This document shows positions 1-64,000 of a stretch of DNA of 64,000 bases, piece by piece. Within the stretch, counting starts at the first letter, position 1; each line of letters opens with the position of its first letter. The position numbers and the translations under genes were made by a program. Source of the DNA: Saccharopolyspora sp. SCSIO 74807 (GTDB lineage Bacteria > Actinomycetota > Actinomycetes > Mycobacteriales > Pseudonocardiaceae); the NCBI RefSeq assembly GCF_037023755.1, contig NZ_CP146100.1, positions 4,867,501 to 4,931,500 of the forward strand, read 5' to 3'. A model generated the notes under the pieces. That model was not told where the DNA came from. It made no database searches and saw nothing but the letters and a program-made list of their open reading frames with translations.

Positions 1-2631
1 ACGGGCCGAAAGCAGATCGTGCGAACGCTTCTGCACCGGCAACCCGCAGCGCGCGAACTCCTCGATCAACACCCGCGACTGCGCATCCGTGCGATACAGC
101 ACCGCGATGTCACCGAAGCCCACACCACCATGCCCATCACCGGCGACCCGGCCGCTGTCGAGCGAATGGAACGACGAACCACCCAGCAACTCATCGACCG
201 CGCGCGCCACGAACGCCGCCTCCGCACGCTCATCCGCAGCCTCGTGCCGCACCACCCGATGCGCCGCCCGCTGCCCGGCCGCGTGCAACTCGCGGCCCGG
301 AACCAGCGTCGAAGGCCCGATACCGCGCAACGCCGCATCCACGATGTGCGCCCCGGAGCGGTAATTCCGCGTCAACGACAACACCGGAGCGGCCGGATGA
401 TCCTGCTCGAAACGCAGGAAGAACCCCACGTCCGCGCCCCGGAACGAATAGATCGCCTGATCCGGATCACCGATCGCGGTCAGATTCGCCTCCGCCGGGG
501 CCAACGCCTGCAACAACCGGTACTGCGCATCGTCGACGTCCTGGTACTCGTCGACCGTGATCCAGCGGAACCGCTCGCGGTACGACTCGGCCAGGTCCGG
601 ATCCTGCTCCAGCAGCCACACCGGAAGCGCCACCAGATCGTCGAAATCCACCAGGTCCAGCTCCCGCAGCCGCCGCCGATACCGCTCGGCGACCGCGACG
701 AGTTCGGAGCTCCCGAGCTGCTCGGAAGCCCCAGCCTGCTCGTAGTCCTCAGCCTGCGCCGAGTCCGCCTCGCCGCAGCGGCGCAGCCGCGACAACTTCG
801 CCAACTTCGCCCGCGCGCCACGCTCATCACCGGTGACCTCGGCCAGCACCGCCACCCGCCGATCGGCATCGGCCACCGAGAACTCCGCCGGCAACCCGAC
901 CCGCTCGTGCTGCTCCCGCAACACCTGCAAACCGAACGAATGGAACGTGCCCACGGTCATCTCACCCGCAGCGGCACCGATCAGGCCGTGCAGCCGCTCA
1001 CTCAGCTCCTGCGCCGCGCGCCGCGTGAACGTGATCGCCAAGCACTCCCTGGCAGGCACCTCCCGCTCCAGCACCAGGTGCGCCAGCCGGTGCGTCACCG
1101 TGCGCGTCTTGCCCGTACCCGGCCCCGCCACGATCAACAACGGACCCGACGGCACCGCCGCAGCCGCCCGCTGATCCGGATCCAGCCCGGCCAGCACACC
1201 CGAATCCGCGACATCCTCGACCGGCACCGACACCTCGCGCGGCGAAACCCGCTCAACCGCGGCATCACCAGCCGGAGACTCCGGCACCGCAGCAGGCCCC
1301 GGCACCGCGGAACGTTCGGAATCAGCCGGTGGGGCAGGGGAGAGCGACTCGTCGTCGAACAACGCGAACGCACCCGCATTCCGCACCCGAGACAACTCCG
1401 CCGGATCGAACACCCGGATCGTGCCGTACTCGCCGTCGAAACCCGCCTCGCGCACCACCGCGCCGCGCCGCAACCGCTCGACCGCCTCGGCAACCGCGGG
1501 ATCACTGCGCCGCAGCTCCTCGACCGGCACATCCTGCAAGATCGACAACTCCGGGCCGTGCGCGGCCGTCAACGCACTCACCGCATCGAAGACCTTCTTG
1601 CTCTTCGGCCCCACGCCCCGGACCTCGCCGACGATCTCCGGCAACGGGATCAAACTGCGAAAACCCGCCGCACCATCCGGGCGCACACCCGCATCCCGAT
1701 CCGCCAGCGCATCCACCCGGTGCAGCACCCCGACCGTCAACGGCTTCCCGCACCCCGGGCACCGGCCGTCATGAGCACGGGTGTCGGACGGATCCATCCG
1801 CACCGAACACTTCCGATGCCCGTCCAGGTGGTACTTGCCCTCCTCCGGGAAGAACTCCACCGTGCCCTCGAAACCACGACGCGTCTCCAGCGCGCGCTTG
1901 ACCGCGAAGTAGTCCAGCTCGGTGTCGAAGGCCGTCGCCTCCCGCCCCAGCATCGGCGGCGAATGCGCATCCGAATGGCTCACCAGCGTGTAACCGTCCA
2001 AACCGGACACCCGCCAGTTCATCTCCGGATCGCTGGAAAGCCCCGTCTCCAACGCGAAGATGTGCCCCGACAGATCCCGGTAAGCCTCCTCGATCGAATC
2101 GAACCCCGCCTTCGACCCCAGCACCGCGAACCACGGCGTCCACACGTGCGCAGGAACCAGATAACCGCCGCTTTCCAGCGTGATCTCCAGCAAGTCCCGC
2201 GAATCCAGCCCCAGGATCGGCCGCCCGTCCGAAGCCAGGTTCCCGATCCTGCCCAACCGGCGCGTGAACTCCTCCGCCGCCGCGAAGTCCGGCACGTAGC
2301 ACAGGTGGTGCACCTTGCGCGTGCGCTCGCCGTACTTGTAGATCGTCGAGATCTCCACCGACAGCATGAACCGCACCTCACCGGTGCAGTTCGGCGGCAT
2401 CCCAGCCGACATCTCCCGATCGCGCTCCGGACGCAACCGCAGCAACCCCGGCTCGGCCTCCTCGAGCACCTCCCGCAGATGCGCGAACCACGCCGGGTGC
2501 GTGAAATCCCCGGTACCCGCCAACGTGATGCCCTTGCGCCTGGCCCACCACGTCAAATGCTCGATGTCGCAGTCCTTGCTGCACGCGCGGGAGTATTTGG
2601 AATGGATGTGCAGGTCGGCATGAAAACGCAC
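1..2631 (-). CDS. PHP-domain / UvrD-type helicase fusion protein, 3' end beyond window
   Basis: Continuous minus-strand frame of 877 codons with no stop before the left edge. The GTG start gives an N-terminus R-F-H-A-D-L-H-I-H-S, the metal-binding opening of PHP phosphoesterases of the EndoQ/TIGR00375 type. A Cys-rich zinc-finger-like stretch (C...H.GRCPGC) lies near residues 272-297. From about residue 490 it becomes a superfamily 1 helicase: Walker A GPGTGKT near 501-508, Walker B/motif II DEYQD near 693, and later GDPDQAIYSFRGAD (motif III) and LTRNYRS (motif IV). Such fusions are annotated as UvrD helicases in actinobacteria. A role in nicking damaged DNA and unwinding from the nick is inferred from the two domains. 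The C-terminal helicase motifs lie outside the window. Confidence 0.9.
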   Translation of the reverse strand, partial: MRFHADLHIHSKYSRACSKDCDIEHLTWWARRKGITLAGTGDFTHPAWFAHLREVLEEAEPGLLRLRPERDREMSAGMPPNCTGEVRFMLSVEISTIYKYGERTRKVHHLCYVPDFAAAEEFTRRLGRIGNLASDGRPILGLDSRDLLEITLESGGYLVPAHVWTPWFAVLGSKAGFDSIEEAYRDLSGHIFALETGLSSDPEMNWRVSGLDGYTLVSHSDAHSPPMLGREATAFDTELDYFAVKRALETRRGFEGTVEFFPEEGKYHLDGHRKCSVRMDPSDTRAHDGRCPGCGKPLTVGVLHRVDALADRDAGVRPDGAAGFRSLIPLPEIVGEVRGVGPKSKKVFDAVSALTAAHGPELSILQDVPVEELRRSDPAVAEAVERLRRGAVVREAGFDGEYGTIRVFDPAELSRVRNAGAFALFDDESLSPAPPADSERSAVPGPAAVPESPAGDAAVERVSPREVSVPVEDVADSGVLAGLDPDQRAAAAVPSGPLLIVAGPGTGKTRTVTHRLAHLVLEREVPARECLAITFTRRAAQELSERLHGLIGAAAGEMTVGTFHSFGLQVLREQHERVGLPAEFSVADADRRVAVLAEVTGDERGARAKLAKLSRLRRCGEADSAQAEDYEQAGASEQLGSSELVAVAERYRRRLRELDLVDFDDLVALPVWLLEQDPDLAESYRERFRWITVDEYQDVDDAQYRLLQALAPAEANLTAIGDPDQAIYSFRGADVGFFLRFEQDHPAAPVLSLTRNYRSGAHIVDAALRGIGPSTLVPGRELHAAGQRAAHRVVRHEAADERAEAAFVARAVDELLGGSSFHSLDSGRVAGDGHGGVGFGDIAVLYRTDAQSRVLIEEFARCGLPVQKRSHDLLSAR

Positions 2632-2786
2632 CCGGCGATCTTGCCAGCCCCGCGATCACGCCGACCGCAGGGGGAGCCCGCCACCGGCCCCGCCGCAACC
2701 GCCGGCACCGGACATTGACTTCAAGCGCACTCGAAATCCGAACATGAACCCAGCCCGACCTCCCGACACCACCCCGAGGTGCGCGA

Positions 2787-3881
2787 ATGATCCCCTACAC
2801 CGACGCGATGCACGAAGCGCTCGACCGCCTCGACGGCCTCGGCCCCGAGATCGGCGAAGCCGAACTGGTCAATCACGGCCCGATGGCCGCCGAAGCCCTG
2901 GCCGCACTCGGCCACGGCGCCGAAGTCGGCACCTGGGTGCAGACCTGGCGCGCATCGCGACCCTTCCACCAAGCACCCCCGGTCACCTTCGACCTCGACG
3001 GCAACGACGAAACCTCCTGGCGCCCCGCACTCGGCGACCGCAACAAGCTGGGGGACTGGGAAGGGCTGTTCCACCGCGAACTCACCGAAGCACCCTGGCA
3101 GGACGTGCTCGCACGCTGGTGGCCCCGACTCCTTCCCGGCCTGTTCACCCGCGTCACCCACGGACTCATCCGCACCGCCCACGCAGTGCGCAGCCTGGCC
3201 AGCACCACCGGAACCGGCCAGACCCAGCTGACCGAACTGGCCCGCGCACTGGCCATGTGGGCATCCCGGTTCACCGCACTGCCCGGCACCGCCCGGCTGG
3301 GCGGCCACTCCGACGTCGCCACCGCCGTCGCCGCACTACCGCGCACCTGGCTCGAACCCGACGACCGGACACCCTGGACCGACGCCACCCGCGACCGGCT
3401 GCAACACCCCGACGCACTACCCGGCTACCTGCCCGCGCTGAGCGCACTGCACACCGGCGACCCGCACCGGCTGATCACCGAAATGACCACCGAATTCGCC
3501 GGGATCTACCAAGCCCACCCAGAAGTCATGCCTATCCCGCTGGTGCACGCCGTGACCGCGCCCGCCGCCGTGCGGCTCGTCCTGCCGCACCTTCCCGCCG
3601 ACCACCACCCGGCCACCGTCGAAGCGCTGTGGCAGGCCAACGTCGCCATGCTCCTCGCCTTCACCATCGACCGGCGCGGCGAGGACACCGCGCTGAACAC
3701 CGCCATCGACAGCGATCCACCACCCTTGGACGAACTCATCGCCCGCGCCGTCGAGCACGGCGACGACCACGTCATCAAGTTCACCGAAGCCGCCGCCCGC
3801 GAACACGCACTGCGGCCCGACCCGCGCTACCCGGCCGCCGTGCACGCCGCCCAACAGCGCATACCCCGCCTCAACCGCTGA
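2787..3881 (+). CDS. Questin oxidase-like protein (DUF4243)
   Basis: 364 residues. Features of the questin oxidase/DUF4243 family are visible: an N-terminal NHGPMAAEAL segment, then LPGLFTRVTHGLIRTAHAVRSL and a late HAVTAPAAVRLVLPHLP helix. Fungal relatives perform Baeyer-Villiger-type ring opening; the bacterial members have no established substrate, so the function here is open. A GAGGTG ribosome site lies 5-10 bases before the ATG. The gene is monocistronic as far as I can see. Its plus strand is strongly C+A-rich, like its neighbours. Confidence 0.75.
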   Translation: MIPYTDAMHEALDRLDGLGPEIGEAELVNHGPMAAEALAALGHGAEVGTWVQTWRASRPFHQAPPVTFDLDGNDETSWRPALGDRNKLGDWEGLFHRELTEAPWQDVLARWWPRLLPGLFTRVTHGLIRTAHAVRSLASTTGTGQTQLTELARALAMWASRFTALPGTARLGGHSDVATAVAALPRTWLEPDDRTPWTDATRDRLQHPDALPGYLPALSALHTGDPHRLITEMTTEFAGIYQAHPEVMPIPLVHAVTAPAAVRLVLPHLPADHHPATVEALWQANVAMLLAFTIDRRGEDTALNTAIDSDPPPLDELIARAVEHGDDHVIKFTEAAAREHALRPDPRYPAAVHAAQQRIPRLNR

Positions 3882-3971
3882 ACCGAACCGGCGACCGCGA
3901 TTCGCCACGACCGGCCGCAAAGCAACAAAAAGGAAGTGTGACTGCCCTCTGCCGAGACCTACGGTGTGGCC

Positions 3972-4327
3972 ATGTACCTGGAAAACCTGGTCACCGACGC
4001 CGTCGATCCGCAGCGGCTCGGCCGGTTCTGGGAGGCGGTGATCGGCGGTCAGCGGCTCACCGACGAGCCCGACTGCTTCGAAACCCAGCTCGCCGTCGAG
4101 GACGGGCCGGTGCTCGACCTGTGCTTCCAGCGCGTCCCCGAACCGCCATGCAGCCGCCCCGGCTGCACATCGACATCCGACTCGAAACCGCAGACGACCC
4201 CGACGAACTCGCGGCAGAAATCGCCGAACGCGGCGGCCGCGAATTCCGCCCCGCTCGGGGAGAACTACCGTGGCGCATCCACACCGACCCGTCTGGCAAC
4301 GAGTTCTGCTTGCTACCGGCCCGGTAA
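3972..4327 (+). pseudogene. VOC/glyoxalase-like protein, frameshifted
   Basis: The N-terminal half (M-Y-L-E-N-L-V-T-D-A-V-D-P to DLCFQRVPEP) reads in one frame. The C-terminal half (PRLHIDIRLETADDP to DPSGNEFCLLPAR, stop at 4327) reads in another. Together they give one VOC (glyoxalase/bleomycin-resistance fold) protein of about 118 residues, joined near 4140-4150 by a single-base deletion. VOC proteins bind a metal and small molecules; this copy is probably inactive unless the shift is a sequencing error. An in-frame GTG lies two codons upstream at 3966. Confidence 0.7.
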
Positions 4328-4466
4328 CAAGCAGAAGCTGCTGATCACCGAGCTCGCCCGCACTGCTCGGCCGAATCGCACCAGCCCGCGCACGCCATGC
4401 TCTGGACCGGATCACCGTGACCACAACCGGCACCTGGATATCTTCGCCACCGAAGCTGATACTGGC
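4324..4466 (+). repeat. Degenerate copy of the thrS 5' region
   Basis: 4324-4405 matches 5026-5110 with many substitutions (shared blocks such as CTGATCACCGA and CACCAGCCCGCGCAC). It then continues directly into a copy of the first codons of the synthetase gene: 4406-4466 encodes PDHRDHNRHLDIF, against PDHRDLNRHLDIF at 5281. The leader peptide, terminator and start codon present in the intact copy are missing. It is probably a decayed tandem duplicate. Confidence 0.7.
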
Positions 4467-4499
4467 CGTTCACCAGGCACAGACGAGGAGTACGGGCAA

Positions 4500-5009
4500 G
4501 TGACCAGCGACAACCGCATCGGGCCGCCCAAGACAGGCAGTGAACGCGACACGCTGCGGGCGTTCCTCGACTACCACCGTGCCACCCTCGGGATGAAGTG
4601 CGACGGGCTCACCGATGAGGAACTGCGGCAGCAGTCGATGCCACCATCGACGCTTTCGCTGCTCAGCTTGGTGCGCCACATGGCGGAGGTCGAGCGCGCG
4701 TGGTTCCGCCGAGTGTTCGACGACAACAACGCGCCGATGGTTTGGAGCACCGAGATCGACTTCCAGGCGGCCTACGACGCCAGTGAGTCGACCAGGCACG
4801 AGGCGTTCTCGGCCTGGGAAGCCGAGGTCGAGAACTCACGCCGCATCGAGCGCGAGGCGGCGTCCCTGGACGATGCCGGATATCAGCCGAGATGGGGCGA
4901 GAACGTCTCGCTGCGGATGGTGCTGGTGCACGTGCTCCTGGAGTACGGCCGCCACAACGGCCACGCGGATCTTCTGCGCGAGGGCGTGGACGGGCGCGTG
5001 GGCGCCTGA
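4500..5009 (+). CDS. DinB-like protein (DUF664 family)
   Basis: 169 residues from a GTG with GAGGAG 9 bases upstream. The pattern of helices and His residues fits DUF664/DinB four-helix metalloproteins: LRAFLDYHRATLGMKCDGLTDEELRQ, then SLLSLVRHMAEVERAWFRR, and late LVHVLLEYGRHNGHADLLRE. The three His that usually bind a metal (in VRHMAEVE, and in LLEYGRHNGHAD) are present. These proteins are thought to act as thiol-linked (mycothiol or bacillithiol) transferases, or are uncharacterised. The gene lies between the degenerate and the intact thrS leader copies. Confidence 0.85.
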   Translation: MTSDNRIGPPKTGSERDTLRAFLDYHRATLGMKCDGLTDEELRQQSMPPSTLSLLSLVRHMAEVERAWFRRVFDDNNAPMVWSTEIDFQAAYDASESTRHEAFSAWEAEVENSRRIEREAASLDDAGYQPRWGENVSLRMVLVHVLLEYGRHNGHADLLREGVDGRVGA

Positions 5010-5103
5010 GCAAGAACGGCCCTTGGCCGGTAACAGGCCGAAACCACTGATCACCGACCCTCCACGCACTGCCGAGCGCCACCAGCCCGCGCACAACATG
5101 CTC

Positions 5104-5109
5104 TACACT
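5104..5109 (+). promoter_or_regulatory. Putative -10 element for the thrS leader transcript
   Basis: TACACT matches the actinobacterial TANNNT -10 pattern. It lies exactly 6 bases before the leader ATG at 5116, the geometry of a leaderless transcript. No convincing -35 is seen. The degenerate upstream copy has lost this hexamer. Confidence 0.5.
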
Positions 5110-5115
5110 GCCCAC

Positions 5116-5163
5116 ATGCGACTTGCCCAGCACACGACCACGCCGGATCCACTCCGGCGCTGA
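5116..5163 (+). CDS. Threonine-rich leader peptide of a thrS attenuator
   Basis: A 15-residue ORF, MRLAQHTTTPDPLRR, with three consecutive Thr codons (ACG ACC ACG, 5134-5142). It ends 99 bases before the start of a threonyl-tRNA synthetase gene. An alternative in-frame ATG at 5098 would add MLYTAH. ATGCGACTTG (5116-5125) can pair with CGAGTCGCAT (5164-5173). CTCCGG (5152-5157), inside the last codons, can pair with CCGGAG (5192-5197), which is half of the terminator stem. A ribosome stalled on the Thr codons leaves 5152-5157 free to form the antiterminator; a ribosome reaching the stop covers it. No Shine-Dalgarno is visible, consistent with a leaderless start. Confidence 0.7.
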   Translation: MRLAQHTTTPDPLRR

Positions 5164-5186
5164 CGAGTCGCATCGACAACGACAAC

Positions 5187-5213
5187 GAGCCCCGGAGCTG
5201 TGCTCCGGGGCTC
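5187..5213 (+). terminator. Attenuator terminator before thrS
   Basis: Perfect 11-bp stem GAGCCCCGGAG / CTCCGGGGCTC with a 5-base CTGTG loop. There is no U tract, which is common in high-GC genomes. Its left arm overlaps the predicted antiterminator partner at 5192-5197. Confidence 0.75.
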
Positions 5214-5262
5214 CGTCATATCCCGGTTCACGACTCCGGGTACTCCGAACCAGGAGACCTCC

Positions 5263-6528
5263 GTGAACCAGCAAGACGCCGCACCGGATCACCGCGACCT
5301 CAACCGGCACCTGGACATCTTCACCACCGACCCGGAAATCGGCGCCGGACTCCCGTTGTGGCTTCCCAACGGCTCGGCCATCCGGGACGAACTCGAACGC
5401 CTCGCCCGCGACATCGCACAAGCGGACGGATGCCAAGGCGTCCACTCACCGGTCCTGGCCAAACGCTCCTTGTTCGAGAGGTCCGGACACTGGGGAAAGT
5501 TCGCCGACGACATGTTCCCGCCGATGCGCGTCGGCGGCGACGAACTCGTGCTGCGACCGGCGAACTGCCCCCACCACGCGCTCATCTACGCCGCCTCCCG
5601 GCACTCCTACCGGCAGCTACCGATCCGGTACAACGAACTCGCCCCGATGTTCCGCGCCGAACGAACCGGCGTGCTGTCCGGACTCGGCCGGGTGCGCCAG
5701 ATCAACCTCGACGACACCCACGTCTTCTGCCGCCCCGACCAAGTCGCGGCCGAAGCAGCCCGCGCGCTGCGATCCGCGCTGCGCGCCCAAGAAATCATGG
5801 GACTGCGAGTCGACTACGTGCGCCTGTCCCGGCGAGACGCCACCCCGGCGTTCCTCGGCGAAACCGAGCAATGGCAGCACGCCGAGCAATCGCTGCGCGA
5901 AGCCGCCCACGCGGTCGACCTCCCCAGCCACGGCCTCGACCTGATCGAGGTCGAAGGCGAAGCGGCCTTCTACGGCCCGAAACTCGACCTGCAAGTCCGC
6001 AACGGACACGGACACGACGACACCATCGCCACCGTGCAGCTCGACTTCAACCAGCCCGGCCGCTTCGACCTCACCTACGACGCCGCAGACGGATCGCGAC
6101 AACCAGTCCTGATGATCCACCGCGGCACCGTCGGCTCCATGGAACGCGTGGTCGCCGCACTGCTGGAACGCCACCAGGGCCGGCTGCCGCTGTGGCTGGC
6201 TCCGGTGCAGGCATGCGTCATGCCGGTAGGACCCGCCCAGGACAGCGCCGCCCGAGAACTGGTCGACGCCCTCACCGCGGCCGGACTCCGCCCCCGCCTG
6301 GAACCCGAAGGATCACTAGGAGCGCGCATCCGCGCCAGCAGGCAACGCCGCGACAGCGTCATGGCCGTGCTCGGCGCGACCGAAGCCGACCGCCACCAGG
6401 TCCAGGTCACCGACATCCGCTCCGGCTTCGACGGACCGGTCAGCCGGGACCGGTTCGTCGAAGCGCTCCGAAGCAGCCACCGCGACCGCACCCCGATCGT
6501 GAACTGGCCGCGACCGCAGGCTTCGTAA
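5263..6528 (+). CDS. thrS: Threonyl-tRNA synthetase, short form lacking TGS and editing domains
   Basis: 421 residues from a GTG with AGGAG 6 bases upstream. Housekeeping ThrRS is about 640-690 residues; here the TGS (N1) and editing (N2) domains are absent and the protein begins at the class II catalytic core. Motif 2 region (PMFRAERTGVLSGLGRVRQ) is near residues 128-146 and motif 3 (PVLMIHRGTVGSMERV) near 281-296. The three zinc ligands that select threonine in ThrRS are present: Cys102 (PANCPHH), His153 (DDTHVF) and His286 (MIHRG). An anticodon-binding domain follows from about 310. It should charge tRNA-Thr without proofreading Ser-tRNA. It is probably a conditional or resistance paralogue controlled by the upstream attenuator; the housekeeping gene is not in this window. 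Confidence 0.9.
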   Translation: MNQQDAAPDHRDLNRHLDIFTTDPEIGAGLPLWLPNGSAIRDELERLARDIAQADGCQGVHSPVLAKRSLFERSGHWGKFADDMFPPMRVGGDELVLRPANCPHHALIYAASRHSYRQLPIRYNELAPMFRAERTGVLSGLGRVRQINLDDTHVFCRPDQVAAEAARALRSALRAQEIMGLRVDYVRLSRRDATPAFLGETEQWQHAEQSLREAAHAVDLPSHGLDLIEVEGEAAFYGPKLDLQVRNGHGHDDTIATVQLDFNQPGRFDLTYDAADGSRQPVLMIHRGTVGSMERVVAALLERHQGRLPLWLAPVQACVMPVGPAQDSAARELVDALTAAGLRPRLEPEGSLGARIRASRQRRDSVMAVLGATEADRHQVQVTDIRSGFDGPVSRDRFVEALRSSHRDRTPIVNWPRPQAS

Positions 6529-6564
6529 CCCAGCCCCAAACTCGGTAACCCAGCCCCAAACTCG
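6525..6564 (+). repeat. Perfect 20-bp tandem duplication at the thrS stop codon
   Basis: GTAACCCAGCCCCAAACTCG occurs twice head to tail (6525-6544, 6545-6564). The first copy contains the TAA stop of thrS. It is probably a slippage duplication. Confidence 0.9.
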
Positions 6565-6640
6565 GACTCGGCGATGACCGGAACCCTCGATCACAGCCCC
6601 GCACGTCGCGGCCGGCCGTAACGACCGGAAACCCCGATCC

Positions 6641-7753
6641 TCACCACGACCAGCTGTAGGTGGGCTTGATCCGCGGATTCAACCCGAGCCGCACCGTGGA
6701 CGCGCAAATCCTCTCCTTGACGACCGCAGCCGCCTTCCCCGTCACGATCGTCGGCACCGGAACGTCCGACAGGCTCGCCTGCTGCCACAACGCCGCGTGC
6801 CGCCCCAAGCTGATGCACTGCCCGGTGAACTTGGGGCGCACCGGCCTCGGCACCGTCCCGTGGATCGAATGCAGCACCGTTTCCGCGGCATGTACGCCGA
6901 GCGGAATCGCCGCCTGGCAGCTCATCCGCAGCGGCGCAGCAGTGATCCGGGATGCGTCACCGGCACCCACCACAGCGCGGCTGCCGGTGCTGACCAACGA
7001 CCGGTCCACCCGTAGCGCGCCGTCGTGATCGGTGTCCAGGCCGCTGTCCCGAGCAAGCGGGGGAGCAACGAACATCGCCGCGACCACCGTCAGATCGCTG
7101 CCGAGGACGCGACCTCCCGCCAGCTCCACCTCCGACGCGCGAACCGCGTTCACCGCCGTGTTCTCCACGACCTCGACGCCGAGCCGCCCGAGGTGCGCGC
7201 GGAGGTAATCGCGCCCCTTGCCGCTGACGCTCGCCGCGAGCGGTTCGTCAGTGATCAGCCGCACCGCGTGCGCACCGGACTCGGCGAGCTCGGCCGCCAC
7301 CTCGACACCGGTCAACCCGCCACCGACGACGCTGATCGACGAACCGCCGGACAACGCCTGCAACCGCCGCCGCGCGTCGACCACGTCCTCCAGCTCGCCC
7401 ACGCCCACCGCGTGCTCCGCCGCCCCGGGAATGACCTCGAGCGGACTGCGGCTGCCGACCGCGTGGACGAGGTAGTCGAAATCGAGCACCCGCCCGCTGC
7501 CGAGCGTCACCGTGCGCTGCTCGGCGTCGATCGACTCCGCCGAATCCCGCACGAACGTCGTCGAACCGGGCAGCAACCGCGCCAACGGCAGCGTCGCGGC
7601 CCGGTTACCCGCCAGCAGCTGGTGCAGGCGGATCCGCTCGACGAACTCCGCACGGGGATTGACGATCGTGACCTGCGCACTGCTGCGAGCCAGCCGCTTG
7701 GCCGCGCTCACCCCCGCGTAGCCGGCTCCGATGATGACCACCTTCGCGCTCAT
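6641..7753 (-). CDS. FAD/NAD(P)-dependent oxidoreductase (NDH-2-like), ECF41 partner
   Basis: 370 residues; ATG preceded by GGAAGGAGC. The N-terminal Rossmann motif VVIIGAGYAGVSAAKRL binds FAD, a second dinucleotide motif (SVVGGGLTGVEVAAELAE, about residues 145-162) binds NAD(P)H, and VVGAGDASR near 260-270 is the C-terminal FAD contact. It resembles type II NADH dehydrogenase/AIF-like disulfide-independent reductases. It lies 27 bases downstream of the sigma gene on the same strand. ECF41 sigma factors typically control one neighbouring carboxymuconolactone decarboxylase, oxidoreductase or epimerase (COE) gene, so this is the likely target. Confidence 0.85.
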   Translation of the reverse strand: MSAKVVIIGAGYAGVSAAKRLARSSAQVTIVNPRAEFVERIRLHQLLAGNRAATLPLARLLPGSTTFVRDSAESIDAEQRTVTLGSGRVLDFDYLVHAVGSRSPLEVIPGAAEHAVGVGELEDVVDARRRLQALSGGSSISVVGGGLTGVEVAAELAESGAHAVRLITDEPLAASVSGKGRDYLRAHLGRLGVEVVENTAVNAVRASEVELAGGRVLGSDLTVVAAMFVAPPLARDSGLDTDHDGALRVDRSLVSTGSRAVVGAGDASRITAAPLRMSCQAAIPLGVHAAETVLHSIHGTVPRPVRPKFTGQCISLGRHAALWQQASLSDVPVPTIVTGKAAAVVKERICASTVRLGLNPRIKPTYSWSW

Positions 7754-7780
7754 GGTGCTCCTTCCCGGTCGATGGGGTCC

Positions 7781-8707
7781 TCACCCGCTCAGACCGGACA
7801 GGCCGCCGTGGTGTGACACCGCGGCCGCGAGCTGGCGGTCGAGGAACCGGAGCTTGTCGGGATTGGTGATGCTCCGCAGCGCGCTGATCCGCCCACCGGT
7901 CACCTGCGGCAGCATCACCAGCAGCAGATCGGCGCCGGAGCACACCACCAACGCGGGCCCGCCGTTGACCTCGCGCACCCGGACCGCGACCTCGTCGGGC
8001 GCTTTCCGCAACAGCCCGGCAATCAGCCTCGCGACCCGCGCGCCACCGGCGACCGGATGCCGCGCGGCACTGGCCTTGCCGCCACCATCGGACCAGGACA
8101 CCACGTCCGCGGCGAGCAACCGCTCCAACCTCGCGAGGTCACCGTCCCGCGCCGCCGCCAAGAACCGTTCGACCAACCGCTGCTGCGCGGCGCGGTCCGG
8201 CTCGAAACGCGCACGTGAGTCCTGCAGCCGCAGCGCGGCTCTGCGATGCACCTGCCGCGAATTGGCCTGCGAACACTCCAACGTCTCCGCGATCGAGCGG
8301 TGGTCGTAACCGAACGCTTCGCGCAGCACGAACACCGCCCGCTCCATCGGCGTGAGCTGTTCGAGCAGCGCCAAGAACGCCATCGACACGGACTCGCGCT
8401 GCTGCACCGACTCCATCGGGCCGAGCGAACCATCGGCGACGCTCACCGGCTCCGGCAACCACGGGCCCACGTACTGCTCGCGCCGGACCCGCGCCGAGCT
8501 CAGCTGGTTCAGGCACAGGTTCGTCACCGCCTTGGCCAACCACGCGCCAGGTGCCGCGATCACCGCGCGATCGGCGCCTGACCAGCGCAGGAACGCCTCC
8601 TGCACGATGTCCTCGGCATCGGCCGCCGAACCGAGCAACCGGTACGCCAGGCCGAACAGGCGTGCGCGGTGCGCGGAGAACTCGGCGACCGGGTCGTCCT
8701 GACTCAT
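7781..8707 (-). CDS. sigJ: ECF41-family RNA polymerase sigma factor (SigJ-like) with SnoaL-like C-terminus
   Basis: 308 residues. Sigma region 2 (residues about 10-75, ending DAEDIVQEAFLRW...AWLAKAVTNLCLNQL) and region 4 (about 105-165, FGYDHRSIAETLECSQANSRQ) are followed by a 140-residue SnoaL/NTF2-like domain. All three ECF41 signatures are present: WLPEP (83-87) in the linker, DGGGK (207-211) and NPDKL (282-286). In ECF41 proteins the C-terminal extension replaces an anti-sigma factor. No clear ribosome site precedes the ATG. It probably drives the adjacent oxidoreductase gene. Confidence 0.93.
   Translation of the reverse strand: MSQDDPVAEFSAHRARLFGLAYRLLGSAADAEDIVQEAFLRWSGADRAVIAAPGAWLAKAVTNLCLNQLSSARVRREQYVGPWLPEPVSVADGSLGPMESVQQRESVSMAFLALLEQLTPMERAVFVLREAFGYDHRSIAETLECSQANSRQVHRRAALRLQDSRARFEPDRAAQQRLVERFLAAARDGDLARLERLLAADVVSWSDGGGKASAARHPVAGGARVARLIAGLLRKAPDEVAVRVREVNGGPALVVCSGADLLLVMLPQVTGGRISALRSITNPDKLRFLDRQLAAAVSHHGGLSGLSG
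7792..7818 (-). promoter_or_regulatory. Candidate ECF41 promoter inside the 3' end of the sigma gene
   Basis: Minus strand reads TGTCACA (7818-7812), 16 bases, then GGTC (7795-7792). The published ECF41 promoter signature is TGTCACA-N16-CGTC, so there is one mismatch. It sits within the last codons of the sigma gene (V-S-H-H) and about 40 bases before the oxidoreductase start. Confidence 0.5.
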
Positions 8708-8889
8708 TCGGCAAATTTGTCATCGTCGAGCCGGGGCGTCGACGCTGGTAGCGGGGTAGTGGTCGAAGCCACGCCGGGCGCCTGGCAGTGCGAGGTATAG
8801 GTGCGCGGTTGAGCGGCCTCGGCCTCGGTCCGTCGTAGCGACGTTCCGGGCAGTGCCGCTGATCGCCGCGGCCGCGCGGAAGAGCTCAG

Positions 8890-8919
8890 TTTGATGGATA
8901 ACGTTCATTATCCATCAAA
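8890..8919. promoter_or_regulatory. Perfect 12-bp inverted repeat, operator-like
   Basis: TTTGATGGATAA (8890-8901), 6-base spacer CGTTCA, then its exact complement TTATCCATCAAA (8908-8919). It is AT-rich in a GC-rich background and about 180 bases upstream of the sigma gene start (minus strand). It is a possible repressor or terminus-protein site; no regulator gene adjoins it. Confidence 0.5.
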
Positions 8920-9130
8920 TGGGGAAACGGTTCCGGTTGCCGGCGCCTCAGTGCCAGGGGATGGCGCGTCGGCGGCATCGGTTCGCCCGGATCGGCTCGT
9001 CGGCGCTCGTCCCGCGGCAGTTGCGGCCCGGTGCGCAGCTCGTGCTCGAAGCCGGCATCGTCCGGCCGGCAAGATCGACTTCGAGCTGTGGGTGTCCATC
9101 GCCTCGTTGAGCTGCGAGTCTCCGTCTTCG

Positions 9131-9155
9131 TAATACCGTCACGGTGACGTTATTA
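9131..9155. promoter_or_regulatory. Near-perfect 25-bp palindrome, TetR-type operator-like
   Basis: TAATACCGTCAC, central G, GTGACGTTATTA: the arms differ at one position of 12. The shape (AT ends, CGTCAC/GTGACG core) resembles TetR-family operators, but no gene starts nearby in a convincing way. Confidence 0.45.
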
Positions 9156-9416
9156 GGGAGAGGTGGCGGCCTCGCCGCAAGGAGAGCGCCGACCGCTCGA
9201 ACGCCGGAAGCGTCGCAGGCCGCATGGAGCGGGCCTGCCGCGGACATGCTCACCGGCCGCCGCACGGCGTGCGGCCGCTGCGCCGACCGAGCCCATCCGC
9301 ACGAGCGCTCGTGCTCGCGCGCCGCTCGGTGCACCGGCCCGCCGCGCACGCGAACGTTCAGCCCGTCCCGAACGGCCGTTCGCAGCCCCTCTCGCCATGT
9401 TCTCGCAGGTCGGCAA

Positions 9417-9444
9417 AACGCCGATAATCTACATTATGTTAAGT
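9417..9444 (+). other. dif: Chromosome dimer resolution site dif (XerCD target)
   Basis: 28 bp with the organisation of a dif site: left (XerC) arm ending CCGATAA, 6-base centre TCTACA, right (XerD) arm TTATGTTAAGT. The right arm differs from the E. coli XerD arm (TTATGTTAAAT) at one base. The whole matches my recollection of the actinobacterial dif consensus (CCGATAAT..ACATTATGTCAAGT) closely. The plus-strand base skew changes sign about 0.5 kb to the right. Linear Streptomyces chromosomes do not need dif, so its presence suggests a circular chromosome. Confidence 0.85.
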
Positions 9445-9537
9445 AAGAGTTATCGCGGGTCGCCGCACCCGCTTCCCCGGCTGCCACTACCGCTCGCTGC
9501 CGGCACCGCTGTCGGTGAGCCGGAGTACACATGGCAC

Positions 9538-9954
9538 ATGACGTGGACGTTGATCGACGTGGAACAGCGGGTCCGAGCGGCATGGGGTGCGGACACCTGC
9601 GCTCCCGAAGACCTGCCGCATTGGTCCCCCGCCAACCCCGCGCGCGGCCAATGCGGCGTGACCGCACTGGTGTTGCACGACTTGTTCAGCGGTCATCTCA
9701 TGCGTGGTGAGGTGCGCATCAACGGCGAATGGGTCGACTACCACTGGTGGAACTTGCTGCCCGGCGGCGTCGAACTCGACCTGACCCGCGAGCAGTTCGC
9801 GGCGCACGAGATCGTCGGCCCCGGTACGACGATCACCCGCGGTCCGCTGAAACGGATGAACGAGCACTACGAGCTGCTCCGCGAGCGCGTTTTCAACGCC
9901 CTCTCCCCTGCCCGCGAACCGGGTGGGATCCAGTCGGGTCCAGGCAGCGGATGA
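9538..9954 (+). CDS. YunG family protein
   Basis: 138 residues from the ATG at 9538; an in-frame extension upstream has no coding character. It shows the family pattern W-S-P-A-N-P-A-R-G-Q-C-G-V-T-A-L-V-L near residues 30-47, a central VDYHWWNLLPGGVELDLTREQF, and a charged C-terminus. The Cys followed by a distant His and Asp recalls papain-fold proteins, but YunG proteins have no proven activity. Its stop lies 5 bases from the stop of the converging BKACE gene. Confidence 0.75.
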   Translation: MTWTLIDVEQRVRAAWGADTCAPEDLPHWSPANPARGQCGVTALVLHDLFSGHLMRGEVRINGEWVDYHWWNLLPGGVELDLTREQFAAHEIVGPGTTITRGPLKRMNEHYELLRERVFNALSPAREPGGIQSGPGSG

Positions 9955-9959
9955 CTGGT

Positions 9960-10682
9960 TCAGCGTCGGCGGGCGTTGCGCAGCGCGACCGCAGCGGTGA
10001 CCAGTGCCGCGTTGTCCGAAGTGATCTCGCCGTCCGGAAGTTGCAGCGTGTCTTCGAGGCCGATGCGGGTGTCGAGACCACGTTCGACGGCGAGGTTGAG
10101 CACCGGCCAGGTGCCTGCCGCCGAGCCGTGCAGCAGGACCGGCGCCTGCGGGTTCCCGATGCGTTCGAGCAGTGCGGTGGCGGTCTTGCGGGCGCCGCGG
10201 TGGGTGGGGTCGGTGACGATGGCCAGCACGCGCAGCACGCGATCGCGCAGTGGTGAGCGGTTGAAGTTCTCGTGCGCGTCGGTGCCGGAGAAGATGCCCG
10301 CTTCGACGGCGATTCCGCGATCGAGCAGCGCGCGGGCGATGTCGTCGGCACCGGCTTCGTGCCAGTTGACCGAGGCGTGGTCGGGAAGCACGGTCCAGCC
10401 GTTGATGGCGGCGATCCGGTCGCGCGGGTCGGGCGCGGTCCAAGCGCCGGTGGGCACGCCCAGCGTGGTGCCGGGCACCGCGGCGCGGACGGCGCGCAGG
10501 GCTGCGGCGACGATGTGCGGTTCGACGGTGTCGGTGCCGTCCGGGTGTTTGGGATGCAGGTGCAGGTCGGTGGCTCCGGCGCCGATGGAGGCCGCCGCGG
10601 CGGTGGCGAGTTGTTCGGGGCGCACCGGCAGGTGGTGGTGCTCGCGCGGGGATCGGGCGCCGTTGAGGCAGGCCTGCAGCAT
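9960..10682 (-). CDS. BKACE family enzyme (3-keto-5-aminohexanoate cleavage-like, DUF849)
   Basis: 240 residues. The family opening MLQACLNGARSPREH and the metal-binding H-x-H of DLHLHPK (about residues 39-45) are present, with EAGIFSGTDAHENF further on. DUF849/BKACE proteins are Zn-dependent enzymes that condense a beta-keto acid with acetyl-CoA to give acetoacetate and a new CoA ester. At 240 residues it is shorter than the classic roughly 270-300-residue enzymes and belongs to the compact actinobacterial branch. No pathway genes adjoin it, so the substrate is unknown. The upstream frame is open to 11264, but its composition is not protein-like. Confidence 0.82.
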   Translation of the reverse strand: MLQACLNGARSPREHHHLPVRPEQLATAAAASIGAGATDLHLHPKHPDGTDTVEPHIVAAALRAVRAAVPGTTLGVPTGAWTAPDPRDRIAAINGWTVLPDHASVNWHEAGADDIARALLDRGIAVEAGIFSGTDAHENFNRSPLRDRVLRVLAIVTDPTHRGARKTATALLERIGNPQAPVLLHGSAAGTWPVLNLAVERGLDTRIGLEDTLQLPDGEITSDNAALVTAAVALRNARRR

Positions 10683-10759
10683 GTCCCGATTGTGGCGTGA
10701 TCGGTCGGTGCGGGGTATTCGGTGCGCCGGGTCGTTGCCGTGCCGGTGGCGTGTCGTGA

Positions 10760-11692
10760 TCATCGCTGCCGGTCGGTGGGTTGTTGCTTCTTCTGTGCGC
10801 GCAGTCCGCGTCGAGTCCCGTATCCGACTGCGAGGCGGTACAGCAGCGGCGAGGGCGGAATCCGATGTCCGGATCGGGTGTGCGGTGCGTAGCGGACCGT
10901 GTCGTGTTCGGTTTGGAGCCAGCCGGTGTTGATCTGCTGGTGCTGACCGAGGACGTGGCGGGTGAAGGAGTGCGCGGTGAGTCCGGCGCGGCGTCCTCCT
11001 GGCGGGACCGTGCCTTCCGGGGTGGTCAGCAGGATTCCTGCGTGATCGGTGCCTGTGATGCCCGCGGGGACGACGAAGGGGTACTCGTCCGCGTCGATCC
11101 AGCCCAGTAAAACGTTGGGTAGTCCAGCGGCGTTCCGGGCGGTTTTCCGGTGGTCGACTCAGGGCCGGGTCCCGTTGGCGGGCGGTCGTTGCGCGGGTGG
11201 TCGTTCGGCTGGCGTGGGTGTGCCGTGAATCTGGGGCTCGCCGGTGCAATTGAGGTCCGGCCACACCGCGATGCGTTCCACGGCGATCCGGATTTCCACT
11301 CGTGTGTAGTACACGCGCAGCCAGTGCTTCCAGAGTGGTGCGGTGGGCCGTGGTCCGTCGAAGTCCTCCCAGCTGTCCAGTGTGGACGGATAGTCGGGTA
11401 TGGGAGGTGACAGCGAGGCGGTCCCCTGCACGAGCACGTATTCCACGCGGTCGCTGAATCCGTGGGCCCGGGTGTGGAAGGCGAGGGCGACCTTCGGGTT
11501 CCGCCGGATTCGTTCGAGTTTGCCCGGCATGCCGATCGAGCTATTGACGATGATCGTTGCCGTGCTGCGGTCGCGTTGGCCGAAGTTCGTCACCGGCGTG
11601 CATACGACACCGCCTGCGGGCGTCGCGTATGCGAGTGCGGTGGCTTGGTCACCGGCGAAGATATCGTCCACGTTGTGCGACCAGTTCGCCAT
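10760..11692 (-). pseudogene. Pyridoxamine 5'-phosphate oxidase-like flavoprotein interrupted by an in-frame TGA
   Basis: ATG at 11692 (GAGAGGAA upstream) opens MANWSHNVDDIFAGDQATALAY and runs to NGTRP, then TGA at 11161-11159. The same frame continues without further stops for 132 codons (VDHRKTARNAAGLPNVLLGWIDADEYPFVVP...LLYRLAVGYGTRRGLRAQKK) to a TGA at 10760. Both parts look like one protein of about 310 residues with two FMN/F420-binding split-barrel halves. A CGA-to-TGA change would explain the break. The first part alone (177 residues) may still fold. It is divergent from the TetR gene with a shared operator. Confidence 0.75.
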
Positions 11693-11739
11693 CCGGTGTT
11701 CCTCTCCCCGTCGATGTCGAGCCGTGCGGTTGAGCATAT

Positions 11740-11756
11740 CGAGACGAGTAGTCTCG
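11740..11756. promoter_or_regulatory. TetR-type operator in divergent promoter
   Basis: CGAGAC-GAGTA-GTCTCG, a perfect 6-bp inverted repeat with 5-base spacer, lies in the 67-bp gap between the TetR gene (start 11760) and the divergent flavoprotein pseudogene (start 11692). It fits autoregulation plus control of the neighbour. Confidence 0.6.
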
Positions 11757-11759
11757 TCA

Positions 11760-12377
11760 ATGTCTTATGGTTGGACGGTGGAGGATCAGCGCGCTCGCCC
11801 GCACACGGGGCGTCGACGCAATGAGGCGGCCCGCGCCGCGATCTTGCGCGCGGCTCTTGCCCTTGTTGAGCGTGGTGAGCAGTTCGGCATGGGCGCGATC
11901 GCGCAGGCTGCGGGGGTTGGTAAGCAGACGATCTACCGCTGGTGGCCGTCCAGGGGGGCGGTGTTGGCCGAGGCGCTGGCGCAGCAGGCGGAATCCCTGG
12001 CACACATTCCCGACACCGGCTCCGTCCGTGCGGACCTGGCGGTGTTCCTGGCTGACACTTTCCAGGCAGCGGCCGAGCCGCCGAACCGGCGCGTGTTGCA
12101 GCGGGTCATGGCCGATGCGCAGGATGATCCGCACCTCGAAGTGGCGGTTGCGGAGTTCACGGCGAGGCGGCGTGCCGAGTTAGGGACGTTGCTGGAGCGG
12201 GGCAGGCGGCGCGGCGAGCTCGTCGCAGACGCGGACCTGGATCTTGTCGTTGATCAGGCGTACGGGATGTTGTGGTATCGGCTTCTGATCGGGCATTCCC
12301 CGTTGGACCGGACGGTGGCCGAGCGGTTGGCGGAGAGCCTTTTGACCGGCGCCTCGGTACGTGGTGCCGGGCGGTAA
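11760..12377 (+). CDS. TetR/AcrR family transcriptional regulator
   Basis: 205 residues from ATG 11760; GTG at 11778 is an alternative start. The N-terminal HTH is clear: RAAILRAALALVERGEQFGMGAIAQAAGVGKQTIYRWWPSRGAVLAEAL (about residues 25-75). A ligand domain of the TetR_C type with PPNRRVLQRVMADAQDDPHL follows. It overlaps its own predicted operator region and probably represses itself and the divergent flavoprotein gene. Since that target is now broken, the regulator may be under relaxed selection. Confidence 0.9.
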   Translation: MSYGWTVEDQRARPHTGRRRNEAARAAILRAALALVERGEQFGMGAIAQAAGVGKQTIYRWWPSRGAVLAEALAQQAESLAHIPDTGSVRADLAVFLADTFQAAAEPPNRRVLQRVMADAQDDPHLEVAVAEFTARRRAELGTLLERGRRRGELVADADLDLVVDQAYGMLWYRLLIGHSPLDRTVAERLAESLLTGASVRGAGR

Positions 12378-12416
12378 AGCGTCCTCGGGTGCTGCGGGCG
12401 GGGTTAGCGTGGGCGT

Positions 12417-12689
12417 GTGCAGCAGCGGGAACGGGTGCGGATCGACCGGCAGTTGGCGAGTTGGGACGTGGATTCGGCGCGCGGGCCGTGGACGCGGTGG
12501 CTGCTGGAGTCGGTGCGTGACCGTCCCGGGGTGCGGGCCGCCGAGCTGGCGCGTGAGGTGGGTCGTCCGGTCTCGCGCGTGAAGTCGCAGGCCTGGGGGC
12601 TGGCGGAGTTGGGGTTGGTGCAGCGCTCGGGTCAGTCGTATCGGTTGTCCGAGCATGGCGCGGCGTATTTGGCCGGGCGGGAGCGCTGA
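12417..12689 (+). CDS. Small winged-helix protein, function unknown
   Basis: 90 residues. A winged helix-turn-helix is readable: TRWLLESVRDRPGVRAAELAREVGRPVSRVKSQAWGLAELGLVQRSGQSYRLSEHGAAYL. The N-terminus is charged (VQQRERVRIDRQLASW). GTG at 12417 lies exactly 6 bases after TAGCGT (12405-12410), so it is probably leaderless. A role as a DNA-binding regulator is inferred only from the fold. It follows the TetR gene by 39 bases but has its own promoter signal. Confidence 0.65.
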   Translation: MQQRERVRIDRQLASWDVDSARGPWTRWLLESVRDRPGVRAAELAREVGRPVSRVKSQAWGLAELGLVQRSGQSYRLSEHGAAYLAGRER

Positions 12690-12939
12690 CATCGCGGCGG
12701 GCGGGTGATCTGCGAGCTGCTGGGAACGGCTCAGCGAGGCTGGTTGGTGGGTTCTGCCGTCTGTGATCGCCGCGCGTGCCGCTGGGTCCGCCGCGAGTTC
12801 CCGTGCTGTTGGTCTGGTGAGCGCTGGGAGCATGTCTGCCAACGTCGTCGGTGTGCAGCTCGGTGCTTCGGCGCTGCTGCACGGCAAGTCCATAGTGGAC
12901 TTTGAGGTCGAGACGGGACCGCACTCCCCCTGCCCGGGT
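12690..12939. other. No supported gene
   Basis: 250 bases between the winged-helix gene and the DUF4180 pseudogene. Short ORFs on both strands have no recognisable pattern. The minus strand has an ATG at 12893 (M-D-L-P-C-S-S-A-E-A-P) after an AT-richer patch, but I cannot support a protein there. Confidence 0.4.
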
Positions 12940-13306
12940 TCAGTTCGCCTGCAGGCGCTCGTCGAGCGCGTCGAGGTCCGGGAGGAACCACACGTGCCTG
13001 GCGCGGTTGGATTCGCGGACGAGGGCGCGCAGGGCGGAGCTGGCCGCCAGGTGCGGGGTGATGTCGCCGATGATCGCCAGGCGCACTCCGTAGCTGGTGA
13101 ACTTCTGCATGATGGCGCCGGCGAGGCCGGTTTCCAGGGTGAAGAAAGCGTTCGTCGAGGCGCTGGGCGGGCACGGCCACGGTGTCGCCGCCGAAGTAGG
13201 TCGCGCCGATGAGGTCGAGCGCGTCTTGTTCGGTGGTCACCGGTGGTCCGGCCGGGTCGCAGACGAGCACCTGGGCACCGGAGCGTTCTTGCAACGTGTC
13301 GGACAT
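12940..13306 (-). pseudogene. DUF4180 domain protein, frameshifted
   Basis: ATG at 13306 (GGAAGG upstream) opens MSDTLQERSGAQVLVCDPAGPPVTTEQDALDLIGATYFGGDTVAVPAQRLDERF. At about 13150 one extra base (TTTCTTC instead of TTCTTC) shifts the frame. The rest of the domain (FTLETGLAGAIMQKFTSYGVRLAIIGDI...HVWFLPDLDALDERLQAN, stop 12940) continues in the new frame. The length of 367 bases is one more than a multiple of three, as expected. DUF4180 proteins are about 120 residues and of unknown function. Confidence 0.75.
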
Positions 13307-14718
<1,412 letters not shown>

Positions 14719-14740
14719 GTTCGCGGTTTTCGCTCCAGGA

Positions 14741-14774
14741 GGGGCCGTGTCCTTGCGGGGACGCGGCCCCTTTT
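14741..14774 (+). terminator. Rho-independent terminator after mdh
   Basis: GGGGCCGTGTCC / GGACGCGGCCCC (12 bp, one G-U) with 6-base loop, followed by TTTT. It can serve mdh and, read from the other side, the converging gene. Confidence 0.85.
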
Positions 14775-14789
14775 GTGTGCGGTGGGTGT

Positions 14790-15926
14790 TCAGGGCAGGT
14801 AGGGCACGTGCAGGTCGTCGACGGAGAACATGAGTTCGTGGCGGTGTCCGAACAGTTCGGCGGCGCGGGTGACGTGGTGGCGCATGGCGGTGTCGAAGTC
14901 GGCGTGGCCGCTGCAGAGCCATTCGGCGCCGCGGAGCAGTTCGGGTAGGTCTTCGGTGATGCGGTCGGCGCACATCGAGGGTGCGCGGGGTCCTTCGTCG
15001 TCGACGGGGTCGGGCTGGTTGCCGAGCATGAGGTAGCAGGGGTAGCGGTCGATGTCGGGTAGTACGGAGTAGAACGGGACGCCGGGGTTGAAGTAGTACT
15101 CGGCCCAGTCGTTGCCTGCCAGGACGAGCCAGGGTGTTCCGGCGGCCATGGCGGCGAATCCGAATCCGGTGTGCGGCGACAGCAGCAGGTCGCAGCGTTG
15201 CAGTGCGGCCAGTTGCCGGTCGAGTCCGACGTCGACGGCCCAGGTGGTGCTGGGTGCTTCGGCGGCGAGGGCGTCGTATTCGGCGGTGCTGAATCCGGTG
15301 GTGCTGCGGCCGTCTTCGGTGTGTTTGCCCAGTAGGCAGATGCGGGCGTGTGGCCACCTGTCGGTGAGGGTGCGCAGGATGCGTCGCCATGCGGTCGTCG
15401 TTGGGTAGCGCCAGCGTTGGGCGCTGCCGCCGGGCAGTACGGCGATGGTGGGTTCGTCGATTTCGGGGAGTTGGTGGCGGGCCCAGTCGTGCGCGTCGGC
15501 GGACGGGTTGAGGTGCAGCCGGTTTCCGGGTTGGTAGGCCGGTTGTGGTGCGCCGATGACGGTGTGCGCGTTGCGGGCGCGGAAGTGCTCGCTGCTTTGC
15601 CGGTAGTACTCGCGCAGGCCGGGGAACAGTTCGTGCTGCCAGGTTTGGTGTCCGCGGGGGTCGTCGATGACCCAGTCCCAGTCGCGCGGGATGTGTGCGG
15701 CGATTCCGGCTGCGGGTGGGGTGAACACGTCGAGGTCCACTGTGTACAGCTCGTCGATGTGGCTGCACCGGTGTGCGAGGTCGACGGCGGTGTCGGCGCT
15801 GAGTACGAGGCCGATGCGGCGTTGCGGGTCGGCCCGGCGGTAGCCGAGGCAGTACTGGAGTGCTTCGACGGCGTGGCCGACCGGGTGGCAGTAGACGAAG
15901 TTGACGAGCACGGATTCGTCGCTCAT
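14790..15926 (-). CDS. Glycosyltransferase-like protein (GT-B, heptosyltransferase/GT9-like)
   Basis: 378 residues. Two Rossmann-like halves are evident. The C-terminal half has IAVLPGGSAQRWRYPTTTAWRRIL, ARICLLGKHTED, QLAALQRCDLLLSPHTGFGFAAMAAGTPWLVLAG. The S-P-H-T-G-F-G-H-like loop followed by A-A-G-T-P is typical of GT9-type donor sites. The N-terminus (LVNFVYCHPVGHAVEALQYCLGYRRADP) fits the acceptor half. No other glycan genes adjoin except the epimerase at 16.7 kb. The substrate is unknown. Confidence 0.6.
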   Translation of the reverse strand: MSDESVLVNFVYCHPVGHAVEALQYCLGYRRADPQRRIGLVLSADTAVDLAHRCSHIDELYTVDLDVFTPPAAGIAAHIPRDWDWVIDDPRGHQTWQHELFPGLREYYRQSSEHFRARNAHTVIGAPQPAYQPGNRLHLNPSADAHDWARHQLPEIDEPTIAVLPGGSAQRWRYPTTTAWRRILRTLTDRWPHARICLLGKHTEDGRSTTGFSTAEYDALAAEAPSTTWAVDVGLDRQLAALQRCDLLLSPHTGFGFAAMAAGTPWLVLAGNDWAEYYFNPGVPFYSVLPDIDRYPCYLMLGNQPDPVDDEGPRAPSMCADRITEDLPELLRGAEWLCSGHADFDTAMRHHVTRAAELFGHRHELMFSVDDLHVPYLP

Positions 15927-16026
15927 GGCTGCACGCTATCCGGCGGCGCGAGTGGTTTTTGCGGTGTAGGGATCTGCGGCGGCCGGGTAGCCGTGGTGCG
16001 GCCGAAACGAGGTGAGGAGGTAAGCG

Positions 16027-16278
16027 ATGCTGCCCAGGGACGAGCGTCGCCGCATCGAGCAGATCGAGAAGGGGTTGAGCATGCAGGACCCCGAATTCGC
16101 GGATCGGTTGCGGCAGGCGGAGCTGCCTGGGCGGTCGCGGGTTCGGCTGGTGCTGGGGATCGTTTCGGCGGTGCTCGCGGTGTTGTGCATGTTGCTCGGT
16201 GAGGTGGCGGGTTTCCTGCTCACCGGGGTGTTGGCGGCGTTGTTGCTGAGTTTGCGCGGGTGGCGGCTGGTGGCGTGA
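16027..16278 (+). CDS. DUF3040 small membrane protein
   Basis: 83 residues with AGGAGG before the ATG. The N-terminal amphipathic part (DERRRIEQIEKGLSMQDPEFADRLRQ) matches the DUF3040 opening. Two hydrophobic helices follow (about 40-60 and 62-78). Function unknown; the family is nearly universal in actinobacteria. It converges on the DUF6221 gene with 7 bases between stops. Confidence 0.85.
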   Translation: MLPRDERRRIEQIEKGLSMQDPEFADRLRQAELPGRSRVRLVLGIVSAVLAVLCMLLGEVAGFLLTGVLAALLLSLRGWRLVA

Positions 16279-16285
16279 GTGCGGT

Positions 16286-16594
16286 TCACGGGCGCCAGCG
16301 GGGGCGGTATCCGGGGCGGTCGGCGTAGGGCAGGCCGAGCAGGGCGCGGGTGGCGCAGCCGCGTTCGTCTTCGGGCGGGTAGACCTGTCCGAGTTGGTCG
16401 CAGGGTCCGTCGCCGGAGCCGCATTGCTGGTGCACCCGCAGCAGGCGGGTTTTGAGTTCGCATTCGCGGAAGCCGCGGTGGACGCTGAGGTCGCAGCGTT
16501 TCGCGGTTCCGGATTCCTCGTCTTCGCGCTTCCAGCGCAGCAGTTCCAGATCGATGTTGATCTGTCGCCGGAGGAATTCGGCGAAGCGGTTCAT
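16286..16594 (-). CDS. DUF6221 family protein
   Basis: 102 residues. It ends in the family signature RALLGLPYADRPGYRPRWRP. Two internal Cys pairs are present (CDLSVHRGFREC, HQQCGSGDGPCDQ). Start ATG 16594 has GGGGGCAGG directly upstream. The longer frame running to 17572 is not coding. Function unknown. Confidence 0.75.
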   Translation of the reverse strand: MNRFAEFLRRQINIDLELLRWKREDEESGTAKRCDLSVHRGFRECELKTRLLRVHQQCGSGDGPCDQLGQVYPPEDERGCATRALLGLPYADRPGYRPRWRP

Positions 16595-16698
16595 CCTGCC
16601 CCCGCCACGGTGCTTTTCGCCGGTGCCGCGGTGTTGCGGCCTGTCCTGGCTGGGACCGCTGTGTGCTCGGTTCGTGACGCGGTGCGCACGGTTCGGGT

Positions 16699-17502
16699 TC
16701 ACGGTTCGGGGTGGCTCCAGCCGAGCAGCCGGTGGGCTTTGCCGCAGTCGTAGAAGCCGCGGTTGCCGGGCAGGTCGGTGCGCAGCGGTACGTGTGGCCA
16801 GTGCTGGGCGGCCAGTTGTGCCGAGGGTGTTTCGGAGATGGTGTCGGCGGCGACGATGTTGATGATCTCGTGGCCGTGCCAGTCGGGGTGCAGTGCGGCG
16901 AGGACGGCTTGTCCGACGGCGTCGCCGCGGACGTAGCCCCAGAGGTGGTTGATGACCATGTCGGGGCCGGGGCGGTCGGCGATGGCGCTGCGGCGGTCGG
17001 TGGTCACGCCGTGCAGGCGCAGGCTGGCGATGCTCAGTTCGGGGTGGCGGCGGGCGAGGCTGTCGGCTTGGGCTTCGGCGATCCATTTCGACAGGCTGTA
17101 GGGGTCTTCGTTGTAGGTCGGGTGCCGCTCGTCGACCGGGAAGTAGTCGTAGTGGGCGCGGCGGCTGTAGGCGCCGCCGACGGCGTTGATGCTGGAGGCG
17201 GTGCAGATCTTGGTGATGCCGTGTTCGGCCGCGATGGTCAGGGCGTTGTAGCTGGCCACGACGTTGGTGTGGTGCACGGTGGCCGGGTCGGCGACGTGCG
17301 GGGAGCGCAGGCCGGCCAGGTGCACGATGGCGTCGGCGCCGTCCACGGCCGCGGACAGGTCGTCGTGGTCGCAGGCGTCGGCGAGCACGGTGGCGGTGCC
17401 GGGGGTTTTGTCGATGGCGCGCACGTGGTGGCCGGCGTGGGCGAGTTCGCGGGTGACCGCGCGGCCCACCACTCCGTTCGCTCCGGTGATCGCGATGAGC
17501 AT
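16699..17502 (-). CDS. NAD-dependent epimerase/dehydratase (extended SDR)
   Basis: 267 residues. NAD-binding GANGVVG at residues 7-13, catalytic Tyr/Lys as YSLSK near 138-142, upstream Ser in TASSINAVGG. The substrate domain is short. Actinobacterial relatives are annotated as sugar-nucleotide or uronate epimerase/dehydrogenase-like. It may act with the glycosyltransferase-like gene at 14.8 kb, but they are not an operon. Confidence 0.8.
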   Translation of the reverse strand: MLIAITGANGVVGRAVTRELAHAGHHVRAIDKTPGTATVLADACDHDDLSAAVDGADAIVHLAGLRSPHVADPATVHHTNVVASYNALTIAAEHGITKICTASSINAVGGAYSRRAHYDYFPVDERHPTYNEDPYSLSKWIAEAQADSLARRHPELSIASLRLHGVTTDRRSAIADRPGPDMVINHLWGYVRGDAVGQAVLAALHPDWHGHEIINIVAADTISETPSAQLAAQHWPHVPLRTDLPGNRGFYDCGKAHRLLGWSHPEP

Positions 17503-17614
17503 GGGTTCCTCCGCAGGTGCTTCCCCGGTGATGTCGCAATTTGGAGCTGGCGGGTTTTAGCCAGGAATTCACGTGGGCGGGGTTCTGGCGGGCAGGCTCT
17601 GCTTCCTAGGTTCA

Positions 17615-17638
17615 GCCGCGATCTTCGCCGATCGCGGC
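17615..17638 (+). promoter_or_regulatory. Inverted repeat at the amidase promoter
   Basis: GCCGCGATC / GATCGCGGC, perfect 9 bp with 6-base TTCGCC loop, 21 bases before the amidase start. It follows TAGGTT (17607-17612), a -10-like hexamer, so it would form the very 5' end of the mRNA or an operator over the start site. Confidence 0.4.
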
Positions 17639-17658
17639 GTCCACTGGGAGGGAACACC

Positions 17659-18786
17659 ATGCCACGCATCCCCGCTGTGCCCCGGCGCACCCTGCTGACC
17701 GGGACGTTGGCCGTTACCGCTAGCACTGCCCTGCCCGCTACCGCGCTGTCCGCTAACGAGCCGCCTGCTGCTGGGGCGGGGTTGCCGGTGGCGGCTCCGT
17801 CGATCTCGGGAACGTCGGATTGGGACGCCCGCTCGGCCGACGGGAGCATCGAGGTCCTCGACAGCAAGCCGAACAAGATCATCGTGCATCACACCGCGAC
17901 CGCCAACAGTTCCGACACCTCGCAGTCGCACGCTTTCGAGCTGGCCCGCCAGATCCAGGACTTCCACATGGATTCCAACGGGTGGAGCGACACCGGGCAG
18001 AACTTCACCAACACCCGCGGCGGTCATCGGCTCGAGGGCAGGCACAAGAGCCTCGCGGCGCTGCAGGCCGGTGATCAGCACGTGGTGGGTGCGCACGCCG
18101 GTGAGCAGAATTCGGTGGCGCTGGGCATCGAGAACGAGGGCACCTACACCAGCGCGTCGGTGCCGGGTGCGTTGTTCGAATCGTTGACCGAGCTGTGCGC
18201 CTACATGGTCGCGCAGTACGGCATCGAGGCCGGTGAGATCTACGGGCACCGGGACTTCATGTCCACCGACTGCCCCGGTGACGAGCTCTACGCCAAACTG
18301 CCCGAGCTGCGCAGCGCCGTGGCCGCGCGCACGGGGCGTCCCGCGGTGGCGCCGCTGGTGTGGCCGTTGCTGCAACCTGGCGCGGCCGGGCCGCGAGTCA
18401 CCGCCGCGCAACTGCTGCTGCGCGCTCGCGGTGCCGGGGACGTTCCGGTGGACGGGGTGTTCGGCGCTGCGACTCAGCAGGCCGCCGCGCGGTTCCTGCG
18501 CGACCGCGGTTTGACCGGTGCTGCGTGCTCGGGCACCCGTGTGGCCGAGCACGGTGTGTTCGGTGGCACGGCTTGGGCGGCGCTGGCGCCGGTGTTGGCG
18601 GTCGACAGTTCTGGGCAGGCGGTGCGTGCCGCGCAGGTGCTGCTGACCGCGCAAGGTCACCACACCGGGCAGGAAACGCGGTTCGGTGCTCGCACGCGCG
18701 CAACGGTGCGGGATGTGCAGGCCGCGCACGGGCTCCCGGCCGATGGAGTGCTCGATGAGGCGACGTGGCTGCGGTTGTTGCAGTGA
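17659..18786 (+). CDS. Tat-exported N-acetylmuramoyl-L-alanine amidase with two peptidoglycan-binding domains
   Basis: 375 residues, GGGAGG before the ATG. A twin-arginine signal (VPRRTLLTGTLAVTASTALPATALSA) is cleaved near residue 33. Amidase_2/PGRP domain about 60-215: zinc ligands in KIIVHHTAT, a middle His, and C-terminal H-R-D...TDCPGDELY. Two PG_binding_1 repeats follow (about 238-290 and 313-374), each with a VDGVFGAAT/ADGVLDEAT-type core. It cleaves the amide between MurNAc and the stem peptide. The in-frame extension to 16711 upstream lies antisense to the epimerase and is rejected. Confidence 0.93.
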   Translation: MPRIPAVPRRTLLTGTLAVTASTALPATALSANEPPAAGAGLPVAAPSISGTSDWDARSADGSIEVLDSKPNKIIVHHTATANSSDTSQSHAFELARQIQDFHMDSNGWSDTGQNFTNTRGGHRLEGRHKSLAALQAGDQHVVGAHAGEQNSVALGIENEGTYTSASVPGALFESLTELCAYMVAQYGIEAGEIYGHRDFMSTDCPGDELYAKLPELRSAVAARTGRPAVAPLVWPLLQPGAAGPRVTAAQLLLRARGAGDVPVDGVFGAATQQAAARFLRDRGLTGAACSGTRVAEHGVFGGTAWAALAPVLAVDSSGQAVRAAQVLLTAQGHHTGQETRFGARTRATVRDVQAAHGLPADGVLDEATWLRLLQ

Positions 18787-18797
18787 TCGCACGCGGC

Positions 18798-18831
18798 GGT
18801 GCCGCCCGGGCGAGTCGGCCCGGGCAGCACC
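18798..18831 (+). terminator. Terminator after the amidase gene
   Basis: GGTGC-C-GCCCGGGC / GCCCGGGC-A-GCACC, 13 bp with one mismatch and 6-base GAGTCG loop, 12 bases after the stop. Confidence 0.7.
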
Positions 18832-18851
18832 GCGCGGTGCGTTCCAGCGCC

Positions 18852-18974
18852 TCAGCAGGGGGTGTAGCTCCCCCGGTCCGAGAGCAGGTCGTCGCGGACG
18901 AAACCGTAGTGGGTGTCCTTGAACCGCATCCCCAGGTGTTTCAGCGCCCCCCAAGAACGGGACCCATCATTCAT
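18852..18974 (-). CDS. Possible 40-residue peptide, unrecognised
   Basis: ATG 18974 to TGA 18852: M-N-D-G-S-R-S-W-G-A-L-K-H-L-G-M-R-F-K-D, then T-H-Y-G-F-V-R-D-D-L-L-S-D-R-G-S-Y-T-P-C. The composition is protein-like and ends in Cys. TATTGT (minus strand, about 18999-18994) is a weak -10. No clear ribosome site. I considered a RiPP precursor, but no modification enzymes are nearby. It could also be the decayed tail of a larger gene. Confidence 0.3.
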   Translation of the reverse strand: MNDGSRSWGALKHLGMRFKDTHYGFVRDDLLSDRGSYTPC

Positions 18975-19204
18975 TCCGGAATCGGACCGCGACAATAGCT
19001 CTTCGGGCTGAAACCGGGGCTACCGCGAAAAGCCGGAAAGGCGGAATTGCGCATTCCGTTCTCGCGGCGCTGCCCGATCAGCTATGCGGCTGCTTGGACG
19101 CGGCAGGGCGCGATCGGGCATGGTCGGACGGCGTCGCACCACGATGCGGACGCACCGGGCCGGACTCCCCCGGCATCTCGAGACCTCCGGAGGGATGCGA
19201 ACCC

Positions 19205-20419
19205 GTGACCGACCTGCTCCTGCGCTGCGGCAACCTGCTCGACGTCGAATCCGGCGACTACACCGAAGGCGACCTGCTGTGCGCGGACGGCCGCATCGCC
19301 GAAACCGGCCGCGGCCTGACCGCGCCGGAGGGCGCGCGGGTCGTGGACCTGGCCGGCGCGACCGTCCTGCCCGGGCTGATCGACGCACACGTGCACGTCA
19401 CCGCCGCCACCGCCGATCTCGGTGCGCTGCCGTCATGGTCGCCGTCCTACGCCGCCGCGCACGCCGCGCAGATCATGGGGCGGATGCTCGACCGCGGCTT
19501 CACCACCGTCCGGGACGCTTCGGGCGCCGATTTCGGGCTGGCCGATGCGCAGGCAGAAGGTCTGGTCCGCGGGCCGCGGCTGATGTTCTGCGGCAAGGCG
19601 CTGAGCCAGACCGGCGGGCACGGCGACACCCGCCCGCGCGGCACCCGGGTGCACGACGGGCACTCGTGCTGCGCCGGGCTCGGGCGGATCGCCGACGGCG
19701 TGGACGCGGTGCGCGCCGCGGCCCGCGACGAGCTGCGCAAGGGCGCGCACCACATCAAAGTGATGGCGGGCGGCGGAGTGGCCTCGCCGACCGACCGCAT
19801 CGACTCCACCCAGTATTCGACCGGCGAGCTGCGCGCCATCGCCGAGGAAGCCGCAGCCGCGAACCGCTACGTCGCAGCGCACGCCTACACCGGCCGGTCG
19901 GTCAGCCGCGCCCTGCAAGCGGGCATCCGTTCCATCGAGCACGGCAACCTCATCGGTGCGGACAACATCGCCGAATTCCTCGAGCACGAGGCGTTCCTGG
20001 TGCCGACCCTGGTGACCTACTGGGCGTTGCAGGCCGAAGGCCGCGATTTCGGCCTGCCGCAGCAGAGCTGGCGGAAAGTCGACGAGGTCCTCGACGCCGG
20101 TCTGGCGGCGCTGGAGCTGGCGCACCGCGGTGGCGTGCGGATCGCCTACGGGACCGATCTGCTCGGCGGGATGCACCGGCACCAGAACCAGGAATTCCGG
20201 ATTCGCGGCGAGGTCCAGCCGCCGCTGGAGATCATCCGTTCGGCCACCAGCACCGCCGCCGAGCTGATCGGCATGCCCGGGCGGCTCGGGACGCTGCGCG
20301 CGGGAGCGCTGGCCGATCTGGTGGTGCTCGACGGTGACCCATTGGCCGACATCGGGGTGCTGGCCGACCCGGACAACATCCGCACCGTCGTGCAGCACGG
20401 GGTGCTCGTGCGCGGCTAG
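19205..20419 (+). CDS. Amidohydrolase family protein (imidazolonepropionase-like/prolidase-like)
   Basis: 404 residues from GTG 19205, with GGAGGG 9 bases upstream. Metal ligands in order: H-x-H in LIDAHVHVT (about 60-68), Lys in KGAHHIKVMAGGG (about 181-193), His in VAAHAYTG, His in SIEHGNLIG, and Asp in AYGTDLLGG. This is the binuclear amidohydrolase pattern of Xaa-Pro/organophosphate-type enzymes. Substrate unknown. It overlaps the converging mannosidase gene by 4 bases at the stops. Confidence 0.85.
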   Translation: MTDLLLRCGNLLDVESGDYTEGDLLCADGRIAETGRGLTAPEGARVVDLAGATVLPGLIDAHVHVTAATADLGALPSWSPSYAAAHAAQIMGRMLDRGFTTVRDASGADFGLADAQAEGLVRGPRLMFCGKALSQTGGHGDTRPRGTRVHDGHSCCAGLGRIADGVDAVRAAARDELRKGAHHIKVMAGGGVASPTDRIDSTQYSTGELRAIAEEAAAANRYVAAHAYTGRSVSRALQAGIRSIEHGNLIGADNIAEFLEHEAFLVPTLVTYWALQAEGRDFGLPQQSWRKVDEVLDAGLAALELAHRGGVRIAYGTDLLGGMHRHQNQEFRIRGEVQPPLEIIRSATSTAAELIGMPGRLGTLRAGALADLVVLDGDPLADIGVLADPDNIRTVVQHGVLVRG

Positions 20420-23400
20420 CGTTCTCGCCGGTCGGCGGCCGGGGTGAGCCGCACGGTGACGATCTCGAACGGCCGCAGCCGCAGCGGGCCGGACAGCAGG
20501 TCTTCCGGGCCGGCGTCCTGCAGCGGTCGTTCCAGCAGGTCGGTGCGCGTTGCCGAAGCCACCGGGAACGACGGGCGCACCGTGGCCGCCGCGCGCCCGC
20601 CCAGGGACTCGTACATCCGCACCAGCACGTCGCCGGAGCGGTCATCGGCCAGCTTCACCGATTCGATCACCACTGCCGCGGAGTCCACCGTCACCAGCGG
20701 TGGCACGCTGTTCCCGCCCGCCACGGCCCGCGCGGGCAGGTTGATGCGGTAGCCCTCCCGCACCGCCTCGGCGATGTCCGCGCCCACCACGAGCCCGTAG
20801 CGCAGCCGATGCCGTCCGTGGTCGGTTTCCGGGTCCGGGAACCGCGGCGCCCGCAGCAGTGACAGCCGCACCGTGGTCGTCGTGGCTGCCTCCGGCCCGG
20901 TCGATCGGGTGGCTTCGTGGCCGTAGGTGGAGTCGTTGACCACGGCGTGCCCGTAGCCGGTTTCGCCGACGTGCAGCCACCGGTGCGCGCAGATCTCGAA
21001 CTTCGCCGCGTCCCACGAGGTGTTGGCGTGCGTGGGCCGGTGCACGTGCCCGAACTGCGTCTCGGCGGCCGAGCGATCGGCGTGCACGTCCAGCGGGAAG
21101 GCCGCTTTGAGCAGCTTCTCGGATTCGTGCCAGTCCACGTCGGTGTCCACCTCGACGGTGCGTCCCCGCAGGCTCACCCGCTGGATCACCGCGGAGTCCC
21201 CGAAACTGCGGGCCACCACTGCCGTGGTGCCGTCGAGTTCGACGCGGTCGACCTCGGTGAGGTCGCGGACCCGGTGCCGGTAGAACTCGTCGACGTCCCA
21301 CGCGTCCCAGGCATTGGGGTGATCCGGGTGCAGCTGCAGCAGGTTGCCTGCCGCGCCCGCGGCCAGCGCTTCCCGGCCGGATTCCAGATCCAGCACCGAG
21401 CTCAGCAGTCCGCGCTCGTCGAGCGTGACCCGCAGCAGACCGTTGTCCAGCACCAGCGCACCGTCCGGTCGTTCGGTGGCGGTGCTGGCCGCGCGCCCGT
21501 CGACCGGGCCTGCGCCGAGCGCGGGCACCCCGTCGCGTTCGTGCGGGGCGGCGTTGAACACCACTTCTCCCCCGCCGCCCGCGGCCAGTTCCCGCTGCGC
21601 GGCGGTGATCAGCTCGGTCAGCTCGCCGATCACCCGCTGATAGGTCGCCTCGGCCTCGCGGTGCACCCACGCGATCGACGAGCCCGGCAGGATGTCGTGG
21701 AACTGGTGCAGCAGCACCGTCTTCCACAACTCGTCGAGCCGTTCGTACGGGTGGTCGCTGCCCAGGCGGATCGCCGCGGTCGCGCACCACAGCTCGGCCT
21801 CGCGCAGCAGGTGCTCGCAGCGCCGGTTGCCCTGCTTGGTGCGGGCCTGCGAGGTGTAGGTGCCGCGGTGCAGCTCCAGGTACAGCTCGCCGGACCACAC
21901 CGCGGGGCCGCGGTGGTCGGCTTCGGCGGCGGTGAAGAACTCCGCAGGGGATTCCAGCCGCACCTTCGGGGAACCTTCCAGCTCGGCGGTGCGGTAGGCG
22001 CGCTCGATCATCTCCCGGGTCGGCCCGCCCCCGCCGTCACCGTGCCCGAACGGCACCAGCGAGCGGGTGGCGAAACCGTGCTCGGCGAAGTTGCTGCTGG
22101 CGTGGGCGAGTTCGGCGCCGGAAAGCTCGGCGTTGTAGGTGTCGGCGGGCGGGAAGTGGGTGAACACCCGCGTGCCGTCGATGCCTTCCCACCAGAAGGT
22201 GTGGTGCGGGAACTTGTTGGTCTGGTTCCAGGAGATCTTCTGGGTCAGAAACCACCGCGAGCCCGACAGCCGCACCAGCTGCGGCAGCGCCGCGCTGTAG
22301 CCGAACGAATCCGGCAGCCACACCTCCTCGGTCTCCACCCCGAACTTCTCCAGGAAGAACCGCTTGCCGTGGGCGAACTGCCGCGCCAGCGCCTCCCCGC
22401 CGGGCATGTTGGTGTCCGACTCCACCCACATGCCGCCGACCGGCACGAACCGTCCGGCCCGCACCTGCTCGCGCACCCGCTCGAACAGCGCGGGCTGATG
22501 GGTTTCCAGCCACGCCAGCTGCTGGGCCTGCGACATGGCGAAGCGCAACTGCGGGTGCTCGCGCATCAGGTCGGTGACGTTGGCGACGGTGCGGGCGATC
22601 TTGCGGACCGTTTCCCGCAACGGCCACAGCCACGCCGAGTCGATGTGGGCGTGCCCGACCGCGGAGATCACGTGCGCGCTGGCGTGCGCGGGCCGGGCCA
22701 GCACCTCGGCGAGCTCGCCGCGCGCGGCCGGTGCGGTAGCGGCGACGTCGTGCAGGTCGAGCCGGTCGAGCATCCGCTCCAAGGCGCGCAGTATCTCGCC
22801 GCGCCGCGGGGAATCCGCGGGCAACTGCCGCATGAGCTGATCGAGCACTTCCGCATCGGCCACCAGCCCGGCCACCGCCTCGTCGCGCACCGCCAGGTCC
22901 GCCCGCGCCAGCCGGTACAGCGCGGCACCGTCCGCGCGCCCGCCCAGCCACGGCGGCGGATCACCGAGCCCGGTCGGGCGGAAGTCGTGATCGCCGAGGA
23001 TCAGCGGGTTCGCGGCGGCCTCGACGAACCACACCTGCCGGTGCCCGGCCTGCTCGCCGCGCAGCGGGATGTGGGCGTTGCGCGGGTTGAGACCCTTGAT
23101 CGGCACGCCCTCGGCGGTGTGCACGAGCCCTTCGCACTGGAAACCGGGCCGGTCGATGTCGAAACCGAGGTCGACCACCGCCTCGACCGCGGCACCGGCC
23201 CAGGCCTGCGGGACGGTGCCGGACAACCGAAACCACGTCGTGCTCCACGGCGGTCCCCACGGCTGCCCGACCGCGGCGGGGGCGTAATCGGCGCGCAACG
23301 CCTCCTCGACCGCCACCGGCTCCCCCGGCACGTGCCAGACCGCGGCATCCAGCGGCACCGAACGGGGGTGGATCGCCGGGCGCAGCCGCTCGACCAGCAC

Positions 23401-23442
23401 CCGCTCGAAGCGTCGTTGCACCACGGCGCGATCGTCGTACAT
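20416..23442 (-). CDS. Alpha-mannosidase, glycoside hydrolase family 38
   Basis: 1008 residues with GAGGGGATC before the ATG. N-terminal beta domain, then the GH38 catalytic barrel: GHAHIDSAWLWPLRETVRK (first metal site), FAMSQAQQLAWLE, WVESDTNMPGGEALARQF with the Asp nucleophile, LPDSFGYSAALPQL, and QFHDILPGSSIAWVHREA with the second metal His-Asp. The C-terminal beta-sandwich carries QFGHVHRPTHANTSWDAAKFE. It hydrolyses terminal alpha-mannose; no signal peptide, so it is cytoplasmic. Length is typical. Confidence 0.95.
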   Translation of the reverse strand: MYDDRAVVQRRFERVLVERLRPAIHPRSVPLDAAVWHVPGEPVAVEEALRADYAPAAVGQPWGPPWSTTWFRLSGTVPQAWAGAAVEAVVDLGFDIDRPGFQCEGLVHTAEGVPIKGLNPRNAHIPLRGEQAGHRQVWFVEAAANPLILGDHDFRPTGLGDPPPWLGGRADGAALYRLARADLAVRDEAVAGLVADAEVLDQLMRQLPADSPRRGEILRALERMLDRLDLHDVAATAPAARGELAEVLARPAHASAHVISAVGHAHIDSAWLWPLRETVRKIARTVANVTDLMREHPQLRFAMSQAQQLAWLETHQPALFERVREQVRAGRFVPVGGMWVESDTNMPGGEALARQFAHGKRFFLEKFGVETEEVWLPDSFGYSAALPQLVRLSGSRWFLTQKISWNQTNKFPHHTFWWEGIDGTRVFTHFPPADTYNAELSGAELAHASSNFAEHGFATRSLVPFGHGDGGGGPTREMIERAYRTAELEGSPKVRLESPAEFFTAAEADHRGPAVWSGELYLELHRGTYTSQARTKQGNRRCEHLLREAELWCATAAIRLGSDHPYERLDELWKTVLLHQFHDILPGSSIAWVHREAEATYQRVIGELTELITAAQRELAAGGGGEVVFNAAPHERDGVPALGAGPVDGRAASTATERPDGALVLDNGLLRVTLDERGLLSSVLDLESGREALAAGAAGNLLQLHPDHPNAWDAWDVDEFYRHRVRDLTEVDRVELDGTTAVVARSFGDSAVIQRVSLRGRTVEVDTDVDWHESEKLLKAAFPLDVHADRSAAETQFGHVHRPTHANTSWDAAKFEICAHRWLHVGETGYGHAVVNDSTYGHEATRSTGPEAATTTTVRLSLLRAPRFPDPETDHGRHRLRYGLVVGADIAEAVREGYRINLPARAVAGGNSVPPLVTVDSAAVVIESVKLADDRSGDVLVRMYESLGGRAAATVRPSFPVASATRTDLLERPLQDAGPEDLLSGPLRLRPFEIVTVRLTPAADRRER

Positions 23443-23622
23443 GCGATCCCCTCCGGTCGGCAGTGTCGATCAGCCTCGCACAGCGCCGGTGCTCGCGGGA
23501 TCCACCGATCGCGCAACCGGCCCGTCAGTGCAGGTCACGACGTTCTGCGCCGGGTTGCCGGGGGATGGGCGCGCCCGCATCCTGGTGCCTTCCCCAGAGG
23601 TGAACGACATGCGGAGGAAGCA

Positions 23623-23886
23623 ATGGCGACCTGCGAGACCTGCGGTAACGACTACTGGATGAGCTTCGAGGTGCACACCGTCGGCGGCGGCGTGCACACC
23701 TTCGACTCGTTCGAGTGCGCCGCGCAGCGGTTGGCGCCGCAATGCGAGCACTGCGGGTGCCGGATCCTCGGACACGGTGCGGAGGTCAACGGCCGGTTCT
23801 TCTGCTGCGCGCACTGCGCGCGGGAGTCGGGCATGTCGATGGTCAGCGAAATCCGGGACGCCGTCGGTGCGCACCCAGTGTCATGA
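23623..23886 (+). CDS. Prokaryotic metallothionein-like Cys-rich protein
   Basis: 87 residues with GGAGGAAG before the ATG. It has nine or more Cys in CxxC-type pairs: CETCGND, FECAAQ, CEHCGCRILGH, FFCCAHCAR. The layout is that of the actinobacterial metallothionein-type/zinc-ribbon proteins. It probably binds Zn or another soft metal; whether it stores metal or is a structural ribbon is not decided by sequence. Confidence 0.75.
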   Translation: MATCETCGNDYWMSFEVHTVGGGVHTFDSFECAAQRLAPQCEHCGCRILGHGAEVNGRFFCCAHCARESGMSMVSEIRDAVGAHPVS

Positions 23887-24111
23887 CGGAACTACCCGCT
23901 GTCTAGATTGCATCGTTTCACCCGTGGTTTCGCCGCCGGATCAAACCGCAGACCGTGTTCGTTATCGAGGTGTGACGTAGTCGGTGAAATAACGCCCCGA
24001 CCAGTGGCGATTACCCAAGTGGCACACCTCGTTGACCCCTTGGACACGCCGGTCCGCAAGGGGATCGGCAGGTGTGGCGGCTGGACCACTACGTAGTGAA
24101 GGGATGCCGAA

Positions 24112-24231
24112 ATGGCAGGTCTGGTTCGTTGGCTGGGTGGCATGAATCGCGAGATGGGTCGGGCCCGCACCGTGATGCGGCACCCGCACTCCGCGAGCAT
24201 GAGCTCGGCCGCCCGTCGCGGTCAGAGCTGA
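24112..24231 (+). CDS. Possible 39-residue basic peptide
   Basis: ATG 24112 with AAGGGA 8-13 bases upstream. Translation begins MAGLVRWLGGMNREMGRART and ends AARRGQS; strongly basic, with an amphipathic N-terminus. The palindrome CACTACGTAGTG lies just upstream and a strong terminator downstream, so a short transcript is plausible. No homologue recognised. Confidence 0.4.
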   Translation: MAGLVRWLGGMNREMGRARTVMRHPHSASMSSAARRGQS

Positions 24232-24386
24232 AGGCTCTGTTCGTCAGTCCACAACGACTGAACGTGGCGCAACAAACCGGGTCGCGGACCGGCCACCGAC
24301 CGCTTGCGGCGGTTCGAGCGCCGGCGAGCACGGTCTGACGCCACCCCAAGTAAGACCCGGGCTCCATTACAACGGGCTTGCTGAAT

Positions 24387-24418
24387 GTGCCGTGGTCCCC
24401 GCAGCGGGGCCACGGCAC
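24387..24418. terminator. Bidirectional terminator
   Basis: GTGCCGTGG-T-CCCCGC / GCGGGGCCACGGCAC, 15 paired bases with one bulged T. It lies between the micro-ORF and the converging gamma-carbonic-anhydrase gene. Confidence 0.8.
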
Positions 24419-24464
24419 TTCGGTTTTCACAGAGCCTTGCCGCACAGGCCCGCGTTCGCCGCGC

Positions 24465-25022
24465 TCAGCCTTCCAGCGCCTCGCGGTGTCGCGCGGCGTT
24501 GCCGAGGTAGTGCTCGGCCGACAGGCGCAGCCCCGCCTTCTCGTCATCGGTCAGCTCCCGGCGCACCTTGCCCGGCGTGCCCGCCACTAGCGAGCCCGGC
24601 GGAACCTCGGTGCCTTCCAGCACCACCGCCCCCGCCGCGATCAGGCTGTTCTCGCCGATCACGGCGCCGTTGAGCACCACCGAACCCATGCCGACCAGGC
24701 TGTGATCACCGACCGTGCAGCCGTGCAGCACCGCGCGATGCCCGACCGTCACGCCCGCACCGACCGTGGCCGGAAAGCCCGGATCGGCGTGCACGACGCA
24801 GCCGTCCTGGACGTTGCTGCCATCGCCGACGGTGATGTCCTCGTTGTCACCGCGCAGCACCGCGCCGTACCAGACGTTCGCTCCGGCGTGCAGCCGCACG
24901 CGGCCGATCAGCGTGCTGCCCGGCGCGGCCCACGCGTCCTCGGCGATCTCGGGCCGATGGCCCTCCATGGCGACGATGCGGACCTCGCCGGCGGCGTCGC
25001 CGGTGGATGCTGGCGGGTTCAC
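24465..25022 (-). CDS. Gamma-class carbonic anhydrase family protein (left-handed beta helix)
   Basis: 185 residues from GTG 25022, with GGGAGG 6 bases upstream; an ATG far upstream (25103) is less likely. Hexapeptide repeats run through about residues 30-150. The metal-binding pattern is GCVVHADPG followed by [10 protein letters not shown] (three His). PaaY/CaiE/gamma-CA branch. It may hydrate CO2 or be a thioesterase-like scavenger; it is not near phenylacetate genes. Confidence 0.85.
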
Positions 25023-25207
25023 GGCACCTCCCAAGCTGGCGCGGACACCCGCGCCGGTCGTTTCCCGCAGCACCGTATCCGCACGCGCAGCGAAGATCGC
25101 CACCGCCGGTGCGCGAGCCCAGCTGCTCCCGCGGGTGACCGCGAACTTCGCGGTGCCTGCGAGAAATCCTGAAGACCTGCCCCGGCGCGATCAGCGACAC
25201 TGGCACC

Positions 25208-25717
25208 GTGGACATCGACATCCGCCGGGCACACGCCGACGAGCTGGCGCTGCTGCCGGGTATCGAGATCGCTTCCGGGGAGTGCTTCCGCGAGATCGGC
25301 ATGGCCTGGGTCGCCGACGACGACCCGCTGCCGCTGCCCCGGTTGACGGCCGCACACCACCGCGGCGATGTGCGGGTGGCCGCCGCCGCGGCACCGGTGG
25401 CGTTCGTGGTGACCGCGCCGCTCGACGACGCCGTGCACATCGAGCAGATCAGCGTGCACCCCGCGCACGCGCGGCGGCGCATCGGCGCGGCGCTGATCGA
25501 GCACGTCGCCGAAGCAGCCCGCGCCCAAGGCGCAGCCGCGCTGACCTTGACGACGTTCGGGGACGTCCCGTGGAACGCGCCGTACTACGCACGGCTGGGA
25601 TTCCGGGAGCTGCCCGCATCGCGGTGCACCGCCGGTCTCGCCGAGCTGACGCGGGAGGAGGCGCGGCGCGGACTCGCCGCGGAGCGGCGGGTGGCGATGC
25701 GTCGTGCGTTGCACTGA
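25208..25717 (+). CDS. GNAT family N-acetyltransferase
   Basis: 169 residues from GTG. The acetyl-CoA signature IEQISVHPAHARRRIGAALIEHVAEAARAQG (about 78-108) carries the R-R-x-I-G-A P-loop. The late TFGDVPWNAPYYARLGFRELP is the common motif B. Substrate unknown. It is divergent from the gamma-carbonic-anhydrase gene with a 185-bp gap. Confidence 0.88.
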   Translation: MDIDIRRAHADELALLPGIEIASGECFREIGMAWVADDDPLPLPRLTAAHHRGDVRVAAAAAPVAFVVTAPLDDAVHIEQISVHPAHARRRIGAALIEHVAEAARAQGAAALTLTTFGDVPWNAPYYARLGFRELPASRCTAGLAELTREEARRGLAAERRVAMRRALH

Positions 25718-25815
25718 TGCGCCGACCGGAAAGCAGCACGGCGGAATCGTTCGCGCCTCCGCGGCGATGCGAAGGCCAGCGCGCTGCCCAACCCAGGTGT
25801 GCCGCTGGGGAAGTC

Positions 25816-26679
25816 TCAGTGGCTCGCCCGCAGTATGCGGCTGGCGCGCAGCGCCTGGGGCGGTTCGCCCACGAATTCCGCGGAGCCATCGAGGTAACCG
25901 GTGATGAGTTCTGCGGCGGAGTGATCATGGACCTCGGTGAGGCCGAGGGAACGCAACTGCGCGGCGATGCCGTCTGGTGTGAAGTAGCTGAACCAGGGTT
26001 CGCCGGCAGCGGCCGATCGATTCGCCCGCTCCCGCAGCTGCGCGCCGTCCTCGTCGGTGCTTGCCGGCTGCAGGTAATCGAAAACCACCTCGGCCGGACG
26101 GGCCTGCCCGGCGATGTATTCGAGGGTGGCGCGAGCGGTCTCCGGGGTCAGGTAGAAGACCACACCGAGCCACACGAACACGGCCGCATCGGACCGGCTG
26201 AATCCGGCGGCGTCCAATTCCGTTGCCAGCGCTTGGGTTTCGAAGTCGACCGGCGCGAAGGTCAACGTCCCGGGGTGGTCGATGCCGGCCGCCGCGAGGC
26301 GTTGGCGTTTCCACGCTTGGGTGGCCGGGTGGTCCACCTCGAACACGCGCAGGCCCGGGTGCGGATTGCGGTAGGCGAAGGTGTCCAGGCCGGCGCCGAG
26401 GATCACGACCTGCCGCACGCCCGCAGCCACGGCCGCGGCCACCCGGTCTTCGGCGAAGCGGGCGCGAGCGGCGAAGAACAAGCGGCGCGGCCGGTAGATC
26501 GCGCCGCTACCGGGGCGATCCTCGGTGGGCTCGGGCAGCTCGGCCAGCTCATCGGCGGTCACGCCGAGCAGACGCGCCGCGAGCGGGTCGGTGAGGATGC
26601 GGGGCCGGTCGGCGATCTGGTGAAAAGCACGGGCGTAAGCGGTCGCGAGCGCTGTCCGGCTGGGCCCCTCGTCGTCCAT
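25816..26679 (-). CDS. SAM-dependent methyltransferase (LCM/TIGR00027 type)
   Basis: 287 residues. Family marks: N-terminal ATAYARAFHQIADRPRILTDPLAARLLG, SAM motif VVILGAGLDTFAYR near 92-105, then VFEVDHPATQAWKRQRL (acidic residue binding the ribose), VFVWLGVVFYLTPE. These proteins are leucine-carboxymethyltransferase-fold enzymes, abundant in mycobacteria and relatives. The acceptor is unknown (polyketide or lipid carboxylates are often suggested). Confidence 0.9.
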   Translation of the reverse strand: MDDEGPSRTALATAYARAFHQIADRPRILTDPLAARLLGVTADELAELPEPTEDRPGSGAIYRPRRLFFAARARFAEDRVAAAVAAGVRQVVILGAGLDTFAYRNPHPGLRVFEVDHPATQAWKRQRLAAAGIDHPGTLTFAPVDFETQALATELDAAGFSRSDAAVFVWLGVVFYLTPETARATLEYIAGQARPAEVVFDYLQPASTDEDGAQLRERANRSAAAGEPWFSYFTPDGIAAQLRSLGLTEVHDHSAAELITGYLDGSAEFVGEPPQALRASRILRASH

Positions 26680-26779
26680 GCTGACGAACCTACTCGGGAC
26701 CCCGGCGCGGTCATCGTGAACTCGGCCACGCCACGTGCACGATCGAACCGAAAGTTCAGGTTCAGCCGCGAGGGCTGGT

Positions 26780-27268
26780 TCAGCACCTGCGGCGGAGTTC
26801 GGTGACGGCTTCGGCGGTGGTCTCGCGGGAGATGAACCGGTCGGTCAGGCCGGTCAGGCGCATCATCCGCGCCACCGGGCCGGTGCCCGGGACCACGAAC
26901 ATCGGGATCTGCTTGCATTCGGTGCGGCGCTGGGCGTGCAGCAGCATGTCCAGCCCGGCGGTGTTGAAGAAGGTCACCTCCGAGAGGTCCAGCACGATCG
27001 CCCGCAGCACCGCCGCGGTCAGCCGTTGCCGGATCAGCTCGGTCAGGCGCGGCACGGCGGCCAGGTCGATCTCCCCGCGCATCCGCACGACCACCACTCC
27101 CGGGTCGGGGCGCAGCACGCTCAGCCGCAGCGCCCGGGTGTGCGCGGGAGACCCGGTGATCGGCTCGCTCGCTTCCCGCGGTGCGACGATGGCGCCTCGC
27201 TGGGCGGCCGTGGACCGAACGCGCCGCTGGTCGCCGGCAAGCTCGCTGTTGCCGCTGTCAGTGCGCAT
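26780..27268 (-). CDS. STAS-domain anti-sigma factor antagonist
   Basis: 162 residues, GGGAGG before the ATG. About 60 unstructured residues precede one STAS domain: VVVVRMRGEIDLAAVPRLTELIRQRL...AIVLDLSEVTFFNTAGLDMLLHAQRR. The phosphorylatable residue of anti-sigma antagonists is usually Ser in D-S-S/T-G; here it is N-T-A-G-L, so Thr is the candidate. It would counter a SpoIIE/RsbW-type kinase anti-sigma factor, none of which is in the window. Confidence 0.88.
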   Translation of the reverse strand: MRTDSGNSELAGDQRRVRSTAAQRGAIVAPREASEPITGSPAHTRALRLSVLRPDPGVVVVRMRGEIDLAAVPRLTELIRQRLTAAVLRAIVLDLSEVTFFNTAGLDMLLHAQRRTECKQIPMFVVPGTGPVARMMRLTGLTDRFISRETTAEAVTELRRRC

Positions 27269-27426
27269 CAACGTTGCCTCCCTGGGCGCTTGTGCCGTCG
27301 CGGCGCGCTCACCCGGGCAGCACCGGGTGACCGGGCCGGATGGGCCTGGACGAAGCCGTGAGGGCGGTCGGCCGTGGGCGCGGAAGCAACCCTGCTCGAG
27401 ACCGTCGATGCTGGTCACGGGTGCGT

Positions 27427-27481
27427 CCGCGGCCGGCTGCCGGGCCGCGGTACCTACCGTAGGAGCGCTAGTCCGAGCGCT
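27427..27481 (-). terminator. Two hairpins downstream of aconitase gene
   Basis: AGCGCT-AGTCCG-AGCGCT (27464-27481) begins 13 bases after the aconitase stop. Further on lies CCGCGGCC-8-GGCCGCGG (27427-27450), a perfect 8-bp stem. Together they probably end the aconitase transcript. Confidence 0.5.
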
Positions 27482-27494
27482 ACAAGCGTTGCCA

Positions 27495-29453
27495 CTAACG
27501 TGTGACGACGGAGGGCGAGTCGGCGAGCATGGAGATGACTCCCCCGGCAAGTACGGCCTGCACTTGTCGCTCGGACAGGCTATGACGTGCGGTGATCGTG
27601 TTACCGCGAGTGTCGTTACCGATGGTGATGTCGCCGCCGCCGCGCAGCTGCCCCGGCAGGTCCTCGAGCACCAGCACGTCGCCTGCGCAGATCGAGTCGT
27701 AGTCGCCGGGGTCGGCGAACCGCAGCGGCAAGATCCCGAAATTGATCAGGTTCTGCCAGTGGATCCGCGCGAACGACTTCGCCAGCACCACCCGCAGCCC
27801 GAGATGGCGCGGCGTGATCGCGGCGTGCTCGCGCGAAGAACCCTGCCCGTAGTTGTCGCCGCCGACCACCACGTGCGTGCCCGTCTCGGCGGCCCGCTGC
27901 GGATAGGTCTCGTCGAGGCGGGTGAAGGTGAACTCCGAAAGCGCCGGGATGTTCGAGCGCAACGGCAGCGCCCGCGCCCCGGCCGGGGAGATCTCGTCGG
28001 TGGAGACGTTGTCCCCGGCCACCAGCAGCACCGGCGCCGCGATCCGCTGCGGCAGCGGATCCAGTTGCGGCAGCGCGGAGATGTTCGGGCCCTTCACCGG
28101 CTCGACCTGCTCGGCCTCCTGCTGCGGCGGCGGTTCCACCAGCATCGAGGTGTTCACCGACGCGTGCTCGGGCAACTCGACCTTCGGGTCCAGCCCGAGC
28201 CGCGCGGCCAGCTCCCGCGGATCGGTGATCGCCCCCTCCAGCGCGGCCGCGGCCGCGGTCTCCGGCGAGCACAACCACACCGAATCCTCCCGCGTGCCGG
28301 ATCGGCCGGGGAAGTTGCGCGGGAACGTGCGCAGCGAGTTCTGCCCCACCGCCGGGGCCTGGCCCATGCCGATGCAACCCATGCACCCGGACTGGTGGAT
28401 CCGCGCGCCCGAGGAGATCAACTCGAAGGTGCCGCCGATGCGGGTCAGATCCTCCAGGATCTCCCGCGAAGTCGGATTCACGTCGAAGCTGACCTCCGGG
28501 CGGGTCTGGCGCCCCTGCACCATGCGCGCGGCGATCGCGAAGTCCCGCAGCCCCGGATTCGCCGACGAGCCGATCACCACCTGGCGCACGTCGGTGCCCG
28601 CGACCTCGCGCACCGGCACCACGTTGTCCGGCGCGGACGGGCGCGCGATCAGCGGTTCCAGCGCCGAGAGGTCGATCTCGTCGGTGACGTCGTAGTCCGC
28701 GCCCTCGTCGGCCCGCCACTCGGTGAAGGCGTGCTCGCGGTCCTCGCCGCGCAGGAACTTCCGCACCGCCTCATCGGCCGGGAACACCGTGGTCGTGGCA
28801 CCCAGCTCGGCGCCCATGTTCGCGATGACGTGCCGGTCCATCGCCGAAAGATCCGCGAGGCCGGGACCGTGGTACTCGATGATGCGGCCCGCGCCGCCGG
28901 AGACCGAGTGCCGCCGCAGCATCTCCAGCACCACGTCCTTGGCCGAAACCCACGGCGGCAGTTCGCCGGTCAGCCGCACACCCCAGACCTCGGGCATCCG
29001 CACCCGCAGCGGCTCACCGGCGATGGCCATCGCCACCTCCAGACCGCCCACACCGATCGCTAGCATCCCCAGCGACCCGGCCGCGCACGTGTGCGAATCG
29101 GACCCGACCATCGTCTTGCCGGGTTCGCCGAAGCGCTGCATGTGCGTCGGGTGCGACACCCCGTTGCCCGGTTTCGAGAACCACAACCCGTAGCGGCGGC
29201 AAGCCGAGCGCAGGAACTCGTGGTCCTCGGCGTTCTTCTCGTCGGCTTGGAGCAGGTTGTGATCGACGTACTGGACGCTGACCTCGGTTCGCGCCCGCGT
29301 GAGCCCGAGCGACTCCAGCTCCTGCATCACCAGCGTGCCCGTGGCGTCCTGGGTCAGCGTCTGATCGATGCGCAGCGCGATCTCCGAACCCGGGGTCATC
29401 TCGCCGTCGAGCAGGTGCGAGGCGATCAGCTTGTGCGCCAGCGTCCGCGGCAT
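27495..29453 (-). CDS. acn: Aconitate hydratase (short monomeric type)
   Basis: 652 residues, the length of mitochondrial-type bacterial aconitases rather than the roughly 900-residue AcnA. 4Fe-4S ligands: Cys in GSDSHTCAAGSLGML (near 117) and the C-x-x-C of HQSGCMGCIGMG (near 355). The C-terminal swivel domain has VVVGGDNYGQGSSREHAAITPRHLG, with the substrate-binding Ser/Arg. It isomerises citrate to isocitrate. It could also serve a homologous hydratase reaction (for example 2-methylisocitrate), but no prp genes are near. Confidence 0.92.
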   Translation of the reverse strand: MPRTLAHKLIASHLLDGEMTPGSEIALRIDQTLTQDATGTLVMQELESLGLTRARTEVSVQYVDHNLLQADEKNAEDHEFLRSACRRYGLWFSKPGNGVSHPTHMQRFGEPGKTMVGSDSHTCAAGSLGMLAIGVGGLEVAMAIAGEPLRVRMPEVWGVRLTGELPPWVSAKDVVLEMLRRHSVSGGAGRIIEYHGPGLADLSAMDRHVIANMGAELGATTTVFPADEAVRKFLRGEDREHAFTEWRADEGADYDVTDEIDLSALEPLIARPSAPDNVVPVREVAGTDVRQVVIGSSANPGLRDFAIAARMVQGRQTRPEVSFDVNPTSREILEDLTRIGGTFELISSGARIHQSGCMGCIGMGQAPAVGQNSLRTFPRNFPGRSGTREDSVWLCSPETAAAAALEGAITDPRELAARLGLDPKVELPEHASVNTSMLVEPPPQQEAEQVEPVKGPNISALPQLDPLPQRIAAPVLLVAGDNVSTDEISPAGARALPLRSNIPALSEFTFTRLDETYPQRAAETGTHVVVGGDNYGQGSSREHAAITPRHLGLRVVLAKSFARIHWQNLINFGILPLRFADPGDYDSICAGDVLVLEDLPGQLRGGGDITIGNDTRGNTITARHSLSERQVQAVLAGGVISMLADSPSVVTR

Positions 29454-29555
29454 CGCCGGACCTCCTTCACGACCGGGTGCGTTTCCCTAACCGGCGGTCG
29501 CCTGCGGCCTACCCCGGCCGTGGTGGCTCGAAACGATCTGTGCCGCGGCGGCGGG

Positions 29556-30191
29556 TCAGCCGCTGCGGCCCGCGGCGCTGGCGAAGCCGAGCCAGGTGTG
29601 CCGGTTGCCGGCCCAGCACCACCCGACCTTCGGCGCGTCGCGGTTGGCCGCACCGTCGCGGCCAGTGCCGTTGCTGATCCAGATCGCCGGGGTCCGCGCG
29701 TCCGGCGAACCGCGGAGTCGGTGCTTGCGCGAGGCGATGGTCATGAAGCAGTGGTTGCGTTCGAGCACGTCCGGGCACTGCAGCAGCCAGTGCAGGCCTT
29801 CCGCCAGCGTGAGTGGTGTGCGGCCCGCGGCTTCGATCATCGGCAACGCCTCGTTCGGGCTGTATTCGGCCAGGTCGTCGCCGCGGTCGGGGGTTTCGAT
29901 GCGGTAGGCGGGCGAGTCGGGCAGCCGCACCGAGGGGATCGGGGCGAATTCGTCCACATCGGACATGTCGGTGACCACGAAGCCGTGCTTGCCGCCGAGT
30001 TCCACCAGCGGCGCCAGCTTGGAGATCGGTGCGGCGGGCAGCACCAGCAGCGAACCGGGCACTTCGGGCGCGGCGGCTGCGCGTAGTCGTGCTGCGGACA
30101 CGCCGGCGAGTTCGTGCACGCCGAAGTCGATCAACCGGTCGGCTTGGCGGGCGAGATCGGGCAGCTCGGGCACTGGGTACACTTCGGGCAC
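29556..30191 (-). CDS. DUF5701 family protein
   Basis: 211 residues from GTG 30191, chosen because GGAGGTG ends 6 bases upstream; an ATG at 30278 gives an unlikely N-terminus. Family pattern: LARQADRLIDFGVHELAGVSAARLR, GKHGFVVTDMSDVDEFAPIPSVRLP, ETPDRGDDLAEYSPNEALPMIEAAGRTPLTLAEGLHWLLQCPDVLERNHCFMTIASRKH. Function unknown. The codons around the start contain a short direct repeat (GGGCACTGGG twice on the plus strand). Confidence 0.8.
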   Translation of the reverse strand: MPEVYPVPELPDLARQADRLIDFGVHELAGVSAARLRAAAAPEVPGSLLVLPAAPISKLAPLVELGGKHGFVVTDMSDVDEFAPIPSVRLPDSPAYRIETPDRGDDLAEYSPNEALPMIEAAGRTPLTLAEGLHWLLQCPDVLERNHCFMTIASRKHRLRGSPDARTPAIWISNGTGRDGAANRDAPKVGWCWAGNRHTWLGFASAAGRSG

Positions 30192-30340
30192 TGGGCACAC
30201 CTCCGTGGACGGCCGGACTGGGCGACAACGAACCGGCGCGCGACCGAGTTCCCCGCAGAACGGATTTGCAGCGCCCACCCCACTACCGCCGAGCCCTTGC
30301 GCCCCCGAGTCATGTGGCCCGGATCCTGCCGCAGAGCGCC

Positions 30341-31615
30341 TCAGCGCAATCCCGGTGCCACCGACCCAGGCAGCGCCACCCCGTCATCGGGCAGCAGCAC
30401 CTGCACCTCGACGGTGAACCGGTACGGCCGGTGCGCCAGCACGCCCGCGAAGTGCCGCCGCAGCCGGGACATCTCCGCGCGGATCGTCACGGTGCGCTCG
30501 GCGTCGCCGAACAGGTCCGCGGCCAGCTCGGCCGCCGACCGGCCCCGCGGATGCCGCGCCAGCAGGTAGAGGATCTCGGCGTGGCGCGGCGTCAGCGGCT
30601 GGTCCCAGCTGCCGCTCGGGCCGTCGAGCCGCAGCAGCGGCCGGTGCGGTGCGCGCAGATCAAGCTTCGCCTCCGCGGGGCCGGCCGCGGCGTCCGGTTC
30701 CAGGCGGATCAGCCAGCCACCGGGCACCGGTTCGCACGCGCACGCGCCGAACGCGGGCAGCCAGGTGCGCTGCCCCGGGTCGTTCGGCAGCAGCACCCGC
30801 TCCACCGGGGCGACGCCGCCGGCGGCCGCGACCCACCCGTGCGGGTCGGTGACCAGAGCTTTACCGCCCGCCCCGGCCAGCGCGGGCACCGCCACCGCGC
30901 GCAACCGCTCCAGCTCGGCGCGGTGGGCCCGGCCGAGTTCGGACTCGGCCAGCTTCGCCGCCGTCGTGGCCAGCGCCAGCGTGCTCGGGTGCACCGTGCG
31001 GATCGGGCCGCTCAGGTCCACCACCCCCAGCACACCGCCGTCGCGCGGATCGCGCACCGGCGCGGCCGCACACGTCCACGGGTGGTGGCTGCGCAGGAAG
31101 TGCTCGGCCGAATACACCTGCACCGGGTGGCGCACCACCAGCGCGGTGCCGATCGCGTTGGTGCCCACGGTGCGCTCGGCCCAGTCCGAGCCGGGCACGA
31201 AGCCGAGCCGGTCGGCCTGCTTGCGCACCTGCGGGCTGCCCTCGCGCCACAGCACCCGCCCGTCGCCGTCGGCCAGCACCATGATCGTGGCCGACTGCTC
31301 GGCGATCGCGGCCAGACTCGCCCGCAGCGTTTCCAGCAGCTCCGGCAGCCGGAACCGTTCGCGGCGCAGGGTCAGCTCGCCTTCGTCGAGCAGCCGCACC
31401 TGCCGCGCACGGTCGGGGTCCATGCCCGCGCCCAGCAGCCGCTTCCAGGAATTGCCGATCACCCGGCGGGGGCGGCGTCGCGGGCGGCTGCCGGAGAACG
31501 CGTCGGCGTGCATCCGAGCTAGTTCGCGGGCATAGCCCCGGGGGTCGGCACCTGCCGGGACGGCGGTTTCCAAGGCGTCGGTGCTCTCGTCAGTGCGCAC
31601 GGGTTCGCTCCTCAC
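30341..31615 (-). CDS. acoR: GAF-domain transcriptional regulator, AcoR-like, without sigma-54 AAA domain
   Basis: 424 residues. The N-terminal part (RRRPRRVIGNSWKRLLGAGMDPDRARQVRLLDEGEL) and the GAF domain (about 95-215: SATIMVLADGDGRVLWREGSPQ, GFVPGSDWAERTVGTNAIGTALVVRHPVQVYSAEHFLRSHHPWTCAAAPVRDP) are those of AcoR-type activators. The NtrC-like AAA+ domain is absent. The C-terminus (PLTPRHAEILYLLARHPRGRSAAELAADLFGDAERTVTIRAEMSRLRRHF) is a winged-helix-like DNA-binding domain. It lies just downstream of the acetoin dehydrogenase operon and probably regulates it. Confidence 0.85.
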   Translation of the reverse strand: MRSEPVRTDESTDALETAVPAGADPRGYARELARMHADAFSGSRPRRRPRRVIGNSWKRLLGAGMDPDRARQVRLLDEGELTLRRERFRLPELLETLRASLAAIAEQSATIMVLADGDGRVLWREGSPQVRKQADRLGFVPGSDWAERTVGTNAIGTALVVRHPVQVYSAEHFLRSHHPWTCAAAPVRDPRDGGVLGVVDLSGPIRTVHPSTLALATTAAKLAESELGRAHRAELERLRAVAVPALAGAGGKALVTDPHGWVAAAGGVAPVERVLLPNDPGQRTWLPAFGACACEPVPGGWLIRLEPDAAAGPAEAKLDLRAPHRPLLRLDGPSGSWDQPLTPRHAEILYLLARHPRGRSAAELAADLFGDAERTVTIRAEMSRLRRHFAGVLAHRPYRFTVEVQVLLPDDGVALPGSVAPGLR

Positions 31616-31780
31616 GCATTCGCCCCAGTGTGCTGCGCCACACCGCGGCGGTAAACCGTGCGCGGGCTTTCACTTCGGTGCCCGGTCGCCCGGCTACGCA
31701 CCGAACCAGCCGGTGCGCGTGGCCTTGAGCGCGTCGGCTGGTGTTTCGCGTTGTCGACGTGTTCCCGGCCGCGCAGCAGC

Positions 31781-31812
31781 GGGGCCCGGCCGCGGGGAAG
31801 CGGCCGGGCCCC
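31781..31812 (-). terminator. Terminator of the aco operon
   Basis: GGGGCCCGGCCGC / GCGGCCGGGCCCC, perfect 13-bp stem with 6-base loop, 13 bases beyond the acoC stop. It separates the operon from the acoR-like gene. Confidence 0.85.
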
Positions 31813-31825
31813 GAGTGCGGATTGC

Positions 31826-32920
31826 TCAGCCCGGCAGGTGCGCCAGCACGGCGTCGCGGACTTCGCCCGGGTTTTCCATGTGCAGCATGTGCCCGGCCGC
31901 GTCGACCACCCGCACCGAATCCTGTTGCGGCACCGGCAGGATCGCGTCGTCGCGGCCCCACAGCACCGTGACCGGTGCCTGCACCGAAGCCAGCAGCCCG
32001 GCGGTGTCGATGGCCTGGCTGTCACCGTCGAGCAGCGTGGCCTGCAGCGCCTCCAGCGCCGCGGTGACCCCGTCGAGGCGCTTGTACTTCAGCAGGTCGT
32101 CGACCAGCCGCCGGGTGACCTGCTCCGGGTCCGCGAACAGCTTCGCCACCTGCGGTTTGAGCTCGCGCCGCGAGTTGGCCGCCGCGAACGAGCGCAGGAA
32201 CTCCGCGTCGATGCCGGCGGTGAACCCGGCCGGGGCGACCAGTGTCAGCGAACTGACCCGCTGCCCCGCGGTGGCCGCGAGCTGCGCGGCCACCGCCCCG
32301 CCGAGCGAATGCCCGACCACGTGCGCACTGCCGATGCCGCGCGCGTCCAGGTAGCCCAGCACCACATCGGCCAGCGTGGACAGCCCGGCATCGCCGACGT
32401 CCTTGACCGACTCGCCGTGCCCGGGCAGGTCGATCGCGTGCACCGTGGCCCGCGCCGAGAGCGGCTCCTGCACGAACAGCCACGAGTTCTTGTCGCCGCC
32501 GTAGCCGTGCACCAGCACCACCGGCTCGGGTGCGTCCCCGAGCACGGCCGCGGCGATCTTGCGGCCGCCGACCTCGACGGTGTCGATGCGCGGCCCGGTC
32601 TCCTCGGCGACCTCCCCGGACGCCAGCTGCTCACGCGCCTCGGTGACCGCCGCGTCGATCTCCTCGGCGCCGACCTCGGCCGGGGCCACGATCGCGATCG
32701 TGCCGCTGACCGGCACGTCCTGGCCGGCCTCGGCCACGATCGCGCGCAGCACACCGTCCTGAGTGGACTCCAAAGTGCCTGCGATCTTGTCGGTTTCGAT
32801 CTCGGCGAGGTCCATGCCGTCGCGGACCGAATCGCCCTCGGCCACCAGCCACTCGGTGATCTTGCCCTGGCTCATCGACAGGCCCCACTTGGGCATGACC
32901 ACCCGCTGGATCTCGCTCAT
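31826..32920 (-). CDS. acoC: Acetoin dehydrogenase E2: lipoyl domain fused to alpha/beta hydrolase
   Basis: 364 residues. Lipoyl domain residues 1-80, with the lipoylated Lys in EIETDKIAG near 43-46. A linker and an alpha/beta-hydrolase domain follow (VVLVHGYGGDKNSW, nucleophile elbow VVGHSLGGAVAAQL, late WGRDDAILP and HMLHMENP). This architecture, with a hydrolase-like acyltransferase in place of the usual CAT domain, is diagnostic of AcoC. It transfers the acetyl group from acetoin cleavage to CoA. The start overlaps the acoB stop by 4 bases. Confidence 0.93.
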   Translation of the reverse strand: MSEIQRVVMPKWGLSMSQGKITEWLVAEGDSVRDGMDLAEIETDKIAGTLESTQDGVLRAIVAEAGQDVPVSGTIAIVAPAEVGAEEIDAAVTEAREQLASGEVAEETGPRIDTVEVGGRKIAAAVLGDAPEPVVLVHGYGGDKNSWLFVQEPLSARATVHAIDLPGHGESVKDVGDAGLSTLADVVLGYLDARGIGSAHVVGHSLGGAVAAQLAATAGQRVSSLTLVAPAGFTAGIDAEFLRSFAAANSRRELKPQVAKLFADPEQVTRRLVDDLLKYKRLDGVTAALEALQATLLDGDSQAIDTAGLLASVQAPVTVLWGRDDAILPVPQQDSVRVVDAAGHMLHMENPGEVRDAVLAHLPG

Positions 32921-33939
32921 GCACGGCTCCCCTCGTAGCTCGCGGTGGTTTTGACGGCGTTGGCGACCCGCTGCGCGTCCGGGACGTAGAGGTCTTCCAG
33001 CGCGTCGCTGAACGGCACCGGCGTGTGCGGGGCGGTGACCATCTCGATCGGCGCCCGCAACGCCCCGAACGCCTCCTTGGCCACCGTCGCGGAGATGTCG
33101 GCGGCCACGCTGCAGCGCGGCGTGGCCTCGTCGACCACCACCAGCCGGCCGGTGGACTCCACGCTCTCTAAGATCGTGTCGGTGTCCAGCGGGCTGATCG
33201 TGCGCGGATCCAGCACGTCGCAGGAGATGCCGTCGCCCGCGAGCTGGTCGGCGGCCTGCTCGGCGACCTGCACCATCCGCCCGATCGCCACCACCGTGAC
33301 GTCCTCGCCCTCGCGCACGACGTTCGCTTCGCCGAACGGCAGCGCGTAGCTGTCCTCCGGCACCTCACCGGAGACCTCGTACATCGCCTTGTGCTCGCAG
33401 AAGATCACCGGGTCGTCGTCGCGGATCGCCGCGGTCATCAACCCCTTGGCGTCGTACGGCGAGGACGGCACCGCCACCTTCAACCCCGGGATGTGGGTGA
33501 AGATCGAGTACAGCGCCTGGGAGTGCTGCGCCGCCGCGCGCAGCCCGGCGCCGTACATGGTGCGGATGGTCACCGGCGTGACCGCCTTGCCGCCGAACAT
33601 GTAGCGGAACTTCGCCGCCTGGTTGTAGATCTGGTCGAAGCACACGCCCAGGAAGTCGATGAACATCAGCTCCGCCACCGGCCGCAGCCCGCGGGTGGCC
33701 GCGCCGATCGCGGCACCGACGAACGCCGACTCGGTGATCGGGGTGTCCAGCACCCGGCCGGGGAACTGGTCGAACAGCCCCTTGGTCACCCCCATCACTC
33801 CGCCCCAGGCGTCGTCGGCGCCCGGCGCGCCCGCGCCACCTGCGTTGTCCTCGCCCATCACCACGACCCGCTCGTCGCGGCGCATCTCCTGCAGCAACGC
33901 CTCGCTGATCGCTTCGCGGTAGTTGATCGTGCGTGCCAT
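32917..33939 (-). CDS. acoB: Acetoin dehydrogenase E1 beta subunit
   Basis: 340 residues. Transketolase-type beta subunit: NYREAISEALLQEMRRDERVVVMGEDNAGG, ITESAFVGAAIGAATRGLRPVAELMFIDF, ALYSIFTHIPGLKVAVPSSPYDAKGLM, and a C-terminal transketolase_C domain with GRLVVVDEATPRCS. Together with AcoA it forms the thiamine-diphosphate enzyme that cleaves acetoin to acetaldehyde and an acetyl group on lipoate. It lies 13 bases after acoA and overlaps acoC by ATGA. Confidence 0.95.
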   Translation of the reverse strand: MARTINYREAISEALLQEMRRDERVVVMGEDNAGGAGAPGADDAWGGVMGVTKGLFDQFPGRVLDTPITESAFVGAAIGAATRGLRPVAELMFIDFLGVCFDQIYNQAAKFRYMFGGKAVTPVTIRTMYGAGLRAAAQHSQALYSIFTHIPGLKVAVPSSPYDAKGLMTAAIRDDDPVIFCEHKAMYEVSGEVPEDSYALPFGEANVVREGEDVTVVAIGRMVQVAEQAADQLAGDGISCDVLDPRTISPLDTDTILESVESTGRLVVVDEATPRCSVAADISATVAKEAFGALRAPIEMVTAPHTPVPFSDALEDLYVPDAQRVANAVKTTASYEGSRA

Positions 33940-33952
33940 GCCCGGGCCTCCT

Positions 33953-34948
33953 TCAGAACGAGACGTAGACGTCGGTGGTCAGCTCCGCCGCGGTCGGTTT
34001 CGGCGCCGAGCGGGCCGCGGTGACCGAGTCCTCGATCAGGGCCGCCACCTCGGAATCCACCGCGTCAAGTTCCGATCCGGCCAGCAGGGCCTGGCCGAGC
34101 ACGTGCTCGCGGAACCGCAGCAGGCAGTCGGAGTGCTTCTTCGCCTCGGCGACCTCACCGGCCCGGTACGCCTGCCCGTCGCCTTCGAAGTGCCCGTAGT
34201 AGCGGGTGAACTTCACTTCCAGCAGCGTCGGCCCGCCGCCCTCGCGCGCCCGCGCCACGGCCTCGGCGGCGGCCTCGTGCACCGCGAAGAAGTCGAACCC
34301 GTCCACGATCACCCCGGGCATCCCGAACCCGGCGGCGCGATCGGCGATGTTGTCCGAGGACACCGACCAGCCACTGGCGGTCGCCTCGGCGTAGCCGTTG
34401 TTCTCGGCCACGAACAGCGCGGGCAGGTTCCACACCGACGCGAGGTTCATCGCCTCCAGCGTGGTGCCCTGGTTGCTGGCGCCGTCACCGAAGAACGCGA
34501 CGCTGACCGCGCCGTTGCCGGCCAGCTTGCCCGCCAGCGCGGTGCCGCAGATCAGCGGCGGGCCGCCGCCGACGATGCCGTTGGCCCCGAGCATTCCCTT
34601 GCTCAGGTCCGCGATGTGCATCGAGCCGCCCTTGCCGTTGCACGTGCCGGTGGAGCGGCCGAAGATCTCGGCCATCATCGACTTCGGGTCCACGCCCTTG
34701 GCGATGCAGTGCCCGTGCCCGCGGTGCGTGCTGGCGATCGAGTCCCGGTCGTCGAGGTGGCTGCACACCCCGGTCGCCGAAGCCTCCTCACCGGCGTAGA
34801 GGTGCACGAAACCCGGGATGTCGCCGGTCGCGAACTCGTCGTGCACCCGATCCTCGAACGCGCGGATGGTGCGCATCGTGCGATACGCCCGCAGCAGCCC
34901 CGCTTCGTCCAACGCGTCCGGAGCGGGTTCGGCCATGGTGTCGGTCAT
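33953..34948 (-). CDS. acoA: Acetoin dehydrogenase E1 alpha subunit
   Basis: 331 residues from ATG 34948, with GGAGATG upstream; 23 residues of an earlier frame start are rejected. It is a ThDP enzyme: YRTMRTIRAFEDRVHDEFATGDIPGFVHLYAGEEASATGVCSHL, HRGHGHCIAKGVD, and the ThDP/Mg motif GDGASNQGTTLEAMNLASVWNLPALFVAENNGYAEAT (GDG...NN). The partner is AcoB. The gap to acoX is 13 bases. Confidence 0.95.
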   Translation of the reverse strand: MTDTMAEPAPDALDEAGLLRAYRTMRTIRAFEDRVHDEFATGDIPGFVHLYAGEEASATGVCSHLDDRDSIASTHRGHGHCIAKGVDPKSMMAEIFGRSTGTCNGKGGSMHIADLSKGMLGANGIVGGGPPLICGTALAGKLAGNGAVSVAFFGDGASNQGTTLEAMNLASVWNLPALFVAENNGYAEATASGWSVSSDNIADRAAGFGMPGVIVDGFDFFAVHEAAAEAVARAREGGGPTLLEVKFTRYYGHFEGDGQAYRAGEVAEAKKHSDCLLRFREHVLGQALLAGSELDAVDSEVAALIEDSVTAARSAPKPTAAELTTDVYVSF

Positions 34949-34961
34949 CGCCGCATCTCCT

Positions 34962-36026
34962 TCACAACTCGTGCGCGCCCGCGACCGGGCGCGTCCCGGA
35001 ATCCTTGGCCGCGCCACCGCGCAGCAACCCCTCGGCCGACGCGCGCGCCAGCACCGCGCGCACGTCCACGCACCGCGGCCCGTCCGCGCTCAACGTCACC
35101 GTCGGCGCGGTGCGCGGGCCGAACTCCACTTCCCGTTCCCCGTCCACCGCGATCACCCCGCGCGAGGCGGTGATCGGCACCGTCTCGCCCTCGGCCAGCC
35201 GACGGCAGGAGGCCACGCCGACCTCGCGCACCAGGCCCGGCGCCAGCGGCGCCCGCACCACGCACTCGGCCGCGGGATCCAGCCGCAACGCCACCCCGTC
35301 CGGATCCGAGCGGGCGCTCGGCGCCAGCAACCCGGCCACACTGGACAGACCCACCGCGTCCGGTTCGGCGAAGGTGCAGAACAACTCCGAGAGCTCCGCG
35401 GGATCCCACACCGCACGAGCCCCCACCCGCCCGGCCTGCGAGACCGCCACATCCACCAGCGCAGGCTCACAACGGTTCCCGGCCCGCACCCGCAGCACAC
35501 TCGCCCTTCGGGTCACCGCCTCGGCATCGACCGCGCCGGTGGCGACCAGTCCCGCCGCCAAGCCCGCGACCGTCGCCTCGCGCAACTGCGGGAACACGTT
35601 GTTGGTGCCGGTCGACAACGCCAGCAGCGGAACCTGCCCGCACGCCCCGGCGGCGACCCGCGCCGTACCGTCCCCGCCCAGGCAGATCACGACCCCGGCA
35701 CCGGCCTCGACCATCGCCCGCACGGCGGTGACGGTGTCCGCGGCGGTCTCGGTGAGCCGATCCTGCTCGCAGAACCGCACATCCGGCCACGGCGCGTCCC
35801 GGCCCGGCCGCAACCGGCGCCCCGCGCGCAGCACCTCAGCGGAAATACCGCCGAGATCGGTCGAAACCAGCGCACGATCCACCCCGGCCGAATGCAACGC
35901 CGAGAGCAAGCGCTGCACCATGTTCGCCTTCTCCGCGGTCGGGAACACCGACGCGCGCGCCACCAACCGGCGAACATCCCGCCCGGACAGCGGGTTGGCG
36001 ACGATGCCTGCGACCGCGTCGGCCAC
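34962..36026 (-). CDS. acoX: AcoX-like ATP-NAD kinase family protein
   Basis: 354 residues from GTG 36026, with a strong GAGGAGG 6 bases upstream. N-terminal GIVANPLSGRDVRRLVARASVFPTAEKANMVQRLL and ICLGGDGTARVAAG (GGDGT, the NAD-kinase/diacylglycerol-kinase nucleotide motif), then LALSTGTNNVFP. AcoX opens acetoin operons in Cupriavidus and actinobacteria; its biochemical role is not established. First gene of the acoXABC unit. Confidence 0.88.
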   Translation of the reverse strand: MADAVAGIVANPLSGRDVRRLVARASVFPTAEKANMVQRLLSALHSAGVDRALVSTDLGGISAEVLRAGRRLRPGRDAPWPDVRFCEQDRLTETAADTVTAVRAMVEAGAGVVICLGGDGTARVAAGACGQVPLLALSTGTNNVFPQLREATVAGLAAGLVATGAVDAEAVTRRASVLRVRAGNRCEPALVDVAVSQAGRVGARAVWDPAELSELFCTFAEPDAVGLSSVAGLLAPSARSDPDGVALRLDPAAECVVRAPLAPGLVREVGVASCRRLAEGETVPITASRGVIAVDGEREVEFGPRTAPTVTLSADGPRCVDVRAVLARASAEGLLRGGAAKDSGTRPVAGAHEL

Positions 36027-36093
36027 CGCGTTCCTCCTCGAACCGCACGGCGTGACGCGAACCACTGTCCGGCCGCGGGCGGTCGCGAAGGAA

Positions 36094-36111
36094 GGGTTGC
36101 AAGGGGTTGCA
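36094..36111. promoter_or_regulatory. 10-bp-spaced direct repeat upstream of acoX
   Basis: GGGTTGCA occurs at 36094-36101 and 36104-36111 (plus strand), one helical turn apart, 68-85 bases upstream of the acoX start. It is a candidate activator (AcoR-like) site. The second copy also forms part of a short hairpin GGGGT/ACCCC. Confidence 0.4.
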
Positions 36112-36136
36112 GCACCCCTCTCACCCGTTCAGGCGG

Positions 36137-38542
36137 TCACCCCGGGGTGCGCTGCGCAGGTGCGGCGTGGCGGCCGCCGGCCGCGCCGTCCCGCGCCGAG
36201 GACACGTGCAGCGACAACTCGCCGCCGAGGACCTCCACCAGCACCTCGCTGCCCTCCGAGAGCGAGCCCTCCAGCAGCAGCGAGGCCAGCCGGGTGTCGA
36301 GTTCGCGCTGGATCACCCGCCGCAGCGGCCGCGCCCCGAACTCCCGCGCCGAACCGCGCTCGCACAGCCACGACACCGCCGACGGGCTCACCTCCAGCCG
36401 CACCCCTTGCGCGGCCAGCTGCGCCGAAGTGCGCTCCAGCAGCAACGAGGCGATCTCGGACAACTCCGCCTCGCCCAGCCCGCGGAACACCGTCACCTCG
36501 TCGACCCGGTTGAGGAACTCCGGGCGGAAGAACCCGCGCAACTCCTCCTGCAACGCAGCAGCGACCTCCGCGGCGTCCCCGCCCGCGTCGAGCACCCGCT
36601 CGGAACCCAGGTTCGAGGTCATGATGAGCACGGTGTGCCGGAAATCCACCGCGCGGCCCTGTGAATCGGTCAACCGGCCCGCATCCAGCACCTGCAGCAA
36701 CGTGTTGAACACGTCCGGATGGGCCTTTTCCACCTCGTCGAGCAGCACCACCGAATACGGCTGGCGCCGAACCCGCTCGGTCAACTGCCCCGCCTCGCCG
36801 TAGCCGACATAACCGGGCGGCGCGCCGATCAGCCGCGAGACGGTGTGCTTGTCCTGGAACTCCCCCATGTCGAAGCGCACCATCCGCTCGGCATCGCCGA
36901 ACAACGCCCGCGCCAGCGCCCGCGCCAACTCGGTCTTGCCCACCCCGGTCGGGCCCAGGAACAGGAAGCTCCCGATCGGCCGCTCCGGGTCGGCCAGTCC
37001 CGCGCGGGCGCGGCGCACCGCCTCGGCCACCGACCGCACCGCCGCGTCCTGGCCGACGACCCGCTCCCGCAGCCGCTGCTCCAGATCCAGCAGCCTGCGC
37101 CGGTCGGCCACCGACACGTCCGCGACCGGGATGCCGGTGCGCCGCGCGACCACCTCGGCCACGTCGGCGGCAGCCACCAGCGGCTCCGGTGACCAGCCCG
37201 TCGCCTTGCCTGCGCCCGCCCCTTTGTGCGAGTCCGCCCCCTTGTGCGTGCCACGCTGCATCCGCACCCGCGAGCACGCCTGATCCAGCAGATCCACCGC
37301 CTTGTCCGGCAGGAACCGCTCGGTCAGGTAGCGGTCCGAAAGCTGCGCGGCCGCCTCCAGCGCCTCCTCTGCGACCCGCACCCGGTGATGGTGCTGGTAC
37401 TTGCGCGAGACACCGCGCAGCACCGCGACCGTCTCCGGCACCGACGGCTCCGGCACCGCGATCGGCTGGAACCGGCGCTCCAGCGCCGGGTCCTTGTCCA
37501 CGTGCTTGCGGTACTCCTCCACCGTGGTCGCACCGATCAGGTGCAGCTCACCGCGGGCCAGCGCGGGCTTGAGCATGGTGCCCGCGTCCATCGAACCCTC
37601 ACCGGCACCGGCGCCGACGATGCTGTGCAGCTCGTCGATGAACACCACGACCTCGTCGCGGTGCGTGCGCAGCTCGGTGAGCACGTCGCGGAACCGCTGC
37701 TCGAACTCCCCGCGGAACTTCGCGCCCGCGACCATGCCCGCCAGATCCAGCGACACCAGCCGCTTGCCCGCCAGCGGCCACGGCACCTGCCGATCCACGA
37801 TGCGCTGCGCCAGGCCCTCCACCAGCGCCGTCTTGCCCACGCCCGGGTCGCCGACGAACACCGGATTGTTCTTCGAGCGCCGCCCCAGCACCTCCACGGC
37901 CTGGTCGATCTCCTCGCCGCGGCCGATGACCGGGTCGAGCCTGCCGTCGCGGGCCAGTTCGGTCATGTCCAGCCCGAACTCGTCGAGCTTCGGCGTCGCG
38001 CCCAGCACCGGCGCGCGGCCCCGCGGCCGCTCGCCCTGCTCCATCGCCCGCGCCAGCGCGCGCCCGGCCACCGACTCCGGTTCCTTCGCCAGCCCCAGCA
38101 GCACGTGCCGGGCACCGACGACCTCCACGCCCTCCCCCAGCGCGGCCTGGTGCGCCCCCAGCAGCGCCCGCCGCGCCGACGACGACAGCACCGGCGACCG
38201 GCGCGACCCGCCGGCGACGGCGTCGACGGTGCCCGCCACCGTGCGCACCCCGGTCGCCAGGTCCTCGACCCGCACGCCCGAATCCGCCAGCATCTCCGCG
38301 GTCGGGCGCACCTGCGTGACCGCCCACAGCAGGTGCGTGCTGTCGAGCTCGCGGCTGCCCCAGTCCACCGTCGCCCGGATCGCCTTCGAGACCACGTCGT
38401 GCGCCTCGGGATCCAGCAGGTTCGACAGGCCCAGCCCCGGCGAGCCCGCACCGGCCTGCCGCTGCGCCCCACCGCCCTCGACCAGGCTGTTGAGCAGCGA
38501 ATCGAAGGCGGCGGAGGAATCACCGACACTGCCCCGGTCCAC
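36137..38542 (-). CDS. ClpC/ClpB-like AAA+ chaperone (Clp protease ATP-binding subunit)
   Basis: 801 residues from GTG with GGAGGTGA upstream. An N-terminal Clp repeat region (about 30-165) is followed by AAA-1 with Walker A GDPGVGKT (near 220) and Walker [10 protein letters not shown]. The middle segment is short, unlike the long coiled coil of ClpB. AAA-2 has Walker A GPTGVGKT and Walker [12 protein letters not shown]. The C-terminal D2-small domain ends in a flexible tail. It unfolds proteins using ATP. It is an extra Clp ATPase besides the usual ClpC1/ClpB. It is upstream of acoX on the same strand with a 110-bp gap. Confidence 0.9.
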
Positions 38543-38599
38543 CGGCTCACCTCCACACCGGCGGGCATCGGCCGTGCCCGCGTCAAACCGTCATTGTGA

Positions 38600-40021
38600 T
38601 CAACACTCTCCAGCATGCGGCATGCGCCCGCCGCGGCGACGACCGGCCAGCCATTCCAGCAGCGCGCCCACCAGCAGCGCCGCGCTGATCACGACCACGA
38701 CCGTACCCAGCCGGTGCAGCCCGGCATCAGCCGCAGGCCCGGCGAAGCCGAGTTCGATCACGGCCGCGGCGATGTTCGCCCCCACGTACTGCGACGTGCG
38801 GTACAGCCCGGAGGCCATGCCCGCGTCCCCGGCCTCGGCCTGGCGGTACATCGCGGCCTGGTTGCCGATGTTGTTGAACCCGTTCGGCACCCCCAGCACC
38901 GCCGCGACCGCCAGCAGCAGCACCAGACCGCTGCTCGACTGCGTCACGGCCAGGCCCGCCCCGCCTGCCGCCAGCGCCACCGAACCGATCACCAGCACCG
39001 GCCGATAGCCGGAGCCGCCGATCATCCGTCCGGCCAGTGCGACCGAGGCCATCGCCACCAGCGCGATCGGCAGCACCACCAGCCCGGCCTGATCCGCGCT
39101 GAACCCCCGCGCGCCCTGCAACCACATCGGATAGCCGTAGAAGACCACGTAGAACGCGACATAGGTCAGCGCCGTGCGCAGATAGGTGCGGGTCAACGGG
39201 CGATTCCGCGCCAGCATCCGCACGTCCACGAACGGCCGCGCCACGCGCGACTCCAGCACCGCGAACCCGGTCGCCAGCACCGCCAGCACTCCCAGCAACC
39301 ACCAGGTGGGGCTGCCGGCCAGCGACAGCAAGAACACCATCAGCACCGCGATGCAGCCGATGAACAGCCCCGCCCCCGGCAGGTCCAAGCTGCGCAGCAC
39401 CGCGCGCGGAGATTCCGCGGTGGCCTCCCGCGGCTGGTCGGCGGGCAGGTGAATCCACGCCAGCACGGCCACCGCGAGCCCCAGCGGCACGTTCACCAGG
39501 AAGATCGCCTGCCAGCCCCACCACGACACCAGCACCCCGCCGAACACCGGTCCGAACGCGATCATCACCTGCCCGGCGATGGCCAGCGCGCTGAGCGCAT
39601 CGGCGGGCAGCGCCATGCCGCGGCGATCCGCCTCGGCCCGCAGCATCGCCACCCCGGACGGGAACGCCGCGCACGTGCCCAGCCCCAGCAGCATCCGGAA
39701 CGCGATCAGCCAGCCCAGGTCCGGCGCCAGCGGCGCCAGCAGCGAGGTGAGCACGGTGATCGCCAGCGACACCAGGAAAACCCGCCGCGGCCCGGCCCGG
39801 TCGGCCAGCCGGCCAGCCGTGGGCGAGCCGACCGCGGTGGCCAGGTACAACCCGGAGATCAGCCAGGAAGCCGCCGCTCCGGCGTCGAAGTCGTCGCGGA
39901 TGTCGACCATCGCCACGGCCATCGTGGAGGCGTTGAGCGCCTGCAGCACCGAACCGAACGCGATGGTGAACACGAACGCCCGGGGCAGGCGCTGGGTGGT
40001 GGAGCTGCGGACGGAGGTCAC
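38600..40021 (-). CDS. MFS drug/proton antiporter (DHA2-type)
   Basis: 473 residues from GTG. About 14 hydrophobic helices. Motif A is present as [17 protein letters not shown], and motif C-like [25 protein letters not shown] is diagnostic of DHA2 exporters. It is probably a drug or metabolite exporter in the cytoplasmic membrane. An inverted repeat close upstream suggests a local repressor, but none is adjacent. Confidence 0.9.
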
Positions 40022-40039
40022 ATCCGCTCAGCCTAGTTC

Positions 40040-40054
40040 GTTAGATTCGCTAAC
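40040..40054. promoter_or_regulatory. Operator-like inverted repeat before MFS gene
   Basis: GTTAG-ATTCG-CTAAC, perfect 5-bp arms with 5-base spacer, 19 bases upstream of the MFS start. It is AT-rich compared with the surroundings. On the minus strand TAGCGAA and TAACGAA also form a direct repeat. Confidence 0.45.
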
Positions 40055-40149
40055 TTCAAAATCGCTCGGGATCGCGGACCACGGCCGCCCGTGATTCAAC
40101 GCAGCCTCGTGCGGGTAGGGGCCGGGCACACCCCCGGAAAGGAGGACCG

Positions 40150-40335
40150 ATGCAACGCGGCAGCGACAAGCACGGGCCCGGGCAGGACGACGCCTTGGAG
40201 AAGGAGATGCAGGGCCTGCTGCAGGGGGATCACCCCACTCGTGCCGAAGAGGCGCTCGACGCCGAACCGCCCGCCGACGACGATCGGGAGTCGCTGCGCC
40301 CCGAACCACCCGAACCCGGCGACGAACCGGGCTGA
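40150..40335 (+). CDS. Small acidic protein related to the N-terminus of DUF2795 proteins
   Basis: 61 residues, AGGAGG before the ATG. It begins MQRGSDKHGPGQDDALEKEM and continues with QGLLQGDHPTRAEE, the conserved segment that precedes DUF2795 domains in actinobacteria. The DUF2795 domain itself is absent, and the protein ends in an acidic Pro-rich tail. A very strong terminator follows, so it is a stand-alone gene. Function unknown. Confidence 0.7.
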   Translation: MQRGSDKHGPGQDDALEKEMQGLLQGDHPTRAEEALDAEPPADDDRESLRPEPPEPGDEPG

Positions 40336-40340
40336 GAGAG

Positions 40341-40380
40341 CCGGGATCGCGCCCATCCACGCGGGTGGGCGCGATCCCGG
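40341..40380. terminator. Strong bidirectional terminator
   Basis: CCGGGATCGCGCCCA / TGGGCGCGATCCCGG, perfect 15 bp, extended by a TCC/GGG side pair around an ACGC loop. It lies between converging genes. Confidence 0.9.
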
Positions 40381-40413
40381 TGCCTTTCCGGAACGAGATC
40401 GCAGCAGACGGCC

Positions 40414-41652
40414 TCAGTACAGCGGGAAGGCCCAACCGCCCGGATAGAACGGCTCCCGGTCCCAGGCGAAAGCAGCCGAGGTGAGCCGCAACGCACCAGG
40501 GCTGCGCTCTTCGACCAGTCCGGCGGCACCGAGCGAAACCAGTCTGGTGCCACCAAGGAACGCCGCGGCCAGCTCGGCGCTGCTCATCCGCAGGTCGGCC
40601 GGATCTTCGGTGCGCGTGCACGCGACCCCGTCCGTCCCGGCCCGCAGCCGGTACCGCCCCTCGTTCCACGGGCAGAACCGGTCGGTCACCTCCAGCACCA
40701 CATCCAGCGGCACCGCATACCGGCGCGCGCCGAGAGCGCGATCGACGTCGACGAGCCGGACCCACAACCGATCGACCGGCGCGGAAACCACGGCCCGCGG
40801 ATCCACCAGCAGGTGCGGCAGCGGGTCGTCCACCGCGACCTCGCAGTCGATCCAGCGCACCAGATCGATCCCGGCGAGGAATCGCCACAACGCGGCGTGC
40901 GCCTGCCGCGAGACCGCCGCGAGCTCCACCACCTGCACCACCGCGGATGCGTCCGGATCAACGGCGTGCCGGTAGAGGACATATCCGCTGACCTCGCCGT
41001 CCGGCTCGTGATGCAGCGCGAACCGAAGGGTGCTCGCAGCGGCGCGGGCCTGCGGCTGGTCGAAGAGCCGGACGTCCCAATGCGCCCGGGTCCTTCGCGG
41101 CCAGCCGACCGTAGCGGCGCTCGCCCGCTCGTAGACCTCTTCGATCCGGGCTCGGGCCTGCTCGCGATGGCACAACCGGACCTGACCGCACCCGGAATCC
41201 ACCCCGTCCCGGAACACCATCGAACGCCGCAGGCAACGGATCTGATCGCCGCGCGTCGCGGGCCCGTAGCCGTAGCGCCCGTAGATGCCGGCTTCGGACG
41301 GCCGCAGCACGGCGACCGGCTCCCGCCGCTGCTCGTGCAGTTCAGTGAACTGCCTCCGCATGATCGAGGTCAGAATGCCCCGACGACGATGAGTGGGTGC
41401 CACACCGACCGAGGCGATCCCGGCCACCGGCAGCACCGCACCGGGCCCGGTCAGCGCGCGCCGGTAGATCGAGGCACCCGCGATCGGCGTCCCGGAGTCG
41501 AACGCGGCCAGCGTGCGGTCCAGTTCGGTGGCGGCGCGCTGGCCGGTGATCTCCTGCTCGCAGCGGTCGGCGCCGTAGGTGTCGGCGATCATGCGCGTTC
41601 ACGGGGCGAATTCGGCCTCGGTCACCGGGCGCAGCGGATACGGTTCGCGCAC
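40414..41652 (-). pseudogene. Eis-like GNAT acetyltransferase with in-frame TGA at codon 18
   Basis: GTG 41652 opens VREPYPLRPVTEAEFAP, then TGA (41601-41599), then T-R-M-I-A-D-T-Y-G-A-D-R in the same frame to the end at 40414. The first 20 residues match the expected Eis N-terminus, so the break is a nonsense change. Translation could restart at ATG 41592, giving 392 residues that still contain the GNAT core (VGVAPTHRRRGILTSIMRRQF), GIYGRYGYGPATRGDQI, the second GNAT-like domain and the SCP2-like C-terminus. Eis enzymes acetylate amines, including aminoglycosides. The restart product may be partly active. Confidence 0.7.
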
Positions 41653-41704
41653 CGGGCACTGTGTAGTGCACCCGCCGCTGCGCCGCGATCGATTTTTCGC
41701 CGGC

Positions 41705-42082
41705 TCACCGCTCAGCGGCGGCGACCGCTTCGGCCAGCCGAGCCAGTTCCCGGCCGACGTGCGCCAGGCGGTCGCCGACCGCGCCGGCGTGCCCGGTCAG
41801 CGCACCCGCGTGCCCGGCCGCTCGCAGCCAGTCGTTGACGCCCGCCAGTCCTTCGGCCATCCCGTCGACGGTGGTGGCGAAGCCGCGGGTGACCTGTTCG
41901 ATCTCGGAGACGGAGTGCGGTACGCCCGGATCGCGCAGCCGCGCGCCGAGTTGCAGCGCCGCTTGCCCCACTTGCTCGGCCACCTCCGCGGTGTAGGCAC
42001 CGCCATCGGTGCCGCGTGATCGATCGGCCGTGGAAGGCCGCGGTGGAGCGGACTGCGCAGCGGCGTCATCGGAGCGGCTCAT
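41705..42082 (-). CDS. Helical hypothetical protein
   Basis: 125 residues. About 30 polar, Ala/Ser/Asp-rich residues precede a predicted all-helical region with heptad character (AEVAEQVGQAALQLGARLRD...VDGMAEGLAGVNDWLRAAG...VGDRLAHVGRELARLAEAVAAAE). No domain recognised; it could be a coiled-coil or PE/WXG-like helper. It lies downstream of the PRTase on the same strand with a 264-bp gap. Confidence 0.55.
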   Translation of the reverse strand: MSRSDDAAAQSAPPRPSTADRSRGTDGGAYTAEVAEQVGQAALQLGARLRDPGVPHSVSEIEQVTRGFATTVDGMAEGLAGVNDWLRAAGHAGALTGHAGAVGDRLAHVGRELARLAEAVAAAER

Positions 42083-42346
42083 AACCGCTCAGCCAACCCG
42101 ACTCGGGCGGTGTGGGCCACACGATCGAGGTAGAAGATCGCCGAGCGGTGGTCAAGAACACCCGATTCCCGCACAACCTCCCCACTCCGTTGCGCATTGC
42201 GCACTCTCGCTTCGTTGCTTTTTCTCGTGAGGTTCGAAGTCGGGCGTGATGCCGGAGGCTTGATTTCGGGCGACACTGAAATCAGCGAGGCAATTAACAG
42301 TTAGAAACGCGAGTCGACGAACTTGTCCCTCGGGTTCTTCAGCGGC

Positions 42347-43024
42347 CTAGCCGCCGGACGTTCCCCGCCCGGCATCCACCTCGCCGAGGATCCGCAGGAT
42401 CTCCTCGTCAGTGGTCTCCCGGAAAGTGCCGTACCACTGCCCCACCGCGGCGAAATCCACCGGCTGCAGCACGCACAGCACCTCGTCGGCCTCCTGGCGC
42501 AACGCCTTGACCGCGTCCGGGGCGCCGACCGGCACGGCCAGCAGGATGCTGCGCGGGTCCGACTCCCGGATCATGCGCAGCGCCGCACGGGCGGTCGCGC
42601 CGGTGGCCAGACCGTCGTCGACCAGCACCACGTCCCGGCCGGTCAGCCGCGGTGGCGCACCTTGGCCGAACCGTTCCTCGCGGCTTCGGGCCTCGGCGCG
42701 CTCCCGCTCGCGGTCCTGCGCCAGCTCGGCCTGCTCCAGGTGGAAGGTGCGCAGCAACCGCTCGTCGTAGGTGGCCGGGCCGTGCGCGGTCACCGCGCCC
42801 AGCGCCAGCTCCGGCTGGCCCGGCGCGCCGATCTTGCGGGCCACGGTGACCCGCAGCGGTGCCGCCAGCGCACGCGCCACTTCAGCGGCGACCGGTACGC
42901 CGCCGCGGGCCAGCCCCAGCACCACCGGATCGGCCAGGTTCCGCTCGGTCACCTTCCCGGCCAGCACCCGGCCGGCGTGCCTGCGGTCCCGGTAGCTCTC
43001 GGTCCGCGCGCCGATGCCCGGCAT
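42347..43024 (-). CDS. Phosphoribosyltransferase domain protein
   Basis: 225 residues from ATG 43024, with GAGGAGG upstream; the frame from 43060 is rejected. Type I PRTase: RRHAGRVLAGKV...PVVLGLARGGVPVAAEVARALAAPL, and the PRPP loop DVVLVDDGLATGATARAALRMIRE (about 123-146). Stand-alone members of this type are often found with erythromycin-esterase or dienelactone-hydrolase genes, which are not seen here. The acceptor base is unknown. Confidence 0.85.
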   Translation of the reverse strand: MPGIGARTESYRDRRHAGRVLAGKVTERNLADPVVLGLARGGVPVAAEVARALAAPLRVTVARKIGAPGQPELALGAVTAHGPATYDERLLRTFHLEQAELAQDRERERAEARSREERFGQGAPPRLTGRDVVLVDDGLATGATARAALRMIRESDPRSILLAVPVGAPDAVKALRQEADEVLCVLQPVDFAAVGQWYGTFRETTDEEILRILGEVDAGRGTSGG

Positions 43025-43098
43025 CGTGGGCCTCCTCGCGACGAGACTCCGCTCACCCACAAGGTGCCCCCGAGCCGGGCCGGGACAAACCTGGCGGA

Positions 43099-44877
43099 TC
43101 AGTCGCGGAACGCGCCCACCCGCAGCGCGCGCAGCCGGTTCAACGCCGCGGCGAGTTCGAAGCGCCGCGGCACCGCGAAGTCGCCGACGTAGCGCTCGTC
43201 GACGGCGGCCACGCCCCGCTCGACGACCTCGGCGCTGTAACCGTCGAGCACCTCGGCCACCGTGCGCGAGCCGTCCAGCAATCCGGAACGCGCGCAGGTC
43301 ACCAGCGCCAACCCGATCCCGGTGACCTGCGCGGGGTCGACGATCTGCTCCACCGCGCGCAGCTCCACAGTGGAATCGCCCAGCGTGAGCGCATCGGTGC
43401 CGCGGGAGCGCACCTTCGGCCGGTCCACCGGGATCGACCGCGGATCCGGCACGCGCCGGCGCACCGCCGGGAACCCCTCGGCCTCCCGGTTGCGGCCGGT
43501 CGGATTCGCCGCCAGCGCCTTGGCCTGGCCGGTGACCTCCCGAGCCCGGTAGGCGTCCATCATCAACACCTGGTCGGCGACGTCCATGTAGTCCCCGGAA
43601 CCGCCCATGACCAGCACCGTCGACACACCCCGCTCGCGCGAGAGCGGCCGGATCAAATCCAGGAACGGCGTCAGCGGCTCGGACTCCTTGGCCACCAGCG
43701 CCTGCATCCGCGCATCGCGGATCATCAGGTTCGTCGCCGCGGTGTCCTCGTCCAGCAGCAGCACCCCGGCACCGGCCTCCACCGATTCCACGATCGACGC
43801 CGCCTGCGAGGTCGATCCCGAGGCGTTGTCGGTGGAGAAGTCCGTGGTGTCGGCGCCGGTGGGCAAGTGGCTGACGAACGGGCTCACATCCACCCGGTGC
43901 ACCCGGCGACCGTCCTCGGCGCGGACCTTGACCGTGTCCTCCCGGCAGACCACGAGCTCGCGACCGTCACCGGGCACGTGGTCGTAGATGCCGTTCTCCA
44001 GCGCCCGCAACAGCGTCGACTTGCCGTGGAACCCGCCGCCGACGATGAGCGTGATCCCGTCCGGGATGCCCATGCCGGACACGACACCGCGGTTGGGGAC
44101 CTCGATGTCGACCCGCATCGACGCCGGTGACTCGAAGGCCACGGCATCCGACAGCGGGCGCTCGTCGACGCCGCTGCGCCGCGGCAGGATCGCGCCGTCG
44201 GCGACGAAGGCGACCAGTCCGCGCGCGGGCAGTGCCTCCCGCAGCGCGTCGGTGTCCTCGACCGACTCGACGAACTCGGTCATCCGCGCCCGATCGGCGG
44301 TGGCATGGCGCAGCGCGTGCTCGACCATGTCCGGCAGGTCCTCGCACAGCGACTTCTCCGCAGCGCGGCCGTCGATGCTGCGGCCCTTGCCGGGCAGGTC
44401 GATGCCCAGGCGCAGCCGCACCGCACCGTCGACGACCTGGCAGGAGCTGCGATCGAGGACCTGCTGGCGACCGGCGTCGACGCGCAGGCCGCTGTCGCGC
44501 AGCCTGCGGTGCGCCGCGCGCACCAGGAAACCGGCCAGCGCGCGGGCGCGCACCGGCGTGCGCCACAGCTCCTTGGGAAGCTCCGCGGTCTCGGCGTCCA
44601 CTCGCACTTCGCAGCGGCTGGCCGGCGCGTACGGGTCCGGCTGGACCTTCTGGATCTCCAGGGTGAACCCGTCGAAGCGCCACTGCCCGGACAGCGATTT
44701 GTACCGCCCGTAGCTGGCGCCGTGCATGTCCCGCAACGCCGAGCGGAGCCCACCGGCATCGCGCGGTCCCTTGTGCCCAGCGGGACCGCCGCGTTTCGGG
44801 CCTTGCTCGCCCCTCCTGCCCGGGGCTTGATCGGGGCGGCGCCGCGGCCCGCCCGGTCCGCTCGTTCGTTGTGCCAT
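43099..44877 (-). CDS. ABC-ATPase domain-containing protein (predicted ABC-class ATPase)
   Basis: 592 residues. About 45 basic, Gly/Arg/Pro-rich residues precede the core. P-loop GGGFHGKSTLLRALENGIYDHVPGDGRE lies near 280-307 and the Walker-B-like VLLLDEDTAATNLMIRD near 400-416, with TDNASGSTSQAASIVESVE as the signature region before it. The family (PF09818) is soluble and not tied to a transporter; its function is unknown, with RNA-linked roles suggested by the basic tail. Confidence 0.85.
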   Translation of the reverse strand: MAQRTSGPGGPRRRPDQAPGRRGEQGPKRGGPAGHKGPRDAGGLRSALRDMHGASYGRYKSLSGQWRFDGFTLEIQKVQPDPYAPASRCEVRVDAETAELPKELWRTPVRARALAGFLVRAAHRRLRDSGLRVDAGRQQVLDRSSCQVVDGAVRLRLGIDLPGKGRSIDGRAAEKSLCEDLPDMVEHALRHATADRARMTEFVESVEDTDALREALPARGLVAFVADGAILPRRSGVDERPLSDAVAFESPASMRVDIEVPNRGVVSGMGIPDGITLIVGGGFHGKSTLLRALENGIYDHVPGDGRELVVCREDTVKVRAEDGRRVHRVDVSPFVSHLPTGADTTDFSTDNASGSTSQAASIVESVEAGAGVLLLDEDTAATNLMIRDARMQALVAKESEPLTPFLDLIRPLSRERGVSTVLVMGGSGDYMDVADQVLMMDAYRAREVTGQAKALAANPTGRNREAEGFPAVRRRVPDPRSIPVDRPKVRSRGTDALTLGDSTVELRAVEQIVDPAQVTGIGLALVTCARSGLLDGSRTVAEVLDGYSAEVVERGVAAVDERYVGDFAVPRRFELAAALNRLRALRVGAFRD

Positions 44878-45071
44878 GTCCCGAGACGTACCCGAAGGCA
44901 TCGGGATTATCCAACTCGGGGCCGCGATGCGAGCCGTGCACATCGATGTGCAATCGCGCTCGGGCATGCAACCGATCACGCGGTTATTCTCCCTGCGCGC
45001 ATGATCTCGCACGCTATGTGCACACGACCACCGAAGGTGCAAAGCCGCCAGTGTCAAGGAGGCGAACCGTC

Positions 45072-45911
45072 GTGCCAGTCCCCCGCAGCCGCCGGCCCCG
45101 AACCACGGCACTGCTCTCCCACGGCCTGGTGACTCTGCTCAGCGCAGCCGTGTTGACCACTGTCCCCGGAACCGCCGCGGCTCGCCCGGCGAACCACCCC
45201 GACCCCGGCCGCGAAGGCGCGTGGGCCGGCTACAGCATCGGCCGCTCGGCCACCGAAGGCGTGCCGCGCAGCGCAGCGCCCCGTGCCGGAGGCGTGGCCG
45301 GGATGGACGTCAGCGGGCACCAGGGCGCGGTGGACTGGGCGAAGGCGTGGGCCGACGGCGCCCGGTTCAGCTACGTCAAAGCGACCGAAGGAACCGGGTT
45401 CATCAGCGACTCCTTCAGTCAGCAGTACGACGGTGCGGCGTCGGTGGGCATGGACCGCGGCGCCTACCACTTCGCGCTGCCGGACCGCGCCAGCGGCGCG
45501 GCGCAGGCGAACTACTTCATCGACCACGGCGGCGGGTGGCTGCCCGACGGGCGCACCCTGCCCGGCGCGCTGGACATCGAGGACAACCCCTACGGCGAGA
45601 TCTGCTACGGCATGGCGCCGCAGCAGATGTCGGACTGGATCGCCGAGTTCAGCAACACCTACAAGCTGCGCACCGGCCGCTACCCCGCGATCTACACCAC
45701 GACCCGCTGGTGGGACCGCTGCACCGGCGCGAACCCGGACTTCGGCGCGAACAACCCGCTGTGGCTCGCGCGGTTCGCCCCGGAGATGGGACCGCTGCCG
45801 GCCGGTTGGGACTTCCAGGCGATCTGGCAGTTCGCCAACTCCGGGATCTTCCCCGGCGATCAGAACTCGTTCAACGGTGACGCGGCCCAGCTGGAGCGCT
45901 TCACCCTCTGA
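45072..45911 (+). CDS. Secreted GH25 lysozyme (N-acetylmuramidase)
   Basis: 279 residues from GTG, with AGGAGG upstream. Signal peptide of about 37 residues (RRPRTTALLSHGLVTLLSAAVLTTVPGTAAA). GH25 barrel from residue 77: GMDVSGHQGAVDWAKAWADGARFSYVKATEGTGFISDSF (catalytic Asp in D-V-S), HFALPD, and the catalytic acid region GALDIEDNPYGE. It ends WDFQAIWQFANSG. It cleaves the MurNAc-GlcNAc bond of peptidoglycan. It is divergent from the ABC-ATPase gene (194-bp gap) and followed by a shared terminator. Confidence 0.95.
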   Translation: MPVPRSRRPRTTALLSHGLVTLLSAAVLTTVPGTAAARPANHPDPGREGAWAGYSIGRSATEGVPRSAAPRAGGVAGMDVSGHQGAVDWAKAWADGARFSYVKATEGTGFISDSFSQQYDGAASVGMDRGAYHFALPDRASGAAQANYFIDHGGGWLPDGRTLPGALDIEDNPYGEICYGMAPQQMSDWIAEFSNTYKLRTGRYPAIYTTTRWWDRCTGANPDFGANNPLWLARFAPEMGPLPAGWDFQAIWQFANSGIFPGDQNSFNGDAAQLERFTL

Positions 45912-45928
45912 CAGCAGCGCAACGACGA

Positions 45929-45958
45929 ACGGGGGGACCGGAAAACCGGTCCCCCCGT
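45929..45958. terminator. Bidirectional terminator between GH25 and LCP genes
   Basis: ACGGGGGGACCGG / CCGGTCCCCCCGT, perfect 13-bp stem with AAAA loop, 17 bases after the lysozyme stop and 12 before the LCP stop. Confidence 0.9.
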
Positions 45959-45970
45959 CGCATGTTCGGC

Positions 45971-47083
45971 TCACTTCTCGATGAGGTCCGGCGGGATCGG
46001 TTCGCTCTTGGCGATGGCCTCGAACATCCGCGAGGCGTCCTCGGAGTCCCACTTGATCACCGACTGGCCGCTGGAGGACCTGCCGAAGTCACCGAAGGGC
46101 ACGCTCGTGGTGATGCCCTCACCGCTGCTGACGTCGCCGAGCGCCTTGGTCAGCCAGAACAGGTGCCAGACGTGGCCGCCCTCGTCGAGCAGGAACGTGG
46201 TGCCCGCGGCGTTGGCCAGCGGCACCAACCGGAACGGGTTGAGCAGCGTGCCCGGCCCCATCGCCTTGTCCACCAGCGCGCCCAGCAGCTTGCGCTGGTT
46301 CTCCGCGCGTTCCAGGTCACCACCGGACAGCGAGTAGCGGGCCCGCACGAACGCCAGCGCCTGCGCACCGTTGAGTTCCTGCGGCCCGGCGGGAAGGTGC
46401 GCGTTGGCCTTCTCGTCGTCCATCGGCTTTTCCAGGTTCATGTCGACCCCGCCGACGGCGTCGACCAGCTCGGAGAACCCGCCGAAACCGATCTCGGCGT
46501 AGTGGTCGATGTGCACGTCGGTGGCCGTCTCCACGGTCTGGGCCAGCAGCTTCGGCCCGCCCTCGGAGAACGCGGCGTTGAGCTTGTCCTTGCCGTGCCC
46601 GGGGATCGACACGTAGGAGTCGCGGGGCAGGCTGATCAGCGCCGGTTTGCCGCCGCCGGAGGGGATGTGCACCAGCATCATCGAGTCGGTGCGGCGCCCG
46701 GCCGCGTCACCGGCCGAGAGTTCCTCGCGCTGCGATTCGTCGAGCCCTTCGCGGCTGTCCGAGCCCACCAGCAGCCAGTTCGTGCCGGGCGTGTCGGCGA
46801 TCCGGTTCGGATAGTCCAGCGCGGGCGTGCGCTGCAGCACGCTGTCGACGTAGATGCCGAAGCCGACCACGATCAGCACCAGCACCAGCAGCGTGATGCC
46901 GATGCGCCGGGGCCAGTTCGCCCGTTTGCGCCGCGGCGGTGGCGGACCGGCCGGACGCCCGCCTTCGGGAGGCCGCGGCGGCTGCGGAGGCGCGGCACCG
47001 CCCTGCCGGTTGCGGGCACCCCGGTAGTAGTCGTAACCGCCTTGCTGCGGTCGCCGGCCTGGATTCGCCGACCAATCACTCAT
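45971..47083 (-). CDS. LytR-CpsA-Psr (LCP) family cell-wall ligase
   Basis: 370 residues from ATG 47083 (GAAGG just upstream; GTG 47092 is possible). A Pro/Gly/Arg-rich cytoplasmic tail of about 60 residues precedes one transmembrane helix (RIGITLLVLVLIVVGFGIYV) and the extracytoplasmic LCP domain: NWLLVGSDSREG, GRRTDSMMLVHIP, LISLPRDSYVSIPGHGKDKLNAAFSEGG, VDAVGGVDMNL, ALAFVRARYSLSGGDLERAENQ. The Asp/Arg residues for pyrophosphate-lipid binding are present. It transfers a secondary polymer (for example arabinogalactan) from a lipid carrier to peptidoglycan. Confidence 0.93.
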   Translation of the reverse strand: MSDWSANPGRRPQQGGYDYYRGARNRQGGAAPPQPPRPPEGGRPAGPPPPRRKRANWPRRIGITLLVLVLIVVGFGIYVDSVLQRTPALDYPNRIADTPGTNWLLVGSDSREGLDESQREELSAGDAAGRRTDSMMLVHIPSGGGKPALISLPRDSYVSIPGHGKDKLNAAFSEGGPKLLAQTVETATDVHIDHYAEIGFGGFSELVDAVGGVDMNLEKPMDDEKANAHLPAGPQELNGAQALAFVRARYSLSGGDLERAENQRKLLGALVDKAMGPGTLLNPFRLVPLANAAGTTFLLDEGGHVWHLFWLTKALGDVSSGEGITTSVPFGDFGRSSSGQSVIKWDSEDASRMFEAIAKSEPIPPDLIEK

Positions 47084-47294
47084 GACCTTCACACCTGCGG
47101 AGTCGACTCACCGGCACGCTCGGTGCCGACCTTCGCCGTGCAGCATCCCAGAAGCCCGCACGGGCGTGGCACACCGCTATCGGAACGGTATGGAAACCAC
47201 TCTGCTGCGCACCGGCGCAGTTACCGAGCCGACACGCACGGCGGCCAGCCGATGGTCGGGTTTTCCCGCTCCAACAGCGGCGCCGGGACGCGAA

Positions 47295-47326
47295 AACGGG
47301 GTGCGGCGAGACTGCCGCACCCCGTT
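47295..47326 (-). terminator. Terminator after the gabT-like gene
   Basis: AACGGGGTGCGGC / GCCGCACCCCGTT, perfect 13 bp with 6-base loop, 14 bases beyond the stop. Confidence 0.85.
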
Positions 47327-47340
47327 CGCAACCGGTCCGT

Positions 47341-48597
47341 TCAGCCGGAAACCGCCGCCGAGACCGCCTCCGACCACAGTCGCACCGCCTCGTCGACCTG
47401 TTCGGAATTGACGATCAGCGGCGGGATCATCCGCACGACGTTGCCGCGCGGGCCGCAGGTCAGCAACAGCAGCCCGCGCTCGGCCGCGGCGGCGTGCGCC
47501 CGCGTGGCGGTCGCGGTGTCCGGGGCCCCGTCGGAGGTGGTGAACTCGTTGCCGACCATGAGCCCGCGCCCGCGCACCTCGCCGATCACCGGGTGCTCGG
47601 CGGCGACCTTGCGCAGCCCTTCCTGCAACCGGGCGCCCTGCTCGGCGGCGTTGCCGACGAGGTCGTTCTCGCGCACCACGTCGAGGGTGGCGATCGCCGC
47701 GGCCGCGGCCACCGCGTTGCCGCCGTAGGTGCCGCCCTGCGAACCCGGCCACGCCTTGCTCATCAGCTCCGCGGAGGCCGCGATGCCCGAGAGCGGGAAA
47801 CCGCTGGCCAACCCCTTGGCGGTGATCAGCACGTCGGGTTCGATGGTGGAGTGCTGGTGTCCCCAGAACTTCCCGGTGCGGCCCACCCCGGTCTGCACCT
47901 CGTCGGCGATCAGCAGGATCCCGTGCCGGTCGGCGCGTTCGCGCAGCCCTTCGAGGAACTCCGCGGGCGCCGGGATGTAACCGCCTTCGCCGAGCACCGG
48001 CTCGATGATGATCGCGGCGGTGTCCTTCGGGGAGGTCACGGTGACCAGCAGCTGGTCCAGCTCGCGCAGCGCGAAGGCCACCGCCTCCGACTCGGACCAG
48101 CCGTGCCGGTAGGTCTCCGGGAACGGGGTGAACGCCACGCCCGGCATCATCGGGCCGATCCCGGCGCGCACCTTCACCCCGGAGCTGGTCAGCGAACCCG
48201 CGCCCATGGTGCGGCCGTGGAAGCCGCCTTCGAAGGCGATGATGTTCTGCCGCCCGGTGGCCTGCCGGGCCAGCCGCACCGAGGCTTCGACGGCCTCGCT
48301 GCCGGAGTTGAGGTAGAACATCCGGTCCAGCCCGGCGGGCAGCACCTCGCCGAGCCGCTCGGTCAGCTGGAGTAGCGGCCGATGCATGACTGTCGTGTAC
48401 TGGCCGTGGATCAGGGTTCCCACCTGGCGCTGCGCAGCTTCCACCACGCGCGGGTGGCAGTGCCCGGTGCTGGTCACCCCGATCCCCGCGGTGAAGTCGA
48501 GGTAGCGGCGGTCGTCCTCGTCGTAGAGGTAGACGCCCTCCCCGCGGGCGGCCAGCACGGGTGTCGCCTGCTGCAACACCGGCGAGAGCTCAGCCAT
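47341..48597 (-). CDS. gabT: Class III aminotransferase, GabT-like
   Basis: 418 residues from ATG 48597, with GGAG 7-10 bases upstream. PLP enzyme marks: NSGSEAVEASVRLARQATGRQNIIAFEGGFHGRTMG, EPVLGEGGYIPAP, LLIADEVQTGVGRTGKFWG, and the PLP Lys in VLITAKGLASGFPLSG. Closest to 4-aminobutyrate and related omega-amino-acid transaminases. It is divergent from a semialdehyde-type dehydrogenase with a GntR operator between. The pairing suggests omega-amine to semialdehyde to acid, but the true substrate may differ from GABA. Confidence 0.88.
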   Translation of the reverse strand: MAELSPVLQQATPVLAARGEGVYLYDEDDRRYLDFTAGIGVTSTGHCHPRVVEAAQRQVGTLIHGQYTTVMHRPLLQLTERLGEVLPAGLDRMFYLNSGSEAVEASVRLARQATGRQNIIAFEGGFHGRTMGAGSLTSSGVKVRAGIGPMMPGVAFTPFPETYRHGWSESEAVAFALRELDQLLVTVTSPKDTAAIIIEPVLGEGGYIPAPAEFLEGLRERADRHGILLIADEVQTGVGRTGKFWGHQHSTIEPDVLITAKGLASGFPLSGIAASAELMSKAWPGSQGGTYGGNAVAAAAAIATLDVVRENDLVGNAAEQGARLQEGLRKVAAEHPVIGEVRGRGLMVGNEFTTSDGAPDTATATRAHAAAAERGLLLLTCGPRGNVVRMIPPLIVNSEQVDEAVRLWSEAVSAAVSG

Positions 48598-48643
48598 GAT
48601 CGACTCCAAAGCTGTCGTGTCGGCTGTGATGTCCCGACTGTAG

Positions 48644-48657
48644 GATTGTTGACAATC
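48644..48657. promoter_or_regulatory. FCD-GntR operator 1 (gabT/gabD divergent promoter)
   Basis: GATTGT-TG-ACAATC, perfect 6-bp arms. The same core recurs at 53264-53275 and 54759-54774. It lies 47 bases upstream of the aminotransferase start and 68 bases upstream of the dehydrogenase start. Confidence 0.8.
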
Positions 48658-48724
48658 TAGCTCGACATGCAACCATCACGGCTGCGTCCTGTCCACCCGC
48701 CGAAATGGAAGGTCCGCTGAAGCG

Positions 48725-50218
48725 ATGAGCACCACCAGCAGCACGCCTGCCAGCACCGAGACCCGAGAGGCCCGCGTCGTCGAGGCCGCTCCGAAACAGC
48801 TGCTCATCGGCGGCAAGTGGCGCGGGGCCAGCGGTGACCGCAGCTACGAGGTCGAAGATCCCTCCACCGGCCGGGCGCTGTGCTCGGTCGCCGACGCCAC
48901 CCCCGAGGACGGGCTGGCCGCGCTCGCGGCCGCGCACGACGCCCAGTCCGGCTGGGCCGCCCACCCGCCGCGCGAACGCGGCGAGATCCTGCGCCGCGCG
49001 TGGGAACTGATCACCGAGCGGCACGAGGACCTCTCGCTGCTGATGACCCTGGAGATGGGCAAGCCGCTGATCGAGTCCCGCGCCGAGATCACCTACGCCG
49101 CGGAGTTCTTCCGCTGGTTCGCCGAAGAGGCCGTGCGCATCGACGGCGACTACGCGGTGGCCCCGAACGGCAAGGGCCGGTTCCTGGTCACCCGCCAGCC
49201 GGTCGGCCCGGCGCTGCTGATCACCCCCTGGAACTTCCCGATGGCGATGGGCACCCGCAAGATCGGCCCGGCGATCGCGGCCGGCTGCACCTCGGTGATC
49301 AAACCCGCGCACCAGACGCCGCTGTCGATGCTGGCGCTGGCCGACATCCTCAACGAGGCCGGGCTGCCCGAGGGCGTGCTCAACGTGGTCACCGCCCGCG
49401 GCGCCGGCTCGGTGATGGAGCCGATGATCCGCGACGGCCGCGCCCGCAAGCTCTCGTTCACCGGCTCCACCTCGGTGGGCCGCAAGCTCATCGAGCAGTC
49501 CGCCGAGCAGGTGCTGAAGGTGTCCATGGAACTCGGCGGCAACGCCCCGTTCCTGGTGTTCGACGACGCCGACATCGACGCCGCGGTCGACGGGGCGATG
49601 CTGGCGAAGATGCGCAACATCGGCGAGGCGTGCACCGCGGCCAACCGGTTCTACGTGCACGCCGACGTCGCCGACGAGTTCGCCCGCAAGCTCACCGACC
49701 GGATGGCCGCGCTGCGGATCGGGCGCGGGGTCACCGACGACGTCGAGGTCGGCCCGCTGATCGACTCCGCCCAGCTGGACAAGGTCGACGAGCTGGTCAG
49801 CGACGCGGTCGGCCGCGGTGCGCAGGTCGAGCTCGGCGCCTCCCGCGGCGACGGCGAGGGCTACTTCTACCAGCCCACGGTGCTCAAGAACGTGCCGTTG
49901 CAGGCGCGGATGACCTCCGAGGAGATCTTCGGCCCGGTCGCGCCGATCAGCACCTTCACCGACGAGCAGACCGCGCTGCGCGAGGCCAACAACACCGAGT
50001 ACGGCCTGGTCGCCTACCTCTACACCCGCGACATCCAGCGCGCGCTGCGCGTGTCGGAGCAGCTGGAGACCGGCATGGTCGGGCTCAACCAGGGCATGGT
50101 CAGCAACCCGGCGGCACCGTTCGGCGGGGTCAAGGCGTCCGGGCTGGGCCGCGAAGGCGGCAAGGTCGGCATCGACGAGTTCCTGGAGACCAAGTACATC
50201 GCCATCGGCGGTCTGTGA
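48725..50218 (+). CDS. gabD: NAD(P)-dependent succinate-semialdehyde-type dehydrogenase
   Basis: 497 residues. ALDH class: LLIGGKWRGASGDRSYEVEDPSTG, LLITPWNFPMAMGTRKIGPAIAAGCTSVIKPA, SFTGSTSVGRKL, the Glu in VSMELGGNAPF, the catalytic Cys in GEACTAANRF, and EEIFGPVAPI. It ends with the GabD-like KASGLGREGGKVGIDEFLETKYI. It oxidises the semialdehyde formed by the divergent aminotransferase. A very strong terminator follows. Confidence 0.92.
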   Translation: MSTTSSTPASTETREARVVEAAPKQLLIGGKWRGASGDRSYEVEDPSTGRALCSVADATPEDGLAALAAAHDAQSGWAAHPPRERGEILRRAWELITERHEDLSLLMTLEMGKPLIESRAEITYAAEFFRWFAEEAVRIDGDYAVAPNGKGRFLVTRQPVGPALLITPWNFPMAMGTRKIGPAIAAGCTSVIKPAHQTPLSMLALADILNEAGLPEGVLNVVTARGAGSVMEPMIRDGRARKLSFTGSTSVGRKLIEQSAEQVLKVSMELGGNAPFLVFDDADIDAAVDGAMLAKMRNIGEACTAANRFYVHADVADEFARKLTDRMAALRIGRGVTDDVEVGPLIDSAQLDKVDELVSDAVGRGAQVELGASRGDGEGYFYQPTVLKNVPLQARMTSEEIFGPVAPISTFTDEQTALREANNTEYGLVAYLYTRDIQRALRVSEQLETGMVGLNQGMVSNPAAPFGGVKASGLGREGGKVGIDEFLETKYIAIGGL

Positions 50219-50240
50219 CCGCCGCTTCCCGCGCAGAAAC

Positions 50241-50274
50241 CGGTGCCCCGCACGTTGCGACGTGCGGGGCACCG
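50241..50274 (+). terminator. Terminator after gabD-like gene
   Basis: CGGTGCCCCGCACGT / ACGTGCGGGGCACCG, perfect 15-bp stem with TGCG loop. Confidence 0.9.
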
Positions 50275-50360
50275 TCGTGAGGGCCGAACAGCGGTGCGCG
50301 CAACCGTCGTTGTCAGCATGTGGAGTCCTGATTGCTCCGAATGGGCGTGCGCGATCAAAA

Positions 50361-50372
50361 TTGACGGGTCAA
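50361..50372. promoter_or_regulatory. Small palindrome in glycerol-dehydrogenase promoter region
   Basis: TTGAC-GG-GTCAA, perfect, 110 bases before the start. The left half could serve as a -35 TTGACG. It is not the same as the three GntR operators. Confidence 0.3.
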
Positions 50373-50482
50373 CCGATACAGGTGCGCCCGGCCGCGACGG
50401 CTCGTCCGCCGCCCGGCGCGCACCCGCCCCGCGACGGACCCCGCGGTCCCGCCCGGGGCGTCCACGCAGGAGGGACGATCCG

Positions 50483-51631
50483 ATGACCGAGACACCGGCG
50501 GCGCTGCGCACGATGATCTCCCCAGGCCGCTACGTGCAAGGCCGCGGCGCACTGCAATCGCTGGGAGCCAACGTGGCCAAGCTCGGCAACCGGCCCGTGG
50601 TGCTGGCCGATGACATCGTCCGCGAGCTGACCGAGACCACGATCACCAAGTCCTTCGGCGAGGCCGGGCTGCCGGTGGTCTTCGAGCGCTTCAACGGTGT
50701 GCCCACCGCCGCGGAGAGCCGCCGCGTTGCCGAGGTGCTGCGCGAGCAGGGCGCCGACGCGATCGTCGGGGTCGGCGGCGGCGCACCGATCGACACCGCC
50801 AAGGCCGCGGGCGACGACACCGGCCTGCCCACGGTCAGCGTGCCCACGGTCGCCTCCACCGACGCTCCGTGCTCGGCGCTGTCGGTCGTCTACACCGCCG
50901 AGGGCGCGTTCGAGGCCTACCGCTTCTACGACCGCAACCCCGCGCTGGTGCTGGTCGACACCCAGCTGGCCGCGAACGCCCCGGCGCGGTTCCTCGTCGC
51001 AGGCATCGGCGACGCGCTGGCCACCTGGATCGAGGCGCGCGCGGTCGAGCAGTCCAACGCCGCGACGATGGCCGGTGGGCAGGCCACCGGCGCCGGGCGG
51101 GCACTGGCGAAGCTGTCCTGGGACATCCTGTGGGAATCGGCGCTGCCCGCGGTGCACGCGGTGCAGAGCAACCTCGTCACCCCGGCCGTGGAGGCGGTCG
51201 TGGAAGCCAACACGCTGCTGTCCGGGCTCGGGTTCGAATCCGGCGGGCTGGCCGCGGCGCACGCGGTGCACGACGGGCTCACCGCCGTCGAGCACACCCA
51301 CGGCCTCGCGCACGGCCAGAAGGTCAACATCGGCTCGATCACCCAGCTGATCCTGGAAGGCCGCCCGACCGCGGAGATCAACGACTTCGTCGAGTTCACC
51401 ACCCGGGTGGGCCTGCCGACGACGCTGACCGAGGTCGGCCTGGCGGGTGCGGAGGACTCGGTGCTGCGCACCGTCGCGGAAGCCGCCACCGACCCGGCCG
51501 AGACGATCCACAACCTGCCGTTCCCGGTCACCGTCACCGAGGTCGTGGACGCGCTCAAGGCCGTCGAGGTCACCGGCCGCGCCGTGCGCGCCGACAAGGG
51601 ACTGCCCGAGCCGGTCGCACACCAGCACTGA
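50483..51631 (+). CDS. gldA: Glycerol dehydrogenase-type iron/zinc alcohol dehydrogenase
   Basis: 382 residues from ATG 50483, with AGGAGGGACG upstream. The N-terminal NAD domain has VGVGGGAPIDTAKAAGDDTGLPTVSVPTVASTDAPCSALSVVY, as in GldA. The metal ligands are Asp in AGIGDALATWIEA, His in GLAAAHAVHDGL and His in HTHGLAHGQKV. It reduces or oxidises a small diol or hydroxyketone with NAD. In this cluster it may act on a hydroxyacid or diol intermediate rather than glycerol. It converges with the GntR gene. Confidence 0.88.
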   Translation: MTETPAALRTMISPGRYVQGRGALQSLGANVAKLGNRPVVLADDIVRELTETTITKSFGEAGLPVVFERFNGVPTAAESRRVAEVLREQGADAIVGVGGGAPIDTAKAAGDDTGLPTVSVPTVASTDAPCSALSVVYTAEGAFEAYRFYDRNPALVLVDTQLAANAPARFLVAGIGDALATWIEARAVEQSNAATMAGGQATGAGRALAKLSWDILWESALPAVHAVQSNLVTPAVEAVVEANTLLSGLGFESGGLAAAHAVHDGLTAVEHTHGLAHGQKVNIGSITQLILEGRPTAEINDFVEFTTRVGLPTTLTEVGLAGAEDSVLRTVAEAATDPAETIHNLPFPVTVTEVVDALKAVEVTGRAVRADKGLPEPVAHQH

Positions 51632-51648
51632 CCGACCGCGCGCGGCCA

Positions 51649-51673
51649 GCGGTCGCCGACGGGCGGCGACCGC
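51649..51673. terminator. Bidirectional terminator
   Basis: GCGGTCGCCG / CGGCGACCGC, perfect 10 bp with 5-base loop, between the converging gldA-like and GntR genes. Confidence 0.8.
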
Positions 51674-51697
51674 TCGTCGGGCCCTGGCCGCGCGGGA

Positions 51698-52405
51698 TCA
51701 GTGCGCGGCGTCGGACAGGTGCGGGGTGTAGGCGTTGAGGCGTTCCAGCGCGTCGTTCATGTGCGCCTCCAGCCGCTGCAGCAGCAGCACCTCGTCCCCG
51801 TCCTCGATCGCGTCGACGAGCCCCTTGTGCTCGTCGACCAGGGTCTGGGCGTCGGCGGTGTACTTGTCCTGCAGCGCGGTCAGGCACATCCGCTTTTCCA
51901 CCAGCAGCGTCTGCGCCATCCGCTGCAGCCGCGGGCTGCCGGACACGCGCACCAGCGTCTCGTGGAACTCCTGGTCGGCGTCGCTGAGCTCGATCGCGTC
52001 GCCGCGCCCGGCGGCCGAGACGATCCGCGCCTGCGCCGCGGTCAGCTCCGCGACCGCCTCCACCCGGTGCTTGCGGATGATCCGCTCGCAGGCCGCCCGC
52101 TCCACGGCCAGCCGCCCCAGGTAGATGTCGGCCACGTCGTCGGCGTCCAACGTCGTGACGAACAATCCCCGGTGCGGCTCGCTGTGCAGCAGGCCTTCCT
52201 GCACCAGGCGCTGCATCGCCTCGCGCAGCGGGCCGCGGCTCACACCCAGCCGCGAGGACAGCTCCGCTTCGCCCATCTGCGTGCCCGGCGGCAGCGAGCC
52301 GTACATGATCGCCGAGCGCAGCTGGTCGGCCACGATCGCGGCAGTGGATTTGCGCTGCACCGGCTCTAACTCGCCGTGCTGGTTCTGCTCGTCGACACCG
52401 AGCAC
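51698..52405 (-). CDS. GntR family regulator, FCD subfamily
   Basis: 235 residues from GTG, with GAGGAG upstream. N-terminal wHTH: AIVADQLRSAIMYGSLPPGTQMGEAELSSRLGVSRGPLREAMQRLVQEGLLHSEPHRGLFV. FCD domain: metal-site residues in D-Q-E-F-H-E-T-L, then LVDEHKGLVDAIEDGD and a late LEAHMNDALERL. It is cotranscribed with the racemase-like gene 19 bases upstream. The ATTGTYGACAAT palindromes in three local promoters are its likely sites, one of them upstream of its own operon (autoregulation). Confidence 0.92.
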   Translation of the reverse strand: MLGVDEQNQHGELEPVQRKSTAAIVADQLRSAIMYGSLPPGTQMGEAELSSRLGVSRGPLREAMQRLVQEGLLHSEPHRGLFVTTLDADDVADIYLGRLAVERAACERIIRKHRVEAVAELTAAQARIVSAAGRGDAIELSDADQEFHETLVRVSGSPRLQRMAQTLLVEKRMCLTALQDKYTADAQTLVDEHKGLVDAIEDGDEVLLLQRLEAHMNDALERLNAYTPHLSDAAH

Positions 52406-52424
52406 CTCACATCATCTCCTCGCA

Positions 52425-53186
52425 TCAGCTCGAAACCGGGCCGGCTCCCCACTGCTGCGCCGTCGTCCCGGACTGCCGGAACAGGGTGCCCAGGCCCTCG
52501 TGCGGTCCTTTGTCCCCGGCCAACCGCAAGACCTCCCACGCGCTGACCTGGTTGGCGGTCAGCACCGGCTTGCCGATGCGCTGCTCGAGCTCGTCCAGCC
52601 ACGCCGCGGTGTGCAGCGCGGTGTCCGGCATCAGCAGCGCCTGCGCCGTCGGGTCGTCGTTGGCCGCGGCGAACTCCAGCACCTGCTCGCGGCCCAGCGT
52701 GCCCACCTCGGCGGCGGTGACGATGCCGCGGCTGGACAGCCGGGTCACCTCGACGCCGCCGTGCGCCAGGAAATCGGCGAACCGGTCGGCGACATCCGAC
52801 GGATAGGTCGCCGCGACCGCGACCCGCCCCAGCCCGAGCCGCGCCGCGGCGTGCACGAACGCGAACGAGGTGCTGGAGGTCGGCAAGCCGGTCACGGCTT
52901 GCAACTTCTCGACCTGGTCGCGCGCACCGTCCCAGCCGAAGACGAAACTGCCGCTGGTGCAGGCCCAGATCACCGCGTCCACCCCGTGCGCCAGCAACTC
53001 CCGGGCTCCCTCGGCGAGCACCTCGGACGAACCCACGTCCAGCAGCGCGTCCACCCGGTGAGCGTCCTCCCGCATCAGCGTGTGCACCAGCGGCAACCGG
53101 ACCTGGTCACCGAAGATCCGCTCCAGTGCGGGGTAGTCGTCTTCGGCGCTGTATCCGGGGTAGAGAATCCCTGCGGTGATCGGCAC
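52425..53186 (-). CDS. Maleate isomerase / Asp-Glu racemase superfamily protein A (second Cys replaced)
   Basis: 253 residues from GTG 53186, with GGAGGGAG 6 bases upstream. Fold marks: TAGILYPGYSAEDDYPALE, AVIWACTSGSFVFGWDG (first catalytic Cys), LPTSSTSFAFVHAAARLGLGRVAVAATYPSDV, and LLMPDTALHTAAWLDELEQRIGKPVLTANQVSAWE. Where two-Cys isomerases/racemases have C-T-N, this protein has D-T-A. It keeps one of the two catalytic Cys, so the chemistry may differ (decarboxylase-like or a one-base reaction). It is in an operon with the GntR gene. Confidence 0.85.
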   Translation of the reverse strand: MPITAGILYPGYSAEDDYPALERIFGDQVRLPLVHTLMREDAHRVDALLDVGSSEVLAEGARELLAHGVDAVIWACTSGSFVFGWDGARDQVEKLQAVTGLPTSSTSFAFVHAAARLGLGRVAVAATYPSDVADRFADFLAHGGVEVTRLSSRGIVTAAEVGTLGREQVLEFAAANDDPTAQALLMPDTALHTAAWLDELEQRIGKPVLTANQVSAWEVLRLAGDKGPHEGLGTLFRQSGTTAQQWGAGPVSS

Positions 53187-53263
53187 CGGCAGCTCCCTCC
53201 TTGACTCGTCCGGCGGGGACGGCGAGCACCGCCTCCGCCGAAACGGCACCGGACCTGCGGTCG

Positions 53264-53275
53264 ATTGTCGACAAT
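53264..53275. promoter_or_regulatory. FCD-GntR operator 2
   Basis: ATTGTCGACAAT, perfect 12-bp palindrome, 78 bases upstream of the racemase-A/GntR operon start and 56 bases after the end of racemase B. Confidence 0.8.
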
Positions 53276-53330
53276 GTTACCGCACGGTCCGATGCCGCTC
53301 CCAATAGCGGAAATGCTTTCGTAACCGGTT

Positions 53331-54089
53331 TCAGGCCGCGGACTCGTCCAGGGCCTGCACCAGGCGCTGCTGCGGAGCGACCGCGGGCATCCCGATCGCG
53401 CGCAACGCGCCCCACATCGTGACTTGGTTGGCCGTGAGCACCGGCTTGCCCAGCTCCTGCTCCAAGGGCCCGATGATGTCGTAGGTCGGCAGGTTCGTGC
53501 AGCTGATGAACATCGCATCGGCCTCCGGGCGGTCCGCCGAGCGCACGATGTCGACCACCTGGCGGTAGTTGACCTTCCAGATCTGGCCCAGCAGCCCCAG
53601 ACCGACGCTGGTGACCACCTCGATGTCGTGCTCGCCGAGGAAACCCACCAGCCGCTCGGTCACGTTCTCCACGTACGGGGTGGCGATGGCGATGCGCCGG
53701 GTGCCCAGCGCGTGCAGCGCCTGCACCAGCGCACCGGAGGTGGTCACCGCGGCGGGCGCACCGGCCTCACGCATCACCGTGATCAGATTGCGCTCCCCGG
53801 CCGCGCCGTCGACGAAGCTGCCCGATGCACATGCGTAGGCCACCACCTCCGGCTCCGGTGAGAGCAGGTCGCGGGTGGCCGAATGCACCGCTGCCTCGTC
53901 GGAGATCAGCGAAGCCATCTCCACCGTCATCGGCACCGGCACGAACGCCGTGCGCGTCAGGTACAACGTGACCTCGTCCGGCACCCAGCGCCACAGCTCG
54001 CGATCCATCGCCAGGTCGAACGGGGCGACCACGCCCACGCCGCGCTGCGGCGCCGGACCGGACACCGCCCCGAGGAAGTCGTCCGGCAT
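53331..54089 (-). CDS. Maleate isomerase / Asp-Glu racemase superfamily protein B
   Basis: 252 residues from ATG 54089; the frame back to 54236 is not coding-like. It has both Cys: VVAYACASGSFVDGAAG near residues 82-98 and AMFISCTNLPTYDIIGPLEQELGKPVLTANQVTMWG near 185-220. The ending is closely similar to protein A (GKPVLTANQV), so the two are paralogues. Two-Cys members isomerise maleate to fumarate or racemise amino/hydroxy acids. It lies 13 bases after the DUF3830 gene and forms an operon with it. Confidence 0.88.
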   Translation of the reverse strand: MPDDFLGAVSGPAPQRGVGVVAPFDLAMDRELWRWVPDEVTLYLTRTAFVPVPMTVEMASLISDEAAVHSATRDLLSPEPEVVAYACASGSFVDGAAGERNLITVMREAGAPAAVTTSGALVQALHALGTRRIAIATPYVENVTERLVGFLGEHDIEVVTSVGLGLLGQIWKVNYRQVVDIVRSADRPEADAMFISCTNLPTYDIIGPLEQELGKPVLTANQVTMWGALRAIGMPAVAPQQRLVQALDESAA

Positions 54090-54102
54090 GTGGCCGCCCG
54101 CC

Positions 54103-54597
54103 TCAGGCCGAGTGGCGTTCGTAGCGCAGGCGCTCACCGACGCTGCCCGAACGCCACACGTCGTTGCACGCCTCCGCGAACGGCCCCAGGTTCTCCACGA
54201 TGGCGCCGTAGACGTTGCCCGGCACCCAGCCGACATCGCCGTTGAGCAGCAGGTTGTTGCGGCCGTAGAAGATCGCCAGGTCGATCACGCCGGGCAGCTC
54301 GTCGATGTCCTTCTCCTGCTTGAACTCGCGGTCGAGCATCCCGCTGTCGAAGGAGAAGTACACCAGGTCACCAGGGATCGGCGTGACCGTCGGGTTCTCC
54401 TGGCCCGGCTCCCGCTCGGCGAAGCGCGGGACCATCGTGTAGATCTCGTTGCGCGCGTACTTCGCGTGGTGCACCGGCCCGGCCTGCGGCAACGCCTGCC
54501 ACACGGCCTCGCAGGTGCGGGGTGCGTCCTTGTCCAGCAGCTCCGCGACGCAGGACACGCCACGCTTTTCCAGCGTGATCGACAGGTACCTGGGCAT
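54103..54597 (-). CDS. DUF3830 family protein (cyclophilin-like fold)
   Basis: 164 residues. Pattern: RYLSITLEKRGVSCVAELLDKDAPRTCEAVWQALP, PVHHAKYARNEIYTMVP, TPIPGDLVYFSFDSG, DLAIFYGRNNLLLNGDVGWVPGNVYG. DUF3830 genes accompany maleate-isomerase-like and amidase genes in many proteobacteria and actinobacteria, probably as an uncharacterised catabolic enzyme or binding protein. It is the first gene of the DUF3830/racemase-B unit and starts 162 bases from GntR operator 3. Confidence 0.8.
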   Translation of the reverse strand: MPRYLSITLEKRGVSCVAELLDKDAPRTCEAVWQALPQAGPVHHAKYARNEIYTMVPRFAEREPGQENPTVTPIPGDLVYFSFDSGMLDREFKQEKDIDELPGVIDLAIFYGRNNLLLNGDVGWVPGNVYGAIVENLGPFAEACNDVWRSGSVGERLRYERHSA

Positions 54598-54758
54598 CGG
54601 TGAAATTCCGTTTCGGTGAGGGTGCGAGTGCATGGGTCTCCGCATGTCTCGGCTCGCGCCCACCTGACTCGGCTCACCGCCGATGGGGACCACGCCGTGC
54701 CCTGCATCGGGCCGGAGACGTGCCACCGCAGCCGGGCGCCGCCCGGCGGGGTACCTGC

Positions 54759-54774
54759 GGATTGTTGACAATCC
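54759..54774. promoter_or_regulatory. FCD-GntR operator 3 (DUF3830 / hydroxyacid dehydrogenase divergent promoter)
   Basis: GGATTGT-TG-ACAATCC, perfect 7-bp arms, within the 270-bp divergent region between 54597 and 54868. It shares the ATTGTTGACAAT core with operator 1. Confidence 0.85.
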
Positions 54775-54867
54775 TACGAGTGCTTTCTAGCGTGTCAATC
54801 CCCGGTACCGCACGGCCCGGCCTGCGACGACGCGCCGCCCACTCCCCGCCCACTCCGAAGGCAGCTC

Positions 54868-55875
54868 ATGACCCAGCACCCGCCGACCGTCGTCGTACTG
54901 CACGGGGGCACCCCGCCCCCGGTGATGGACCGGATCGAACAGATCGCCTCGGTCCGCTACGCCACCGAGCCCGAACTGCCCGCCGCTCTGCCGGGCGCCG
55001 ATGTGCTGTTCGTGTGGGACTTCCGCTCCGACGCGGTCGCCGAATCCTTCGCCCGCGCCGACGCGCTGCGCTGGGTGCACGCCGCCAGCGCCGGAGTGGA
55101 CCGGCTGCTGTTCCCGCAGATGCTGGAGTCCGCGGTCGCGGTGACCAACTCCCGCGGCGTGTTCGACCAGCCGATGGCCGAATACGTGCTGGCCACGGTG
55201 CTGTCGTTCGCCAAAGACCTGCACACCAGCGTCCGGCTGCAAGACCGCAAGCAATGGCGGCACCGCGAAACCGAACGCATCGCGGGCAAGCACGCGCTGG
55301 TCGTGGGCACCGGGCCGATCGGCCGCGCCATCGCCACCCAGCTCTCCGCCGCGGGGCTGCGCGTGTCCGGAGCGGGCCGCGTGGCCCGCGACGACGACCC
55401 CGACTTCGGCACCGTGCAAGCCTCCGCCGACCTCGCCCTCGGCGACGTCGACTACCTGGTGCTGGCCGCGCCGCTGACCGAACAGACCCACGGGCTCATC
55501 GACGCCGACGCCCTCGCCCGGTGCAAACCCACCGCGCGGCTGATCAACGTCGGCCGCGGCGAACTCGTCGTGCAACCCGACCTCGTCGAAGCGCTCGAAG
55601 CAGGCCGGCTCGGTGGCGCTGCGCTCGACGTGTTCGACACCGAACCGCTGCCGCAGGACTCGCCGCTGTGGGAGATGCCGAACGTGCTGGTCTCACCGCA
55701 CATGTCCGGCGACACCGTCGGCTGGACCGAGGAACTCGTGCAGCTGTTCCGGGAGAACCTGCGCAGCTACGCCGCAGGTGGCCCGCTGCGCAACGTGGTG
55801 GACAAGCAACGCGGTTATGTCAGCGGCCCCGGCAATGCCGGCGGCCAGACCAGCGGAACGGAGCGCGATCGATGA
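54868..55875 (+). CDS. D-isomer-specific 2-hydroxyacid dehydrogenase
   Basis: 335 residues. NAD motif ALVVGTGPIGRAIATQLSAAGLRVSGAGR near 143-171, R in LINVGRGELVV, E/D in LGGAALDVFDTEPLP, and catalytic H in VLVSPHMSG. It reduces a 2-ketoacid or oxidises the D-2-hydroxyacid. The C-terminal tail (VVDKQRGYVSGPG...) is long and polar. The stop overlaps the amidase start (ATGA), so the two are translationally coupled. Confidence 0.92.
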   Translation: MTQHPPTVVVLHGGTPPPVMDRIEQIASVRYATEPELPAALPGADVLFVWDFRSDAVAESFARADALRWVHAASAGVDRLLFPQMLESAVAVTNSRGVFDQPMAEYVLATVLSFAKDLHTSVRLQDRKQWRHRETERIAGKHALVVGTGPIGRAIATQLSAAGLRVSGAGRVARDDDPDFGTVQASADLALGDVDYLVLAAPLTEQTHGLIDADALARCKPTARLINVGRGELVVQPDLVEALEAGRLGGAALDVFDTEPLPQDSPLWEMPNVLVSPHMSGDTVGWTEELVQLFRENLRSYAAGGPLRNVVDKQRGYVSGPGNAGGQTSGTERDR

Positions 55876-57308
55876 CCTCGACCCCCGAAGCAGCGGCATC
55901 AGCGACAACCGCCACCCCGGTTTCCGCGGCCGATCTGACCGCCACCGAGCTACTCGCCCGCTTCCACACCGGCGAGCTGTCCCCCGTCGAAGCGACCGAA
56001 GCCACCCTGGCCCGCATCGCCGAAGCCGACCAGGCCGTCAACGCCTTCTGCCTCGTCGACCGCGAGCGCGCGCTGCAGCAGGCCCGCGCCTCCGAAGCCC
56101 GCTGGGCACGCGGCGAACCAGACGGCGCGCTCGACGGCGTGCCCACCTCGATCAAGGACATCTTCCTGACCAAGGACTGGCCCACGCTGCGCGGCTCCCG
56201 CACCGTCGAGCCCGCGCAGAGCTGGACCGTCGACGCGCCCACCGTCGCGCGGCTGCGCGAGCACAACGCGGTGTTCGTCGGCAAGACCACCACGCCCGAA
56301 CTGGCCTGGAAAGGCGTCACCGACAACACCTTGAGCGGCATCACCCGCAATCCGTGGGACACCGCGCGCACGCCGGGAGGTTCCAGCGGCGGCGCGGCCG
56401 CGGCGGTCGCGCTGGGCATGGCGCCGCTGGCGATCGGCACCGACGGCGGCGGCTCGGTGCGCATCCCGGCGGCGTTCTGCGGCATCTTCACGATCAAACC
56501 CACCTACGGGCTCATCCCGCACTACCCGGCCAGCCCGTTCGGAACCCTGGCGCACGCCGGGCCGATGACCACCACCGTCACCGAGACCGCGCTGATGCTC
56601 GACGTGCTGACCGGGCCGGACAGCCGCGACTGGTCCGCGCTGGCGCAGCCGGCCGGGTCGTTCCTCGACGGGCTCGACGACGGCGTGCGGGGACTGCGGA
56701 TCGCCTTCAGCCCCGATCTGGGGTTCGCCCACGCCGACCCGGAGGTGGCCGAAGCGGTCGCGCGGGCCGCCGAGGTGTTCACCGAACTCGGCGCCACCGT
56801 CGAACGTGCCGACCCCGGCTTCAGCGACCCGGTCGCCGACTTCCACGTGCTGTGGTTCGCCGGTGCGGCCAAGTCCGTCGAGCACCTCGACGAGCGGCAG
56901 CGGCAGCTGCTCGACCCCGGACTGCGGGAGATCGTCGAACAAGGGCTCACCTACTCCGCCCAGGACTACCTGGAAGCCACCAACACGCGCATGGCCCTCG
57001 GCCAGCGCATGGGCGCCTTCCACGAGACCTACGACCTGCTGCTGACCCCCACGGTCGGAATCCCGCCGTTCGAGGCCGGGCTGGAGGCACCGGCAGGTTC
57101 GGACTCGCCGCGCTGGACCGGGTGGACGCCGTTCACCTACCCGTTCAACATGACCCAGCAACCGGCTTCGAGCGTGCCGTGCGGGTTCACCTCGGACGGG
57201 CTGCCGATCGGGCTGCAGATCGTCGGCCCGCGGCACGGCGACGGCCGCGTGCTGCGCGCGTCGCGGGCGTTCGAGCAGGCCCGGCCGTGGAGCCGCCCGC
57301 GACGCTGA
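55872..57308 (+). CDS. Amidase (amidase signature family)
   Basis: 478 residues. The Ser-cisSer-Lys triad is visible: Lys in DGVPTSIKDIFLTKD, the Gly/Ser-rich GGSSGGAAAAVALGMAPLAIGTDGGGSVRIPAAFCGIFTIKPTYG with cis-Ser and Ser nucleophile. A typical C-terminus (QQPASSVPCGFTSDGLPIGLQIVGPRHGDGRVL) follows. It hydrolyses an amide to acid and ammonia. Being coupled to the hydroxyacid dehydrogenase suggests a substrate that is an amide of a hydroxy- or ketoacid. It is convergent with the exporter gene, the stops 2 bases apart. Confidence 0.92.
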   Translation: MTSTPEAAASATTATPVSAADLTATELLARFHTGELSPVEATEATLARIAEADQAVNAFCLVDRERALQQARASEARWARGEPDGALDGVPTSIKDIFLTKDWPTLRGSRTVEPAQSWTVDAPTVARLREHNAVFVGKTTTPELAWKGVTDNTLSGITRNPWDTARTPGGSSGGAAAAVALGMAPLAIGTDGGGSVRIPAAFCGIFTIKPTYGLIPHYPASPFGTLAHAGPMTTTVTETALMLDVLTGPDSRDWSALAQPAGSFLDGLDDGVRGLRIAFSPDLGFAHADPEVAEAVARAAEVFTELGATVERADPGFSDPVADFHVLWFAGAAKSVEHLDERQRQLLDPGLREIVEQGLTYSAQDYLEATNTRMALGQRMGAFHETYDLLLTPTVGIPPFEAGLEAPAGSDSPRWTGWTPFTYPFNMTQQPASSVPCGFTSDGLPIGLQIVGPRHGDGRVLRASRAFEQARPWSRPRR

Positions 57309-57310
57309 GC

Positions 57311-58309
57311 TCAGGCCGTCACCAACACCCCGGCGATGGTCACGCCGGTGATCAGTGCGGTCGAGGCCGCGCCCAGCACCAGCGCCTTCGGGCCGGTGCG
57401 CGCCAGCGCGGCCAGCCGCATCGAAGTGCCGAGCGCGAACAGCGAACCGGCCATCAACACGGTCGTGACCTGCTGCGCTCCCGCGAGCGCAGCGGCGGGC
57501 AGCAGGCCGGTGCTGCGCACCAGCATCGCGAGCAGGAATCCGGTCACGAACCACGGCAGCACCGGCGGGCGCTCGCCCGATCGGGCGCGGATTCGCCGGG
57601 TCTGGCTCAGCAACGCCACCAGCGGCGCCAGCAGCACCACCCGGCTGAGCTTGACCACCACCGCCACCGCGACCGCAGCCGTGCCCACCGGCGACGCCGC
57701 GGCCACGACCTGCGCGACCTCGTGCACGCTGCCGCCGGCGATCCGGCCGTACTCGGCCGGGGCCCACCCGAGCATCGCCGCCAGTGACGGCAACAGCGCC
57801 ATCGCGGCCCCACCGAACACGGTCACCATCGCGACGCTGGTGGCAACGTCCTCGTCGTCGCGGTCCACGACTCCTTCCACAGCCATGATCGCCGAAGCGC
57901 CGCAGATCGAAAACCCGGTCGCCACCAGCACCGACAATCCGCGCGAGACCACGAGCAGCCGACCGAACGCCACCGTTCCCACGTAGGTGACGACCACGGC
58001 CACCACCACAACGACCAAGGTCGCCGCCCCCAGGTGCAGCACTTGACCGACCGCGAGCTGCACGCCCAGCAGGACCACACCCACCCGCAGCAGAACCCGC
58101 GTAGCCCAGCGCAGACCGGGACGCACCGACGCAGGCACCGGAACGTTCCCCACCAGAACACCGAGCACCACCGCCGCGGTCAGCGGACTCACCCAGGACA
58201 CCGCCGAGGCCAGCATCCAGGACAGCGCGGTCGCCGCGGCGGTCAACGCCAGCCCCGGCAGCAACTGCTGCCAGGGCCGGCCGGTTCGATCTTCTCGCGC
58301 AAGCTGCAT
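57311..58309 (-). CDS. YeiH-family putative sulfate/anion exporter
   Basis: 332 residues from ATG 58309; ATG 58369 would add 20 residues. About 10 membrane helices. Family marks: LLPGLALTAAATALSWMLA, VGVVLLGVQLAVGQVLHLG, GFSICGASAIMAVEGVVD (conserved CGASAI), GRIAGGSVHEVAQVVAAASPVG. UPF0324/YeiH proteins are predicted anion (sulfate/sulfite) exporters. It is paired with a divergent LysR gene, the usual arrangement. Confidence 0.9.
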   Translation of the reverse strand: MQLAREDRTGRPWQQLLPGLALTAAATALSWMLASAVSWVSPLTAAVVLGVLVGNVPVPASVRPGLRWATRVLLRVGVVLLGVQLAVGQVLHLGAATLVVVVVAVVVTYVGTVAFGRLLVVSRGLSVLVATGFSICGASAIMAVEGVVDRDDEDVATSVAMVTVFGGAAMALLPSLAAMLGWAPAEYGRIAGGSVHEVAQVVAAASPVGTAAVAVAVVVKLSRVVLLAPLVALLSQTRRIRARSGERPPVLPWFVTGFLLAMLVRSTGLLPAAALAGAQQVTTVLMAGSLFALGTSMRLAALARTGPKALVLGAASTALITGVTIAGVLVTA

Positions 58310-58423
58310 GGGCACGAGCCTTGCGCCCGCGGCGCCCCAGCTGTAGCCGTGAGCAGGAGAGGTCGTCATAGCCGCAATGCATGACCGAGGCGAACTCGGC
58401 GCCGTGCTACCCAGGAAGGCACC

Positions 58424-59320
58424 ATGACCGAACCCGACCTGCCGTCCTTGCGGCTGCTGGTGCTCGTCGACGAGCTCGGCAGCATCGGCGCCGCCGCCAC
58501 CGAATTGCGGATCAGCCAGCCTTCCGCGAGCAAACGGCTCAGCGGCCTGGAACGCGGCCTCGGCCTGCACCTGCTGGAACGCACCAAACGAGGTGCCACC
58601 CTCACCCACGCCGGAGCCACCGTCGCCGGATGGGCCCGGCACGTGCTCACCGACGTCGACGCGCTGCTGACCGGCGTGCGGACCCTGCACGCGAAGCACG
58701 AGCAACGGCTTCGGGTCGCCGCGAGCATGACCATCGCCGACTACCTCGCACCGCGCTGGGTCGGCGAACTGCGCAACGCCTTCACCGGACTGCGCATGGA
58801 ACTCGACAGCGCCAACTCCGCAGCGGTCACCGACGCCGTCCGGCACGGGCGCGCCGACCTCGGTTTCCTCGAATCACCCGAAGTGCCCGAGGGTGTTTCG
58901 GTGCGCTACCTCAGCCAGGACCGGCTGGCCGTGGTGGTTCCGACGTCGCACCCGTGGGCGCGGCTGCGGCGGCCACTGGACGCCGCGGAGCTCGCGGGCA
59001 CGCCGCTGATCGTCCGGGAGACCGGCTCGGGCACCCGCGAAACGCTCGACCGCGCACTGGCGACGGCCTCGGTCACACCCGCCGAGCCGCTGCTGGAACT
59101 GCACTCGACCACCGCGGTCCGCAACAGCGTGGTGGCCGGAGCCGGGCCTGCCGTGCTCAGCATGATGGCGGTGGGCACCGACCTCGACGCGGGTCTGGTC
59201 GTGGAAGCACCGGTCACCGGGCTGGATCTGACGCGGCCGCTGCACGCGGTCTGGCAGGCCGGGCGGCGGCTCACCGGCCCCGCGGCGGCCCTGCTGTCGG
59301 TCGCGCTGCACCGGAGCTGA
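58424..59320 (+). CDS. LysR family transcriptional regulator
   Basis: 298 residues. HTH: LPSLRLLVLVDELGSIGAAATELRISQPSASKRLSGLERGLGLHLLERTKRGATLTHAG (about 5-65). A periplasmic-binding-like effector domain follows from about 95. It probably controls the divergent YeiH-type exporter (gap of 114 bases to the chosen start); CCGAG-GCGAA-CTCGG at 58387-58401 is a possible binding element. Confidence 0.92.
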   Translation: MTEPDLPSLRLLVLVDELGSIGAAATELRISQPSASKRLSGLERGLGLHLLERTKRGATLTHAGATVAGWARHVLTDVDALLTGVRTLHAKHEQRLRVAASMTIADYLAPRWVGELRNAFTGLRMELDSANSAAVTDAVRHGRADLGFLESPEVPEGVSVRYLSQDRLAVVVPTSHPWARLRRPLDAAELAGTPLIVRETGSGTRETLDRALATASVTPAEPLLELHSTTAVRNSVVAGAGPAVLSMMAVGTDLDAGLVVEAPVTGLDLTRPLHAVWQAGRRLTGPAAALLSVALHRS

Positions 59321-59552
59321 CGAGCACCGAGATCCACTCGATCCAGTGATGCGAACTCGCGTTCGACGGCGGCATGGTGGAGTCATGCCCGCAACGATCG
59401 CCACCACCACGCATCGCGCGACCCGCCCGCAAGCCTCGCACGACAGCCCGCCGCGCCCGTTCCGCGACGCCAGCAGAACTATCCGCAATGCACTTCCACG
59501 TGTCGGCGTCGGTGCGGCACGGACAGAACGGGGAATGCCCGCGAGCCGGACC

Positions 59553-60989
59553 TCACTCGTCCACTTGGGACATCACGTGCTTGATGCGGGTGTACTCCTC
59601 CAGGCCGAAACGGCCGAAATCGCGCGCCGACGCGGAATGCTTGAACCCGCTGTGCGGCATCTCGGCGACCAGCGGCCGGTGCGCGTTGATCCACACCGTG
59701 CCCGCCTGCAACGCCTGCGACATCCGCATCGCCCGCGCGTGCTCCCGCGTCCAGACGCTGGCGACCAGCCCGTAGCGCACTCCGTTGGCCAACGCCACCG
59801 CCTCGGCCTCATCGGTGAAGCGCTGCACCGTCAGCAGCGGGCCCAGCACCTCGTGCTGCACCAGCTCGTCCTCCTGCTGCATCCCGGCCACGACGGTGGC
59901 CTCGTGGAAGTAGCCGCGACCGCCCTTGCGCCTGCCGCCTGCGACCACCCGGGCGTGCTCCGGCAACCGCTCGACGTGCTCGGCGACCAGGTCCAGCTGT
60001 CCGGAACTGTTCAGCGGGCCGAACGCGGCATCGAGGTCCTGCGGCGGCCCCGGGCGCAACGCGGCCGCCTGCTCCGCGAGCGCGGCCACCAGCTCGTCGT
60101 GCACACCAGGCCCGGCCAGCACCCGGCTCGCAGCGGTGCAGCTCTGCCCCGCGTCGCCGAACGCGGCCCGCGCAATGCCCCGCGCCGCGCGCTCGACATC
60201 GGCATCGTCGAACACCACCGCCGGGGCCTTGCCGCCCAGCTGCAGGTGCGCGCGCTTGAGATCGGCGGCCGCGGAGGCCGCGACCTCCATGCCGGAGCGG
60301 ACCGTGCCGGTGATCGAGAACATCCCCGGCGCCTCGTGGGCCACCATCGCCCGGCCGCTGTCGCGGTCGCCGCAGATCAGGTTCAACACGCCGGGCGGCA
60401 GCACCTCTCCGGCGATCCCGGCCAGCAGCGACGCGCTGACCGGCGTGGTCTCGGCGGGCTTGAGCACCACCGTGTTACCCGCAGCAAGCGCGGGAGCGAT
60501 CCGCGCCACCGCCAGCAGCAACGGGTGCGTCCACGACGTGACCTGCGCGCACACCCCGATCGGCTCGCGCCTGGCGAACGAGGTGTGCCCGGGCTCGTAC
60601 TCCCCGGCCGCACCGGCCTCCTGAACCCGCGCGGCCGCCGCGTAGAACCGCAGCAGGTCGATCGCCTGCGGCAACTCCTGCTCGCGGACCACCGCCCACG
60701 GTTTGCCGGTGTTGCGGCACTCGGCCACCACCAGTTCCTCGGACCGCTCCTCGAGGGCCTCCGCGATCCGCAGCAACATCCGCTGCCGCTGCCCGGGCGT
60801 GGTCTGCGTCCAGCTCCGCGCGGCCGCGCCGGCGGTGCGCATCACCTCGTCGACGTCGGTCCAGCGGGTCAACGGGGAAGTGCCGTACTCCTCCCCCGAG
60901 CTCGGATCGACCAGCGGCAACGTCGCACCCGAAACCGTGCCGACGCGCTCCCCGCCGACGAAGTTCTGCAGTTCCAGCGTCGTGGTCAC
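59553..60989 (-). CDS. Aldehyde dehydrogenase (aminobutyraldehyde/betaine-aldehyde-like)
   Basis: 478 residues. NFVGGERVGTVSGATLPLVDPSSGEEYG, QVTSWTHPLLLAVARIAPALAAGNTVVLKPAETTP (the usual P-W-N is T-W-T-H, a change at the entrance motif), FSITGTVRSGMEV, the Glu replaced in HLQLGGKAPAVVF (Q-L-G-G instead of E-L-G-G), and the catalytic Cys in AGQSCTAASR. The general-base Glu is therefore missing at its usual place. It may be a specialised or impaired ALDH. It lies downstream of the MFS gene on the same strand. Confidence 0.82.
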   Translation of the reverse strand: MTTTLELQNFVGGERVGTVSGATLPLVDPSSGEEYGTSPLTRWTDVDEVMRTAGAAARSWTQTTPGQRQRMLLRIAEALEERSEELVVAECRNTGKPWAVVREQELPQAIDLLRFYAAAARVQEAGAAGEYEPGHTSFARREPIGVCAQVTSWTHPLLLAVARIAPALAAGNTVVLKPAETTPVSASLLAGIAGEVLPPGVLNLICGDRDSGRAMVAHEAPGMFSITGTVRSGMEVAASAAADLKRAHLQLGGKAPAVVFDDADVERAARGIARAAFGDAGQSCTAASRVLAGPGVHDELVAALAEQAAALRPGPPQDLDAAFGPLNSSGQLDLVAEHVERLPEHARVVAGGRRKGGRGYFHEATVVAGMQQEDELVQHEVLGPLLTVQRFTDEAEAVALANGVRYGLVASVWTREHARAMRMSQALQAGTVWINAHRPLVAEMPHSGFKHSASARDFGRFGLEEYTRIKHVMSQVDE

Positions 60990-61178
60990 GAAACCTCCCC
61001 TGGGCGACGATGCCGGCCGATCCAGCGACCCTATCCGGCACCGGCGGCCCCAGGGGTGTCAGTGCCCGCCTCGGGACCTACGAACGGCTCTGGTGCCGGC
61101 TTTGCAAGCGGTGTCAGCCGCTTCCGCCGCAACCCGGCGAGCGGCCGCCTACGCAGAAGGAGCTCAGAGACAGCGCGT

Positions 61179-62456
61179 TCAACGCCGGGAGATCGCGCCG
61201 AACCGCCCGCGGTACACCCACTGCCCGGCAGCGCCCAACAGCAACAACACCAGCACCGGCACGAACGCCCAGCGGTACGCCGTCGCAGCAGGCGATCCGA
61301 CCGCCTCCAGCACCCAGCCGACCACCAGCTGGGTCAGCACCGCGGCCAGGAAACCGCCCATGTTCACCACGCCGGAGGCAGCGCCCGAGCGATGCGCGGC
61401 GTTGGCCGATCCCGCGCCGTCGAAGGCGAGCATCGCCCCACCACCGCAGAAGCCCATCACGGCCAGCACGCACACCAACACCGGCAGCGGCAGCGCACCG
61501 GGCCACCCGATCACCAGCGCCCAGGCGACTGCCACCAGCAGCGACACCGCCAGCGTGTACCGCTCACGGCGCTGATCACGACCGGCCACCCACTGCCCTG
61601 CCACCAGCGAGCCGACGATGAACCCGACCGCGCACAGCAACAGCAGACGTCCGGCCGCACCGCCGGAAAAGCCCTGCGCCGAGGTCAGCCACGGCGCACC
61701 CCACAACGTGGTCACCGTCAAGAACTGGCCCATGAGCACGAAGTGCGCGAAGAACGAGTTCCGCGTGCCGCGCTGGGCCACGACCGCGCGCAACGTGCCT
61801 GCGATCCGCTCGTGCCTGGCGGCGTCCTCCTCGACCAGGCCACGCGGCCGATCCCGGATAACCGCGACCGCCACCACCGCCAGCACCGCGGTCAAACCCG
61901 CAGCACCGAGGAACGTCGTCAGCCAGCCCAGCCCGTGCAACGCCGAAGTCAGCGGGACTGTGGAGACCACCTGGCCGAGCCCGCCGATCAACCCGGTCAG
62001 CGCCGCGATCCGCCCGTAGCGGTTGGCCGGGAACCACTGCGCGGCCAACCGCAGCACGTTGGTGAACATGAACGCGTCGCCGATGCCGATGAGCACCCGG
62101 CCGGCGATCCCGCCGACGATCGAGCCGCTGATCGCGAAGACGGCGGACCCGACCGCGAGCGCGACCACCCCGCCGGTGATCACTCGACGCGGCCCGAGAC
62201 GGTCGGCAAGCAGACCCGACGGCACCTGCAGCACCAGGTACACCCCGAGCTGCAGCGCGGTGAACAGTGCCAGCACCGCAGGACCCGCGGAGAAGCGCAC
62301 CAGCGCGTCCGGTGCGGCCACCCCCAGGCTCGCCCGGTGGAACAACGCCACGAAGTAGCACGCAGCGCCCACGCCCCACACCAGCCATGCGCCACGCGGC
62401 GCCGTGGCTGGTGCGGCTGAGCGCTCGGTTCGGTCTTCGACCACCTCGGCCGTCAC
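61179..62456 (-). CDS. MFS transporter (ACS/anion-cation symporter-like)
   Basis: 425 residues from GTG with GGGGAGGTG upstream. Twelve hydrophobic segments; motif A as GLLADRLGPRRVITGGV. LFHRASLGVAAPDAL in the first helix region and the NMGGFLAAVLTQLVVGWVLE segment fit organic-anion/nitrate-type MFS permeases. It is probably an uptake permease for a carboxylate. It is divergent from a GntR gene that likely controls it. Confidence 0.85.
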   Translation of the reverse strand: MTAEVVEDRTERSAAPATAPRGAWLVWGVGAACYFVALFHRASLGVAAPDALVRFSAGPAVLALFTALQLGVYLVLQVPSGLLADRLGPRRVITGGVVALAVGSAVFAISGSIVGGIAGRVLIGIGDAFMFTNVLRLAAQWFPANRYGRIAALTGLIGGLGQVVSTVPLTSALHGLGWLTTFLGAAGLTAVLAVVAVAVIRDRPRGLVEEDAARHERIAGTLRAVVAQRGTRNSFFAHFVLMGQFLTVTTLWGAPWLTSAQGFSGGAAGRLLLLCAVGFIVGSLVAGQWVAGRDQRRERYTLAVSLLVAVAWALVIGWPGALPLPVLVCVLAVMGFCGGGAMLAFDGAGSANAAHRSGAASGVVNMGGFLAAVLTQLVVGWVLEAVGSPAATAYRWAFVPVLVLLLLGAAGQWVYRGRFGAISRR

Positions 62457-62480
62457 TGGTAACGCACCTCCCCAAATCTC

Positions 62481-62516
62481 GTATGCATGTTAGATACAAG
62501 TTGGGATCAGTACGAT
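62481..62516 (+). promoter_or_regulatory. Divergent promoter/operator for GntR and MFS genes
   Basis: GTAT-GCATGTTAG-ATAC (62481-62497) is an inverted repeat in an AT-rich patch. TACGAT (62511-62516) is a -10 match exactly 6 bases before GTG 62523, giving a leaderless start. The repeat would cover the -35 region, as for an autorepressor. Confidence 0.5.
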
Positions 62517-62522
62517 GTCCTC

Positions 62523-63236
62523 GTGTCGAGCGCAACACCACAGGAGCCCGTGCCCCATACCACCCAGGCCGCAGCGGGCGCCGCGGAAACACCGGCCGCC
62601 GATCGCGCCTACCAGCACGTCAAAGCCGGTCTGCTCGACGGCTCCTATCCGGACGGGCATCTGCTGTCCGAAGGCGAAGTGGCCACCGCGCTGACGATGT
62701 CGCGCACACCCGTGCGCGAGGCGTTCCTGCGCTTGCAGACCGAGGGGTTCCTGCGGTTGTATCCGAAGCGCGGCGCGCTGGTGGTGCCGGTGACCCCGAC
62801 CGAAGCACGTGCACTCCTGGAAGCCCGGCTGGCCATGGAGACCTTCGCGATCGACAAGCTCGCCGCACAGGGTCTCGACGCGATGGCCACGGTCGGCCGC
62901 GAACTCACCACGCACCCGGCCTGCGACGCCCGCGGGCTCAGCGATGCCGAGATGCACGAGGCGGACCGCGACTTCCACGCCCTGCTGGTCGCCGCTGCGG
63001 CGAACCCGGTGGTCGACGACCTCTACAACGCGCTGCGCGACCGGCAGCTGCGGATCACCGCCACCGCCCGCACCCAGGACCGGCGTCCGCTGATCACGCA
63101 CCAGCACAGCGGGGTCGCCGAGGCGATCAGGGACGGCGACGCCGAGACCGCGAAGACCCGGCTGCGCGAGCACCTGCTGGACGTCGTGCGCGTCCTCGGC
63201 GTGGCGGGCGGACCCATGCTCGAACCGCCGCAGTGA
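62523..63236 (+). CDS. GntR family regulator, FCD subfamily (second)
   Basis: 237 residues from GTG 62523, a leaderless-type start. wHTH: AYQHVKAGLLDGSYPDGHLLSEGEVATALTMSRTPVREAFLRLQTEGFLRLYPKRGALVVPV. FCD domain: ARLAMETFAIDKLA, D-R-D-F-H-A-L-L, ITHQHSGVAEAIRDGDAETAKTRLREHL. The metal-binding His/Asp are present. It probably controls the divergent MFS permease and the aldehyde dehydrogenase. Confidence 0.9.
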   Translation: MSSATPQEPVPHTTQAAAGAAETPAADRAYQHVKAGLLDGSYPDGHLLSEGEVATALTMSRTPVREAFLRLQTEGFLRLYPKRGALVVPVTPTEARALLEARLAMETFAIDKLAAQGLDAMATVGRELTTHPACDARGLSDAEMHEADRDFHALLVAAAANPVVDDLYNALRDRQLRITATARTQDRRPLITHQHSGVAEAIRDGDAETAKTRLREHLLDVVRVLGVAGGPMLEPPQ

Positions 63237-63281
63237 CCCGACACAACTGATCGGCCCACCTCCGCCCCTTCCCGAGGGTCT

Positions 63282-63377
63282 TTAGGCGGACTCCACCAGG
63301 TCGCGTTGGTCTGCAGCGGTTTGTCTGGACCAGGTGGCCGACGCGAGCTGATTGCTGGTGTTAATTTCGGCTTGCAC
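63282..63377 (-). CDS. Possible 31-residue peptide, unrecognised
   Basis: GTG 63377 to TAA: VQAEINTSNQLASATWSRQT then AADQRDLVESA. TTGCAC and ATAGAT, 17 bases apart on the minus strand, form a good promoter ending 6 bases before the GTG. Composition is protein-like. The peptide would be translated from a leaderless mRNA downstream of the SPFH gene. It could also be a gene remnant. Confidence 0.3.
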   Translation of the reverse strand: MQAEINTSNQLASATWSRQTAADQRDLVESA

Positions 63378-63378
63378 T

Positions 63379-63396
63379 GAAACATCTATATGTTTC
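63379..63396. promoter_or_regulatory. AT-rich perfect inverted repeat in a convergent intergenic region
   Basis: GAAACAT-CTAT-ATGTTTC, 7-bp arms, inside the -10 region of the possible micro-ORF promoter at 63377. Confidence 0.4.
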
Positions 63397-63414
63397 GACT
63401 TGGAAAGTGCAAAG

Positions 63415-63450
63415 CGTGGGGGCGGTGCGAGAACGAGCACCGCCCCCACG
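63415..63450 (-). terminator. Terminator after the SPFH gene
   Basis: CGTGGGGGCGGTGC / GCACCGCCCCCACG, perfect 14-bp stem with 8-base loop, 63 bases beyond the SPFH gene stop. Confidence 0.9.
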
Positions 63451-63512
63451 AAATCTGCTCAGCCGCTCACCGCACCTCGATCACCGATGCGCACCGAGCC
63501 CGGAGACGCCGG

Positions 63513-64000
63513 TCAGGCGGGTGGGTTGCCGCCCGCGGGCGGCTCGTCGAGACCACCGGGCCTGCCCAGCGCCCGCGCGGCCTCCGGACCGGACAACGCG
63601 CCGCCCTGCCCGGTGTTGCCCGGCGCCGAGGCGCTGGGCACCTCCTTGCGGGCCACTTCCTCGGCCGCCCGGACCGCTTCGGCGACCTCCGGATTCGTGG
63701 AGGTGTCGAACCAGCCGGCCACCGACTCCTCCTCGTCCTCCGGAGCGCCTGCGGGCGGTTCCTCGGCCGGCGGCTCGTAGCGGAAGGTGCCGTCCTCGCC
63801 GGGCGCGCCGAGCATCCGCGCGAAGCCCTCCAGCGACTTGTTGAAGTCGCTGGGCACCACCCACACCTTGTTCGCGTCGCCCTGCGCCATCTGCGGCAGG
63901 GTCTGCAGGTACTGGTAAGCCAGCAGTTCCGGAGTGGGCTTGCCGCGCTTGACCGCGGCGAAGACCTTCTCGATCGACTTCGCCTGGCCCTGGGCCTGCA
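63513..64000 (-). CDS. SPFH/Band 7 (stomatin-prohibitin) family protein, C-terminal part
   Basis: The right edge cuts the gene; 162 codons are present. It starts in the coiled-coil end of the Band 7 domain (QAQGQAKSIEKVFAAVKRGKPTPELLAYQYLQTLPQMAQGDANKVWVVPSDFNKSLEGFARMLG) and continues into a polar, Pro/Glu/Ala-rich tail of about 100 residues. The segment ELLAYQYLQTLPQ...WVVPSD is typical of QmcA/HflC-like actinobacterial proteins. It is probably a membrane-anchored scaffold oligomer; the N-terminal membrane anchor lies outside. Confidence 0.85.
   Translation of the reverse strand, partial: QAQGQAKSIEKVFAAVKRGKPTPELLAYQYLQTLPQMAQGDANKVWVVPSDFNKSLEGFARMLGAPGEDGTFRYEPPAEEPPAGAPEDEEESVAGWFDTSTNPEVAEAVRAAEEVARKEVPSASAPGNTGQGGALSGPEAARALGRPGGLDEPPAGGNPPA

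Follow-up and report, generated by a model that had tools for sequence, protein, structure and literature searches.

A threonine-codon leader ahead of an auxiliary threonyl-tRNA synthetase gene in Saccharopolyspora: comparative evidence for a probable ribosome-mediated attenuator

In Saccharopolyspora sp. SCSIO 74807, a gene for a threonyl-tRNA synthetase (ThrRS) is preceded by a very short open reading frame (ORF) that carries three threonine codons in a row. The question raised by this arrangement is whether a ribosome translating the short ORF, named thrL here, senses the supply of charged threonine tRNA and sets the expression of the gene behind it. The locus lies in a 64,000-nucleotide stretch of DNA, referred to as the window, within a genome of 6.69 Mb in a single contig. 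Positions 5001-5300 of the window are 99% identical in DNA to Saccharopolyspora sp. HNM0986, which is of the same species. The features of the locus are collected in Table 1.

The auxiliary synthetase gene and the start of its leader

The gene behind the leader had been taken for thrS in the original prediction, made from the sequence alone. It does encode a ThrRS, from a GTG at 5263, but it is an auxiliary gene (thrS2) and not the housekeeping one. Its product has Pfam matches to the class II core and to the anticodon-binding domain and is devoid of the editing-linked part (tRNA_SAD), which is present in the housekeeping ThrRS, an enzyme encoded at 3.68 Mb in the same genome and 39% identical to the thrS2 product. 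The existence of this second, full-length ThrRS identifies thrS2 as auxiliary. A housekeeping ThrRS is likewise present in 30 of 30 examined genomes that carry the auxiliary gene.

With regard to the enzyme, the inhibitor-pocket residue that corresponds to E. coli Leu489 is Gln in 109/112 auxiliary proteins, and Gly463 is kept in 112/112. According to PMC11252418, Gly463 and Leu489 are strictly conserved among ThrRS proteins, and resistance to obafluorin is given by the ThrRS change G463S, not by L489M. From its sequence, the thrS2 product is possibly an inhibitor-tolerant backup synthetase. A loss of zinc ligands in the auxiliary ThrRS was considered and rejected, since Cys, His and His stand at the three positions in 112/112. 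In Streptomyces coelicolor, a thrS2 gene is listed among those activated by WblC (PMC7157823), and it presumably belongs to the same auxiliary family as the gene studied here. No WblC/WhiB7-type GAAAWY box was found upstream of the -35 position in the window; among the 112 aligned leaders described below, 30 have a GAAAWY no more than 60 nt from the -10. Of its placements, 27 lie at -34 to -32, adjoining the A/T peak, and three at -22.

The leader of 15 codons with ACG ACC ACG in succession had been predicted and can be read directly at 5116-5163. The same prediction placed a -10 element six bases before the leader ATG and, with it, a leaderless peptide. This reading holds up on the basis of the motif, as TANNNT is placed alike in 112/112 leaders (6 nt before the leader start in 25 and 7 nt in 87), compared with 28 of 5600 shuffled sequences. 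Since the leader start was picked partly by its match to TANNNT, the same kind of rule was also applied to the shuffles. Transcription would thus appear to begin at the leader AUG itself, and the peptide would be translated without a leader sequence of its own. RNA-seq of Streptomyces lividans has independently led to thrL before thrS being called leaderless in that species (PMC8079986). A simple scan of 4950-5400 gave no sigma-70 consensus promoter.

Table 1. Features of the thrL-thrS2 locus, numbered from the first nucleotide of the window
Feature	Position	Strand	Remarks and basis
-10-like hexamer TACACT	5104..5109	+	Six bases 5′ of the leader ATG; predicted leaderless start
Leader ORF (thrL) MRLAQHTTTPDPLRR	5116..5163	+	15 codons; ATG 5116, TGA 5161-5163
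Protector stem, 5′ half ATGCGACTTG	5116..5125	+	Pairs with 5164-5173; fold; 10 bp, one G-U
Regulatory Thr codons ACG ACC ACG	5134..5142	+	Codons 7-9; sequence
Hairpin 1:2, 5′ half	5141..5147	+	Pairs with 5153-5159; sequence, fold; masks most of CTCCGG
Antiterminator strand CTCCGG	5152..5157	+	Pairs with 5192-5197; sequence, ribosome-position folds
Hairpin 1:2, 3′ half	5153..5159	+	Pairs with 5141-5147; sequence, fold
Protector stem, 3′ half CGAGTCGCAT	5164..5173	+	Pairs with 5116-5125; fold
Terminator-like hairpin GAGCCCCGGAGC-TGT-GCTCCGGGGCTC	5187..5213	+	12 perfect bp, loop TGT; sequence, fold, covariation
CCGGAG, antiterminator partner	5192..5197	+	Within the 5′ arm of the hairpin; sequence, folds
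3′ flank CGTCATATCC		+	Right after the 5187-5213 hairpin; not U-rich
CTCCGGG	5234..5240	+	Complementary to CCCGGAG 5191-5197; sequence
Shine-Dalgarno AGGAG of thrS2	5252..5256	+	Sequence
thrS2, auxiliary ThrRS	5263..6528	+	421 aa; GTG start; class II core and anticodon-binding domains

Conservation of the leader and of its pairings

Protein relatives of thrS2 were found at E 1e-100 in 56 of 297 genomes of the family; in the class, at E 1e-85, 62 of 394 genomes had one. The genome studied here is counted in both. Of 117 loci, 113 were usable after one from the same species (L008), two at contig ends (L145 and L146) and one with a housekeeping-type gene (L158) had been dropped. The alignment comprises 112 leaders, the leader of L098 being outside it because it exceeded the length rule. 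Loci L037-L040 were inspected and left out of the counts, as were 31 loci of Acinetobacter and relatives (L041-L071, 34-35% identical).

The threonine run, whose conservation across orthologous loci had been proposed as a check, is kept almost throughout: a Thr-Thr-Thr leader lies ahead of the auxiliary thrS in 111 of the 113 loci, and the remaining two (L028 and L093) have Val-Thr-Thr. An ORF with at least three consecutive threonines is found at most 300 nt upstream in 109/113 loci, compared with 55 of 5650 dinucleotide-shuffled upstream regions; in L108 and L128 it is farther upstream because of an N-terminal extension. Before the housekeeping thrS, a leader with three threonines was found in 0/30 cases and one with two in 3/30. 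Further genes under a leader of this type were looked for with a leader model, and the idea was dropped: there was a single strong match in the genome, the next being at E 0.008. In the phylum, searched with stricter filters, 10 of 396 genomes matched at E 1e-5; nine of the matches precede an auxiliary thrS and one (L205) does not. In general, thrL-type leaders seem to be widespread in related bacteria.

The first threonine codon is 21 nt from the antiterminator CCGG in 102/112 leaders and 30 nt from the stop codon in 100/112, while the stretch between the leader start and the first threonine ranges from 18 nt, its length in 89/112, up to 45 nt. Stable folds arise in short GC-rich regions, and the locus could in principle consist of a chance ORF ahead of an ordinary terminator. 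Nevertheless, this explanation is hardly credible, since the conservation of the threonine run, the position of the -10, the codon spacing and the covariation of the hairpin (see below) all oppose it. A tRNA-binding T-box leader would also suit a synthetase gene, as T-boxes control such genes in Firmicutes. However, no Rfam family reaches its gathering score in the window, where the locus has four sub-threshold hits to unrelated families, and what is kept instead is a translated ORF with a threonine run, so that a T-box can practically be set aside.

Most of the 112 leaders also share a peptide tail of the type TTTPExVPAR. The leader peptide might therefore be the sensor, as an arrest peptide whose Thr-Pro and conserved tail act in the ribosome. 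However, the nucleotides of the tail are also those that build hairpin 1:2, the protector stem and the antiterminator. In addition, L119 and L131 are shifted out of frame after Thr-Pro and lose the tail peptide, yet keep the RNA pairings, which suggests that the VPAR tail is conserved for its RNA and not for its peptide. Different tails, again combined with comparable pairings, are seen in the Saccharopolyspora-type leaders and in L202-L204. In view of this, an arrest peptide is highly improbable.

As the aligned sequences are related, significance against shuffles is overstated in all alignment counts, and the pairings differ in the degree to which the 112 leaders support them. For the terminator-like hairpin, 91.6% of positions are paired, with 69 cells of two-sided change compared with 17.4 in shuffles. 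Sliding it by +1 leaves 50 two-sided cells at 70.6% paired, and other slides give at most 18. By these counts, the hairpin is covarying. The original prediction had described a perfect 11-bp terminator stem in the window; the perfect stem exists, although it has 12 pairs and its U-tract is poor.

The second predicted stem, of 10 bp between the leader start and the region after the stop codon, is present in the window at 5116-5125/5164-5173 with one G-U pair. This protector stem, in which codons 2-4 of the leaders pair with their final codons and stop, is 90.6% paired, while slid versions reach at most 45.5%. It has nine two-sided cells, compared with 1.4 in shuffles, but the +2 slide has 17 at 45.5% paired, and the stem measures no better than shuffles in covariation score (255/500) or in pair types (373/500). 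Consequently, of the two stems for which covariation had been proposed as a check, the hairpin answers it, whereas the evidence for the protector stem is mixed. In L025 and L073, from one genus, a start-side change from an Arg to a His codon is matched by an end-side change from an Arg to a Cys codon that restores the stem, and in L080 the same start-side change has no end-side match. For hairpin 1:2, pairs are kept in 97.7% of cells of the 112-leader alignment with no compensating change, so the alignment says little about it. Hairpin 1:2 was absent from the elements listed in the original prediction.

The antiterminator is 95.7% paired, with one two-sided cell, a number matched by 171/500 shuffles; there is too little variation for alignment statistics to support it. 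Support comes instead from distant lineages, because both strands have been rewritten there. CTCCGG/CCGGAG is found in three Saccharopolyspora-type leaders and in the distant L202, and becomes GTCCCGG/CCGGGAC in L203 and GATCCGG/CCGGGTC in L204. The alternative pairing, whose conservation had also been put forward as a check, is thus either kept or rewritten on both sides. An antiterminator of at least 5 bp was found in 114/116 leaders when the best helix was taken, a count without a chance control; the exceptions are L156, with 4 bp, and L011, where the hairpin was misplaced by the script.

Ribosome position and the output of the switch

The fold of 5116-5230 has a z-score of -6.47, with 0/200 shuffles equally stable, and its minimum-energy structure contains hairpin 1:2 as 5142-5147/5153-5158. 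The influence of the ribosome was modeled by blocking bases to about 13 nt past the first base of the A-site codon, an assumed value, on a transcript that ends before the 3′ arm of the hairpin. In the window, the antiterminator then has a probability of 0.0 when no ribosome is bound. With a ribosome on the first, second and third threonine codons the probability is 0.997, 0.996 and 0.66, and it falls to 0.001 one codon past the third and to 0 at the stop codon. The predicted CTCCGG/CCGGAG pairing is present at 5152-5157/5192-5197 and, in the folds, masked when the ribosome is at the stop. For the 112 leaders, the mean probability is 0.07 when free, 0.85 with a stall at the first threonine and 0.00 at the stop, and it exceeds 0.5 in 3, 98 and 0 leaders, respectively; the alignment columns behind these means do not capture the antiterminator of the Saccharopolyspora type, so L005, L009 and L010 score 0. 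With the 3′ arm included, the hairpin is favored at equilibrium in all three states (mean 0.89-0.91) and the antiterminator falls to 0.00. As the hairpin wins once its 3′ arm exists, the switch would have to be kinetic. In this model, the antiterminator and the hairpin are mutually exclusive, and the position of the ribosome decides between them.

It is very probable that the locus is a ribosome-mediated attenuator by which the charging state of Thr-tRNA is sensed and a backup ThrRS controlled. The original prediction of such an attenuator on a ThrRS gene is supported by the threonine run in 111/113 loci, the covariation of the hairpin and the rewriting of the antiterminator. In the proposed mechanism, the leader AUG would be both the start site of transcription and the loading point of a ribosome. 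With ample Thr-tRNA, the ribosome would reach the stop codon and cover 5152-5157, the 5187-5213 hairpin would form and thrS2 would not be expressed. On ribosome-free RNA, 5152-5157 would be masked by the protector stem together with hairpin 1:2, and the 5187-5213 hairpin would form again. Only when a ribosome waits on threonine codons 7-9 would 5152-5157 be free to pair with 5192-5197; this would break the 5′ arm of the hairpin and let RNA polymerase proceed into thrS2.

The hairpin may end transcription, but its U-tract is weak. A simple scan of 4950-5400 detected no plus-strand terminator with a U-run, and in the same kind of scan the 5187-5213 hairpin has a better U-tail on the minus strand. 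The tails of 110 leaders (two of the 112 being missing) are no more than moderately T-rich: the share of T is 0.37 vs 0.15, and 33/110 have at least five T in ten positions. Similarly, the thrL hairpin of S. lividans has no U-run, and termination there was called not clear (PMC8079986).

Instead of or besides termination, the leader ribosome might set the translation of thrS2 through the ribosome-binding region. GGCGAGTG, which forms the tip of the hairpin in most leaders, has its complement in CACTCGCC, directly 5′ of the ribosome-binding site (RBS). This tip-to-RBS helix is 91.2% paired and has 54 two-sided cells, compared with 16.4 in shuffles, while in slid versions the paired share is 25-62% and the two-sided cells number 3-20. 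Four of four loop pairs are formed in 72/112 leaders and at least three in 103/112. The loop pair types are GAGT/ACTC, GGGT/ACCC and GAGC/GCTC, with AGGT/ACCT, GGTT/AACC and GAAC/GTTC occurring once each. When one leader per genus is taken (35, the first listed), 113/140 loop pairs form, compared with 100.4 after permutation (p 1e-4). Covariation of the tip with an element beyond the hairpin suggests a role in the read-through RNA, and the failure of the S. lividans authors to find a U-run (PMC8079986) would also fit such an output. Moreover, the downstream strand is able to pair with the Shine-Dalgarno region, at 86.5% paired and 15 two-sided cells compared with 6.2 in shuffles. By contrast, +1 and +2 slides of this last pairing have 21 and 18 two-sided cells, at 40% and 27% paired. 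Furthermore, nested, pseudoknot-free folds of 109 leaders (three of the 112 being missing) reveal no difference in Shine-Dalgarno accessibility between the antiterminator and hairpin states: the region is more open by >0.2 in 3/109, with a Wilcoxon p of 0.51. The three Saccharopolyspora-type leaders, the one in the window among them, have 0/4 loop pairs of the tip-to-RBS helix, although CTCCGGG at 5234-5240 is possibly the counterpart, by its complementarity, of the helix of other lineages. Since the folds are unsupportive and the Shine-Dalgarno pairing fails its slid controls on one measure, a translational switch is kept only as a rival to the attenuator, and a rather unlikely one.

Threonine codons, precedents and meaning

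Leaders and auxiliary genes differ strongly in their threonine codons. ACG makes up 312 of the 334 threonine codons of the leaders, the third codon of the run being ACG in 112/112 and the second in 108/112; the third is also fixed by hairpin 1:2, which is not obviously so for the second. In the auxiliary coding regions, of which 50/112 are truncated where the fetched sequence stops, ACG accounts for 10 of 838 threonine codons and is absent altogether from 104/112. The 14 threonine codons of thrS2 in the window are all ACC, with no ACG, and the genes of L197, L202, L203 and L204 have ACG in 1/13, 1/13, 1/8 and 0/14. Housekeeping thrS, by comparison, has ACG in 237/898, and none of 30 is free of it. 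The ACG share is 36% in 122 mechanically called ORFs upstream of auxiliary loci and 32% in 37 other ORFs of the window, and 2/34 window ORFs with at least 10 threonine codons are ACG-free. A general shunning of codons ending in G was rejected as an explanation, as CCG, GCG and TCG reach 60, 42 and 41% in auxiliary genes vs 68, 43 and 42% in housekeeping thrS. Threonine itself makes up 1.9% of codons in auxiliary genes, 4.5% in housekeeping thrS and 6.3% in the upstream ORFs.

The genome has 51 tRNA matches, of which 44 were typed, with one tRNA-Thr each for GGU, CGU and UGU; the seven untyped matches measure 81-92 nt, the length of Leu- or Ser-type tRNAs. A tentative and somewhat doubtful proposal is that thrL-thrS2 forms a starvation-proofed circuit that combines an ACG-listening leader, an ACG-purged gene and, in most lineages examined, a translation-level tip-to-RBS switch. 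In such a circuit, the leader would listen with ACG via the CGU and UGU tRNA-Thr, and the synthetase gene, purged of ACG and nearly of threonine, could be translated while the alarm is on. On an equal footing, the auxiliary enzyme may charge the CGU tRNA poorly.

The parallel with T-box control had been regarded as notable in the original prediction. A threonine attenuator very probably does stand on a ThrRS gene, but the novelty is weaker than supposed, as precedents are in print (PMC1262725, PMC8079986). In S. lividans TK24, thrL-thrS (SLIV_19410) has a leaderless MKRVRPFLETTPGFVPAR, in which the pattern of Thr-Thr-Pro and VPAR known from the relatives examined here recurs, followed by one hairpin without a U-run and then thrS; antiterminator or protector pairings and a comparison across genomes are not given in the available part of that paper (PMC8079986). 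The window leader differs from it in having three threonines and another tail (PDPLRR). By its sequence it can still be placed in the thrL kind described in print: Thr-Thr-Pro stands ahead of a secondary thrS, and the position of the -10 indicates a leaderless start.

Other systems are alike in part. For instance, S. coelicolor trpRS1, judging by the title of Vecchione and Sello 2010 (cited in PMC4787780), is an auxiliary synthetase gene controlled through ribosome-mediated attenuation, although for Trp, not Thr, and with antibiotic resistance in the title. Candidate attenuators of Streptomyces trpS and leuS also have a leader, an antiterminator and a terminator before a synthetase gene, while the same survey, in the part available, reports no conserved structure for threonine operons (PMC1262725). 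Upstream of cysS, uORFC-8-2 combines conserved cognate codons in the uORF with a terminator stem, but for cysteine and in Rhodobacterales, which are alphaproteobacteria (PMC8632094). Finally, the E. coli thr leader likewise has threonine codons ahead of an attenuated operon, but that operon is biosynthetic and its leader has eight ACC (PMC1183508), whereas thrL here has mostly ACG. The breadth of thrL, its alternative pairings, the tip-to-RBS helix and the codon contrast were not found in the open-access papers searched, which does not prove that they are missing from the literature as a whole.

These observations would turn one leader of one Streptomyces transcriptome into a control element before auxiliary thrS in several actinobacterial families. 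A backup synthetase may in this way be tied both to the charging of tRNA and, for S. coelicolor, to the antibiotic-stress regulon of WblC. The tip-to-RBS helix, if functional, would give a classical attenuator an output at the level of translation as well. Leaders of the thrL lineage use ACG, unlike the E. coli thr leader, and the opposition of ACG-rich leaders and ACG-poor genes is a natural testing ground for the selective-charging theory as applied to the codons of leaders.

Threonine codons in leaders and genes

Among the 112 aligned loci, including that of the window, the auxiliary threonyl-tRNA synthetase (ThrRS) genes have a low Thr content and almost completely lack ACG. In contrast, the Thr codons of the leaders that precede these ACG-poor genes are mostly ACG.

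Variation among auxiliary thrS loci

Upstream of thrL, the short Thr-codon leader ORF, a WblC/WhiB7-like GAAAWY box is observed in about 27-30 of the 112 leaders, where its spacing to the -10 is identical in almost every case. In the leader of a distant actinobacterium (L203), the antiterminator is rewritten and the number of Thr codons is four (MQHLRALTTTTGAVPEV). In addition, the auxiliary ThrRSs of L108 and L128 carry a repetitive, low-complexity N-terminal extension, located after the leader and before the catalytic core.

Coordinates of the features, in the window unless another locus is named
Feature	Position	Strand	Match
thrS2, auxiliary ThrRS gene	5263-6528	+	
Partial thrS2 copy	4321-4453		promoter region, 75% to 5027-5104; thrS start, 92% to 5283-5330
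Counterpart copy, L037	about 2045-2166		
Leader, L203	about 1500-1560		

A partial copy of thrS2

The thrS2 promoter region is present again as a partial, decayed copy that adjoins a copy of the thrS start, with a mycothiol-S-transferase/DinB-type gene downstream. In Saccharopolyspora sp. HNM0986 (L037), which belongs to the same species, the counterpart still retains both the terminator-like hairpin and the thrS start. Thus, the copy in the window is probably a relic of a tandem duplication.
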